From Allacma fusca (taxonomy: Eukaryota; Arthropoda; Collembola; Symphypleona; Sminthuridae), in contig OX359250.1 in NCBI GenBank assembly GCA_947179485.1, positions 44,923,450 through 44,987,449 of the forward strand: 64,000 bases of DNA. The letters run 5' to 3'. Below, one piece after another: positions 1 through 64,000 of this stretch. Position 1 is the first letter of the stretch, and each line of letters begins with the position of its first letter. The position numbers were made by a program, and so were the translations under genes. The notes under the pieces were generated by a model. That model saw only the letters and a list, made by a program, of their open reading frames with translations. It made no database searches and was not told where the DNA came from.

Positions 1-862
1 TCTTTTATGAAATTTTTGCGGAAACTGCCTGTGTCAGGTTTTGCTATGCAAGCTGAGACATATAGACTTTGATCCTCCCACATTTCCAAAACGTTTTCGG
101 GTCTCTGCCATCAACTCTCGTTCTCGACGACCTAACAAGTCATGTTCCCAGAATTTTTCATAAACAGGATGACTATACAATAATTTGTCAAGCCGCTTGC
201 CCACGTCAGGGAGTCATTCATAAATTATTAGAGTCCCCCATTTTGCAGCAAATCTAGTTTCAGATTTTCTAAAATTTACTTCACTGACCTAGGTCAATAA
301 GTGAAGTCACAGAGTTCACAAACGTGAAGCAAAGTTGGAGCTTTTGGTATGCAAATTTCTTAATTTTGTTTTATTCTGAGGCAAAAGGTTTTTCAGAAAA
401 TGATTTGAGACTTATTTGCGCTAAATTTTATGGGCTTTCGGCAGAGCCATTTGGTAGGTCTCTATGCTGTGAATTGTGGAAATAACCTTACTGAAATTGT
501 AGATCTTTAGGAGGGGATATTCCCGAAGTTATGATTTCATGGAAGACAGTTACAAAAATATTTCAAAGTACTATCTTGTGTCAAATTCCATTGGGATTCA
601 CTTTCATCCAATATCAACCAAACCTATCTCAGACATCGAACCCACATCATCTAAAAATGTGAGCAACCTTTAAATAAAGCCACAGTTTTTGTCCCTGATG
701 ACAACCTTGAGAAGTTTATGGATGAGCTTAGTCAGTATGAAAATGAAAACTTAAAGTCAGGTGTAAAATAGGAACAATTGGCTCATCAAAAGTGTAACGA
801 GAATAATAATTAATTCATCATTGAAGCTACGTTCTGGCCAGTAGGTCTTATCAAATAATTAC
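1..862 (-). other. Left-edge stretch, probably XDH intron 4
   Basis: This stretch follows the donor site of XDH coding exon 4 on the minus strand. I looked for the next XDH exon, which should carry the second-cluster motif ending in CRCTGYRP, and did not find it, so the intron probably runs off the left edge. A diverged dispersed repeat copy lies at about 165-275. The open frames here are short and match nothing I know. Confidence 0.55.
165..275 (+). repeat. Dispersed repeat, copy 1
   Basis: It begins near ACAGGATGACT and ends with CATTTTGCAGCAAATCTAG followed by a CAGATTTT core. Diverged relatives lie at about 4386-4485 and 20642-20745. All three start with an ACAGG(G/A)TG-like motif and end in a TTTTG..GAAAAT..TTTC block roughly 100 bp later. 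The family is unidentified and the similarity was judged by eye. Confidence 0.4.
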
Positions 863-2501
863 CTTGAAATGCAGTTTCCAATTCCCGAGAGTCAGGCTCC
901 GGATTACTCCTCAGTAAAGAATACATAGACATGACAAAACCAGGCGTACAAAATCCACACTGAGATCCATGACTTTTGGCTATTCGCTCCTTCATAGAAA
1001 GTAATCATGCAAAGAGACTTGTGAAATGATTGGGGGGTTTACAAGTAATACATATTCTCAATGCCTCTATTATACAATGAAACTATAAAATAGTGAGCAT
1101 CTTATATTGTGACTTGCTCTTAACAATTAGATTTACATATAATGAACAGGGAAGCATACTTGTACAGGATGAAGACCTTCCCTCAGACTGCCGATTCCTT
1201 CCACAGTCACCACAGCAGACTTATGAACGGAGCAGACAGGAGTCAAGCAAGCATTCACGGCAAGGTTCCTAGAATACAATAATCAATTCAAGTTTTCTTG
1301 TCCTTACAGACTTGATTCGCTAGATTCAATTCAATGTCACGCGGTTAGCATGTAGCCGTGCTTTCATTCAACAATTCCCTTCTGCTCATTGTCAGTCGTC
1401 AATGTAATACTATACAGGTATGAAATTCCCATTATTTAATAGTCGTATATATAAATATCCAGGAAAATTAAGACGGAGATACAAGTTAAAAACGCTGTCA
1501 ACTGGTCGGGTCAATTACATATGACTCATATCCAGAAAACTGGTAGTAAACCTCACGGTCCGTCACAATGTACATATATTGGTTCAACATTTGAGAGGTT
1601 ACTTGAGATTTCAGAAATTTTGACATGAATGAACCCTGACAACCTGAAATATTGCCAATAATGGCATTCATATTTAATAAAAAATATCAACTCATTTTTC
1701 ACATGGAAAATTTTCTGCGGGTGGAGCTGAATTGTATACAGAGCAGGAGATAAGAGAGATTCCCTTCCTAAGGAGAATACCTGTACAGATTCATAGTTGA
1801 CCAATACATATATCATAACAACAAATTTTTTTATCCTTAGAAGAGAATGTCACGACGCTAAAAATGACTCCAAATTGACTCCATTTAGGGGTCCTCACAC
1901 AAGGAGAGTGGACTGTATTCAAATCAGTAGCAGGAGTTCCATGGGGGCATAAAGCTTACTAATAAATTCATTGGCACTCTTCAACGTGTCGACGACGAAA
2001 GCAGGAGCAACTGCTACCAAAGGAATAAAAACAAGTTGCATAATTGAAACCAACGCACACTCCACAAACTTACTGTTATGTAGTGTGCCCTGGGAAGTTT
2101 CTGCGCATAACATTGTTATCTAAGAGTATCAAATATGAGGAACTTCACGTATTTTGTAACTCACGAGACATTCCCAGTAAGCATGTTCCGTTTTGAGACC
2201 ATAACCGTGCACGCTCCACAACCGCCTTCACTGCAGCCCTCCTTAGTTCCACATAAATTAACTTGGGAAAAACAAATGATTTACTACATTAATTCATGTT
2301 CAAGTAATACATGTAATTATTCCAGGTCTGTATTTTTATTTCCTTAGTCTATATAGTATTACTCCGGCCCACTTGTCCCTTGAACTTACGCTTGTATCTC
2401 AAATAGTACAGTAAAGTCCACTCTGGATCCGGGAGGTATTCCACCACTTTTTTCCCATTGACGAAGAACACAAGAGGATCCGTGAGTGTTGGTGAGGCCA
2501 T
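863..2501 (-). CDS. XDH: Xanthine dehydrogenase, 5' part (exons 1-4)
   Basis: This is the N-terminal part of xanthine dehydrogenase, the molybdenum-iron-sulfur-flavin enzyme that oxidises hypoxanthine and xanthine to urate in the cytosol. Coding exons on the minus strand are 2390-2501, 2165-2261, 1160-1268 and 863-989; all junctions are GT-AG and phases match. Exon 1 starts [20 protein letters not shown]. Exon 2 carries the first [2Fe-2S] site, CSEGGCGAC. Exon 3 encodes [12 protein letters not shown] and VVTVEGIGS. Exon 4 encodes [18 protein letters not shown], the start of the second [2Fe-2S] domain. About 148 of the usual roughly 1,330 residues are present; the FAD and molybdopterin domains must lie to the left. 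Aldehyde oxidases share this architecture, but SHGSQCGFC favours XDH. Nothing suggests a pseudogene in the visible part. Confidence 0.92.
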
Positions 2502-5500
2502 CCTAAATGGCACAACTCTACTGGGTTTCTTCTACTTCCTCAAACCTACTTTCCTCCGAATTTTGTCCGAAAGATCTCTTCAACCGAATTACCCCTCAGT
2601 CTCGGTGAGAGTTGACGGAGTATTAATAATAATTATTATTATTGTTACTAAAATTGATATATTGAATATCTTATGTATACTTGGGACCTGAACGATGACA
2701 CTCATGTATTGAATCACTGGTAATCTTTTTAATGGAAACACTAAACTGATGCACTCCAACAGAGTTCAAAGGAAGAGGGAACGGTTGGGCCTGAAGATGT
2801 GGTCCACAACAGTCCTGAAGATAATGGTACTCTGAGAAGGCCAAATTCTGTTGTGTTATGTATCCAGAATGGAGAAACAAAATTGAGAGACATGATAGGT
2901 AGCAGTGAAAGACTGGCTCCAAACTGCCTCACTGGACATGAGGTAAATAGTTTAAGAATGCTATGAGGAGGGGACAAGTTTACTTGCTTATTGCTCCTCA
3001 AAAAACTTGTCCTACTCTTCAGTTTCAGATTTCACGTCACGCATGGAAAGAGCGCATTGAGTCGCAACAAGTCAGTGTGGACTGTGGATATAGCTTGAAT
3101 CCCAGAGATTCAGAGAGTACCCATACTATGTATGTATATGCATGATAGCAAAAGGGTTTAGGGTGTAAAGGATTTTGGGGAGTGCAGGATTTTAGTAGCA
3201 GGCAACGTAGCGTTAATTTAATTTCATAGTATACCCAACTTTTGCTTTTATACTGTCAGGCTGAAATCGTCTTGCCTGGCTTAATTTTGAGTCCTCATGA
3301 ACAACTTTAGTGTATTTGTCTGCCCCAACTTCCATGAGTTCGGTGACAAACCATGGACAGTCATCTCATCATGCCTTGCATATTCAAAGTCAACTGTGAG
3401 GGCAACATAGATCACTAGATCACAATGTTAAGAGTTCTTTTCATCTACAACAGCATATCTTTAAATAATAATTCCCTAAGTAGGAGTAGTTATCGTTATT
3501 TATTTATTATGTGTATAGCTCTGTATAAAAATTATGTTCCAAGCGTGAGTGGTTGTGCGGTTGAGATGGTATTGTATGATCTGATTGCGTAACTTGTGTC
3601 CACGCATAATATATACAGGTTTGTATATACGTGTATAAAATATAAACTTGTCGTGATGGCAATTATATAATTTTGGATTAGTGTTTATGCAATACATTTA
3701 TTATGGTTATGTAAATGTTGGTAACTATACATTGTAGAGTTGGTCGGTGGTTTACAATTTGCAATGCTTGCATTTTGCATCCCCGGAGTAAATACCCGGG
3801 AGGGATAAATAAATTATTGTAATTGTACCCACTCCTTACTCCATTGATTGTAAGGCGTGACGCGTTTTTAAGTGAGGGACAATGTACTCTATGGAAAAGT
3901 ACCGGGGTAGTCGGTGCTCCTGAACTTGTCACTCTTTTGAGAAATTTATAAAATATCTTGCTACAATAATCATAAATTCTCATTGAGTTTAAATATAAGT
4001 GAGTGTCAGCTTCAGTTGTTCTAAGTTCTAAACATGAGAGTGCAATCGATAAGATAAGATTCGGCCTTGTTTTTGCAAAATTTTCCGACAATAATGCTTA
4101 TGTAACTAACGTTTGTTAGACATTTCTTCCTTGAGAAATATTGTATGAAAAGTATCCATTTAGAAGGAATTGTAGCTTTCCAAGCATTGGGACACACCTC
4201 TCTAGATTTGTGCGAAGGTGGACAGTGTAGAGTGACATAATTTGTTTAATATTTTCCATAATTTCTTGAATCAAAATTTTAGATTTAATTTTAGTCTTTT
4301 CATATTATTATCTTTTAAGTATTTCATAAAACTAAATAAAGACATTTGCGCCATCTGTGGAGTTTAACTACTAGTTAGATAAAATGTACAGGGTAGCACA
4401 AGAACTACCCACATGAGGGAGTAACTCATAAAGTATTTGATTTACCCCATTTTGTTGAAAATGCTTTTCCAGATTTTTTTGGGTGCAATTTAATTAAATT
4501 AATTTATTGGAATTCTCTGTGCTGCGTCGAAAAAAATCAATAATAATTAAAATCCTCAATTCTTGGGAAGTCCGGTCATTGAAATTAATTAGTATTAATT
4601 ATTAGTTAATTAGAATTAATTAGAATTATAAGAAATTTGTCTTTCATAAAAACTGCAAATATATATTACTCTAGCTCTACTCTGACTCTATATCTGACGG
4701 TATTGAAACAATCTTTGGTCAGCACATTTCTCGAAGGGACAGGACAATTTTGTCCTCTGAAACCTCGATATGAATGAACAATGTGCAAAGTTCTTGACTA
4801 TACCTAAGCAATTTGGAACCAATAGAGGATTTATTGAATGTATTTATTTAATGGTACTAAAATTAGGACTTATCCTCCAACAAAAACTTCAAACCCTGGT
4901 TCAATCCAACCAGTCCTGTTCTTACCTCGTTTCGCAGATCGTCCTCCTCGTTTTGTCTCTACAAGTCTATTTACCTTAAAAAAACATAAATTTCGTCATA
5001 CTGATTCCAACCGTCGATTCTTGGCGCTATCAAAACCACATTCTCCTGTTCTCAAATATTTCCCGCCGGATAAAAGATACTCAGCTCAAATAATTAGCTT
5101 TGGATCATTCATCACAAAATTGGAAATTGGGCATAATGCACACCAACCAAGGGAAAACTGACTGCGAGACACTGTATGAGAAAATACACATATGAGGAAT
5201 GCAGAAAGCTGACAACGTTTTACAAGGGATCTGGAGGCGCGGATCAGATAGTTACATGAGACTTATAGAGCATGGCACCTTGTTAATAGCATGTGTGAAT
5301 GTGGGAGAGGCTGGTATGTGTAGAGCATTGACCCTTATAGAATACCATGTCTGATTTTTAGGGTTGGTTTAATGTACGTAATTACTTACCGACTTTGCCC
5401 ATCCGTACGGTAGTTTTTGACACGCGATTAGCACGTGGCATGTAGAGTAACATAGGATATGGATATGTACAAGAACCTGTTAAGACTATTCTACTTCAGT

Positions 5501-5912
5501 GATTTACTTTATTTCTTGCAAAAATTTAACTTGACAAATTTAATTGCAGGACTGGGGACATTCCACCCATACGGTTACCTTTTGCACAAATCATTACCTC
5601 TCATAGGTAAACTTCATCAACTATAGTAGTAGTAGTAGCTACTCATAACATACATCAAGCTGTAATTGCCACTACACTCACATGCATGGATAAACATACA
5701 TAAAAAATAGGAATGTAATGCTCGTCGTCCGATTCAGTCCAGAGTTAATTATTTGAATGTCAGTTAAAATGTCAGTTCTTTATTAATACTATAGTCTTGA
5801 CATGCATACTTTTGTCTTATCAACTCAAAACAGGATCGTTATTAAAATATAAAACTGAAGATGCTCAACTTTACAGAACTGCCGCAATCAATAATAATTA
5901 TTATTACTTTAT
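2502..5912. other. Intergenic, no supported gene
   Basis: No convincing gene is visible between XDH and the next gene. A minus-strand open frame of 137 codons at 3678-4091 matches no family I recognise and shows no splice context. The stretch holds repeat copy 2 at about 4386-4485, AT-rich TTAATTAG-type simple sequence near 4585-4640, and a short (AGT)n run near 5622. Confidence 0.5.
4386..4485 (+). repeat. Dispersed repeat, copy 2
   Basis: It starts at GTACAGGGTAGCACAAG and ends with CCCATTTTGTTGAAAATGC and a CCAGATTTT block, in the same order and spacing as the copies at 165-275 and 20642-20745. It is diverged and has no coding content. Confidence 0.4.
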
Positions 5913-8900
5913 CTAGTCCCAGCAGACGTCATTGTACAATGGATACTCAGTATTTTGAGCAGCAAAGTCGGTTATACTATATAAACATGCAAATATTCCT
6001 TTAAAATGTCCCATAGTTTCCTTGTCATAGTTGTCGTCTTCGTCAGGGAAATCGAGGAGCTGTTCAGTGTCAATGTCATCCCCTGGGAAGTCAATAAGCG
6101 GTTTGGTGCCTTTGTAACCCGAATTTCCAGAGTTGTCACTTTCAGGAAAGTCCATGAGGGGTTTCGTGCCTTTGTAACCCGAATTTCCGGAGTTGTCACT
6201 TTCAGGAAAGTCAATAAGGGGTTTGGTGCCTGTGTAACCCGAATTTCCTGAGTTGCCATTTTCAGGAAAGTCAATAAGGGGTTTGGTGCCTTTGTAACCC
6301 GAATTTCCTGCGTTGCCATTTTCAGGAAAGTCAATCAGGGGTTTGGTGCCTGTGTAACCCGAACTTCCTGAGTTGTCATTTTGAGGAAAGTCAATAAGGG
6401 GTTTGGTGCCTGTGTAACCTGAACTTGCAGAACTTCCTGAGCTGCCTTTTTGAGGAAAGTCTATCAAAGGTTTGGAGCCTTTGTAGCTAGAATCTATGGA
6501 AGACCCCTCGTCCGGAATTTTATTCCGCTGTGTGGAGCTCTCGTGATCATTTGCGTCTACGTTGTCCTTTCGAGGTACACCAGAACCATCTGAAACTCCA
6601 GACTCGGGTTTACCCATGCCATCTGGGGTCCCAGTTGCTGGTTTATCAGTAACCCCTCCAGCATTGCCCGCTCCTGGAGAGCCTGCTGAACTGTCAGTGT
6701 CGGGAGGCTCCATGATGTCCAACACTATAGGATCAGAGTCTTCTCCGGAATTCACAGGGGCCTTCGGACGCTCCGTACTACCATCTCTCACAATCTCCGA
6801 CCTAACAGTCCCATCAATACTTCCCGGTCCTACTGATCTATCCGTACTGATTGTCAACAGGTCTGATCCCGGTTCGGGTTTTCCGGAAGGTGGATTCTCA
6901 TTTGGAACGGTCTGCCTGGACGGGCGAATATTTCGTACTTGATTGGCTTGACGTATTGGTCTTTCGAATTCCTGTTTCTTCTGACCGATTGTAAACGGCT
7001 TAAGTTGATGTTGCTTCTGTTTTGGTTTTAGGGCTGCAACTGATTTCGGTTGGATTTTTAACCTTCTCAGGTCATTTCTGTTGACAGGTTTCTCTCCGAA
7101 ACTCTCAGGAGGGATACTTTCAATGAGAAGAGGAGCACCTCTTCGTATATACCGGTCAGCTCCTTTCGTTTCGGTAGAAACTCGTGTCAAAGTATGGACT
7201 GAGCGTTTCCTGCAAGTAAGCCACATAAAATTGGATGCAGTAGTAGCAATGATTATTTTATTTATGATAATGGTTGTTAGAAATTAAAGGTGACATTAAT
7301 GGCCATCTTTGGAAATTTTTCTCTCTACATAGTCACGCAGGTAGCTCAGTTGGGTAGTTGGACTTTGACGAATTATTTAGACAAACCCAAGAGAGCATTT
7401 TAAAAGAAATTACCACCAGAATTCCAGTTCCCCAAAATTTTTTGAGATAACTATTTTAATACCACATTTAACATTTTCAATCACATTGTCATGTGCGTGT
7501 ATCTCCTTTGCCCAGATTGAGACTCCATACTGCGGAGAATGAAGAAGGGTCAAGTTAGAATTTTGAAAAGTGAAACCTTGGGTCACCTGTTTGCTGCCTT
7601 AGCTTCAAATTTTCGATTCGGCTACCTCTTAATTTTCCTGTTTTAATTAGATTTATACAAAAGCACAAAGTATACCTTATATTAAAGAATGTTTGAAAAA
7701 AATTTAGAAATTCTGACTTGATCCCATGTTCAAATCTGATATATGAGAGATTCATGACTAGGGGGATGAAACCAATTCAGAAAACCCTTAGAAACACACG
7801 CACGCTAGAACATGGGGAAGTTGAATATTTTTTTACCCTTGTTAAGTCGGTCCTGGGTTACAGCAAGACCTTTTTTACGCACAGCAACAGTAAAAAGCAA
7901 TGGAATACCTCAATTTTGGAATAAATATATCAACTTTATCAAAATCTTGCTCTATACCCCTAACCCAAAAACTTTGGAGGATGAGGATGAGGATGCCATT
8001 CACTTCTTAGCATCGTGTCCAGCTTTTAGTATAACTAGTCATATTTATTTGAAAATGTTCATTAGATTTGAGCCTTCTCAAACAGGCGAGTCTAAGTGAC
8101 TTGTTGTAGTACTTAATTGCAACAGGCCGCTTTGTTAATCTCCCACAGTAATTTGTACAGGGAAATCTACAATGGATCCATTGGGAGGATTGAGCAGTCT
8201 CCTCTCATCAATCTGATGAGAGAAAACTACATACTAAAATACATATAATACATATATACATAGAACCAAATACTTGATACAGCACAACTGCCAAGTATCC
8301 GCACTACCAAGTCAGGATATTTTTAAAATAGAAATTTTAAATCTTTTGAACGATCACTCAAATTTATGCGTTTTTAACAATTTTGAGGCTGTTTGTGGTA
8401 ACTTTGAATACAAGCACGATCTGAGAAACTTGTGTTGAATACTTAAGGTGTAGGAGGCAAACGTGGAGGTTTGGAGCAAGGTTTCCCCAATGATAAATCA
8501 GTTTCATAAATCGAAAAATAACAAAGATATAAAAAATCGTTTACGTTCTTCAATGTATGTTTCCTTTAGAAATATTTAGTCGACTGATCTTACACTTGAA
8601 GTTTTCTTACACGGATTCCCAGATTGTGCTTGTTTAAATGTCCTACAGCCGCACACCAAATGTGTTTTTAATCCTTGTGAGTCAACATTCAAGATATTTA
8701 AAATATCATTTATTTTCCAAAAATCCTGACTTTGCTCTACTTCCTTGCGTCAAACCAGCGAGTCTCAGCAGACTGAGATCCTTATCGCAACGGGACAGTA
8801 CTGGACTTCAGTTGACACCCGTCGACATGACTCTTGGATGAAGACCACTGTCAGTACTCCTCTCTCAAACTGAGATATTTTCGACAGTCATTTTCAGAAA

Positions 8901-11900
8901 ACCTTCCTTCACAAGCCCTGCCAACAATGTATGTACGGCATAGGAATCTAACACAGGAGTCTCGTATTGTTCTTGTTTGAAACCTCTTTTTAAATCTGCT
9001 ACAAGCGAGCATTTTGAAATTTGAGACAGGGGCCCATAGTTGGGATTTCCATTTTTCCAACAAAAATCTTAATCTTGATATTACTTGAATTCATTGACAG
9101 GACTTCAGATCAGGGTCTCTATCGCATCCTCCAACTGTAACCGTTGTTACCATGGAACAAATTTAAACCCGTGGGTCTGAGATTCCGACGGACACCTCTC
9201 GAAACAAGGGACAGTATAGGTGTCAACAGGCAATTCTCATTCTGAGACTCAATCGGGAACGAGGACAGTGATCTTAGTCGTCAGTACAGTGAAACAGGGG
9301 GTCTCAAGTCCCACATCACTCCGACTGATTGTAATTGTTAGACGTCCAGGTCTCCAAGTCGCAGTCACTCTGACCGCTATCCTCACAAGACCATAAGGGT
9401 TTTTGACGCCAGTCCGAACTGACACCCTTCAATATGAGAAAGTGGAAGCCTCAATCACTCCGAATGAGACTAATCGCAGAAGCTGTGAAGTCTCAATTGA
9501 GACACAACCATCGAAAAAACGCTTCTCGATGTGAGACCCTCCAGTTTAATTTTTTCCCCGACGGAGTCTCACGCATATGTTAGGGAAACAGGGTTTCGAA
9601 ATTGGACAAATATTTTGTAACATTTTTGTAGAATTGCTGGCACAATTCATATTTAATTACCTTCGTCGAGTATTCCTGCTACTTTGGGGTTGATTGAGAG
9701 GTTTCTTGAGCCAACCTTCGAATTTATTTTTCTTATTTGCAACAGAAACACACTTCTCGAAGTTTATCATGGTCACCACGACATCCAGATGTATCTTGAA
9801 AATGCTATCTAGCATTCTTAATGAGTTAGATGGATGAGACCTGCACAAATGCACGTTAAACAATTTATACAAGTTATACGCCTGAATATAATTTGGATAT
9901 AGCAATTTACCATCTCAAGAGTAAATCTTGTTGAAACAAATTCTCTAGTTGTACTTGTAACATGTCATGTAGAAATGGAGCATCTTTGAATTCATCGTAG
10001 CAATGGTAGTGCAAGAAGGAGATTAATTTCCACGCAAATTCCAATATATAGTCGTGCTTGTTAGGGGTTGCCATGAGCTCCACAGGGGTTTCAATAGGCT
10101 CGTAGCCAACTCCGGGCTCATTATATTCCGAGTACTTAATAATCATACAAAATATATGGTAATTCAGTGGAATTATTAAATCACAACTAGATTAAATCAT
10201 GAAGAGACGGGCTAGCTCAAACTGTTTTCTCTGCCTCCACAATAATGCCAAATAAGAAGAAAAACCTCTTTTGTCTTTACAGTAATTACACGGGACCGAA
10301 TTACAAATAAGAATACAATTTTAGTCAGTGAACGCTCAGCCTAATCTCATTGACACCAATTAAAAACTAATGTCGTGATTTAAAAATATGTTTAAAGGAT
10401 TTGTTTTCAATCCACAGATCCTGTTCATACACACTGAATCTTTCAACCACCTCACAAATCAAATATTCACCCTTAGTTTATGTCGTATATTTTTCACAAA
10501 TCTATAATTTGGAAGTTTTATCTGGGCATGGCTAAAATATACAAAGGGCTAAGTGGGTAATAATATTTTGAGCATTTCTACTTCTAGGAAGTAGAGCACT
10601 CTACAATCAACAATGAAGTTTCTGCGTTGAAAATGCGTGACCTGAATTGAGCAAGGTTTTATTAAAATACATAGGTAAATTTTGTTTCTTCCCTACGATA
10701 TTTGCCCGGCAGAAATTCTGACATCTCGTATTTAAAAGGGCAATTCAAATTTCATTTACGCGAAATCCCTTTTTACCATAAAATATTTATTTAAAAAAAA
10801 GATAAAAAAACCTTATTTGGATTCAAAAAGAGTCGTGACCTTGGAATGTAAACAGTTACCACAATGTGTAGCCTCAAAATGGGTCATATGAAATTTGGCT
10901 GAACATGTCCCAATAAAATTCCCTGTACATTTTGTTGATCTTTTTAACTTGTAGAATAATTATACAAGTTTGACTGGCCAGGATGGACAGAACTGTTTTG
11001 GGATAACGCTGCACCCAACAAGTGGAAAGGCAAGAGAAATGATAGAGTAATAATGGATTAGGAAATTACAGTTGGAGGGCAAATGTTTTCCACGGTAATA
11101 TTATATACTTCCGTTTTTTTCATACAGGTATCCAGAATCTGGGTCACATCCATGTACACCTTGTCTTCCAAAGGAGCTTGGGGAGGGTACTTCAAAAAGG
11201 ATTCAGAGAGGGCAGCTTGAAATAAAATGAGGAAGAACTGATAGAATTGTTTCGGGATGTAATTCATGTCGCAAGCCCCGTACGCCATGATAGCAGCCTT
11301 TCTCAAAATCTCAACTTCCTGAATATCATTCATTTGATGGGGATTGGAACGATTACGGAGCAAAATATCTCCCCAATGGATGGCCAGTCGTTGACTCTGC
11401 AAGTCCACTTCTTTATTCAAATTTGTGACGTTGTCCAAATCCGCGGGGTACAGATTCTCCTCAGTTTTTGCCTCACTGAACGGCGACTGATCACTGAGAC
11501 ATTTGACACAGTCAGCTACAATTGTGGGTAAATATTAGAGTTGATTATAATTATTATTGCTTGCACCTGCTCGTAATGCTAAAAATGTTACAAAGTGAAT
11601 GGATAATTTTACGATGCAAATCAGGCGGGCTTAGTTTGGGCAACACATACTCATCCATGTTTTCCGGCAGAATTACTTTGAATGAATAGGTTCTGTCTGT
11701 GAAGTAACATCCGGGCTTTGTCACAAATTCTAATTTCAAACGTTTTGGGATCCGACGTGGGACGGAGCCTCTGCCCGGTGCCTTCTCATTTTGATCCCAA
11801 AGAAAATTAATCTTATAGCGGAACAGGGATCCGTTTCCAGCGGTCCCGTTAGGAGGCAAGAGACAAACAGCCCGGCTAGTTTTTCTCGAATAAATTGAGT

Positions 11901-13839
11901 AGTAGGTGTTGGGTTTCGGGTTTGCTCTCATGGCGTACAGTGTTGAGATGCCGCTGGTTAGTGTCAAATTCTTAATACGAACTGATCTCAAGTCTCGCTG
12001 ATTCAAAATGGCACCTCCGGATTCCTTCGTCCAAATGAAGGGCCCATCTTCCTTGTACCGGTTGGACCACTTGTGCAAGGCTTGCAGACCTTGTATTTGT
12101 GGGCTTGGCGTCTGGAGTGAATTATTTACTGTTTTAAACAAGTACTTTTCACTTTACCTCAAACTACTTTGAGCTACCGCTACAATTATTATTAAAAAGC
12201 TCCGACAGCCCAAATCTACCGGTATAATAATTAGCGAAGAAGGAAAAATACTGAAAGCAGACAACACAATATCACAAACCATAGAGAAGAAAATATGTAC
12301 AACTTCATTCATCAGAGTCTTACAAATATTCACTCTTGCTTTCACTTATTATATTATTCAATGTGATATTTGTAAAATCGTTGGAGAGGTGATACGGAAT
12401 GGACGAATTCCTGATTTTAATTATAATTAACTGACGGGCTTGTTTAAGAGTAAGGGTACAAGTAATATTGGCATTCTCACTAACAAGGGATATAAAACAA
12501 ATTGTATGCCTTATTAAGGCCATGAACAGGTTATTGAAAATGAAATACGAAAAAGGGAATTTATCAAAAAAGCGAAAATATCATCTGCAGGGTATGTTAT
12601 TAGTATAGGGCACTACGCACTTATTGTTAGTTCATTTTACTGTTAAAAACTTCATTTTCGGACGAGGACTTTGAATTTTTTTTATCAATATTTATAATTA
12701 TACGCTTTCACGCACAGACAAAGCAATGAAAGGAGAAGCAAAACTGGAAGAAATGGGATTTCAAGAGTCGTACTTGTGAGTCAAAATGTGTACAAGAAAT
12801 ATCCGAAGGTGTATATCGAGCCAATCCGTTAGAGCCCAAGCCAGGAATATTAACTTCAGAATTACACCAACCGAATCGGAGAGCAAACCTGAATAAAGCC
12901 ACAAATAATTACTGGATGTATTTGTACTAATAAAAAAGTAACACTGCTGTCTGCAGAAAGAGAGCAAGTGACTGCATAAAATGTACAACTTCTGTAACAA
13001 GTACAGTGTATTCGTGCCGATAGACCCTCTCTATCAGAAGAAAATTTGACTCTACGAGAAAAATTAGCTTTGAAGTAATTGGGGATGTGCAGAAATAATC
13101 TTGACAAAAAATTCATTCGTAAGGTGGTCTCTCATGGTAAAAATTAATTACTGCATGCAGGTATATAAAGAAAATTCGATTGCGTGTTCTCCTGTGCATG
13201 GGTTCCTCCTTAGGAACAATATAAAATTTGTGAATAAGCTTGTCAAATTATTTTCCACACAACCCAAAATATTGAATCATATATCTATAACAATTTTAAA
13301 TTTTAATCCTATTGGATAATTGGTAGCGTCGCCATTCCTTATCGCTATCCTCTTATACAGAAGGTGGTCAGCTGAAATATTATAGGGAGATCGAAGCTCA
13401 GAGTAGAAATTGGATTTCAACTTGTAACTTTGAGGAGCAAAAATAGACAGACAAACTCCATCCTGTAAATTGTGCCGTTATTTTAAAACGGACTACAAAC
13501 AGTGATATATGTGTATGTAGCTACGTACGATCCCATAGTACACAAACAGTTCCATTGTACAGCCTCAGCCGATGAGTTAATCCATACACCACCAGGACAC
13601 TTGTCTGTAAAAAAGTCTTGTGAAACATATTCTTGATCTTTAGTTTTTCCACAAAATCTTGCCCATCCCGGGTCTCGCAGCATAGCAGTAGTTGCTAAGA
13701 GAAAATTGAATATTATTACTAAAATTACAACTATGAATGAACTAATTTTTCCATATTGAACACTACTGACTATCATGTTGACAAGCTGCTTGTCCAGCTC
13801 AGTTCTCTCACTACAAATTGTACGTGACACTCTTGTCAA
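5913..13839 (-). CDS. Uncharacterised type II membrane or secreted glycoprotein with C-terminal repeats
   Basis: I do not recognise this family. Six minus-strand exons join in phase: 13525-13839, 11613-12111, 11070-11515, 9911-10134, 9661-9840 and 5913-7209, giving 986 residues. Every junction is GT-AG and phase is kept to the final stop, the main evidence for one gene. Residues about 32-54 form one hydrophobic segment (SSFIVVILVIIFNFLLATTA), a signal anchor or signal peptide. The following region has several N-glycosylation sequons (NSS, NLT, NGT, NGS, NVT, NIT) and scattered cysteines, so it is probably extracellular or luminal. From about residue 555 it becomes basic, then rich in Pro, Gly, Ser and Asp, ending in seven copies of Y(K/T)G(T/S)KPLIDFP. 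The exon 1 donor is the least certain junction, and a further small exon in the 1.4-kb intron 1 cannot be excluded. Confidence 0.72.
6075..6485 (-). repeat. 60-bp coding tandem repeat, about 7 copies
   Basis: Within the last exon of the uncharacterised glycoprotein gene a 60-bp unit repeats about seven times in frame. Each unit encodes about 20 residues with core GYxGTKPLIDFP followed by an acidic and Ser/Asn/Gly linker. The fifth-to-seventh positions of the linker alternate ENGN, ESDN and QNDN; one copy reads PLMDFP. A degenerate LLDFPDEDD follows the last unit. The 60-bp period is exact in the central copies, so the array has probably expanded by unequal exchange. Confidence 0.93.
7337..7365 (+). 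other. tRNA-like A-box fragment
   Basis: GGTAGCTCAGTTGGGTAG is a good match to the 5' D-arm and A box of a tRNA. No matching B box (GGTTCGANTCC-like) or acceptor stem follows within 100 bp, so this is not an intact tRNA gene. It may be a tRNA-derived SINE remnant. It lies in intron 5 of the glycoprotein gene. Confidence 0.3.
8757..9560. repeat. Degenerate GTCTC/GAGAC-rich segment
   Basis: Inside intron 5 of the glycoprotein gene, short words such as GAGTCTCA, CTGAGAC, GGTCTC, ACTCCGA and TGACACCC recur in both orientations for about 800 bp. The stretch is also less AT-rich than its surroundings. No unit length is clear and no open frame of note is present. It may be a decayed repeat or transposon; I cannot assign it. 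Confidence 0.35.
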
Positions 13840-16800
13840 CAGAGACTATTGTCTGCAGCAAAACCAACAGCACTATATCTTTTTAGTTGGGGGTTTCACT
13901 AGAATAACTTATGTCACAAGTAATTGGGCCATGTATTCGGGAATTTCACTTCTATCAAAAGGTCGGGATACACGGGGAAAATGACATTAGGTATGAGATT
14001 ATAGGGGAGGGGAGGCTACCGGTAAGAGAATTATCGAGCTGAAAATAACAACAAGTTTTACCCTATTTCGGCTAATTTCCGAAGGGGAAAAGTAACTGCG
14101 ATTATACGGAAGTGCTCTTTGAATGCAGATGAAACTGCAGTCCTTATCTAATGTTATGTCCCTGTTCTGTGTGTGCTTATGGAACGTGTACTTCATTGGA
14201 ATGTTTACTCCGGGACTGTAAATATTATTATTCTATTGGCGTAAATCATCATTGTAATTGATACATGATTGTTCTACGAAAATGCTCGCAGGAATTATTC
14301 ACGCATGGTAACTCCACAATGTGCATATGCTTTTAATCATTCTCGGCATTCATTCCTCCTGAGATTGATTTCAAGGAGCTAAAATCACGGATGTAAGTTA
14401 GTAGACTTGTAGACTTGTTAATAGTAAAGTAAAGTAAGCATACTGATCTTCAAATGGTAGCGTCAATGCAGAGGAATGGATTGTTCTATCAGCAGTAATG
14501 GGACACCGGTGAATTATTTTTTTTAAATCATATTTTACTTACCTTAAACTTCTGTCAAAGGATTGCGGATTACTGATTACTTTTCAGATATAACGGAGTA
14601 CGGCAAGTGTCCAAGTTAATACTCTCGGAAATTTTAAGAAGGGGATTTACAGTTTATGATATTGCAGGTTTAAATTTTAGCACATGAAATATTTTACAAT
14701 CGGTGCCAATGTCTTTTTGAATGACGACTGCTAAATATTAACTTGGAGGTTTCTGAGCTCTTCAAATATATGACTATATATTATTTGTAAACGTCTCCAA
14801 AATATTTTTGAATATGCCACGAGCTTAGGATGTAGAAAATCCAAAGATTTTACTATTTACTAAAAGAAACTCAAAAAGAAATTAAAGATGAAAATGAGGG
14901 AACTCAAAATTAGAGAAGCTACTGTATTGAATAACTTTCAGTACGAGACGGAGAGTTTTACGAATTAAAACTCAAGAGGATTACAACTTGTACAACATTA
15001 CTTTGCATTACGTTGAATTTACATGCAAACTCAATACGTGGACAAAGAAGTTAGTGGACTTAAACCCATGACTACTAGTAGGTGAAAACATCCTGAGTCA
15101 GGACCTGCTCAACTGAAGAATTAATAATTGTTTCACTTGCTACAACTTATATTTACCTATAACAGGAACTGAATGATTCATCATTGATCTAAAATTAAAG
15201 TCAAATTGAATTAATCAATGATTCCAACATTGCAATATTTCTTTCATAAGTTGATGAAATCCTTCAGTGCAAAGGTATTCTCGTCGCTGGCAGTCCTTCG
15301 AACTTTGAAAAGCTATTTTTTAGTTGTTAGCAGGAGGGAAATTACACCCATAAGCTAAAATAGGAAGCTCAACATTTGGAGATTTTTGAATTGTAACAAT
15401 TGCATTTTACAAGGGATTACAAATCCAGTTGTTTCATGTAGAATTACGGATTAAAGATTACAGTAAATCCTATTGTTGAATTAGTGATTATGGATTTTTT
15501 GAAAATACATTGAACAGGGGATTACTGTTAAGCACTATCTTTAAGTACTTATGCAACTTTGAATAAAACTGCAATTTTTAGGGGCAAAGTGAAGCTGAAT
15601 GTTCCTACTGTCGGGGTGTTTACTTGTTTGTCAGGACTATAGCTGCCTAACCAATGGCACTAGGCAACTCAATTTTTTTTTCTAAAGGCAGATTATATAA
15701 AAAGTAAGCCTTATTTGTTTTGACGGAGATCAGGCCGTTTGTTTGACCTCAGAAAATAAAATCAGGAGACGTATAAAAACATGCAAATATTTGTATACCC
15801 AGGAACTGAAAAGTAATACTTGCGCCTTCTATAGTCAGATTTGTCGTTTCTGCTCAGGTACGGCAGATGTCTCATGAACTAATACTTGTAAGATTCGAGT
15901 GCATACATGCTGGATGTTAAATGATAAAATGGTTTTAAATACTTGTTAAATCTGTGTAAAACTAATACAACGAATAAAGACGTAATTACATGTATGTAAG
16001 TATGTCCGTAGATGAGTTTACGCGTAAACGTTTTCAGCGCTGTCTCGGAAACTAGAAGCATCGGGGGAAATTTTTTTTCAAATCTTTAATCTTAATTTAC
16101 TCAACAATAGTCTGTTCTAATTTTTACACAAATCGATTTATAGAGACGTAACTATAGTTACTTGTTCCCAAAACATAGTAGGATGAGCAAGGGGGTGTTA
16201 TTTTCTTCCTCTGTGCGTTTTAATTGTATATTGTGTATAGCACCTACATAAAAACTAATCAATTCTGGAAATTAAGCTAAATATGTCAACTGAATCTTTA
16301 GGTCCTATAAATCATCAAAAGAAGAGCAATAGCTTATGCCGTCATTGATGCACCAGGAAGAAGGGATGCTGTGGTTAAGAATTGGAGCAAAAGTATAACT
16401 ACTAAAACTGTTACATTTAACAGAGCTTTCGGACCACAGTCGAAGCCGGTAGGGATATTTTTAATTGTTGACATGAATTTGTTTGGAATAAGTTACCATA
16501 GAGGTAACTTTAATAATAACTTTTTCATTTTGTAGGATTCTATGGCCGTTATAGGGCATCGGGCTCCGGGTCAATTGTTTGACAAGTTATCAGCAGGGGT
16601 CGGATTTTTGTAAGTCTCCCTGGACGATCATTTTTTAATTCCCCTGCTGAATCTTAAGTTCCTGCAGAGAAGTTGTCAACAATGTCGAAAATCCCGAAAA
16701 AAGGTCAGCAGTTTTCGAAATCCCTGTTGGCAAAACAAATTTTCCTAACGGAGTCAAATCCCTGCTAAGAAAGGTCAACGCATTTCAAAATATGTTTGCA

Positions 16801-17255
16801 AAACAATTCAATCCCAGAAAGACACTAATATTTTTGAAGATTCCCGTCTTTTTACAAAAATTCGACACCTGAGTCAGAAATTAATTTTCAAAGAAATTTT
16901 CAGTTTATCCAAAATAATTCTGACTTTGCTCCACTACCTGAACTGCTGCTGCCTCCAGAGATTTTGAGCTAGCGGGATGAAACAGCCTAGACTGAAGCGC
17001 ATACGTTTGTAATGATAGGGCTGTTACTAAGTTACAATAATTAAATTGGAGTTGGCCGTAGTCTAGCAGTTTGAGGGAATCACAGTTTCGTACTAGATAA
17101 GATGACTGGGATTTTATTATTATGGAAGTAGGAATCATTATTGCACCATGTAGTAATTTTTCGCTACTTTTCAATAACTTCATATGAACCATTGAACGTT
17201 GAATGAATAACACAGGGGGGGATAGATTCCAAGGCTTTTGGGTTATCCTGTTAAG
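13840..17255. other. Intergenic, no supported gene
   Basis: The stretch lies between the 5' end of the glycoprotein gene and the 3' end of the RING gene. A pair of short plus-strand open segments (about 16330-16455 and 16537-16612) looks exon-like, but the first lacks a good acceptor and neither matches a family. From about 16600 to 16870 the words AATCCC, CCTGC and GGTCA recur loosely. Nothing else is visible. Confidence 0.45.
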
Positions 17256-19247
17256 TTAGCAATGATTCTGTCGTTGGCGGGAGCCATTGTTAGAGTGTCG
17301 ATGTCTTCTAGAGGCGGGACTCTCCCTTGGAGGACATCTTTGACAATTTGACTGGGCATTTAGGTCTGACAAGAAATCCGTCTCGATACTAATAGAAGTA
17401 ATATTTTGACTGCTGGGTCCTAAAACCCGCGAGGACCTCACAGAGATTTGCTGATGACCGTCGTAGTGCGGCTCGAACATGTCCATCACCAGAGAGCGCT
17501 CTATTGCTTCAGCAAAATCATTCTCTGCTATTTGATTCCGAAGTTCCTCCAAATATTCATCCTCTAGAGTTGGCGTTGTCGGTGAAGGAATCGACAGTCC
17601 ACTGTGATTTTGTGGGTACATTTCGGAATGCCTCCGCCGTCGGGCAGGTCTAGGTCGGTCTGGTGTGGACGCAGTGGGTGTATTTTGTTGATAGGCATGG
17701 CTGCTGCTACTCGGATACTGGTCATGGTATCCTAAAGAATAATTCGGAATGACTTGCGTAGGGTACCTTCCTACTCCACAACTTCTATTCTGCTCGTTCA
17801 TGCTCCCCACGTTCGGGTACCTGATATTTTCGGAGCAGTACGGCGAATGATAGCATGCATTCCTGGAGAGGTAGCAATGTGAGCAGGGGGACATACTTGT
17901 GCAAGGTAGCCATTGCCACATGTCACTTGACTCCAAATTGTTGGAGTAACTGTGATCAACTCCAGAAACATCTTGTGGGGACTCGTGAACTTGACCCAGT
18001 CTAAATTCATCATTTGTACTTCTCAGGTCCACATTTCCCATCAGACTGGCATCGTTAGCTCCGGGAGTGCTCCCCGTGTTAGTTACAGAGCTATTACCTA
18101 GTCTGTCATATCTCTCTAAACGGTGAGATATAGAGTGCAAGTGCTCCAACTGATGATTCATTTCTCTCTGAGCTGAGACCAAAACTCCGTAGGCACGCTG
18201 AGCTCGATCCAAACGGTACTCGAACTGCTGAAGAGTTTCATCGACCTCATCGGCGGATGTCTCGTCCTGCGTTTGGGACCTCGTCGGAGGGGATGCTAAT
18301 GAATTGGAAAAACTTGTGTATCCTGGTATTGTTGGCCAGAATGAGGATAAGTCAGGAAATTCCTGCTGTTGCATGGACACTGTCCAAAATAGTTCGTCAA
18401 TATCGGCTGTTGAATTTGAGAAGACTGATGCTGGGTCAGGATTGCTGGACGTGGGGAAGTCATGAGCAATGAAGTTCATGTCTTGTCGGCGCGTTCGCTT
18501 AGTTCGCTCTCGCTCGTCCAACAGCTCCCTACTCAAATTAGTCATCACGTACTTTTCCACCTTTTCATTGAGATCAGGGGAGGGAAAAACCTGCTGCACA
18601 ATATTTCGACACTGAGGGCAAATGCTACTGCCTCGATTTTCGAACCAGCAGTGAATACAGAAATTGCAGAAGACATGAGCACAATCTGTCAATGTTGGCT
18701 GCAATATACAAAATTTTAATTTTGATGCTGCCTCCAATACACTATAATCCTATGGTTTTGATGTGTATGCATTTATGCCTTCATCTATGCCGTATATGTA
18801 TGAACTGCACCATCGTTTAAGACTAACAATTTAAGAGCAAAAGACTACTCTGCAAGTCTGCTTTTAAAAGCGTCCAGAAAAGTTTGTTTTTTAAAAAATA
18901 AATCAAGGACTTTTATGTAATTACTCAATATTTCTTAAATTGTTAGCCGCCGTTGATATGCATAGTGAATAGCGTGGACTCACTTCTATGAAAAAGTCCA
19001 TGCAGATAGAACACCGCAAATCTTCTGAAAGGTTTGCTTCCGACTCCGATTTTTTTGAGTGATCAGTTTCTGAGTCTTGTTTTCGAACATCATTGAGGAC
19101 GGTCCGACTAACACTGTCACCAGACTCAGTGTGGGAGAAAGCTACGTCAGCGGAGCATGTTGGAATTGGAACTGCCTCTGAGCTCTCCTTACTCCCTTCT
19201 CCTTCTCTCCTTGCTTTCCTGTTCTTGAGGAAACTGTCGGTACTCAT
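17256..19247 (-). CDS. RING-finger E3 ubiquitin ligase, RNF8-like RING
   Basis: Two minus-strand exons, 18984-19247 and 17256-18698, join in phase 0 (GTGAGT donor, TTGCAG acceptor) and encode 568 residues. The intron splits a C3HC4 RING at about residues 81-121: LRCSICMDFFIE joins PTLTDCAHVFCNFCIHCWF, then ICPQCRN. The spacing C-x2-C-x11-C-x-H-x2-C-x2-C-x12-C-x2-C fits a zinc-binding RING, so the protein probably recruits an E2 for ubiquitin transfer. The RING resembles that of RNF8, but there is no FHA domain; the N-terminal 80 residues are Ser/Glu-rich. A possible coiled coil (RLDRAQRAYGVLVSAQREMN and onward) lies near residues 240-280, followed by a long Ser/Pro/Tyr-rich tail with basic stretches (RPRPARRRRHS; SRRHRHS) that could be nuclear localisation signals. 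Substrate unknown. Confidence 0.85.
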
Positions 19248-20462
19248 TTTAATATCTTAGATTTTAGATCATTTCTTCAGGGGACGCTTCACTCATTGTC
19301 TGTGAGGTAGCTATTTGGAAGAAATTGAGGGAAAAGATAGAGTCTCTGGCGGGTCCATTTGTATAAAGCCTGGATTACTCAAAGTTTGAGCAGTATAGTA
19401 TCTATATATACAGCTTAACTTGAAATTGTTACCTGAACACATGACTTCGGATTGACAAATTAAGTCCCAGTCTACAGTTGAATAAAATGGACTAGCCTTG
19501 TAGAGAAATTAAATTATGAAGCTTCATAACATGAATAAGTGTAGTGATTCTATTAGTGCTAACGCGGATTAGTATTGAAATCGCGGCTTTGTAGGACAAC
19601 TATGAATGTTGTGTGTAATTTCATTTGAGCTCTAAGTTTCAACCAAAATTACGAGTTAATTATGAGGAGTCAGACTGACACAAATAGAAATTCTCATTAT
19701 TTCATCACTTGAGAAGTGAAGTCGAAATGAACCTTTTGTAAGATCCAATTTCCAATTAATATTATTTTACAAAAACGCAATGATAAAGTTTGCAATTTTA
19801 TTGTAAAAAGTAATCGTAATAAACTTAGTTTAAAAAAACAAAAATAAACATGCTTTAGTCTATAGTACAATAATAATATTATTATTGTACTTCACAGTAA
19901 CAAGCACATGAAATTAATCAAAATTAACTTTATTACCATAGAATGTTTAAAAAAAATCACTAACAGATAATCGTATTTAGACAAAAATCAATTAGTATTG
20001 CATGAAGCTACCAATGCAGTGTGAAGTGCAGAAGTGGAGCATCCAGAGGGATTTTATCATTTTGAATGATACAGGATGGCTCAACCTTAAAATATAACCG
20101 ACTGGATTACGGATTATTAATATTATTAAACATCTGCTAACCCATGTTAGACTTCAGCGTGTTTATGAAGTGTTCATGTAAACACTGTAATTGTACTGGA
20201 TAGCTGGAACGATTATTTACCCCTTTAGGAAGAAAGAATGTGTGTCCCACAAAAAGAGTGATTCAGGTACCTCTTTTCCACGGAGTCTTCCAGATTATTT
20301 TTATGACTTGAGCAAATATTGACGGTCAAGCTTGAAAGTCTCCTTCCTTGTGAGCGAAATCACCAATAAATTACTTACACGTGTTTATAGGCAGGCAATA
20401 GTCAATTGAATGAAACATGAAACTAGCAGTTAAAGTCATTGAATATGTGTTTGAAAGGTGTG

Positions 20463-20486
20463 ATTCAATGTGTATACACATTGAAT
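20463..20486. repeat. Perfect 24-bp palindrome
   Basis: ATTCAATGTGTA is followed directly by its reverse complement TACACATTGAAT. There is no loop. ATTGAAT-type words also occur just upstream (CATTGAATATGTG at about 20438). It could be a cruciform-forming site or the core of a small MITE; no target duplication was found. Confidence 0.7.
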
Positions 20487-20641
20487 GTACACAGTGTACA
20501 GCTAGCTGATATGAGCATCTCTTATTTAACCGCACTGTATGAACCAATATAGTCCGCTCGATAATAGAAAATATTGTATCATCACACATATGCTAGACAC
20601 CTAGACTTTAGCAAGGAATAATGTCGTGTATAGATTGAAAT

Positions 20642-20745
20642 TGTACAGGATGGCTGGAATGAGTTGCCTCCTTTCGTGTTAATTTGACCTAGGATTACCA
20701 GCTTTTAAAGCTTTTGTTGAAAAATCTATTTCGAAAATCTACAAG
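20642..20745 (+). repeat. Dispersed repeat, copy 3
   Basis: It begins GTACAGGATGGCTGGAATGA and ends in TTTTGTTGAAAAATCTATTTC. Partial starts of the same motif also occur at about 20069 (ACAGGATGGCTCAACC) and 20192 (TACTGGATAGCTGGAACGA), so the region has collected several copies or fragments. Confidence 0.4.
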
Positions 20746-23700
20746 AAAGGTTACGAACATTAGGGACTTCAATATTTGGTCAAATATTCAACTTAATATT
20801 GCATAGGAAACAATAAGAAAAATATTTGACTGCAGCCATTCCTAAATGAGTAAATTAGTCTTTGCAACAGAATGTCAGTTCGTATTCTAAATCAATTGTA
20901 GGATTTGACTAAATTGCTTTTTGATGAGTAATATCAGGTTTCAGTTCTTGAGAACCTTTAAAATCAACTTTCCAAAAAAAGCAACCTCTATGTTTTCCCC
21001 CACACCTCAAAAAGGGACTTTCCCTAATTGTACTATCAAAGGCTTAAATTCAATAGGAGATCAAGTCGAATCTATGAAGTTTTGTGTTTCTTGTAACCCT
21101 TAACGGCTAAAGAACCCTTAGCGAAAAAAAACAAAAAATGGAGGCAAATGGTGAATTTAAGTTGCATGGTAACCATTTATGTAGCATTTAGCATTGCGAG
21201 CTATTTGAGAGTGTTTCGGCAACCTACATGAAATTCTCCAGGGAGATGCGTTTAATAACTAGAACTTTACAATAAAAATTTTATACTGGAATCTTTAAAG
21301 GATCAGCCCTTAAAAACTAATTTTCCTTAATATTGGTTCCCCATTGTCATAGATATATGTATGTATGCTGTTGCTTATTAATACAAAAATAATTTCTAAA
21401 AAAATTTACAGTAAATATTAAACATTTTAATCAAATTATAAATTATTTAAGATTAACCATTATCATTTTTGGCATGTAAATTGTGTACCTACAACACATT
21501 GATGAGATAATAAATTGCAGAATATTATGCCTATGCTTGCAGTTCCTTTGTTTCCAAAGTCGAACCTAATATGAACGTAACTGAATTATTGAATTTTGAA
21601 ATTCAGAATTCAATCCAAGACATTGGGAACCTATCTTGTGGTAGCTATTTATGCATTTGTTTTTGAGGTGTTGCTTTTCGTCATTTCATGAGTTTTCATC
21701 ATTTTCAGTAACGTATTGGGAATTATTTTGAAAGTGTCTACCCAAAAACTTGTTTTCACCTTTTGAGGGCGCAAAAACAACTTCTCGTTTTTACCTTGTT
21801 TTGCTATTAATTTATGCAAAATTTTAAATTCATTGCATCCGCTTTGGAGGATCCGTTTATTTTTCCCAAAAAGAAAAACATTTTACTGCAGTCATTTATA
21901 AATGATGAATTTTGCTTCTGCGAATCTCAATAATTTGTAGATTTAAATAGACCTACAAGCATGTAACGATAATTTTTTCACCCTCATACGTAAAAATCTC
22001 CACAGCATTGAGATATACGTAATTTGTAAATAATATATGTTTAGTATTTTTATTATTTAAAAAAACAATCCCATACTTTCCAGCAGCCGAACTGGATAGC
22101 TTGATTTCTAGTTGGTAATATCTCCATACTTCTACAGCTTAACAGATGTACTCCGATAGATTTTTTGCTACGCAGGATGTTGGGGTTTAATTTATAATAA
22201 CAATCTAGACCCGAAATTCAAGAATAATAATAATAGTGATTAAAGAACGTGCACAACGGTGTCTCAATAAGAAATAAAACATGACTAAAACTTCAACAGA
22301 ATAGAGCACACCGTCAAACTAATAATAGAACAGAACCACCCCTGTACAAATACTAAAGCATAAAAATTACCTTTTCCTACGAAACAACCACGTCATACTA
22401 GTGTCACTCTTCCAGATTCCAAGAGACATGATTTGTGAATTTGTACATTACCCAGGCAATACTTCCTGCATTATGTTTATTAGCCTGGGGAAAATGTTAC
22501 ATTTTTCAGTGGAAACTTCACCCCTAATTATGAGCGAACACAGTCACTTAAATTGGTTCGGACAAGTCCCAGTGTTACCAGCTCATTGGGTTATGTGATA
22601 CATACGAACTATAATCCTCAGGGTCTTAGGGACTGTCTCCCTGACACATCTGTGTACTCAAACGCCAACTCATTCTCACCAGGAAATTATCAGCTACCTT
22701 CCTCGACTTGAGTACTTTTTAAAAGGGGACAAAAATAATGAACTCAAGCCCCTGACAGATTGATTAAATATTTTATATAAGGATTACAAATTCACTTCCA
22801 GCGCATAGACAATATAAAATTTGGAGCAACTTATTTCAAACCTGTCTCCGTATGAGGGTAAAGGTGGATTCCTAATAATACAGTAATCATGGACACTATC
22901 ATCATAAAAATATCAAAATATAAAATCATTACCTGTGTTGTTGAATAAATGTATTAGTATTCGAATTTGTAAAAGATCAATAAGTAGTCACGTATTTTTT
23001 AACGCAATTCTTGGTGTCATTTCAAATCAAAACACAAGATTTTCTGGGCTGATTAAACCCTTGCGGTGATGTACGAATCAAGTCTACAGCTAAGCTGACT
23101 TTAAGTATCTTGTCGGAATTGGAGGGATATTTCTGTGGTTCACTACTTTGTCCACAAGGAATCGGGTGACGTTTGACTAAATACAAGGACTATGTAGGTA
23201 TAGTAATTATAAATTGGAAAAAAAATTAAATAAGCTGATTGAAAGTACGGTTTCGGAAAGGAGCTTAGTAGATGTGTTACATTCAGTTGAAGGGACATGG
23301 ATCTAATGGAGTTAAATCTAGAGCGGATTTTTTTTTGTCTGGGTGTGGTGTTGACATTACGGAGGGATGCGGTGGACTCAATGAATTTGGTTCCGAAAAA
23401 ATGACTAAAATTCCTTGGTATTGAATTGTAAATCTGGTGAAAGTTCTAAAGATCTATTTTACGTTGTTGTTGTTGTTACTCCTGTCGAGGACCATTGGAC
23501 AATGACTGGCCTGTACACTGGTCCATTGTTGGTCCTCTCGAGGGAATAAGGATTTCATTGTATTGATGTAACTCAATCAAGTTTTCAATCCGACACGCAA
23601 TCTCCGCAAACATTTTTTCACTTGGACCGACGCTGCTCCTGAAACTTGTTGAGTGAAGAGAGGAAACAAAGCAGAAACCACGGACGTCCGTCCCGCACAC

Positions 23701-23821
23701 ATGAAAGCTTCTTATACTCCGTAAAACGTCCCATCTCCATTCTTTTGTGTTTCTACACTGACTCAAGATCAACTTGCCTTTCCCCCAACTTTCATGCTTT
23801 CTCTGACAGTCTCAAATTATT

Positions 23822-24115
23822 TCACCCCTCTCTAAAACACCAGAAGGTCCAGGAAGAAAATACTGTTCTCCCTCCCAACCTCTCCACAGTATTCTCAGCA
23901 CTCTGTTTGAGAAGGAACAAAGCCGCTCTACCCCAGTTCATTAGATATATCATTTCCTTGGGTGTCATCAAAATAGAAAAAATTTTATTTGAGACTAAGT
24001 TCAATTGTTTATCAAAATGTTGTACCTGTTCCCGTGCTCCACTGATTGTAATGGGATTATATCCTCTCGGTGCTATCAACGTAATCATAATTTCTAGTAT
24101 TGGAAATTCTTCCAA
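23822..24115 (-). CDS. Possible exons of an unidentified gene
   Basis: A minus-strand open stretch encodes a sequence with EEFPILEIMITLIAPRGYNP and, after a possible 69-bp intron (donor CAG|GTACAA, acceptor CCCAAG), GRAALFLLKQSAENTVERLG. The possible intron is itself open, so it may not be spliced. Another minus-strand frame at 23476-23772 and a plus-strand frame of 170 codons at 23646-24158 overlap it, so the coding strand is not certain. I recognise no domain. The stretch is less AT-rich than its surroundings, which by itself lengthens open frames. It may be a fragment, a pseudogene or chance. Confidence 0.22.
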   Translation of the reverse strand: MEEFPILEIMITLIAPRGYNPITISGAREQVQHFDKQLNLVSNKIFSILMTPKEMIYLMNWGRAALFLLKQSAENTVERLGGRTVFSSWTFWCFREG

Positions 24116-24998
24116 GTATGCTTGTAGTCGCGTTACTCACTCGATTATTGCAGAATAAAAAAGTAGCAGGTCTACCCAGTCACAATCAGTACCTCGGACT
24201 CTTGAAGTTACTGTCTGGAAGCATCTGGTAAGGAAAGGAAAGTTTCTGTGAAAGATAACAAAAATACTTACTTCCCTCTATCTATTTTAATCTATTTTAC
24301 ATTTTTAATTCATAGAGATTAAAACCCATTTAAAAACCAGGAGTAGTCATTTATTACTTGTTTCTTTATCCAGAAATATTACAAATGTTTATTTAATGGG
24401 GTCATTGTTGTATATGAAGTTTTGTAAAAAAAAATTATGGACTCATTATTAGTTTAATCAAGTTTTAATCCGCTATTTTTAGCACAATGAAAGGGAAAAT
24501 GATGGTTGTAATAATAGTCATAGGTTTTTCTAAAGGATGGAATTTTGTAGGGAGATTAAGTTTTTGAGGGAGGTTGAATGACTGCCCGAACAACCACTAC
24601 TAAAAAGGGATTGCATGAAATATGGATGGTCAAAAGTGTTTTTCTTTACATTAGGAAAGCTTTGTAGGGGAATTGAAGAGAAATCGATACCTTTATCACT
24701 GATGTATCACATATAGAAGTAATTTTCAAGCTGGTAGGAACAAGGGGTTTAGAAAGTCACATGACTGGAAAAATCACTGCTGTAATTCCGGATAGTCTTT
24801 TTTTTTCTTGTGAGGAGAACGGGGGGGGGGGGAGGATAAGAAAAGAGTAAACAGTAGTGGAGAGTTTCTGTGAAAGGGGTTATTTGGGCTGTTGTGTGGA
24901 GTGGGTGTAATCCATTGTTTACATTTGACAGGACCCTCTAATCCAATTATAAGTGTGACCATAAAAATTCAGTGACCCCGTTGGCCACGTACGATAAG

Positions 24999-25739
24999 AT
25001 GGACGTGGAGGAGTACCGTCAACGAGGTATTTACTTTCCTTTGTCATTGATTGGCATAAAAGAAACTTTCTTAATTGACCCAGCCGGAAATGAAACGTAC
25101 AGATGCTCCCACGTGTGAGTACCATTTCCAGGGGAAACCTCATTCAATTCAATTTCAATTATTCAGGCAAGGAATTAGTCGACTTTATAGCCGACTATTT
25201 AACAACTATAAGATCCCGTCGGGTTTTCCCTGCCGTCAAGCCTGGCTACATGAGAAATCTAGTTCCCGAACAAGCTCCTCAAGAAGGACAGTCCTTCCAA
25301 GAGATTTTCCAAGATTTTGAGCAAATCGTTCTACCTGGGGTAATCTGAGACACATGTCTTTTCATACTTTTACTCTTTCACCCTTTTTTCCTTTTTTTTC
25401 CCCTTGTATGTACATACGTACATACAACTCACAGTGCTTCTTCCTCTCCCTAAAAACTTTCCAGTAGCGTCTAAATGTAAGTGTGTAGTCTTTGAATGTG
25501 TCCCTTACAAGTTCAAAGAGAAGTCACTTCCCTGCGGATTTAGATTCCGTTGATTTCCTTATGTTACTTTTCCCTTCTCCGGAACAACTTTTAGTGTAAT
25601 TATGGAATTGTAACTGATGGGCTCCTGATGAGCCGGCCATATAACCTTTTGGAATAAAATCATCCTCTGCTTAAGCAGTCGTGATGCTTGTAGCTCTTAC
25701 AACCCTTGCTTCCCTTGACTTAAGCCCATAACGTGTGCG

Positions 25740-25771
<32 letters not shown>

Positions 25772-28700
25772 TGAGCAAAGGTGAAGAACACTTTGTGTAT
25801 TAACTACAAATTCCCAATCTCACTTACTTGTTTGGGAACCTTATTCGGGCTTTGCCCTCAATTCTTGGGATTCTATGGGGTTGGAGTAGGGTTGTGGGAC
25901 TCGTGGTGCTCTGACAACAGTATTTGAGTTGTTATGTTGTTTTTTTTTATGGGGCATCAGAATTAATTCAGGGAATTAAATGTTTCGGAGACTGCTGCTA
26001 CTTCCCGTATTTAGAAGATATTCGGGTGATAAAATTGGCACTGGGGTTGGTTTTGAAGGGAGACTTGAGTGCTAGTATGGAGTAAATTAACAAGTGAAAT
26101 GTTATTGGATTGTAGGTGACACACTGGCAGAGTCCTCATATGCATGCTTACTTCCCAGCACTCAACTCATACCCATCTCTTCTCGGTGATATGCTCGCTG
26201 ATGCAATTAACTGTCTGGGATTCACTTGGGTAAGTCCCTCACTGGATCCTTCCAGGATATTCCCAACCATATGCTCATCTTTCTCCTTCCCTTTCGGATC
26301 CTCCTCAGCTAGTCCTTCCTCGAAATTTCTCCCCCGCTTCTTTCTTTACGCTTGACTTTCGGATTTTGAGGAGTATCAAATTAAGGGCACACATTTGACA
26401 ATGAATTAAATCTCATATTTAGTACTAAATTAATTTGATAACGGGCCCAATTCATACGAGTCCGTCCCTAATTTGATAAATAAGAAATTTCGTATTTGCA
26501 AGATAAGCTTCCATGTTTTTACATCCGTCATTCTAGTCAGGGTTGGTAAGTTTATAGAATTCCAAGAGTAAGACATGTAAAGGCAGTTTAAATCTCATAA
26601 AGTCCAAAAATAATAGGATATTCACAAAATTTTTAATTCTTGGCATTTTAGTCATACATTGATATCTGGTCATTTGGGAACTAAATAAAAATCCTTAATT
26701 ACATTAGTCACTATTTTGAGACGCTAAATTTTGTTACTTTCTTGAAAAAAAAAGAATATTTTGGGTATTTAACTCCCGTATTGCCTCATAGTCCTCATAG
26801 TCTTGAAGAAGGCCTAGAAAGATGTATACTTGAGGAAAATATTTTAGTAATTATTAAAATCCGAACTACAGATAGGAAGTGAACGAAGGGCTATTTTAAA
26901 ATTTTAAGAAAAAACCTCATCCGCGGCCAGAATTTCTTAATATTCTTTCATTGTATAGGATGTGGCCATTAGAAGGTTTTTTTTTGGATGATAGGCACAT
27001 TAAAACTTGAGCATTTTTAAATGACCAACCCTGCCGTTGTACCCAAGCTGGGAGAAAAAATTCAAACTAGAGAATAAGTGAGTCCGTTCCACAATGTTCT
27101 ACAGTGAAATCACTTACTTAGCTGCGACAAGAGTTGTCAATCTAGCTCAGTTATGCTGTGTAGAGTCCTGGAGAAACAGAATATAGGTTTTCAGTCAGAC
27201 TGTGTAGATTTCGGGATAAAAGGAATCTGTGGATTTAATTAGATTTCCACTATTGAAATTTACATGTTCTAAGCAAAATCCGTGTCAGTGTGGATTTATG
27301 TACGTATTTTTACCCCAGAGTCTTTACACAGGAGGAGTTATGAAGACTAAAAGTATGTCCCAGTTCCTTTACTCCATGGACTCAACTGAATACTCTCAAG
27401 TTCCTCCAGCGTGGAACATTCGCATGTCGTTATTTGGGTGAAGCTCTATTTATTTCCCATTTGTGGGGCATTCTTCAACCCCAAGGTTAAGCTTTGGGAG
27501 TTTGCATCATTCTATGACTAAACCAGACTAGTAGTCAATGAAGCGGGTAGCTATGAGGGATTAGCCATTGGAAGGCTTCAAATGTGGACTATTTAGAAAT
27601 AAATACTGGTACATATTCAAGGTGAGGGGATTTTTAATGAGGCCTGCTGCAATGCCATCCGAGGGTTGAACATACACGGGAAATCGCAAAATGTGGGAAG
27701 GAGAGTGTTATTTTAATGCACGGATACGTTTTTGGTATCATTGAATTAATTATTACACATCCTATACCAAAGGAGAGCATCGGAGATTGTCAAAATGTTT
27801 AACAAAGTAGGAATTATAGGGACTCTACTAATAGGTTTTAATAACTGGGTGAAATTCGCAAATAGGGCAGTTCGTACTGGCTTAATCTATGATCCAAAAA
27901 TATGCCTTGTAACATCATTTTCTGTGGCTGGGCAATTTTTATAATAAGATTTAATTTGTGATGTTAGGCTTCGAGTCCAGCATGCACAGAGTTGGAAACA
28001 ATTGTGATGGACTGGCTGGCCAAAATGATTGGACTCCCACCTGTATTTCATCATTCAACGAAGGACAGTCTTGGTGGTGGGGTTATTCAAGTAATTATTC
28101 CCTTTCCTGTGATTACCTGTGCATAATAATAATAATGATTAAAATTGCAGTGTAAATATAGAAATGCATCATTCTCTACGATTCTCAGACCCTTCAAATT
28201 TGGCTTTAATTAAACTGAGGGAACGGACGAATGAGTTTACATACTTTCCTAGCACAGTTGGCTGAATTTTAGTTTAAAATAATTGCAGAATTAAATAAAT
28301 TGAGTAATATCTTAATTATGTATCTTAAATTGCTCTGATCCAACATCCCTATTGTTGAGGTTTTGATAACTGTCATATTTTTTTTTGTCACGCTGAAATT
28401 TTGACTACCAGGATTTTAAAAGAATTTTTCTTTTAGAACAATCAAATTACTTTCAAAAAAAGCATTGAATGAGATGAAAGATCGCAGTCAAACGCTTTTT
28501 CGAAATTTTGAACCCAGGTCAATATGAATTTGAAGTGCTTATAAAATGGATTTGAAAATGCAGTCAATGGACAAATAGCGAGGAGAGGGGTTTCAATTCT
28601 GAGATGATAATTTGTTGGAAACAAATATTGAAATTTTGATCCGTCAAACAGTATTTTTAATTGTGCTACCAAAATATCAATTGGGATTTCGAAATGGTCG

Positions 28701-31700
28701 CACTAATTTAATACTGTGCAATCGTTAAGCAGCTTTTGATTTAGTCCCAAAATCGATTTTTTGAAACTGTGAACTCGGTTCTGCTTTATTAAAAAAAATT
28801 GATTCGGGGTCAAAATGACAGTCGATTACATTTGATTCCATGTACATTACTTCGGGAGGTACATTATCGTAATCGTACTTATCATCGTACGTTTACTCAA
28901 CGTGACATACATACATACATATGTAATCGTAGACAGAGATGCGCAAAGGAAATAGCCTTCCTTCAAGCCTTCGAAGGCAAAAATTCAGTAAAAATTTCCC
29001 CTTCAACATGTCGTAGAATGAAGCCCTCTAAAAAATCTGCCTTCCTTCACCCTTCCTTCCAAAATACATACAATTATTTTTGCCTTCAGCCTTCTTCTAA
29101 AAATAGCCTTCCTTCAATTTTAAACTACAACCCGCTTAAAAACGTTTTGCCCCAGTAGGATTCAGCGCAGTGAAGAGAGCGGGCACACACTGTCAGTTGT
29201 GAGTTCACGGATTGGTTGTATTGTTGCGCTGGCAGCTATACGTCGTTGCATATGATATGCTTTCACGTTATAGATATTTCGTGTACCTGGAAGCCTTCAC
29301 GGCCTTAGAGGGCTAATATTTAGGAACCCTTCCTTTACAATCCTTCACTGCTAGTTTTTGTGAAGGCTTCCTTCAGCCTTCAGAAAAAAGTATCCACATC
29401 CTTCCATTCCTTCTGCAACGTTAAGAAAGTTACCTTTCCGCCTTCAAGGAAGCCTTCTTGGAAGGCTAGCCTTCGAAGGCTGCGCATCTCTGATCGTAGA
29501 GGAAATAATGAAATGCATAAAAACCCCTCACAACGAGTTCTACTTTCCCAGACATGATCATGACCACCTATTGTACTACCCAACTGGTATGTACGACTCA
29601 AATACCAACCTATTTAATACTTAACCTAGCTATGTATATATACAGTAATCTTGAATGAATCTTCATCAAGATGGGACCAAACCCTCCTCAAACTGTGATG
29701 ACGAGGGGAGGGAGAATATAAGCGTAGCTGGATCATTTGCAATATATATTTTCGCATATTCATTGAGACATTTAGTACCACTTGTGTGAGACCTACATAT
29801 TTGCGAAATTACTGATTGCTGTTCTTCCGATGACTCATTGGTACTTAAATATGGGTCTTGTAAGTAAACAAATTGTAATTGACCATAAAAGGAAAGTAAT
29901 GGAGAGGAACTCAGCTTTGACGTAATCTTGACTACAATTTTAACCACTTTGATTTCTCAAAAAGTCCAACAGTTTTGAACATGGCTCTTCTCAAGAACGG
30001 TTTTTAAATAAATATTTCTCGAAGGAATTTTTGTTTTGTTTTTAGTTCCGTGTTTCTAAATCAAAAGTTGAGTTTAGGTCCTTTCCTTTAAATGTATAAT
30101 TATTACTCACTAGCGTTTTTAGTAATAGTTGCATATTTAATTTATTTTATACACAAGGTGACATGTATGTATGGTTTGATGGTGTACTGAATTGTAGCAT
30201 GTATTACAATGTGGTTTCGTGTCGGGGAAAGTAGAGCTCACAGCACAGTGAGGCATATGTATAATTTATGTAAACCTGAGCAAAAGTAGAAATGGAGTTC
30301 ATATTTATGCTGCAGCAACTTAAATCCAGGACTTTTTCCATCTTCCGTAATGACAAGTGTAACTGATTTCGGTCCGGAATTTTTAGACCACAGCCAGTGA
30401 GGCTACATTCATTGCATTGATGGCGGGGCGAACTGAGGCAATTCGTCGGTGCAAAACCAACTACCCGGACCTAACAGCCTCGGAAATCAACGCGAGGCTT
30501 GTGGCCTACTGTTCTGATCAGGTAATATGCGTAACTTGTAGGACTCCTGTATTACAAGCACACGTATCTTACACTACAGATTCCCAATTCTTATGAATGA
30601 TGCATGGCTGTAGTAGCATTACAAATTATAACATCTCTCTCACAAAACCCGTGCCTGTACAAAGATGAGTCTCAACTTGGTGCGAGCCTTCAGCCTTTGG
30701 CTAAAAAATAGCAAAGCCAACAATCGTATCTCCATTACATGAGTACTTATCTATAACAATTCCAGACTCTCACAGGCTGTTAGTTTATGTAGATTCCGTC
30801 TCTGCCAGAGAGTTAGCATTTGAAATAATATTTTTTGTACATATCATATGTCGGAGTCCGCAATAGGGTAACGCTGTGGAACCCATTGTGCTTGTACATA
30901 TGTGGATCTGAACGTGCAGTAAAATCATGTTTTTATTTACACCGTCTTCCATTATTTGTTTACTGTATTCATAGGTTTGGAATTTTCAAGAAAGTGACAT
31001 AAACCCAGGGTTTCCTACATACTCCTGAATCCTTGTATCCTTTGAATAAACTACGACCTACGTATCCCTATATGAACTCCTTTTACTATAAACATATTTT
31101 CTACAAGTATTTTGTTTTTACTTGGAAAAACTTTCCGAATTCGATCGGAGAAGAGGTTCTCATGAGGAGATTTTCTAAACTTTCATTAATCTGTTCTTTA
31201 AAGTTTTTTTAATACTGTTGATCAGTGTAATAATACATAGGGATAAGTACCATTATTGCTGTGTATTATTATAGGCCCTCAGTTACAAGGCAGGCTAAAA
31301 TCTATATGATAAAATCTCGCATTGTCATGAAAACCAAAATTGTGAGCTAAATCTTAAATTATAGGAGCAAGGGGTGCAACTGGTTTGTTGAAAGCAGTGA
31401 TACTTAAAATTGTTCCTTTTTTGATGAAGTGTTCGCCTTTAAAATTTAGTCTACGTAACATGTTGCATGGTTGGAGCGGTCCTTCACATGAAAATTATTT
31501 CAAGAGAAACATTGGCTCAAGTCTCCCTGTAGAAGAGCTTTTGTAGGGGATCGATTGAGAATTTTTTTTTGGTTGAGATAAGAGTTATAGTAGCCCATAA
31601 ATATGGGAAGAAAGAGGGGGACAGAGAGTTTGGGAAAAAAATATGCTCTTGTAGGTGTGGGGATGGTTAAATTCGGAAATAGAAAAGTGTTTGCATGAAT

Positions 31701-34592
31701 TTATTCATATATGAGAAGGAGTTGTTGCGGGGAATTGTATGGATTTGTGTTGGGTAAAAAAAGGCTCATTCAAGCGTGGAGAAAGCTGGGCTGATAGGAC
31801 TTGTGAGGATGCACTACTTGGAGAGCAATGCTGAGACGCTCAGCTTGTCGGGGAAGACGTTGGCGGATGCTTTAAGAGCAGATCGGGAATCTGGTCTCAT
31901 TCCCTTCTGGGTACGTTCCTACTGTTTTTACTCCCCCTCCCCCTTTTTCACGCGTCCCACTTACTATTTGAGGATGGAGAAAAGAGATGATGTGGAATCT
32001 GGGATAATCAGGTGTAATTATGACTTGTTTCCCATGGGACTTCATTATTTAGGTTTGTGCTACTCTCGGCACGACAGGATCCTGTGCATTTGACGATCTT
32101 CTCGAGCTCGGACTTGTCTGTCGCCAAGACAGTAAGACTACACTCACTCAGTTCAGATTAATGACTCACTTATTTTAATTACCTTTATTTTTTGGTTTAC
32201 TCCTTCACCGCCCAATTTACTCTTTTCCTCTGGAATTATCCAGTATTGAGTCCATAGTGCTTATGAGCAAATCTTTTAAGTGCTCTCTGGAATAATAATA
32301 ATTATTATTAAAACTGTCTCTTGTTTTAATGGAACCCATTCATTAGCTAAATATACGGGATATTTCAGGGATTTTAATACTAATTGAAATGTTTACAAAA
32401 AATATGTTAGTAGTCTCTAGAACCAACTAAGACTAAGTGGGTATCGTTTTACAGCGCAATTCAGCAATAGCCTTAGCGTGTATGGATAAATGTATAGTTA
32501 GGATCCCTTCCGGGGTGGTCCGGGTAGGAAATATTTGATGAGAATTTTTTAATGGAGAGAGTGTACTATTTACGTTTCACAGACTTGTGGCTCCATGTTG
32601 ATGCAGCGTACGCTGGCAGTGCATTCATCTGTCCAGAATTTCGACACTGGTTGGAAGGTGTGGAGTATGCCAACTCCTTGGCTTTCAACCCATCCAAATG
32701 GCTTATGGTTCATTTCGACTGTACAGCAATGTGGGTGCAGGACTCTGGAGCCCTTCACCGAACCTTTAATGTTGATCCACTGTATCTTCAGCATGAAAAT
32801 TCTGGAATGGCTATCGATTACATGGTTCTATTACAATACTTTAATTAATAGTATTTACATTTTTACGGCTCAAATGCATAGGTCTTGTATGGATCTCCTC
32901 ACAAATATTTACTCCCTTTACCATTCCTACAAAATATCTTTGAGAGTATAAAACCCTTAGCCAGTTCCTGTGAGAAATTGAAAAACATTTATTGATTCAA
33001 GACCATTGTATTACTGAGCCGACTCTTTCAAGTGACTTGGAATGTCATTAATAACAAATTAATTGAATCTGTAGCACTGGCAAATCGCCTTAAGCAAACG
33101 ATTTAGGGCTTTGAAACTCTGGTTCGTTCTTCGATCCTTTGGCATCAAGGGACTCCAAGAACATATACGAAAGGTAATTTATTGTTTATTATTTGGGGAT
33201 GGTTTGATCCTGCGAAGGAAATTATTAATCCAGCAATATTAATATATCGTCAAAAATAAAATACTTTCTGGAATTTTGGGGCATGTAGGGCGTGCGACTA
33301 GCCGCAAGGTTTGAGGCACTGGTGGCTGCAGACAGTCGGTTTGAAATCCCTGCAAAGCGTCATTTAGGAATGGTTGTATTTCGGCTGAAAGGCGATAATG
33401 ATCTTACAGAAAGGTACGGACATATGTTTGGTTAATATTTGTCACATTGGTTTGTATTTTATCATCTATAGAATAATTTTAAAAAAATTAATGCTATTAT
33501 TCTCCTGCATTTTTGCCGACTTGTTTGTGCCTGTGAATTTGAAATTTTGGGTCTGATATTATGGATTGCCCACGTAAGGAATGAATGATTTTGGGTCTCA
33601 CCACAGGATTCCAGACAACTGTTTGTGAATGCTTGGTGGAACATGTTTGACCGAGTTAATTACATGATTGTTTTAATGCTGAAATTTTGCACTCATACTC
33701 ACAGGCTTTTAAAGAAGCTGAATGCATCCGGCAAAATCCATTGTGTTCCGGCCTCTTTGAAGGTAAGCGTACAGTTCACTGATCGGATAATTGTAGGTCC
33801 CTGTTTGAATGTTTTACTGTCTTCCCCGAATGATCATATTTACATTTAAACTAAAAGTTGCAATTAATTTTAGGGTCGGTACGTCATCCGTTTTACGGTG
33901 ACCTCTCCTGCCACCACTGTGGAAGACATATGCACAGATTGGGCTGTGATAAAGGAAACAGCTAAATTAATTTTGGCCTCAGAACAGGAGAAAGAGATTG
34001 CTGTGGCTCCACCCAGGAAAGTTCCGTTGGGAGAAACACGGAAGAGGAACGCTCACTTTGGAACCTCTCTCCTGCTGGCCAACTCACCCATGTCGCCCAA
34101 GATCGTCAATGGATCTTTTGCGGCTATTTTCGACTCCAATGAACTTTTCAAGGAGTTCTCAAGGAAAATCAAACTTTGTGAGGTGGATGACAGCTCTCCA
34201 GGTAACGGTCTGACTGTGTGTCAATTGGATGTTCCTCACGTATGTTTTTGTTTGTCCATTCCCATCTATTTGCAGGGACAGAATCGAACAGTATTTGGTC
34301 ATTTTTAGCGGTTGTGCGACGACGGATCAAAGGAATGGTAATGGCGGGCAAACAGTTTTCCTTAGACTCCCGCATGGATTTGGTGTCAACAATGAATGCA
34401 AAGGATGAGGAGGAAGATGCAGAAAAAGGTCGATTAAATTCGGTTTCCTAAGTAGTCTGGAACGTCGAACGTCAATCTTGCATGAAAATTCTAGAAACTT
34501 TTTACAGATAACGTCTCACCTGTTTAGATTCCTCTCAGAAGAGCTTACCAGAAACAACTGAGTCTCCGGATAGCGACAGCAATTCCAATTAG
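24999..34592 (+). CDS. HDC: Histidine decarboxylase
   Basis: A PLP-dependent group II decarboxylase that converts histidine to histamine, the photoreceptor and mechanosensory transmitter in arthropods. Fourteen exons join in phase to 622 residues: 24999-25026, 25167-25339, 26116-26229, 27968-28090, 30387-30521, 31764-31910, 32053-32131, 32583-32824, 33075-33173, 33289-33413, 33705-33762, 33874-34201, 34276-34428, 34528-34592. The start [17 protein letters not shown] matches the family N terminus. Visible are [58 protein letters not shown] and [12 protein letters not shown], with the PLP lysine at residue 305. Ser354 in IALSKRF, where DOPA decarboxylase has Gly, and [14 protein letters not shown] mark it as HDC. 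The tail after about residue 480 is lineage-specific. Introns 3-5 are the longest (1.2-2.3 kb); intron 4 holds a MITE. The exon 6 acceptor has a run of A instead of a polypyrimidine tract. Confidence 0.96.
25743..25771 (+). repeat. (TG)n microsatellite
   Basis: An uninterrupted TG dinucleotide run of about 14 units lies in HDC intron 2. It is likely polymorphic. Confidence 0.97.
28926..28933 (+). repeat. Target-site duplication, left
   Basis: ATCGTAGA lies directly before the left end of the hAT-type MITE and is repeated exactly at 29493-29500. Eight base pairs is the hAT superfamily target duplication length. Confidence 0.9.
28934..29492. mobile_element. Non-autonomous hAT element (MITE), 559 bp
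   Basis: The element starts CAGAGATGCGCA and ends TGCGCATCTCTG, a perfect 12-bp inverted repeat, and is flanked by an exact 8-bp duplication ATCGTAGA. CAG-starting termini and an 8-bp duplication are hAT hallmarks. Subterminal regions are packed with AGCCTTC and GAAGGC words in both orientations, including AAGCCTTCGAAGGC near the left end and AGCCTTCGAAGGCT near the right; such subterminal motifs bind hAT transposases. No transposase is encoded: the longest open frame is an artefact of the AGCCTTC repeats. It sits in HDC intron 4 beside a short ACAT microsatellite. The intact ends and duplication suggest a fairly recent insertion. Confidence 0.92.
29493..29500 (+). repeat. Target-site duplication, right
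   Basis: ATCGTAGA repeats the octamer found at 28926-28933 directly after the right inverted repeat of the MITE. Confidence 0.9.
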
Positions 34593-34866
34593 AGCTGTTT
34601 TCATCAACCGTAATCTTCTGTAGTCTAGTTCTGGTACAGTGTTTTATATTATGCTTTATTATTTAATATTTACTCTTCTTTGTGCTCATGAAAATGCATA
34701 TTTATTACGCCTGAATGTTGCTCGTGTAAGTCAAAATCCTATTTTGCCGTGACCGTTTCTATCTATGTAGGCAAATACGCTACCAGGTGGAGAGGAAGCA
34801 GGGTCAGCCGCTGGGTAACACTGGTTTCTCCTGTAGTCAAACTGTTATAAATGTGGGTAGAACAGA

Positions 34867-34872
34867 AATAAA
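34867..34872 (+). terminator. Candidate HDC poly(A) signal
   Basis: AATAAA lies 275 bp after the HDC stop codon, on the coding strand. It is a consensus hexamer and the only one I picked out in this short 3' region; use is inferred. Confidence 0.5.
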
Positions 34873-35364
34873 TGGATTATGTTGTGGTAACTCACATGAC
34901 TCGTCCGTCTAATGACTTCTTCATATTTATTTCATCAAAAATAGCTTGATAATTTTTGCTTTCTCTCCTGAATTTCGCACTATTTTGATTATTATACCAC
35001 CCAATAAACCTAACACATGGAAAGTGGTAGAAAAAGTGTGCATCAAAGTTATCAAGTAGAAAGTAGAATAAAAAATAGTTTAAGTCGCAATCAAAACTTG
35101 AATCTTGAAATTCATAAAAACCGTCCGAGTTTCTTTTAGTTTATAATTCCTCTGGTGGTGAAAATGACCTAAGAGGTCACTGAAAGTAATTTAAAAAAAT
35201 ATATATGCTACTAACGTGAGGGGTTAATATATCTTGAGGAACTCATTGTTATGTGTAAGAGTTGGGGAGATAATTATTATAATAGTTACACACTGAACAT
35301 ATTTTCACTGAAGAGATTAATATGCCTTTTAAATGTCAGCAGAGTTAGGGATTTACACGGAAAT

Positions 35365-35883
35365 TTAGGCATTTTCAGGTGGTCGTACATTCATAAAATA
35401 ACCTTTTCTTTTGCGACACCCTGGGTCGGCAGACATTACAGACCTGGTTGAAATCGGAACCACTGTAATAATTTTAACCAAGCAAATCATATCCGGACGT
35501 AAAAATCGGAGTGAATAAGATTCTATATTCAGAAATTTTGGTACTTGAAGTTCCGTCGAAATTGTACCAAACCGACTGTAAACAACTGGAACAGCGTGGA
35601 AACCGTTCATGTTTACTCCGTGTTTCTTGAGTCCTCCTTTAAAAAGAGTGAATGTACTAAAAGTACAAGTATTGGTCAAATTATTGCAGGGTGTAGGATT
35701 GGCTAATAGGTTGTAAAATGGAAGGTATGTAATTACTATATAGTTCTTTAACAGGAAAGACTCATAAAATTTGAAGAGACCATTGGTAGTCACATGGAGG
35801 AAACCCATTCTGTCTACTCCTTTAATAAAGCTGCATGTGAAAGACATGTAGCATTTAGGTAAACGTTTCTGGTATAAATACAA
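35365..35883 (-). CDS. Unidentified single-exon open frame
   Basis: A 172-codon open frame, long for chance in AT-rich DNA, encodes a sequence containing GGLKKHGVNMNGFHAVPVVY and ending DPGCRKRKGYFMNVRPPENA. I recognise no domain, signal peptide or transmembrane segment. It lies downstream of RFX-B exon 1 territory on the same strand but beyond its stop, so it is not part of that gene. It could be an orphan gene, a transposon relic or chance. Confidence 0.25.
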   Translation of the reverse strand: MYLYQKRLPKCYMSFTCSFIKGVDRMGFLHVTTNGLFKFYESFLLKNYIVITYLPFYNLLANPTPCNNLTNTCTFSTFTLFKGGLKKHGVNMNGFHAVPVVYSRFGTISTELQVPKFLNIESYSLRFLRPDMICLVKIITVVPISTRSVMSADPGCRKRKGYFMNVRPPENA

Positions 35884-36291
35884 TTTATTAGAATTTAATG
35901 TAGATTTGTAAAAGATTTAACAACATTTTTGTTTCGAAATATTGTACACAGTAAGTATAGTTCGACTTCAGCCACTGTTCTTGTAAGACAAAGATCAGTT
36001 GTGGCTAATGAGCTGAACTGCTATTTGCAAAAGTTGGCAATACTCCTTACTTTTGAAAATTCATATAACGACAGAAATATTTTTGTAAGGAATCTTAACT
36101 ACAATTATTAGTCTTTGTGGGATAATACCAAAGTTTTGAAATTCCACTATTAAGTTAACAATCGATTAAGAGACAAATCATTTAGATGCAGTTGGACTAA
36201 ATATGCCGATAATTTAAAAAACGTGCTAATAAAAGTGATAGATGGTACTACCAGCAATGACGTAACATGCCATAATGTAAACAATATAACT

Positions 36292-39200
36292 TTAGGAATT
36301 ACAAACTTCTGCATCTAACGGCTGTTTGGAACTATCTTCATCGCCTGATGTCCCAGTATCCTCTTCCGATGAAGCCACAAACTTTTGACACAGGTAGTTA
36401 GTTACATAGCCAGCGGAAGAAAAATATTTTCTGAAATTCTCATCGAATTCATCCGGGCTCATAAGATCACTATCAGCAATCGATAAGTGAATATTGTTCC
36501 CAAGATCATCAAAATTGTCAAGCTCTGAGGCCAAAAACTGCTCCAAAGCTTCCAGTTCGTCATCATTAGCTAATTCATCAACATTTTCATCTGCGTTTTT
36601 GGGTTGTCCAGGTTCTGGAATCAAATTAATTCATTAAAATGAATTCCTTACAATAATAATTTACGATCCTGTTCAGGCCTAACAATTGATATTATATTCA
36701 TTAATGAAACTTACCAATTTTAATCAGTCGCTTTCGATCATTCTCTAAATCGTCATCTGAGCTTGCAAACAGATCGTTCAGCTTGGTTTCATTCGATCCC
36801 GTCGTTTTACTTATATCAATGTTTTCTTCATTGCAGCTAGCACTTGCCAAGGCTGAAGCAATCAGGTTCTGCATTCCAGTTCGTAAGTACATGAAGTATT
36901 TCAAATATTCAAGGATGAAGTTCTCCACACAATTGAACAGTTCCATGCTTTCGCGACAGATTAACAGAAGTTCACTTTTGACAAAAGACCTAAAGAATCG
37001 GTTGCATTTTCTTTAAAGTATTCATTTAAAGTTCCAAGTTTCACGGTCTAATGCATTATTTCATGGGGCATAATTCTGAAACATAATAAGAAATACATTA
37101 CATATAGAACGATAGCCCAAGGAATGTGTTTTGCAAATTCAGTTTGAACTCAGTGGTCGGAGCTTTAGTTGCTATTGATTCTTCGACGATATTTTCAACC
37201 CATTGCACAATGAGCGGGAGGCGGTTTGGCTTCGCAAGAATGCCGTGTATTTCCTTCACCTGTGAGTAGGCTGCAGTTTCTGATTTCCATCCCAACTTTA
37301 GAAATAATTCGTATTTATCAGAAAAATTGCTAGGAAGTATATGACAACGCTAAAACAAATTTAAATATCATATTACTCATGTTACTGCCTAGCTCACCAT
37401 CAAATTCAGCGTTTCGAAGTTAATCTGACTAGTTGAAGCCAGCAGCCTAGCAACTTTATCAGTATTACTCAGGCTCTTTTGCACGGAGCAGTACAGACTG
37501 TTAGTGTTCAAAGTCTGTTCCAAAGGTCTCATGACATTCTGGAGAGTTTTAATTTTCAAAGTTCTGAAATCTTCTGGATAGTTTTCCAATGCATCGAAAA
37601 GCCATTCTTCGACTATTGCGAGAAAATTACGAATGTTTTGGGTAACTTCAACTGCAAAACAGACAAATATTATGATCAAGGTCAGAATTATAGCAGTTGT
37701 AGCTCTTGGAGTATCAAAGTAAGTAAAAAGCTACAAAGGGATTTTTCATTTGTTGTCCCGGATGAAGATGCATAACTCACTGGGAACAATGACAGTTACA
37801 TGAGGACATAACAAGTACGCAATGCTAGTGTAAGTTTGCTTATCCATTTCGTTAATAAACTTTTGAACGTTCCGATTAGCAACAAACTTCTTCAACTTGT
37901 TCCTGAATTGATGAATCCATATTTTAATTAAGATTTACACGCAAACATTCTCCTTGCGTAATAATCAGTTTAAACAAATAGGACCTTGTGAACGGCCGAC
38001 TAGAATCTGCCTTAGTGCTTGGTCCTTCATTAGAGCCAATGACCTTGGTATTTTTCTCGACTTTATAAAACATTTGCCATGTCGACCCAACTTGTTCTAG
38101 CTTAAAGGATACCACCGAAGCCAATAAGCTCTACAACAGAATTTAAAAAAAGTGTTTAATTTTTCACTCATACGAGATAGAGATATATTTGCCCAAGTAA
38201 AAGATGAAAATGAATAAATGTATCTTACATTACAATGTTCGTGGTAATAACGTTTAAAAATGGCAATGTCATCCTTTGTCAAGCCATCAGTAACCGGAAT
38301 AAAAATATCCAAATCGGGTTTCAGATGCTTCATAGTGTTCTGATTTTCCTCCTAGCAATAAACAAAATATTTGAAACACAATCTCAAGCAATGCAGTCCT
38401 GTGCCGTAGCTGCCCGGGAAAAAGTGTAGCGGTTAAACAGTTGAAAATCATTTTATGAAATGAAAACAATAATAAAAAGGGTTCACCTATTTTTGTGGCA
38501 GTAGTTTATAGCAGGATATATATATTTTATAAACATAAATAACCAATTAAATTCAATAAATGTATACAAACTACACAAAAATACCTGCTGAAATCGAAAT
38601 TGCATATAATCCGTTTCCAGACCCTGGCAAAATTTGGAGTTCCAAGATTTGAAAGTTTTTGTAGTCCAGTTCATACGTTTTTCCATGGCACCATTGTTAT
38701 TATTGAGACTGCCCCAGCAAAGTCCACCTTTAGTTCCAGATTTAGATTTCCGAATTTCGGTGTCGCCAATTATCACGTGCAAGAGTGGCGAATCAGGCTT
38801 GATTCTCATTCCACAGTAATGGTACTTGGAATTTCCTCTAGTTCCAAGCCGTCGTGTTTGAAGACCCAAGAATACGGATCGAATGACTTTTCCGAACGAT
38901 GCAGCGTTGATGGGCTTTATATTCAAACTTTTGCAATGCAAAAGATAGTGATTATACACTAAGTAGCGAGGAAGGCTGCTTCCATCCACAGTTTCGAAAT
39001 TTTTCATCAACCATTTTATCTACAAAAGTACAGAGCATGATATTAACACATATTCGAAAGATCTACCGGAAAGTTAAGAAAAATAAACCAACCAAAAGCA
39101 TTGTAGTTGTAGAATGTGACGAAAATACTCGTATGATACTTTGACCCTATCTGCACACTTCTACGTTGAAGTTTTGACGAAAAGTTCAAGTTCAAGAGAG

Positions 39201-40109
39201 GCGGGTAAAATTCGGAGTCTTCAATTAGTCCGAATTTATTCCACAACGCGTCCTCAGATTTTACTCCGGTTTTTGTCATTTCGTAGGGAATAAATTTCCT
39301 TAATGTAGGGATTAGTCGCTAATGAATATGCGATAAAGTTCTCCAAAGATTGAGGAACTTACAATTCCTGTACTAAAATCATTTCCTTCCTACGGAATTA
39401 TAAAAACTCGAGTAAAATCTGCCGACTGGCTGAGAATAAATTAAGACTAACCGAATTTTACCCTCCTCTCCCGAACTGTTGAACTTTTCTTCAAAATTCC
39501 AACGCAGAAGGGTGAAGGTAGGGTCAAAGTATTCATACTGACATTCTCGTGTAATTCTTCAACTTACTACAATACTTTTCCCTGGTTAATTTCCTCTATT
39601 GTGTACAATAAAGTCCTTAATGTAAACAATACATAGCTTTGAGTAGATGCCTCTATACTTTTTCATCTGCACTCCAATATTTAACTACTTTCATAAAAGA
39701 TCCGGCTAATTTGAAATGTACAATATTACCAAGAAAAGATCCTTTATTTGCAAGGCTTTTTACGCTTGAAAGTACTAAGACCTCCAATAAAAAATCCCAA
39801 CCTAAATCTCACAACAACTTACCGTGACAGGATTAAACAGCGATGCATTGACAGTTCCGATGCCCCCGCTCGGTATCGGGTAAATCTCCATTGCCGCTAA
39901 TCGATTCAGCTGTTTCTTACTCAGAGCAACTATTTTGTCTTCAGGAATAGAATCATTCAGTCCATGAAGAATGCTCTCCTTTTCTCCACAAGAGTCGCTC
40001 TCATAGTCCGGGCAGTAGTCCAGTTTACTCTTCCTTGAAATTCGTCCCTGGTTCTCGTCAGTTGGTGTGTCCTCCTCATCTTCGGACTGTGAGGAAGATT
40101 CGCACAGAC
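36292..40109 (-). CDS. RFX-family transcription factor, paralogue B (5' end unresolved)
   Basis: Nine minus-strand exons join in phase: 39823-40109, 38585-39019, 38229-38351, 37985-38130, 37781-37902, 37398-37651, 37102-37295, 36715-36989, 36292-36614, giving 718 residues; one or more 5' exons are missing from my model. The second exon carries the RFX winged-helix domain: YNHYLLHCKSLNIKPINAAS, then [20 protein letters not shown] and GNSKYHY, which binds X-box DNA. The later exons correspond to the RFX extended dimerisation region, for example VTQNIRNFLAIVEEWLFDAL, comparable to the LTQAIRNFAKSLEGWL block of RFX1-3. The C terminus is acidic. In the wing CGM replaces the usual YGI. The sequence is more diverged than typical RFX1-3 outside the DNA-binding domain. 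RFX proteins commonly drive ciliary genes; the role of this paralogue is unknown. Confidence 0.88.
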
Positions 40110-43100
40110 CTGAGCACAATAAGAGGACAATAATCATTTTAATCCCACCAAAACTTCATCTATACCATGTAGCTTTCCGTTTGGATCGTTCAAATTCAAA
40201 CACAATTCAGTCTATCTCTCAAAAGTGCTCTCGTAATTACGAATCATTCCACAATACACAGACACAGCTCCCCCGCATTTTAAACTAAGGCACTCAACCA
40301 AGCACTTTTACTCCCCTATCATATATGTATATCACAACGTAATTTAAATCCTTAAATCTTTTTAATTCTCTTTGTGGCAAAACACATGGACATTGTCTCA
40401 CACAATAAGTTATATTATCAAATTATAATAATATTATTACTAATAATTATAATCAATTCTGAGGTCACCTTCCATGGAAATGTACAAGGGTTGTCCTTCC
40501 TCCATCATGTTGGCTTTCCGTCCCTTCCCAAATTTAATTAATTTGTCAAGAATTCACCGTCAGCTGTAGTAAGTAATTGAATTGAAGGGACTTTTTCTTT
40601 AGCGTCACACAAAAAAAAAGAACTTCCAGCTCCGAAGACACCTACAAATGTCGGAAGTTGATGAATTCCGTGAGTATTTTCTCTTGAAGGAACGTTTTCC
40701 GGAGAAAATTGTCAGTCATACTCACTGTGACCTAACCCAGCGCTTCGTCGCATCCCAGTGGTAGCTCAAACTGGACTATTCTCATCTCCTTCCGTCATAG
40801 CGCAAAAATATGTTTGAGTTCTTCCTACAAAGCTCGAGCTCTGCATGTGCCGTAACCCGCAACAACCGAGAGCTATCCAATCATAAACAATCAACTTACA
40901 ATAATCATTACCTCACACGTTGTAGCAGCAGTCAAGCGGCACGGTATCTCAATGCATTGCATTGTAGATTGCAGTAAAAAGTACTGATAGAAATTCTGGC
41001 ACTACTGCCGTGAATAATTTGTTTTGAGGTTTGTTTGATATTATTAATAGTAAACTTAAGTAACAGCAGGCTGTACAAAAAGCAAATGGATTTTAGCAAG
41101 TGATTCGCGTCACTAAATGGGAAATAGATTTTAATGTACATGTATAAATGTTCCAGGTACAAATAATCAGAAGGCTTTCTAATTCAATGTCCAAAATTAA
41201 TACTTACGTAGTATAAAAACAATTTATATTATATATATTTTCAATTATTTATTTTTTATTGTCAAGTAATTACTTCTGCTGTATCTTAATATTAGTAACT
41301 AATACTTGTCAGGGAATGAACTTGTTTCAACACATTTGTATCACCAAGTAAGTAGCACATCATAATGTGAAACACAGTTAATTTCCAGAATAACTTTAAA
41401 TTAATTACTTAGTACAGCTGACATTGTTTCCAGAAGTTCGGAGGAAATATGTGATTTCTCCTGTGTTCACAATTTATTGATAATAGCAAATACGGGAACA
41501 GCATAGGTTAATGAAACAATGCACAGAACACTGTTTGTATTGACAAAAATATTTCTGGAAAGACAATCTATAAGAAACAAATGTCGGAAGAATTTTACAT
41601 GAAAGCGAAATGAAGTACTCAACAATGACTGTCATAGTCTCGCAAGAAGATTCTTCTAGATACTCTTTTTGTAAGCGATCGTTGAAAGTAGAGCATATCT
41701 TCCCGTTTCAATTTTATCAGGTCAAATAGTAGCACACGGAGTACTTACATTTAAATAAAAGCAACTATCTAGTGCTTAGCTAATGAATAAAAGTATTTAA
41801 TGAGGATTTCCACTTCATTTTCATTTTATGATTTCTACTACTTCACATTATTGTAGGTATGGTATATGCTGCAGAAATAAAACAATGGACAGAATTTAAG
41901 TTCCAATGATAGACCTACGTTTGTATGGAATGACGGTAGTGATTCGACAATTTACAGATACCTAGATCTAAAATGTCGGATAAGTGTCGCTTCATCGTGC
42001 TCACATTTCTCAGAACAGAATAATTTTACATTTATTTTAGGCAAATGTAAAAGAGTAGAGTTAAGTCCAATAGTAGACTTAGTAGATCTTATGCTCATTT
42101 AGTAAACTGCCTTCCCAAATAGCTAGTCTACTAAAAAATTAGGCATCTGGCAGCTTTATACATGTAGATACTTTCCCATGTAATTCATTGCGAGACCATT
42201 CCTTGAAACCTTAGAAAAGGTCAACTTTTTGAAAAACTTTCATTCTTTCTCCCAATATCCCATATCATTTTTAATACGGTCATCTTGTCTAAGTCGAAGG
42301 GACCCATTTTTAGAAAATCTGCATGAATATTTGCTACAAATGTGAGGGCAATCGTATAAGTATATTATGGTCATTTCCTAAAGAGAGCAAGAAGGGTGAG
42401 CCACACGTGCCTACACTGCATACATATTTAGGTATGTACATATTTTGGAGATTTTTGCCCCATTTTGACGGACGTTGTTTTGTCATTGGGTGCATGTGTT
42501 TTACCGCACAATCAATATCAATTCCCAGTCTATTGGTTAGTATGTCACTGACCCCAGGGTGAAGCACAGTCAAATAAGCACTTGAAACTGTCTATCAACT
42601 CAGATTAAAACGTTAAACATGTCTTCCTATAGCGTACTTGAAAGCACCAAACACGTGCTGCATTGTCAGTTTTTTGTGCGTATGAATACTACACATTTTT
42701 TAAATCTTGAAAAGTATTTTCTGCGAACTAGGAGAGTCGAATATTTTTTCACTACTTCCTAGTGTTGGCTAGGATCGGCGGAAATGTTTTCGTGACATCC
42801 CGTTTATGTATGCTAAATTACTTACAGTCCAGGGAATAGGTACTTACTTACTTATGTTCATCCAGAATTGTTCAGTCTTGATGAAAATACTTTGGCGTTT
42901 TTCTAAGTAAGCTGTATTTACTGCTTTTTCCATGAAAGAAAGCACAATTCCCTACCCAAGTATAGATGTACAACCCGAATGAACAATTTCCCGTACTAAA
43001 GTAGTAAATACTGAAGCAATGCGATTCTAAATGACTATATATCATGAGTTTACGTCAGTTTATATATCCTTCATAACAATTATAAAATTTTGGCTTTCAG

Positions 43101-43456
43101 CTAACCTTTCGAAGTAGGCAATGACGTATCCGTGAAAATCCATGTAAATAAATAAAGCTCTTTCTTTATTCACCATGCAGTAATACTTTTAAAATGCAAT
43201 CACACCTGTCAAATTTTGTCAAAACTATTATACATAAAATGTCAGGTATACCTTAGTATGTAAATAAATAAATGCGTTTCAAGCAACAAATTCAATAAAT
43301 TAAGTCTAAAAATAACCTTGTATGTTAGAAAATACTTTCAAGAGTTGTAAACTAATTCCGTGATGAATCCACGTTTCTAGAAATTTTCGATATAAGATAT
43401 CTATAAAGCATATTTTCATTAGGATAAATCAACTTTAGTTTGTTAGTGATAATCAT
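40110..43456. other. Intergenic between the two RFX genes
   Basis: This holds the 5' region of RFX-B and the 3' flank of RFX-A. The first exon of RFX-B should lie here but I could not choose it. A plus-strand segment MSEVDEFR followed by a consensus donor (40648-40669) resembles a first coding exon but has no partner. The rest is AT-rich with no clear gene. Confidence 0.45.
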
Positions 43457-46400
43457 TCAGTCATAATCCCTAGCCAAAGTGAGACAGTGCACATAGTGCT
43501 GAACACCTGTCATGCCCTTGAGAGCCGAACGTTTCTCCTGAACCAAGTGCAGAATGTAACTGTTAGTAAAGAGTTGCAGCAGCATAAAGAAAGTGTTCAC
43601 TTCTGTGTCAATGAAGGCCATCTGACTGCAAATTACGTACCTGTTTAACATGAATACGCATATATTAAATGTAGCTAAGGTAATAACAAAATGTAACAAT
43701 ATAGGCACTCTGCCCTCAAGGAAACAGATAGTCTTGGCAAATCTTACAAGATATAGGACATATCTTTTGCGAAAGCCTTAGCTTGCTCTTCAAACTTTGG
43801 TTCATCTTTCGGACTTTTGAAATTGCAAGTAAAATTATCCACTTCTGTGTATATCCACTCGGAGTAGTTTTCCAAGGACGTCATATTAGCTAATGCCTGC
43901 CGATATGTTTCAACAAGGTAGAAATATTTGTCTTCGTTAGCAATTGGGTAGATGCTCTAAAACCATTAAATACCATGTGGAAGTGAAGCCATACGAATAT
44001 CGAAATATAATCAAATAAACGATGAAGCAACATTACAATTACCACAGACAGCGCAGCAGGAATGTTCAACTCTTTCAATCGTCCATAGGCCTTAGTTCGA
44101 TGAGCTTCCTCAAATAGCGGCCGAACTGATTCAGCAATCATGTTAAGTTTGCAGTTGTCTAAGATAATTTGAGAGAAAGCTTCAGCTGCCAAGCATCTAA
44201 TTTTTTTAAGCGCCTCAGGATAATCTTCCATTGTGATTGTAATGCTGTTGACGAATTTTAAAGCAAAGTTTCGGACCACATCTAGTACTACAACTGTAAA
44301 TTTCAAAGTAACTCTTATCACGTTAAACATTTCACACTCAAATTTTCGAGAGGCATTAAGATACACAATCATTTTCTATAATACACATTGATAGTTGTAT
44401 TTATGTATTCATGATCACCAAACTACCTGGAATTGGATGAATAACATTTGGAAAGAGTAAGTCCACCATAACTTGATACACTTGAGAATCTACGGTTTCG
44501 ATAAAAAGCCGCATGTTCTCGTTTTCACTTATGGATTTCAGCTTGTTTCTATTCAGAGTAAAACAATAATGAAAACGCCCACTTCAAATAACCTACACAT
44601 CATGTTGCCAACTTATTAACTTGATATATCATTTACTTCGAAAAACTGAGAGTTCTTTTTAAAACCGGCAGCCCACTCCAGTATTGATGGCAGTTCCGAA
44701 GCATCGTGTCGAACTTATACAGCACACTGGACTTGATGAGTAACTGCGATTAAAAACAGTCATAATTCAAAAATTCTCAACAACAAATAAGCAATTCTTG
44801 TATTACATCGCATTGTAAATGCAGCAATTGAGTAAACATGACAATTTTATCAATCACCTCACAATAACTTTTGTAGCTAGTCCGAAAACTTTCAACTTCA
44901 GTTCTGGAAAGCACGTCGGAACTTAACCGATATTCAATTTTAGGAAGACCCTTTCCAAACTTTATGGACTCAAATTGTATTTTCTGAAACAGAATATACA
45001 ACTACACTCATGAATAAATATAATACAGATATGGGAAATAAAGTACGCAATTTTTACACGCTGCAAGTCCCTTCGTTGCGGATCACACGTGAATTTCGTA
45101 ATAAGCCTGATATCCTTCTGCCACTCAGTAATATCCCGAACTTCCCGGTAAGTAGGAGAAGTCGTCACAAACTTCAAATACGACTCTGGTTCCATTCTAC
45201 AATTCACATACAAATTAGTAACTAATTCTTCCAAGAGATCCTCTGTTTCCGGAGCGGGTTCTACTGGCACGGTAACACAAGGAGATTCTTCTGCATCAGG
45301 GCATCTAGGATTGTTAATCATTCCGGAAATGTCCAGAGGATCAGGCTCCGTGTTTCTCTCCTTCTTCTCGGTATCTTGTCCATCAGAATCAGACTGAGAC
45401 CCCGGTTCGCTCTCGTCATTCAGCACTGACTGAGGCTTGATCTGAATACCATAGTAGTGGTACTTGGAATTTCCTCTCGTACCGAGTCGTCTTGTCTGAA
45501 GTCCCAAGAAAATGGATCGTATAAGTTTACCAAATGATGCTGCATTCACCGGCTCCATATCGTGACTTTTACAATGACGTATGTAGTGATTGTACACTGT
45601 CGAGCGAGGGAGGCTGACCCCAGCTTTGGTCTCGTAGTTCTCCAACAACCATTGCACCTAAATTAAATAAACACATATAACTTCTCCTGCATTTCGACAA
45701 CCCTTATGTATTTCAAACTAAACATATTGTCAACTCACAGTTACAGGACAGAAAAGAGCCGTCGACAACCCACCAAGACCATCTGGAGGAACAGGAAAGT
45801 GAATAAATTTCTCCTCTGTGTTCCTTGCATTAGACTCATGATGACAATTTTCTTTCTCCTCATCATCTCCATCACTAATCAGCCCACGTGGATGATAATC
45901 CTCAGTGTGTATTGACGTGGAAGCCCTAGCAACCGTTTTCTAAATAAATAATTAAACCTCCAATAATTCCAAACCATTAACTTTCAAGCCCACTGCCTTG
46001 TGACTTCCAAACACATAAAAACCACAGTTTACAAACCACTACAAAAATAATAAATCAACAACACAAATAAAAACAATAGCAGCAAAGGATTACGAAAGTA
46101 CCTCCTAAAAGTAAACATTACTAATTAGAAAAATAATCCAAGTACCTTTCGGGCTAGTTTCTCTTTGAATCCGTCCAAGAAGAAATTGCTACTTTCACTA
46201 TAAAACGAAAAAGTCTCATAAAAATATAAAAATTCCGTTATTTCCCCAACACGGTTTCCGCATAGGAGTTGCAACGTCCTAGTTTAGATTACTTTCATTT
46301 TTAATCTAAAAAATCACTTACATGATTGGAATATCATCGATAGTTTTCTCCGGCGACTCCTCTTCTCCGGGCAAAACTGTATTGTTTTTCAACGAGATTA

Positions 46401-46558
46401 ATTTTATATTAAAATGAAAACATAAGTCAGTTTACAAAACCAAATCCCTTACCCTCAACGGTGACATAATAAGGTTCCCTCGAGGTTTCAAAGGTGGAGT
46501 GTCTCTTGGTACAGGGCCCGAGTCCTAATTTCTCCACAAGTGTTCGCTGGCCCCACAT
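43457..46558 (-). CDS. RFX-family transcription factor, paralogue A
   Basis: Eleven minus-strand exons join in phase to 682 residues: 46453-46558, 46322-46376, 46146-46197, 45739-45939, 45058-45657, 44807-44983, 44637-44743, 44427-44548, 44043-44293, 43748-43956, 43457-43625. All junctions are GT-AG. The start is [15 protein letters not shown]; an in-frame open stretch upstream has no ATG. Exon 5 holds the RFX winged helix ([74 protein letters not shown]), then an acidic stretch. Later exons match the RFX dimerisation region only weakly ([35 protein letters not shown]). Introns just before the DNA-binding domain, before NKL and after the conserved P-I-P block are at the same places and phases as in RFX-B, so the two are tandem duplicates. 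A MULE lies 123 bp upstream of the start codon. Confidence 0.93.
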
Positions 46559-46672
46559 ATTCAATCCAATAATGAAAACAAAAACCAAGAGACTTTCGTA
46601 TCTAAACTCACACAGACCCTCCCTTCCTTCCTACGAGAACACAACTGAACTCACAATCAGAGATTCAGAGCT

Positions 46673-46681
46673 AGTATTTGT
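46673..46681 (+). repeat. MULE target-site duplication, left
   Basis: AGTATTTGT abuts the left inverted repeat and is repeated at 54289-54297. Nine base pairs is the usual Mutator-like duplication. A T precedes both copies, so a 10-bp reading is also possible. Confidence 0.92.
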
Positions 46682-46855
46682 ACTAGCCGTTAAAGACAGG
46701 CTTTGGTAGCTGCAAAAACGACCAGCTCTTCTTCAGACTTTGACTATTTTTCTCGGCTGTACTTACAACATGCGACTCTCTCACTCTCACTATTAGTTCC
46801 TACATAGCTCCTAGCTCCTAGTCAACGAAGCAGTGTGCAACATCCTTGGATATTT
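46682..46855 (+). repeat. MULE left terminal inverted repeat
   Basis: It begins ACTAGCCGTTAAAGACAGG and ends CATCCTTGGATATTT. It pairs with 54115-54288 with no indel and two mismatches (ACTTACAAC against ACTTCCAAC, and GTTCCTAC against GTTACTAC). It contains repeated CTCTCACTCTCAC and TAGCTCCTAGCTCC words that could bind transposase. Confidence 0.97.
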
Positions 46856-47153
46856 ATGGTAGTAGTCCTCCAAAGTCCCTTCGGCAAAACCTTAAAATGT
46901 TATTTCATGTGGACTTACAATTAGTTGAATAAATGAAGAATAATAAAAAAAATCATAAAGTAATGGTAATTCCTAGTTCCGCCTGGTAATTAGTACACGA
47001 TTTATTAATATTTCGGCATGGCATACACTGGTCAACTTTTCATCCGATGTAAACTCGCGGCAATGTTTATCTCTCACCGATGCAAGCTGTCAAAGTCTGT
47101 GATTTTCGCTCTTGACATGTAATTAAATTAAATTCTGATTTTTCACTTGATTA

Positions 47154-47262
47154 AATTAACTTTTACGTTATTAATTATCCATTTAACTGGTAATTGGTGA
47201 ATATTGGGTCTCTCTGGACAGGTTTACTTTAGTACAACTGCATTTTCGATGTAAGTACAAGT
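47154..47262 (+). promoter_or_regulatory. MULE leader segment, copy 1, with splice donor
   Basis: The segment contains TTTAACTGGTAATTGGTGAA, TCTCTGGACAGGTTT and CATTTTCGAT followed by a consensus donor GTAAGTACAAGT at 47251. A diverged copy lies 214 bp downstream. I read it as a candidate noncoding first exon whose donor could join the acceptor at 48270-48271. Transcription is inferred. Confidence 0.5.
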
Positions 47263-47368
47263 ACATGATAATTACATCATATTACATTATTCTTTACCAC
47301 ATTCTGTAACTCTGGTTTCCCTCTTATCATTTATGTAAGTAAATGAAATCTTCAATTCTTTTACTTGA

Positions 47369-47475
47369 TTGCATTCATTTTCTAGTTATTGCACGTTCCG
47401 ATTAACTGGTGATTGGGAAATATTATCTGTCTGGACACGTTTGCACAAGAACTACATTTCCGATGTAAGTACAAG
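47369..47475 (+). promoter_or_regulatory. MULE leader segment, copy 2, with splice donor
   Basis: It repeats copy 1 with substitutions: GATTAACTGGTGATTGGGAA, TGTCTGGACACGTTT and CATTTCCGAT followed by the same donor GTAAGTACAAGT at 47465. Conservation of the donor while the rest has drifted hints at use of both as alternative first exons. Confidence 0.5.
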
Positions 47476-48214
47476 TTATCTTGCATGTATATTATGTACT
47501 TAGTAAATAAATTAAAAACAATTGGAGTTGTCTAGTTGTAAGTAACCATACTAAGTCCATACTGAGCGACAATTTATTGCCGGAGCAGTATGGCACGCAT
47601 AAAAATTTAGGATTTTTGGTGATCTGAATCGATCCACGCCATTTTTTTTTCGGAGGGGCCAGGCACACATTTTCTTAGGAGTCATTTAGGGTGCAGTCAT
47701 ACATATCTTATGCAGACTTTCATAAGTAAAAGTAATAATTTTGAATAAATGAAGTCAGCAAAGATTGAAAATCATCAGTTACAGCCTTGTATTTAATAAT
47801 AATGCGATGATTTGGTTCAAGGAATATACAATGATTTCAAACATTTTTAACAGAAAAATATTTGAAATAAACTTGGATACAAATATACTACTTGTACAAG
47901 TGATGAAATGCTATCCTATAAGATCCACGAAATGTGGTAATAATAATATCGTTTATAAGCTGCTTAGATCAATTAAATCGTTGTCTAAATTGTTCAAAAT
48001 GTTCAAAAATCTTTCCACGAACTCCGATTAATAGTCCAATAACTGCAATGGTTTAATTAATTAGTTTATTTAATTTTAATTCAATATTATTTTTGATGTT
48101 CTAACTCGGTAGCTCCTAATTTTAATAGACATCGGTTTGTTTAACTACTAGGAGGGTTTCAAAATATTTCAAATATGGTTTTCAAAGCTAAAAAGTGAAA
48201 TACAAAACTGAAAA

Positions 48215-50908
48215 TTGAATTTAGAAATAACTGGATATTTTTTAAATAGTAATTTTATTTCTTGTGTACAGTTACAGAAATTTGACATTTCAATAATGGC
48301 AGTCAATATCAATAAAGTTCAAACAAACGACGTAATCGCAAGTGAGTCTTCTGACGATGACTTTCAAACGCCCTCAACAAGTCGTAGCGCAAAATTAAAG
48401 TCAGGAATTATTCAGTCAATAGATGAGAAACTTGAAACAATGAAATGTCCCCAATGTCAGTACCATACCAACGATAAATCAAATTTAAATCGGCACTTGA
48501 ATCGCCATAATAAACCCACAAACTGCGAAAAACTGAAGGTTTCATTCAAATGTGCAGAATGCAAGTATGAAACTGTTAAAAGCAGTAATTGGAAGAAACA
48601 TTTAGAATCCGCAAAGCATAAGACACTTTGCGATTCAGAAGATTTGAGAATAGATCTGCTCCAATGTCCTGAACCTCAGTGTACATTCACTGCCAGCAGA
48701 TTGAATGTCGTGCACACTCATCTAGAACTTAGTCATTCACGGATTCTTGAAAAAGAGATGTTGAAGTTTAGATCATGGGAAGAATTTAAAATTTGGAAAA
48801 ACAACTTGCAGGCAACAGAGTCAGTTAAGTACATTAAGAAATCATCAAAGGAAGGGCGAAATTTGTATTACTGTCATCGAAGTGGTATATATCAGCCTAA
48901 AGGCAACGACATCAGGGAGCTTAAAAAGCTTGGTAGTGTGAAATGTGGGAAACTTTGTCCATCTATACTACAAGTGACTGTTGGTGAAGCGGAAGTCGAT
49001 GTGGTTTACTTCAAGACTCACCTTGGTCATGAATTAGAACCCGGAAAAGTTGGAATTCCATCTCCTCAGAAGCACATGCTCGCTGAAAAATTGGCACAAG
49101 GTGTTCCAAAGCACATTATGCTTCAAAATATCCGTAAAGCTCACGCTGGTACCATCAATCCAATTGCATTAGCAAACAATCAAGACCTTAGTAACATTGG
49201 CCGCAAACACGGAATTTCCAGACATATTCACCTACATGGCAATGATGCAGTTAGCGTGGACTTGAAAATTCAGGAAATGAAGCAGAGAGGAGATTATGGC
49301 GTCTTTTATTACAAACCATACGGCGAAAAGCGGAACGATCTTCCCAGAGTAAAGGAAAATGAATTTGTATTGGGATACATGAACCATGGACAAGAGCACA
49401 TGATAAAAACTGCCGGCAAAAATCTGATCTGCATTGACTCGACCCATGGTACCAATGCATACAACTTTGAGATGACAACGATTTTGACATTAGATGATGA
49501 GTACCAAGGGTTTCCGTTGGCATTCTTTTTTCACTCATCTAAATCTCAAGAAACTTACATTTCATTCTTCGAGGCCCTGAAAGAACGAGTTGGGATACTT
49601 CAAACATCTATTTTTATGTCAGACGACGAACCAGCATTTTACAACGCATGGAATCTGATAATGGGCCCTGTTGATAAAAAACTGTTATGTTCTTGGCATG
49701 TACGTCACAACTGGAATCAAAAACTGAGCTCACTTGATAAAGACCACAAGACATTGCTTTCGAAGAAACTTAGCGTAATTATAAAACAGTTAGATGCAGT
49801 TGAATTTGAGCAAATGTTTCAAGCCTTTCTCTCTAGCCTAGTAGCAGATGTAAACCCAGCCGTAAATAAGCTTCACTCATATTTCACTTACTATTGGAAT
49901 AGAAGGACTGAATGGGGTTATTGCTACCGGGTGCATGCAGGCATCAACACCAACATGAGCCTTGAAAACATGCATAAAGAAATCAAGTCTAAATATCTAA
50001 AGGGGAAGAAGGTCAAGCGTTTGGACGAAGGATTTAGCGCAGTTTTGGAATATCTAAGACAACGGCAGTACGATAGGCTTGTAAGCAGACACCGTGGTAA
50101 AGTTACTACTAAAGACAAGAGTTTGAGAGAAGCCCACAAACGTAGCTTAGATCGCTCCATTGATTCAGTTTTGCAAGTTGAAGACTCGTGGGTAGTTCCG
50201 TCCTTCTCAACCACCGGTAGATTGTACAGCGTCGAATCAGTGATACATGATGACTGTTATTGTTTGACACGTTGCTCTAAATGTGAGAAATGTTTCCATA
50301 ACTTCAGGTGTTCATGTGTAGAAAACAGTATCAAGACCAATATGTGTAAGCACATCCACTTAGTTTGTCGTTATATTCAAGCAAATCATAGCGACAGTAC
50401 AGAGGCTTCAGACGACTCTCAACTTATTATTGACACAAACACATTTCAAGAGCGTAGAGATGAGGAAATACAAACTCATTTACAAGATTTGACTTCAGGA
50501 AATGAATTAGGACACTTGGGAAACACATGTAAAGCATTGTATGATCAAGTTCTTGATATTGCTACAAAGACAGGAGATTTTGCAATTCTTGAAAAGTGCT
50601 TGTCTGAAGCCTTAAATAAATATCGAACAAAGCATGCAAACTTGGAAAGCTTGCCCATTGACCCAATTGTGCGAAAACGTCCAGCAAATGCAAACGCTGA
50701 AAAACAATTGCGATACTTCAAGAAAAAACGCATACCATCTAAAACCACCGTTCTAACAAATGAACAGCAGCTTCAAATTGAACACAGTCTCTTACCACTC
50801 CGAATTCTTCCCGCTGACCAACCTTTCGAAGTGTTAAATTCCATCAATGTTACAACAACCGTTGTTTCAGATAGTGATGTACCTTTTGAGAGTGAAGTAA
50901 TCATCTAG
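48215..50908 (+). CDS. MULE transposase, C2H2/DDE/SWIM
   Basis: An intact 897-codon frame. The first 27 codons contain a good 3' splice site (CTTGTGTACAG at 48261-48271), so translation more likely starts at the second ATG, 48296 (MAVNINKVQ), giving 870 residues; numbering here is from 48215. Three C2H2-like fingers lie near residues 78-98, 110-134 and 147-172 and probably bind the inverted repeats. The MULE DDE core has D408 (LICIDSTHGT), D470 (FMSDDEPAF), the C-x-WH motif (LLCSWHVRH) and a candidate catalytic E584 (NMSLENMHKEIK). A SWIM zinc finger follows: C699-x-C701-x9-C711-x-H713. No stop or frameshift interrupts it. It should cut and insert the element in the nucleus. Phantom-type animal MULEs are the nearest group I can suggest. 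Confidence 0.93.
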   Translation: MNLEITGYFLNSNFISCVQLQKFDISIMAVNINKVQTNDVIASESSDDDFQTPSTSRSAKLKSGIIQSIDEKLETMKCPQCQYHTNDKSNLNRHLNRHNKPTNCEKLKVSFKCAECKYETVKSSNWKKHLESAKHKTLCDSEDLRIDLLQCPEPQCTFTASRLNVVHTHLELSHSRILEKEMLKFRSWEEFKIWKNNLQATESVKYIKKSSKEGRNLYYCHRSGIYQPKGNDIRELKKLGSVKCGKLCPSILQVTVGEAEVDVVYFKTHLGHELEPGKVGIPSPQKHMLAEKLAQGVPKHIMLQNIRKAHAGTINPIALANNQDLSNIGRKHGISRHIHLHGNDAVSVDLKIQEMKQRGDYGVFYYKPYGEKRNDLPRVKENEFVLGYMNHGQEHMIKTAGKNLICIDSTHGTNAYNFEMTTILTLDDEYQGFPLAFFFHSSKSQETYISFFEALKERVGILQTSIFMSDDEPAFYNAWNLIMGPVDKKLLCSWHVRHNWNQKLSSLDKDHKTLLSKKLSVIIKQLDAVEFEQMFQAFLSSLVADVNPAVNKLHSYFTYYWNRRTEWGYCYRVHAGINTNMSLENMHKEIKSKYLKGKKVKRLDEGFSAVLEYLRQRQYDRLVSRHRGKVTTKDKSLREAHKRSLDRSIDSVLQVEDSWVVPSFSTTGRLYSVESVIHDDCYCLTRCSKCEKCFHNFRCSCVENSIKTNMCKHIHLVCRYIQANHSDSTEASDDSQLIIDTNTFQERRDEEIQTHLQDLTSGNELGHLGNTCKALYDQVLDIATKTGDFAILEKCLSEALNKYRTKHANLESLPIDPIVRKRPANANAEKQLRYFKKKRIPSKTTVLTNEQQLQIEHSLLPLRILPADQPFEVLNSINVTTTVVSDSDVPFESEVII

Positions 50909-51101
50909 GGTGTAGCTACAATTTGTATTACTTTATATTTAATAATGTAAATAATATTTATGTGTTTGATTTACACGTCGTTTGTTACATCGACTACATT
51001 CCTTCTGCTTTGTATAATGAGTAGGGTAGATAAATAATTGTCATTTAAAATGGAGTCCATTAATTTGTATATATATATACTTATAATATAGTAAATATTA
51101 T

Positions 51102-51321
51102 AACTTAGTATTTGAATATTTAACTTACTAATTTAATATTTAACGTAGTAATTTCATATTTAACTTAGTAATGTATTATTTAACTTAGTAATTTAATATT
51201 TAACTTAGTAATTTCATATTTAACTTAGTAATTTCATATTTAACTTAGTAATTTCATATTTAACTTAGTAATTTCATATTTAACTTAGTAATTTAATATT
51301 TAACTTAGTACTTTAATATTT
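51102..51321 (+). repeat. 20-bp minisatellite, 11 units
   Basis: Consensus AACTTAGTAATTTMATATTT repeats eleven times without indels; the outer units are the most diverged, as expected if the middle expanded. It lies between the transposase stop and the second MULE gene. Confidence 0.95.
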
Positions 51322-51565
51322 AACTTTTTTATCTTTCATTTTTAACATTAGCAAATACATTCATAATAAATTTTAAAGAATCAACTACTAGCATTAATTA
51401 CTTTGAATATCTACAACATATTTAATAAAATTATTCTCTGTAAAAGCAACCACATCGTGATTCCTCTTCAATTTTTATCATTTGTATTTATAGCTTTATT
51501 GTGACTGGAGAATAGCTGAATATATGAGCTGCGGTTGGTAAATTACATTTGTACGTAAATTTTAG

Positions 51566-52562
51566 ATGCAGAGATACGTTTGGATCCCGAAAGAACCTCC
51601 TTTCGTTCGTCAGTCCTACCAGCCACCGAAGCAACCACCGCTTCCTCGAGGGCTCCGAATAGTAAGTGTATTTTCTGAAATATGAAATGTTGGACTTCAC
51701 AATACGTAAATACTTTACTGAGGCATGTATTTTTAATTTACTTGACTCTATTTGAATACAACTTAGATAAATAATGTATGATTATTTTATTAGGAAAAGC
51801 TTGACATTATTGTTGAGAAAGAGATCGACTGGTGGGCTTCAGATGCACCGTATCCGTACATTGACCCCAGAGAACTTTCCCGGAAACGGAAGGAGGAAAC
51901 ACCGACGCAATCTAGTACCGCAAGTAGTTCTGTTAGTGATGAGATTGAGACTACTCAGGAGGTAAATTATATTTGTACAATACTTTGCTATATTGTCGTA
52001 ATGTTACTATTTGTCATTGTGATACATTTATGAAAATCTAGAAAAAGGCTTACTGCAAAATGGGGAATCGCATAATTCATTCTCTATATACCTTATTTAC
52101 TAGTGAGTAAAGACTGTTGTGTCACTCTGACATGACAATATCAAAGTTATCATATTTTATAGTTGTTGTTTCATTTCATACTTTTTCACAAGGTCTGTGA
52201 AACTGAAACTGCGAGTGATATTGCTGATTCTCAGATACCTGTGTCCCAGCCAGCTGAGGTAAGACTTTTAAACTAAAATTATTTGGACCAAGCTATCAAT
52301 TTAATTATACTCAGTATTATTGTCTCTAAACCATGCCATCATTAAAACCTTGGCAAAAGGCATTGTGATGAATAATTCACAATGAATTTTAATCGGTCTG
52401 TTCTTAAAACCTTGTTTTGTTTAGCTGTCAAAGAAAGAACAGCGCAGGTTGGACCAAAAGCGCCGAAGAAACACCACCTCAGGCCGTATTTCTCAAAAAC
52501 AGCGCCGACAGGAACAACGGTACCGGAAGAAAATGTTCAAACTGGACAAACAGTTAAAATGA
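51566..52562 (+). CDS. Second MULE-encoded protein, 155 residues, spliced
   Basis: Four plus-strand exons (51566-51661, 51794-51961, 52193-52258, 52425-52562) join in phase 0 with GT-AG sites at each intron and end in TGA. I do not recognise the product. Exon 1 is proline-rich (MQRYVWIPKEPPFVRQSYQP). Exon 2 has DWWASDAPYPYIDPRELSRK, then a Thr/Ser/Glu-rich acidic linker that continues through exon 3. Exon 4 is a strongly basic, Lys/Arg/Gln-rich helix (LSKKEQRRLDQKRRRN to KLDKQLK), a likely nucleic-acid-binding or nuclear-targeting tail. The start ATG sits directly after an acceptor-like TTTTAG, so an upstream leader may be spliced on. AATAAA occurs about 25 bp after the stop. Maize MuDR also has a second gene, but I see no similarity I can claim. 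Confidence 0.75.
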
Positions 52563-52927
52563 ATAAATGCAATTACATATTGAAAATTAATAAATAATTC
52601 CGGATTGCAAATAAATTGTGGCTCCTATTCCAAGACTTGAGTAAGATATGACTAATTAATATATTATTATTATTATTATTATTAAAGTCTATAATGTAAA
52701 TTATCCTTCTTACTAATTTGAAAGTGATTGTCATGATGGTGATGGCAGTCGTCACTTATGTACATGACCTGTTGAACATAGCGGTTCATTTTTTTTCATT
52801 CTTTAAAAAAATGCGTTGATTTTTATTTTAAAGAAATTATTATTTTTGCTCAAATGAAAGAAATAATATGAACAGCTTTCTTTTTAATATGTATGGTTAA
52901 TTCGAAACAGCTACCACTTGCTTATTA

Positions 52928-53016
52928 TGTACGCCTTTGAATATTAGTATCTACAGTTTGGCTAATATGGTCAGTCATAATCTTTTAACCGCCAAGATTA
53001 AATTCTAACTTTGGGT
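52928..53016 (+). repeat. MULE internal direct repeat, copy 1
   Basis: It runs from TGTACGCCTTTGAATATTAG to AACTTTGGGT. A diverged direct copy lies at 53291-53376, about 360 bp downstream. No coding content. Confidence 0.7.
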
Positions 53017-53290
53017 AGGAGAGTACATAAGAGAGTATACGAGTAACTCTGGGGTCCACCAACACATGTCAGACATACTATTAAATAAAATGATGAAGCT
53101 ATGATGCATTGACAGCGTTCCTGGTCAAAAATCGAGTTAATAATCAATTTTTGTAAGCCAAGATTTAAAGTTTCACGTCCATGTGAATAAAATCTCCAGA
53201 ACGTAGCCTACGATCACTCGCATTTACTTATATTGACTCATTTAACCATATTAATAATAGATAATAATTACCCCGCTCAATTATCCACTG

Positions 53291-53376
53291 TGTACACCTT
53301 TGAATATTTAGTAAAATGTGACTAATATAATCAGTCATCATCTTTTATCAACCACAATTTTATTTTAACTTTGGGT
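53291..53376 (+). repeat. MULE internal direct repeat, copy 2
   Basis: It runs from TGTACACCTTTGAATATTTA to AACTTTGGGT and shares TAAT(A)G/TCAGTCATNATCTTTTA with copy 1. The pair suggests a segmental duplication inside the element's 3' untranslated part. Confidence 0.7.
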
Positions 53377-54114
53377 TTTTTAGTAAAGTTGTCCATCATA
53401 CTCCATATTAAAAAGGACAATTTTAAACCAAGGCTGGCTAACCAACATTTTATCAGCTTAAATAGCTTAATTATTACCGTTTTAAACGCACGCTGTATAA
53501 CCTTTATTTTACATATAATTATTTTAAAAAACATGCCCCACAACATCAGATTAATTCAAAAGAATTATGATTTTTTTGTCAACCGACTTACAATCATCCT
53601 AACGTAATTTAAAAAAACAGCTATTGATCAAAATTTGTGCTAATTATGCTAACATAAACTGGATGAGTTTAGTTTTGTTACTGATGGGTTATAAACCCCC
53701 AAGCCAGTTTCCATACGATTTTTTATTGTAATAATAGATAAAGCGACTGCAGCAATGAATTTACTGTAAATACGTATGTATATATCGCAAAGCTAATCCT
53801 CTTTTACGTAAGATAATAACCTAATAGTCAAATTGTCTGTTAATCCTCTAATAAAATCAAAATTCTTATTGTTTAATCCGGTATTCCAATCGAATTTTCT
53901 TATTTTTATTTTCAATCCAATAATCCAAACCCAAACTGCTAGAATTTTATTTCCAATGCATTGATGCAAATCTTTTTTATTAAACCCTTAATCAATTCCT
54001 GATTCCAACCTATCTAGATTTCCCATCCCTGTATGTTCATGCAGAAAGGTATTTGAATTAATTCAAAGGTTTCTTCATATTAAACTAATTGTAAGTCAAG
54101 GCCGCTACTAACAC

Positions 54115-54288
54115 AAATATCCAAGGATGTTGCACACTGCTTCGTTGACTAGGAGCTAGGAGCTATGTAGTAACTAATAGTGAGAGTGAGAGAGTCGCAT
54201 GTTGGAAGTACAGCCGAGAAAAATAGTCAAAGTCTGAAGAAGAGCTGGTCGTTTTTGCAGCTACCAAAGCCTGTCTTTAACGGCTAGT
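54115..54288 (-). repeat. MULE right terminal inverted repeat
   Basis: It ends TGTCTTTAACGGCTAGT and is the reverse complement of 46682-46855 apart from two substitutions. Confidence 0.97.
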
Positions 54289-54297
54289 AGTATTTGT
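54289..54297 (+). repeat. MULE target-site duplication, right
   Basis: AGTATTTGT matches 46673-46681 exactly. Confidence 0.92.
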
Positions 54298-55528
54298 AAT
54301 CTTTTTTAGTGTTTAAAGTTGTGAGTGTGAAAGTTGCTGTAATATTGTAAGCTGCAGAATTTGAGAATTCAAGGAATAAACTCCACCTCCGAAGCACCAC
54401 TATGATGAAGTAAAAATAGCGACCAAAGTAGGACTAAACGCTGACGCCTACTTTTCAAACTTTACAAATGTCGCCGACCGTTCCGTAGGACGTGACGTCG
54501 GCACGGCACCAACCAAAATAGCAGAAAGCCTCAAAATTTATCCGTATAATTGTACGAGATGGAAGGGGCCCGAGCCGGAAAAAAATGAAACAGCTTCCGT
54601 ATAAGTATGTGTAAAAAAATTGCCATTGACAAATTCGGAATGCGGGAACTGTACTTACTAGAATCTTTCTTTCAAATGAACCCATTTAATAATTTTGATA
54701 CATGAACCCATTTTTTCGGAATGAATACAAGGCTTAAGAACTTCCATTTATTTTTTGATTGCATATGTGCTTGAGGCGGTACTGAATTTACCCTGTCCAC
54801 CTTAGAGCCTTACAGTTTACAAGCATCTTCTGGAAGATTCAGCAAAACTCAAAATCGATTCCGGGAGAACTTCCTTAACCTTTCCCTTCCCGACTTTGCC
54901 TGGAGGAAGAGTCAATGTCCTTCTATTCCCGAGTACCAAAACTTAGGAATGCCTCTGTTCTGTACAAAAATACTTGCTGAATGTGAAGGAATACTTTATT
55001 CTTCAGTACTCAACGCTGTCAAGATAACGGAGGATGGAGGAATATTATTTTTTTTATTCGTTAATAGATATTTTATACAATACACGTACTTACATTTCCA
55101 GACAAGTTTCCTTGAAATATTCAATTACAATGGTAATTTCGCGAATAAGTACTTATACATGAGCTTAAAGACGAAGACCCAGAACTTTTAAAAATCAAAA
55201 AAATTAAACAACGAAAAAAACCAGAAATTATATCCACAGTATGTAGTACGTAGGTTTCCTAAATGAAACAATGAAACTTAAGTAAGTACATACATTACTT
55301 TGTACAAAAAAACAATAATTCACTTATCTTTATCATACTAAATAAATATTATGTGGCATAGGACACAAAATATGCAAACTAAACTGGATATCTAATAATA
55401 TTATGACATTGCAATGTTATAATGAATTGAGAGTATACTGAAATGATTTTTTAATATAAAAATATCGAGAATCTGAAAAACTCGGTACGAATTCAAATGC
55501 AAGATATAGGTTGAGGGAGATGATTAAG
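54298..55528. other. Flank between MULE and THOC5
   Basis: This joins the right MULE duplication to the THOC5 stop codon. Before the insertion it was continuous with the RFX-A upstream sequence, so it may contain the original RFX-A promoter. Short open frames here match nothing I know. Confidence 0.5.
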
Positions 55529-58500
55529 TCAAAACCGTTGTGAGAAACCAACCGATCCTGATGCTCCATACAGTAAAGGTCTGCGGCCGTTTCTCCCTCT
55601 AAACAAATAATACAGATGTAATAAGGCGATACTAATAATTAATATTAGATTCAATAGCTTGTCGACAAAAATTACTGAGATTTAAATATTCATACTTCTT
55701 CAAAGCACTAACTACTTGTTATGCACTTTGAGCTTGGTATTTACCTCCGCAGGCTTGAAAACACTTTATCTCTTCCAAATTCTGCTGGGCCGGAGGTTTC
55801 TCCAATCAGATTGTCAGTTTCAAGAACAACATCGAGGTTGTACATCATTCGATAAATCTGTAGCACCAGCAGGTATTCCGGATACTGGGGGAAATCCCTA
55901 ACAGTATAATAGTTGATTTCCTTCTCCATTTCCTGAAAGAAATACATAACATTTAACACAAATTAACATAAAATGACTAACCTACCCTCAAATTCAGTGG
56001 GATGTAAACAATTATTATTATTATTATTTTATTTTTTTATTATTATTATTATAAAGTATTAATACTTTAATGGCGAAATCATTCGATGAGTCATACTCAA
56101 CTCCATCTTTCTCCATGACTAACAAGCACACCGGAGGAGTTGCAGGGAAGTTCATTCCAATTATGACAAATGCGTGTAATTTAACTGAAATAAATATTAC
56201 AAATTTGATGAAGTCCCGAGTATACCATAGCTTTTTGAAAATAAAACTTCTCCCCGAATAATTTACAGACTTACCTCTGCCTCGTTCCACAACAGCCTTG
56301 AACACCATTTCTTTTAATTCAGATGAAATATTGAACTTCTTATTTCGAGAAAGGCAGCGAGACAACATAGAAGGAATGTGACTCAGTGAGTAATACTCCC
56401 AAGAAACAAATATCGAGGCGAATTTCTTAGGAAACCAAGGTCTTGTCTTAGAAGGAATAACAATGTCTCTTATTTCTGAACGAAAAAAACATCTTTCACT
56501 GAAGTAGTTGGTTTTATTACTCGTATCACGACTGTGTTGCTGTGTACAATACATGACTACTTTGCATGGGACATGGTACAACAGTATGTACATGTTAAAC
56601 TTAGTGCTTACCAAGTGCTTTTATTTGTGACCACAGCATGGACTGATTCCTGAGTCTTTCGAAAATATTTTGTACTGTTTTTTCGATTTTCATTGAGCTA
56701 TACTTAACATCCGGTCTTTGCTGCTTAGCCATAGGTTTAAGACACGCATAATCTTGCATCTAAACAAAGTGAAACAATCATTTTCGTATTTTAAACAATC
56801 TTCAGTGCTCTATGCCCAAGCCTGAACGAAGACAACTTTTCTTTTGAACAATATTCTGCTTACATGTTTGATGATGGAAGGGAAGCTAAGACCAGAAACT
56901 TTTTGTGCCCACACGTATGGTCTTCCAACCTCGCCAACAAGTTCAGAAAATTCTTCCACATCAGCTTTTCTCAGATGATAAAATGTGGCCGGATTAGGAC
57001 ATTCCATCCCATTATCGCCAGGATATAATTCTGTTAGAATGCTGTCTGCTTGTGATAACAACCTGTAGAGCATTTGATTTAAGTTAGTTAAGCTAACAGA
57101 TAAAAAATTATGAACTAATCATAATCATTACTACGTTGGAATATAACTTACGACGGTATTCTATCTGAAAACACTCCCGCTTCAATCTTGGACTTTACTG
57201 TTACAACTTGAAGCTTACAAGCGTAAGAAAATGTTATGATAACGGTTTCGCCACCTATAATGAAATAAAAAACCATTTAATGAGTAACCATTAACCATAC
57301 ATAGTTCAATTTTGTATAGTAGTAGTGTCACCCACTCATATACTCAACAAACTAACTAATTGGCCCCAATGATGAGCTACAATTCTGTAATTAATACTGA
57401 AGTAGTAAGACAATATTACATCTCCGGTGGTTACAAATATTTCTGCTAAGATTAACAACTCACTCGAAATCTTCAAAGTCCAGTCTACCCATAAAGGATG
57501 AGTTTGAACTAACTTTCTCCTCGGACTGGTCTTTTCCGCTCTACTTGTATTGCCTTTCCTTGGCTTACGTCTGCCTGACAACTGTAAAATTATTACGGGG
57601 CTTTAGAATTGAAGTGTTTCTTTTATCGTTGCTATTTATGAATAGTGCCAAGTCATAAAAGTTTGAAAAATAATATGTTACAACTAAAATCTTACTCCAG
57701 AGTCTGCGTTATCAATGTCGTCCACATCGCACTCCATATCAGAATCAGAGTCTTCTTCCGGCTCATCTTCATCCACATCTTCAATGTATTCTCTAGCAGC
57801 CTCAATATCTCCACATATTTTTGCAGAAAATTCAAAACCATCGGGCTCTGCAACGAGTTGAAAATTTTGCCAATAACTTACTGCTTACGTTTATTCCAAT
57901 TAATAAGGAATAATTTATATTGACGTACTGAGAGAGTCTTTGTATGCGCAAGATTGAATAAAAAGACAATACAAGGGAATGGGTAGGAGATAAGAAGTTT
58001 GTAGTTCCTTTTGCTCTTTCCAAACATTCATTCCAAAGAATTCTTGTACAGGTTTAGTTGACTGCAAAACAAAATTCATTTTATAAAATGTTTTTAGCAC
58101 ACCATAACACACCATAATTAACTCTTTTTGAATCCATGTACCTCCAATACAGCGTGAAGTAGAGGACGTATACTGTCTAATTTTTTTCTGGAACTCTCAA
58201 TGTTAAACGCAACAGCGTCTTTAGTCTTTTCGAGGTCAGCACAGCTGTTGGTTAATTCCTGTCGCAGTATAAATTCGTGCTCTAGTCTTGCTACCCGCAA
58301 ATAGTGATCGTTAACTTTGGTTACCTCCTGTGCAATTAACGAAAAAAAAATTTAGACAAGTATTTGGAATTTACGTCCAGAATTTAAAAATTCAGTGTCT
58401 TACAGGGTTCGAAATCTTTAACGGAGCAACTTGGTAAAACTTGTCGACAGGTATTAAATCAATTTCTTCATCTTGACCTCTGGAAAAGAACACGGAAATA

Positions 58501-60755
58501 TGATTTTTCAATTGCAACTTGCAAACAAAGCGCTACTACGATAATTAACTATATACCAACTTATTTAATTATATTAGAAACCATTATAACAAATGCAATC
58601 AAATATCAGCCTACACTAACTAACGTTTTTTACTTACTTGTACTCTTGTACGGCTTCAACCTGCTTTTTCAAATGTGTCGCTTCATAAAGTAAGTTTTGC
58701 AACAGAAGGTGATTTCTATCAACATCCTGACGGTGATTGAGAGCATCGTCCTTAACCAATTTCAGTCGTAATTTGGAAATTCGATTTAGATGTCGTAGCT
58801 TGTTTAACAATAATAATCCTTCCGTTTTCAATTCTTCCAATTCCTCCTAAATATAATTTAACAGCATTAAGCGTGGCATGGATCCATGATCTACAAGACT
58901 GGCCCTACTATTCCCGTTCATACGATAGTTTTGACCAGACACGGAATACGCTATCACCGGATATTATGACAACGGTTTTTATAACGAAAACGTAAATCAA
59001 GATTTAGAAAGCAAGAAAATATTTCGGCAATACGAAAACAAACGATAAACGGGTTTAAGTAAAAAGGAAAACGATAACATAAACAAGAAATATACGGTTA
59101 TTTTTGGTTTATAAACAATTCTGTCAAACCCCAGCCCAGTCGAGGGGTCAATCTTCTTGTCATCAAATAAAATCAGCTTAAAAGTGCGCTCATTGAATGC
59201 AACACGTTAGCATACACATGTTTTTATTAGCTATCAGTCCTGAGGTTACCTGCATTCAGCTTATTATTCTATAATAGTAGTAAAAGCAGTTCATAGTTGA
59301 GAATCCCGTATTACTAGCAACAATATATTTATACCTCAGACATTGCGTCACTCTGCCATTAGAACAATGGATACGAGCCCTTGAAGCTAACCTGTCAGTT
59401 TTTAAACGAATAGAGAAGGTTACTAACGTTGTAGAGCAAGTTCCAGAACAACCCGATACTATTAATTAGTCAGATGATAACGAAAGCCAACTTAAAGCAT
59501 TTCTATGGAATCAGAACAAGCATATAACCTACGGAAGTAACTTTTAGTAAAAGTGCATTTCTGGACGTTAATTCTGTCTTTCTGCGTAAAAAATAAGCAA
59601 GGCATAAAATTTGATGTACTCAATTGTTGAAATATTGTATTGACCTGATTTCATTGAAAGATGTGGCAAAAAAAAATATTTACCGTCAAGGGACGGCAGC
59701 CACCGTTGAACGACTGTTGCAAAGCTTGAATTTTTAAATCCCTGATATCTGAAGTATATATAGAATTACGAAGTCCTAGTTACCGGTTTGAATTGTAGAT
59801 TGTCAATGCGTTCACTACAAAATATGTTGAGTAAATGTTGACAAACAAATTAACAGCAAACTAATCCAATACAGTTATTAACCGTTTAACCGAAATTATT
59901 TGTTGTGAAAACCGTTTTTAACCATAAAAGTATTTCCAAAAACCGAAAATGAGAACAAATGAAAAAATTATGGAAAACAAACACTATTTTTCGGTTTTCC
60001 ATGTCTCGTATTACCATCAGTAAGTCTGTTCCTTTTCTGATACCGATTCATAAATTAATTACCCCAGGTTTGTAATACCCCACGTTACATATTACATTAT
60101 TAGTTAATCGTACCCGAAAAATCTGCAACGTAATGTAATTCTGCTCAACTAATAATAATAATGATAAAATAATATGTATTATGCACAGGGAATACTCCCG
60201 GCCCAAATCAAATTTACTTAAAAATAGTTTAAACAAGAAGATCAAATTACTACCTCATCAAAATTATCCGATAGCTTTAAATTGTAAATATCCTGCAAAA
60301 CTTCTTGAAATTCCTCCGAGGTTTCAAGGAACTCTTGGGCAGATAGGTCAATATTGGCGGCGACTGCTGCCTCTGACTCGTGCTTAATAACACTCTTCAC
60401 AAACAACAAGCACAACTTCATTATGAGAATCCAATCAAAGTATAAGAAATATTTCACATATTATTCCCTAAATACATAATCCACTGCTAACCTCATAAAC
60501 GTCTTTCTTGTCCAAGACAATGGGAGGATTCCGATCTCCACCACTCGCTTTGCTTCCCACATCTGATGAGCTATCTTTACTCGATGAAGTTGACTTACCG
60601 CCCTCCGATCTAGTTATGGTCTTTCGTGTTGAAGACGTCTCGGAAGTTTTTGCATCAGAGTCTCTGGGCATCTTCCTGTCGTCCTCTCTTGATCTAGTAT
60701 ATACTGTTCCTTTTGACCTGGGTCGGTCACGGTCTTTGCTACTGTCTTTAACCAT
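55529..60755 (-). CDS. THOC5: THO complex subunit 5
   Basis: A complete THOC5, a subunit of the nuclear THO/TREX complex that couples transcription to mRNA export. Fifteen minus-strand exons join in phase to 768 residues: 60492-60755, 60254-60394, 58638-58846, 58404-58479, 58142-58327, 57929-58061, 57696-57847, 57464-57581, 57152-57254, 56864-57062, 56612-56759, 56275-56475, 56066-56184, 55745-55932, 55529-55598. Family blocks include NHLLLQNLLYEATHLKKQVE, the EEIDLIPVDKFY stretch, PVQEFFGMNVW, LPIPLYCLFIQSCAYKDSLS, an acidic DEDEPEEDSDSDME segment, LYPGDNGMECPNPATFYHLR and GRPYVWAQKVSGLSFPS. Human THOC5 has 683 residues; the excess is mostly the Ser/Lys/Arg-rich N terminus. The start at 60755 (MVKDSSKDRDRPRS) is the first in-frame ATG of that exon; the frame extends upstream to an acceptor, so a further 5' coding exon is possible. 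Intron 2 is 1.4 kb and holds a decayed transposon. Confidence 0.95.
56010..56053 (+). repeat. (ATT)n microsatellite
   Basis: A TTA/ATT trinucleotide run, interrupted once by a T-rich stretch, fills much of the 133-bp THOC5 intron 13 and ends about 12 bp from its donor. Length change here would directly alter the smallest part of the intron. Confidence 0.9.
58890..60030 (+). mobile_element. Probable decayed hAT relic
   Basis: THOC5 intron 2 contains a stretch that, read on the plus strand near 59690-59735, gives TAATVERLLQSLNF before a stop, which resembles the conserved hAT C-terminal dimerisation motif (ERLFS-type). Flanking sequence is rich in AACGAAAAC and AAACCG words at the two sides. 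All frames are broken by stops, and I found no convincing inverted repeats or target duplication, so the limits are rough. Confidence 0.35.
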
Positions 60756-61579
60756 TCCTTCGTCCTTTCCGTTCAGCTGGTCTATGCAGTTTCGACTTTC
60801 GACTAAAACAGATACTTACTTTCATATTATGTAATTCCAACATGTTATTTCTGATTCGGTACAATAAGACCTGTCTCCCATAAGTCACTCGGACTAAAAT
60901 TGTAATCGTGAACAAATTAACGAAAAGTTTGGTACAAGCTTCATAGATGAATTATTACCTTATTGTGTCTGTGCCCTCCTTGGTCAACTCAAATCGACAA
61001 AAACTGGAGCCTCAAATCTGGAAAAAATAATTGTAACCGAAATTAATTAATTTAATATTATTACTTACTAAGTATTATTTACTTTTCTACAGCTTCAATC
61101 TTCATCCAACTATTTAACAACGACTGCCAATGTACTGTATGTAAATGGATATAAAGTCTAGTTTAATAACCAGAACTATGCCGTACTTTCCAATGCAGTA
61201 CTTGAAAAAATAAGTATTCTGAGAATACAAAATATTTTGTATTTCCAGCTCCTCAATCAATGAGCATAATTATACTTATTTTGTACTTGTGTTTTCAAAC
61301 GTTGTACTTAAGTACAAAATACTTATTCGTGTACTTTCAGAAAGTAGAAAATTATTTTGTATTTACTTACTTTTATAAGTTATCACTCTTGTATTTATCC
61401 ACTTCGTTGCGTCTTGTCTTTGCGTCCCGGTCATCTGTGTGTGCATTCAAACTACGCGCGAAACCTAAGGGTATCAACTTTGCAGCCCATTGTAGATGCA
61501 ACCTAAAGAAGAAGGTATAACTTCACGTCAGGCAAGTTGTTTCCTCTGAACCTACCCACACGCAAGATACCATATACAA
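60756..61579. other. THOC5 upstream region up to the satellite
   Basis: This stretch includes the probable THOC5 promoter or 5' exon (an acceptor-like TTTTAG at about 60803). At about 61180-61370 it holds a segment rich in AAGTATT..AATACAAAATA words in both orientations. Confidence 0.45.
61190..61370. repeat. MITE-like AAGTATT/AATACAAAATA segment
   Basis: GTACTTGAAAAAATAAGTATT, GAATACAAAATATTTTGTATTT and CTTAAGTACAAAATACTTATT recur in both orientations over about 180 bp, forming short imperfect palindromes. This kind of sequence is common at ends of small animal MITEs. No target duplication was identified. (Words given separately; none is claimed as an exact terminus.). Confidence 0.35.
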
Positions 61580-64000
61580 ATGCGTTGCAATACCATTGTA
61601 ATTTTAATAAATCCGATTTATCATTTTTCAGGTCTTATCTTTACCCGGTTTTTCCGCAGGAACTACCAGGACTATGGACCTATGGATAACATCAAAATGA
61701 TCCCAAAGACCATGCCTAGCGTTAAAAACTATCCAATTATCGTAATTTCAATAAATCCGACTTTTCATTTTTCGGGTCTTAACTTTACCCGGTTTTTTCT
61801 GAGGAACTACCAGGACTATGGACCTATGGATGACATCAAAATGATCCCAAAGACCATGCCTAGCGTTAAAAACTATCCAATTATCGTAATTTCAATAAAT
61901 CCGACTTTTCATTTTTCGGGTCTTAACTTTACCCGGTTTTTCCGCAGGAACTACCAGGACTATGGACCTATGGATGACATCAAAATGATCCCAAAGACCA
62001 TGCCTAGCGTTAAAAACTATCCAATTATCGTAATTTCAATAAATCCGACTTTTCATTTTTCGGGTCTTAACTTTACCCGGTTTTTTCTGAGGAACTACCA
62101 GGACTATGGACCTATGGATGACATCAAAATGATCCCAAAGACCATGCCTAGCGTTAAAAACTATCCAATTATCGTAATTTCAATAAATCCGACTTTTCAT
62201 TTTTCGGGTCTTAACTTTACCCGGTTTTTCCGCAGGAACTACCAGGACTATGGACCTATGGATGACATCAAAATGATCCCAAAGACCATGCCTAGCGTTA
62301 AAAACTATCCAATTATCGTAATTTCAATAAATCCGACTTTTCATTTTTCGGGTCTTAACTTTACCCGGTTTTTTCTGAGGAACTACCAGGACTATGGACC
62401 TATGGATGACATCAAAATGATCCCAAAGACCATGCCTAGCGTTAAAAACTATCCAATTATCGTAATTTTAATAAATCCGATTTATCATTTTTCGGGTCTT
62501 ATCTTTACCCGGTTTTTCCGCAGGAACTACCAGGACTATGGACCTATGGATAACATCAAAATGATCCCAAAGACCATGCCTAGCGTTAAAAACTATCCAA
62601 TTATCGTAATTTCAATAAATCCGACTTTTCATTTTTCGGGTCTTAACTTTACCCGGTTTTTTCTGAGGAACTACCAGGACTATGGACCTATGGATGACAT
62701 CAAAATGATCCCAAAGACCATGCCTAGCGTTAAAAACTATCCAATTATCGTAATTTCAATAAATCCGACTTTTCATTTTTCGGGTCTTAACTTTACCCGG
62801 TTTTTCCGCAGGAACTACCAGGACTATGGACCTATGGATGACATCAAAATGATCCCAAAGACCATGCCTAGCGTTAAAAACTATCCAATTATCGTAATTT
62901 CAATAAATCCGACTTTTCATTTTTCGGGTCTTAACTTTACCCGGTTTTTTCTGAGGAACTACCAGGACTATGGACCTATGGATGACATCAAAATGATCCC
63001 AAAGACCATGCCTAGCGTTAAAAACTATCCAATTATCGTAATTTTAATAAATCCGATTTATCATTTTTCGGGTCTTATCTTTACCCGGTTTTTCCGCAGG
63101 AACTACCAGGACTATGGACCTATGGATGACATCAAAATGATCCCAAAGACCATGCCTAGCGTTAAAAACTATCCAATTATCGTAATTTCAATAAATCCGA
63201 CTTTTCATTTTTCGGGTCTTAACTTTACCCGGTTTTTTCTGAGGAACTACCAGGACTATGGACCTATGGATGACATCAAAATGATCCCAAAGACCATGCC
63301 TAGCGTTAAAAACTATCCAATTATCGTAATTTTAATAAATCCGATTTATCATTTTTCGGGTCTTATCTTTACCCGGTTTTTCCGCAGGAACTACCAGGAC
63401 TATGGACCTATGGATGACATCAAAATGATCCCAAAGACCATGCCTAGCGTTAAAAACTATCCAATTATCGTAATTTCAATAAATCCGACTTTTCATTTTT
63501 CGGGTCTTAACTTTACCCGGTTTTTTCTGAGGAACTACCAGGACTATGGACCTATGGATGACATCAAAATGATCCCAAAGACCATGCCTAGCGTTAAAAA
63601 CTATCCAATTATCGTAATTTTAATAAATCCGATTTATCATTTTTCGGGTCTTATCTTTACCCGGTTTTTCCGCAGGAACTACCAGGACTATGGACCTATG
63701 GATGACATCAAAATGATCCCAAAGACCATGCCTAGCGTTAAAAACTATCCAATTATCGTAATTTCAATAAATCCGACTTTTCATTTTTCGGGTCTTAACT
63801 TTACCCGGTTTTTTCTGAGGAACTACCAGGACTATGGACCTATGGATGACATCAAAATGATCCCAAAGACCATGCCTAGCGTTAAAAACTATCCAATTAT
63901 CGTAATTTCAATAAATCCGACTTTTCATTTTTCGGGTCTTAACTTTACCCGGTTTTTTCTGAGGAACTACCAGGACTATGGACCTATGGATGACATCAAA
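61580..64000 (+). CDS. Open frame through the satellite, coding status doubtful
   Basis: Because 144 is divisible by three and the monomer has no stop in one frame, an ATG at 61580 (MRCNTIVILINPIYHF) opens a frame of at least 807 codons that leaves the window without a stop; an in-frame TGA lies just upstream at 61547. Each 48-residue unit contains NYQDYGPMDDIKMIPKT, MPSVKNYPIIVISIN and FHFSGLNFTRFF. Variant positions are nearly all amino-acid changing (S/L, T/I, F/Y, N/I, L/R, D/N), which argues against selection on a protein. No domain is recognisable. A chance open frame in a satellite unit is quite possible, and an exon-intron reading of each unit is an alternative. Confidence 0.2.
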   Translation, partial: MRCNTIVILINPIYHFSGLIFTRFFRRNYQDYGPMDNIKMIPKTMPSVKNYPIIVISINPTFHFSGLNFTRFFLRNYQDYGPMDDIKMIPKTMPSVKNYPIIVISINPTFHFSGLNFTRFFRRNYQDYGPMDDIKMIPKTMPSVKNYPIIVISINPTFHFSGLNFTRFFLRNYQDYGPMDDIKMIPKTMPSVKNYPIIVISINPTFHFSGLNFTRFFRRNYQDYGPMDDIKMIPKTMPSVKNYPIIVISINPTFHFSGLNFTRFFLRNYQDYGPMDDIKMIPKTMPSVKNYPIIVILINPIYHFSGLIFTRFFRRNYQDYGPMDNIKMIPKTMPSVKNYPIIVISINPTFHFSGLNFTRFFLRNYQDYGPMDDIKMIPKTMPSVKNYPIIVISINPTFHFSGLNFTRFFRRNYQDYGPMDDIKMIPKTMPSVKNYPIIVISINPTFHFSGLNFTRFFLRNYQDYGPMDDIKMIPKTMPSVKNYPIIVILINPIYHFSGLIFTRFFRRNYQDYGPMDDIKMIPKTMPSVKNYPIIVISINPTFHFSGLNFTRFFLRNYQDYGPMDDIKMIPKTMPSVKNYPIIVILINPIYHFSGLIFTRFFRRNYQDYGPMDDIKMIPKTMPSVKNYPIIVISINPTFHFSGLNFTRFFLRNYQDYGPMDDIKMIPKTMPSVKNYPIIVILINPIYHFSGLIFTRFFRRNYQDYGPMDDIKMIPKTMPSVKNYPIIVISINPTFHFSGLNFTRFFLRNYQDYGPMDDIKMIPKTMPSVKNYPIIVISINPTFHFSGLNFTRFFLRNYQDYGPMDDIK
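61599..64000 (+). repeat. 144-bp satellite with alternating A/B monomers
   Basis: Sixteen full 144-bp units plus a partial one run to the right edge; the anchor AACTACCAGGACTATGGACC recurs at 61661, 61805, 61949 and so on to 63965 with exactly 144-bp spacing and no indels. Type A carries TTTTTCCGCAGG and type B TTTTTTCTGAGG before the anchor; they alternate strictly, making a 288-bp dimer, until two B units follow each other at 63821 and 63965. A further variant of A (GATTTATC and CTTATCTTT in place of GACTTTTC and CTTAACTTT) marks units 1, 7, 11, 13 and 15. GATAACATC instead of GATGACATC marks units 1 and 7, pointing to block duplication. Homogeneity is otherwise nearly complete. Confidence 0.97.

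Follow-up and report, generated by a model that had tools for sequence, protein, structure and literature searches.

Intact Mutator-like elements (MULEs) are better known from animals than was implied by the first-pass annotation of the DNA analysed here, in which such copies were said to be less often described. A survey of arthropods reports 322 MULE types in 222 species, and 305 of these 322 types are given as having intact repeats and a complete transposase (PMC13359780). For Muta1 of the mosquito Aedes aegypti, seven identical copies as well as transposition in yeast have been reported (PMC5225508). MULEs with genes in addition to the transposase are known from maize, Arabidopsis and yeast (PMC6446971). 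There, mudrB of maize is described as apparently required for integration, yet it is also termed a gene of unknown function, and vanC of Arabidopsis is described as acting against silencing (PMC6446971). The same source characterizes the Phantom group (group 20, Dupeyron et al. 2019) by arthropod hosts among others, duplications of 8-10 bp, repeats of 18-613 bp or none and one or two open reading frames (ORFs), with a minisatellite after the transposase ORF in aphid members (PMC6446971).

The element described here lies in a stretch of 64,000 nucleotides, referred to as the window, of the springtail Allacma fusca (contig OX359250.1, positions 44,923,450 to 44,987,449, corresponding to C9:44923450-44987449 in our genome search). 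We consider it likely that it is an autonomous-type A. fusca MULE which transposed very recently and which carries a second gene, gene 2, encoding a putative helper, together with a predicted leader shared by both genes. Its features are given below in window positions.

46673-46681, no strand: left target-site duplication AGTATTTGT, exact 9 bp
46682-54288, whole element: MULE of 7,607 bp, boundaries exact
46682-46855, plus strand: left terminal inverted repeat, 174 bp, first bases ACTAGCCGTTAAAGACAGGC
47251-47256, plus strand: candidate splice donor GTAAGT (TTCGAT/GTAAGT) in internal repeat 1 of 2, predicted
47465-47470, plus strand: candidate splice donor GTAAGT (TTTCCGAT/GTAAGT) in internal repeat 2 of 2, predicted
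48278-48295, plus strand: leader stretch from the candidate acceptor (TTACAG, ending at 48277) to the transposase ATG, predicted by eye
48296-50908, plus strand: transposase ORF, 870 aa plus stop, with C2H2 zinc fingers, MULE/DDE domain and SWIM-type motif
51094-51326, plus strand: minisatellite, 11.6 copies of a 20-bp unit (23.6 copies in the chromosome 3 copy of the element)
51566-51661, plus strand: gene 2 exon 1 (MQRYVWIPK...), predicted, its ATG abutted by an acceptor-like TTTTAG
51794-51961, plus strand: gene 2 exon 2, predicted, with the conserved DWWxxxxPYPYxDPR motif
52193-52258, plus strand: gene 2 exon 3, predicted
52425-52562, plus strand: gene 2 exon 4, predicted, with the basic RRNTxSGRxxQxxRRxxQRY region and the stop codon TGA
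54115-54288, minus strand: right terminal inverted repeat, 174 bp, differing from the left arm at 2 positions
54289-54297, no strand: right target-site duplication AGTATTTGT, exact 9 bp

Alignment of one arm to the other confirmed the 174-bp inverted repeats with two mismatches that the first-pass annotation had noted, and the exact 9-bp duplication that it had also reported indeed flanks both ends, with the sequence AGTATTTGT. The repeats of MULEs are typically longer than 100 bp, and a duplication of 9 bp, found at all three full copies described below, falls within the 8-11 bp of the superfamily. The element furthermore encodes a MULE-type DDE transposase domain, accompanied by a zinc-finger domain of the kind expected with it (SWIM, C2H2 or similar).

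Starting with the ATG at 48296, the transposase frame stays uninterrupted as far as the stop codon at 50906-50908 (870 aa). Comparison with Pfam yielded a match to the MULE domain PF10551 (E 2.3e-13, 50.8 bits at a cut-off of 27.6) and attributed the C2H2 fingers to zf-H2C2_5 (E 4.9e-07). The residues D381, D443 and E557, picked by eye, would constitute the DDE triad, with spacings of 61 and 113 residues. A SWIM-type CxCx9CxH motif starting at C672 was likewise read by eye, and no Pfam match to a SWIM domain was obtained for the transposase. The open frame and the MULE domain bear out the uninterrupted transposase with DDE and SWIM motifs proposed earlier. A sequence search of the PDB with the transposase returned C2H2 fingers only, and viral contigs held no confirmed relative of either the transposase or gene 2. 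This enzyme is presumed to bind the inverted repeats and to mobilize the element, with the 9-bp duplication as the trace of its insertion.

The first-pass annotation had also called the element intact and apparently recent, and had asked how many near-identical copies the 174-bp repeat would find in the host genome. A search of 392,743,791 bases in 91 contigs with this repeat revealed three end pairs at 98-100% identity (40 of 97 candidates scored), all other ends among the 40 scored being at most 88% identical. Instead of the single genomic copy that would have spoken against that reading, we therefore have three full-length, near-identical ones, on X2 (the window), chromosome 3 and chromosome 2, two of them 7,607 bp and one, the chromosome 3 copy with its longer minisatellite, 7,847 bp long; they are the only copies of the window family that were found. 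The match to the published A. fusca assembly qeAllFusc8.1 indicates that C9 corresponds to X2, C10 to chromosome 3 and C8 to chromosome 2. In the alignment of the three full copies we observed 1 substitution, at window position 53073, and one gap of 240 bp within the 20-bp minisatellite. The transposase is identical (100%) at three genomic places; other places showed at most 53% identity over most of its length, save for fragments of up to 90% (52 of 130 candidates scored). Both arm-to-arm mismatches are common to all three copies, so that they predate the insertions and are uninformative on their age.

Each full copy is flanked by a distinct 9-bp duplication (AGTATTTGT, TTGGTTTAC and GCATCTTTT). 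For the uninterrupted-site search, 150 bp of each flank were joined, with the duplication kept once, and run against the genome. The joined flanks of the chromosome 3 copy, which is inserted into an interspersed repeat, gave 12 junction-crossing matches at 91-97% identity, along with two weaker ones of 71-72%. Two of these 12 uninterrupted paralogues were fetched, and both contained TTGGTTTAC once. With the window copy the genome returned no other match and hence no uninterrupted site, and with the C8 copy it returned partial matches only, at 74-79%. The uninterrupted sites together with the duplications are the mark of insertion and not of block duplication. It is therefore extremely improbable that the near-identical copies represent segmental duplications or assembly artefacts: one assembly does hold three near-identical blocks, but their flanks differ, the 9-bp duplication is particular to each copy, the window and C8 flanks are without a second full-length match, uninterrupted paralogues of the C10 site exist, and the published assembly is described as HiFi-based with a QV of 58.7 (PMC10427803). 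Transposition of this element is real and recent, in agreement with the first-pass annotation, and the element may be mobile at present.

On the left side of the insertion, the window encodes an RFX DNA-binding domain (PF02257) at 44962-45657 and a second RFX domain at 38483-39010. The gene with the first of these domains may start at 46558 (minus strand), in which case the element sits some 120 bp upstream of its start codon; this codon is a guess, the upstream exons having been read by eye. MULEs are reported to be prone to insert in or near genes (PMC6446971); a position close to a gene's 5' end would agree with this propensity, as one case with a guessed start codon.

The ends of the element also occur elsewhere in the genome. 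A genome-wide search with its outer 30 bp returned 67 exact matches and another 7 with no more than 2 mismatches, as against 0 for the reversed control pattern, which places the number of exact ends far above chance. A tandem array on a single strand (C12:45504133-45608510) accounts for 18 of the 74 matches; the other 56 ends are dispersed, 6 of them belonging to the three full copies and 50 to others. Eleven loci with such ends were fetched (L011-L021) and both ends could be located in ten. No transposase match was present in any of these ten end-bounded short copies. Duplications of 8-10 bp were found in seven of the ten, by script in L011, L014, L015, L017, L019 and L020, and by eye in L013, where a small internal duplication in the left end made this necessary; L016, L018 and L021 were without a target duplication. 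L018, one of those that have no duplication, matches L019 at 99.95% identity over 2.1 kb, so something moved or copied both recently. Among the transposases found, that of the window family is the only intact one to be associated with these outer ends, and cross-mobilisation of the short copies by this transposase is possible.

Near-identical copies were also found for two other families. Family 2 has two copies of 8.6 kb (C1 and C9), which are 99.73% identical with 12 mismatches and for which the duplications GAGATTGAC and GTTAGCGATG were read by eye. Family 3 has a copy of 7.5 kb on C10, with a 268-bp inverted match at 100% and the duplication ATAATCAAT, also read by eye, a copy on C1 that is 99.82% identical over 5,098 bp and whose left repeat was not found in the stretch examined, and a copy of about 98% on C5. 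The transposases of both families are about 50% identical to that of the window, and the ends of family 1 (the window family), family 2 and family 3 all begin with ACTAG, with GTAAA or GTTAAA close behind. Recent movement in this genome was thus not confined to one MULE family but involved several related ones. The element would then be a member of a resident MULE radiation, many members of which carry gene 2 downstream of the transposase on the same strand. Recent horizontal transfer of the window family into the species would account for there being three near-identical copies only and for the distance to the other scored ends. We find such a transfer unlikely in view of decayed relatives of the same lineage: C9 contains transposase fragments at 86-90% identity, and C8 contains both transposase fragments from 72% and gene-2 exons at 84-97% identity. 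A resident lineage that was re-awakened is the simpler account.

The second spliced gene reported by the first-pass annotation stands as a prediction: four exons with GT-AG introns encode 155 aa, lying 3' of the transposase in the same orientation. This gene, which was mentioned there and left undeveloped, is conserved, and it is the more unusual point of the locus. Gene 2 gave only sub-threshold matches in Pfam, and a sequence search of the PDB returned nothing at E up to 1. The predicted product is small, carries a DWW..PYPY.DPR motif and has a very basic C-terminus.

A search of the genome with the gene-2 protein resulted in 69 matches at E up to 10, which were grouped by hand into 40 places and compared with 34 hand-listed transposase places. 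Within 5 kb of a transposase we found 15 of 23 gene-2 places at E<=0.001, 18 of 36 at E<=1 and 19 of 40 at E<=10; within 12 kb these numbers were 16 of 23, 20 of 36 and 21 of 40. Under random placement, 0.014 places with E<=0.001 would be expected within 5 kb, as compared to the 15 observed, and the adjacency of gene 2 and transposase is thus well above chance. In family 3, gene-2 exons 35-43% identical to those of the window accompany a transposase of about 50% identity, with order and strand unchanged. Exons 1 (MxRYVWxPK), 2 and 4 were found again in family 3 as well as in 8 of the 10 other loci searched, though not every exon in each, and the stretches searched at L029 and L033 contained no gene-2 exons. 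Intron 1 lies at the same place in seven of the eight lineages read (in L050 it is absent and exons 1 and 2 run together), and the start ATG of exon 1 is kept in seven of eight.

Gene 2 shows signs of purifying selection. In blocks chosen by similarity, which biases the values toward conservation, dN/dS between the window and its nearest relative (C8) was 0.18 for gene 2 (dN 0.046, dS 0.248, 111 codons) and 0.16 and 0.28 for two parts of the transposase of the same pair; for gene 2 of the window and a decayed C5 copy it was 0.47. Synonymous distances were usable in 8 of the 28 gene-2 pairs among eight lineages, with dN/dS of 0.13-0.52, and synonymous sites were saturated in the remaining 20, with pN of 0.22-0.47.

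With its position and conservation, gene 2 looks like a resident accessory gene of the MULE, and its most likely product is a nucleic-acid-binding helper, which would act in integration, end recognition or silencing escape. Gene 2 could also be a passenger, either a captured host gene without a part in transposition or a gene that exists independently in the host as well. MULEs are reported to tend to acquire fragments of host genes (PMC6446971), and 19 of the 40 gene-2 places have no transposase match within 12 kb, five of these being last-exon fragments near family-1 ends. The one place fetched from among the others, L066 (C12:35512306), resembles a whole gene 2, with exons 1, 2 and 4, clean acceptors and donors and no internal stop; no transposase similarity was detected in the 3.1 kb on the expected, preceding side, nor any of the family end sequences that were sought. 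A deleted element, an element with a more distant transposase and a host gene are all conceivable here; the place argues against a strict partnership of gene 2 and transposase and lends weight to the passenger explanation. Family 2, in which gene 2 was detected neither by tblastn nor by exon HMMs, manages without it, so that the helper is not universal. A passenger would, however, be expected to decay, whereas dN/dS to the nearest relative is low, the position of intron 1 is kept in most lineages, and gene 2 accompanies transposases that are only about 50% identical in constant order and strand. On these grounds we regard a mere passenger as improbable and retain the accessory gene as our reading.

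A host source gene may be among the unpaired gene-2 places.

Acceptor-like sites precede both reading frames. An AG lies directly 5' of gene-2 exon 1 in seven of the eight lineages read, with a T-rich stretch before it in several; the exception is L052, a decayed copy, which has TTAA at this position. Acceptor-like sites recognized by eye also precede a transposase ATG by 1-31 bases in the C8 relative and all three families; family 3 has a further in-frame ATG upstream of its supposed acceptor. These sites suggest one leader exon that is spliced to either frame: both messages would start from this exon at the left end and continue with the transposase frame or with gene 2. Candidate donors are present in the same region: element positions 570-862 of family 1 contain four GTAAGT, of which those at window positions 47251 and 47465 lie inside internal repeats that are about 75% identical to each other; over the whole element GTAAGT occurs 6 times in sense and 6 times in antisense. 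Family 1 has the sequence CCGAT/GTAAGT in common with family 2 and the C8 relative; it was not found in family 3. The donor match between families 1 and 2 amounts to 13 bases with E 0.095, which is not significant alone.

The AG abutting exon 1 means that something upstream is probably spliced on, and this could in principle be the transposase message itself, gene 2 then providing alternative 3' exons of a chimaeric isoform. We judge this to be rather unlikely, given that the family 3 transposase alignment reaches its own C-terminus (query 4-870), so that this end is kept, that the ATG at the start of exon 1 is conserved as described above and that the candidate donors cluster in the 5' region. 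A more far-reaching proposal is that a lineage of animal MULEs requires its own spliced accessory protein, selected along with diverging transposases, and that accessory protein and transposase are both produced from one leader exon by alternative splicing. We advance it tentatively, as a possibility somewhat less likely than not. If true, an intact and recently mobile element would here harbour a separately evolved animal counterpart of the accessory systems known from MuDR in maize and VANDAL in Arabidopsis. The function of the second protein in some MULEs is poorly understood; young related families with and without gene 2 would allow a direct comparison of the transposase's need for a helper, and the element could seed a springtail transposition system.

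In the openly licensed literature we found no description of the window element or of gene 2. Among the described systems, Muta1, likewise a MULE of an animal, resembles it in its long inverted repeats (145 bp in Muta1), its 8-9-bp duplications, its several identical copies and its non-autonomous derivatives, but differs in its size of 3,198 bp and its single transposase of 504 aa in two exons, compared to 7,607 bp, 870 aa and a second gene here; Muta1 is moreover reported to transpose in yeast (PMC5225508). The Symphypleona MULE of the 2026 arthropod survey comes from the same springtail order, but its entry (6,638 bp, 445 aa, 66-bp repeat) does not fit the 7,607 bp, 870 aa and 174 bp found here (PMC13359780). 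With the Phantom group the window element shares a minisatellite after the transposase ORF; its transposase gave no Pfam match to a FLYWCH domain at E up to 1, and the Phantom table allows none, FLYWCH or SWIM (PMC6446971). MuDR of maize (mudrA and mudrB) and the VANDAL element Hiun of Arabidopsis (vanB and vanC) are comparable as MULEs with extra genes (PMC6446971). Gene 2 has no Pfam family above the cut-off, and its relation to maize mudrB or Arabidopsis VANC would be one of functional analogy at most. Active and intact MULEs of arthropods are already known, and the main addition of the A. fusca element to these systems is its conserved second gene.

On contig C12, outside the window, the outer 30 bp of the 174-bp terminal inverted repeat of the Mutator-like element (MULE) was found in 18 copies, all on the same strand (G000:C12:45504133-45608510). 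Successive ends are spaced by about 6.4-6.7 kb and then by 4.5 kb; the region, about 105 kb long, is a tandem array with a MULE end inside the repeat unit. In the 3.6 kb of the array that was read, only short end stretches are common to the array and the elements compared with it.

The MULE copy on chromosome 3 (C10) sits within an interspersed repeat, further copies of which are spaced by about 6 kb on C9, C12 and C1; this repeat is possibly a retroelement end. The window also holds the following features:

38483-39010, minus strand, RFX DNA-binding domain
44962-45657, minus strand, RFX DNA-binding domain
5913-7226, minus strand, open frame containing repeated GYKGTKPLIDFPE-like units, with no Pfam match at E ≤0.01

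The two RFX domains, about 6 kb apart on the same strand, possibly represent tandem RFX genes, and the MULE is inserted a short distance upstream of one of them.

A copy of gene 2, the second gene of the element, appears intact at L066 (C12:35511800-35516500), where its exons 1, 2 and 4 were found, with no transposase in the 3.1 kb preceding it. A deleted element, a distant transposase or a free-standing host gene could each account for this arrangement. At L052 (C5:50256680 region), exons 1 and 4 of gene 2 are 91% and 80% identical to those in the window, whereas the nearest transposase fragment reaches only about 60% identity, a mismatch in identities that may reflect module exchange among MULE lineages.
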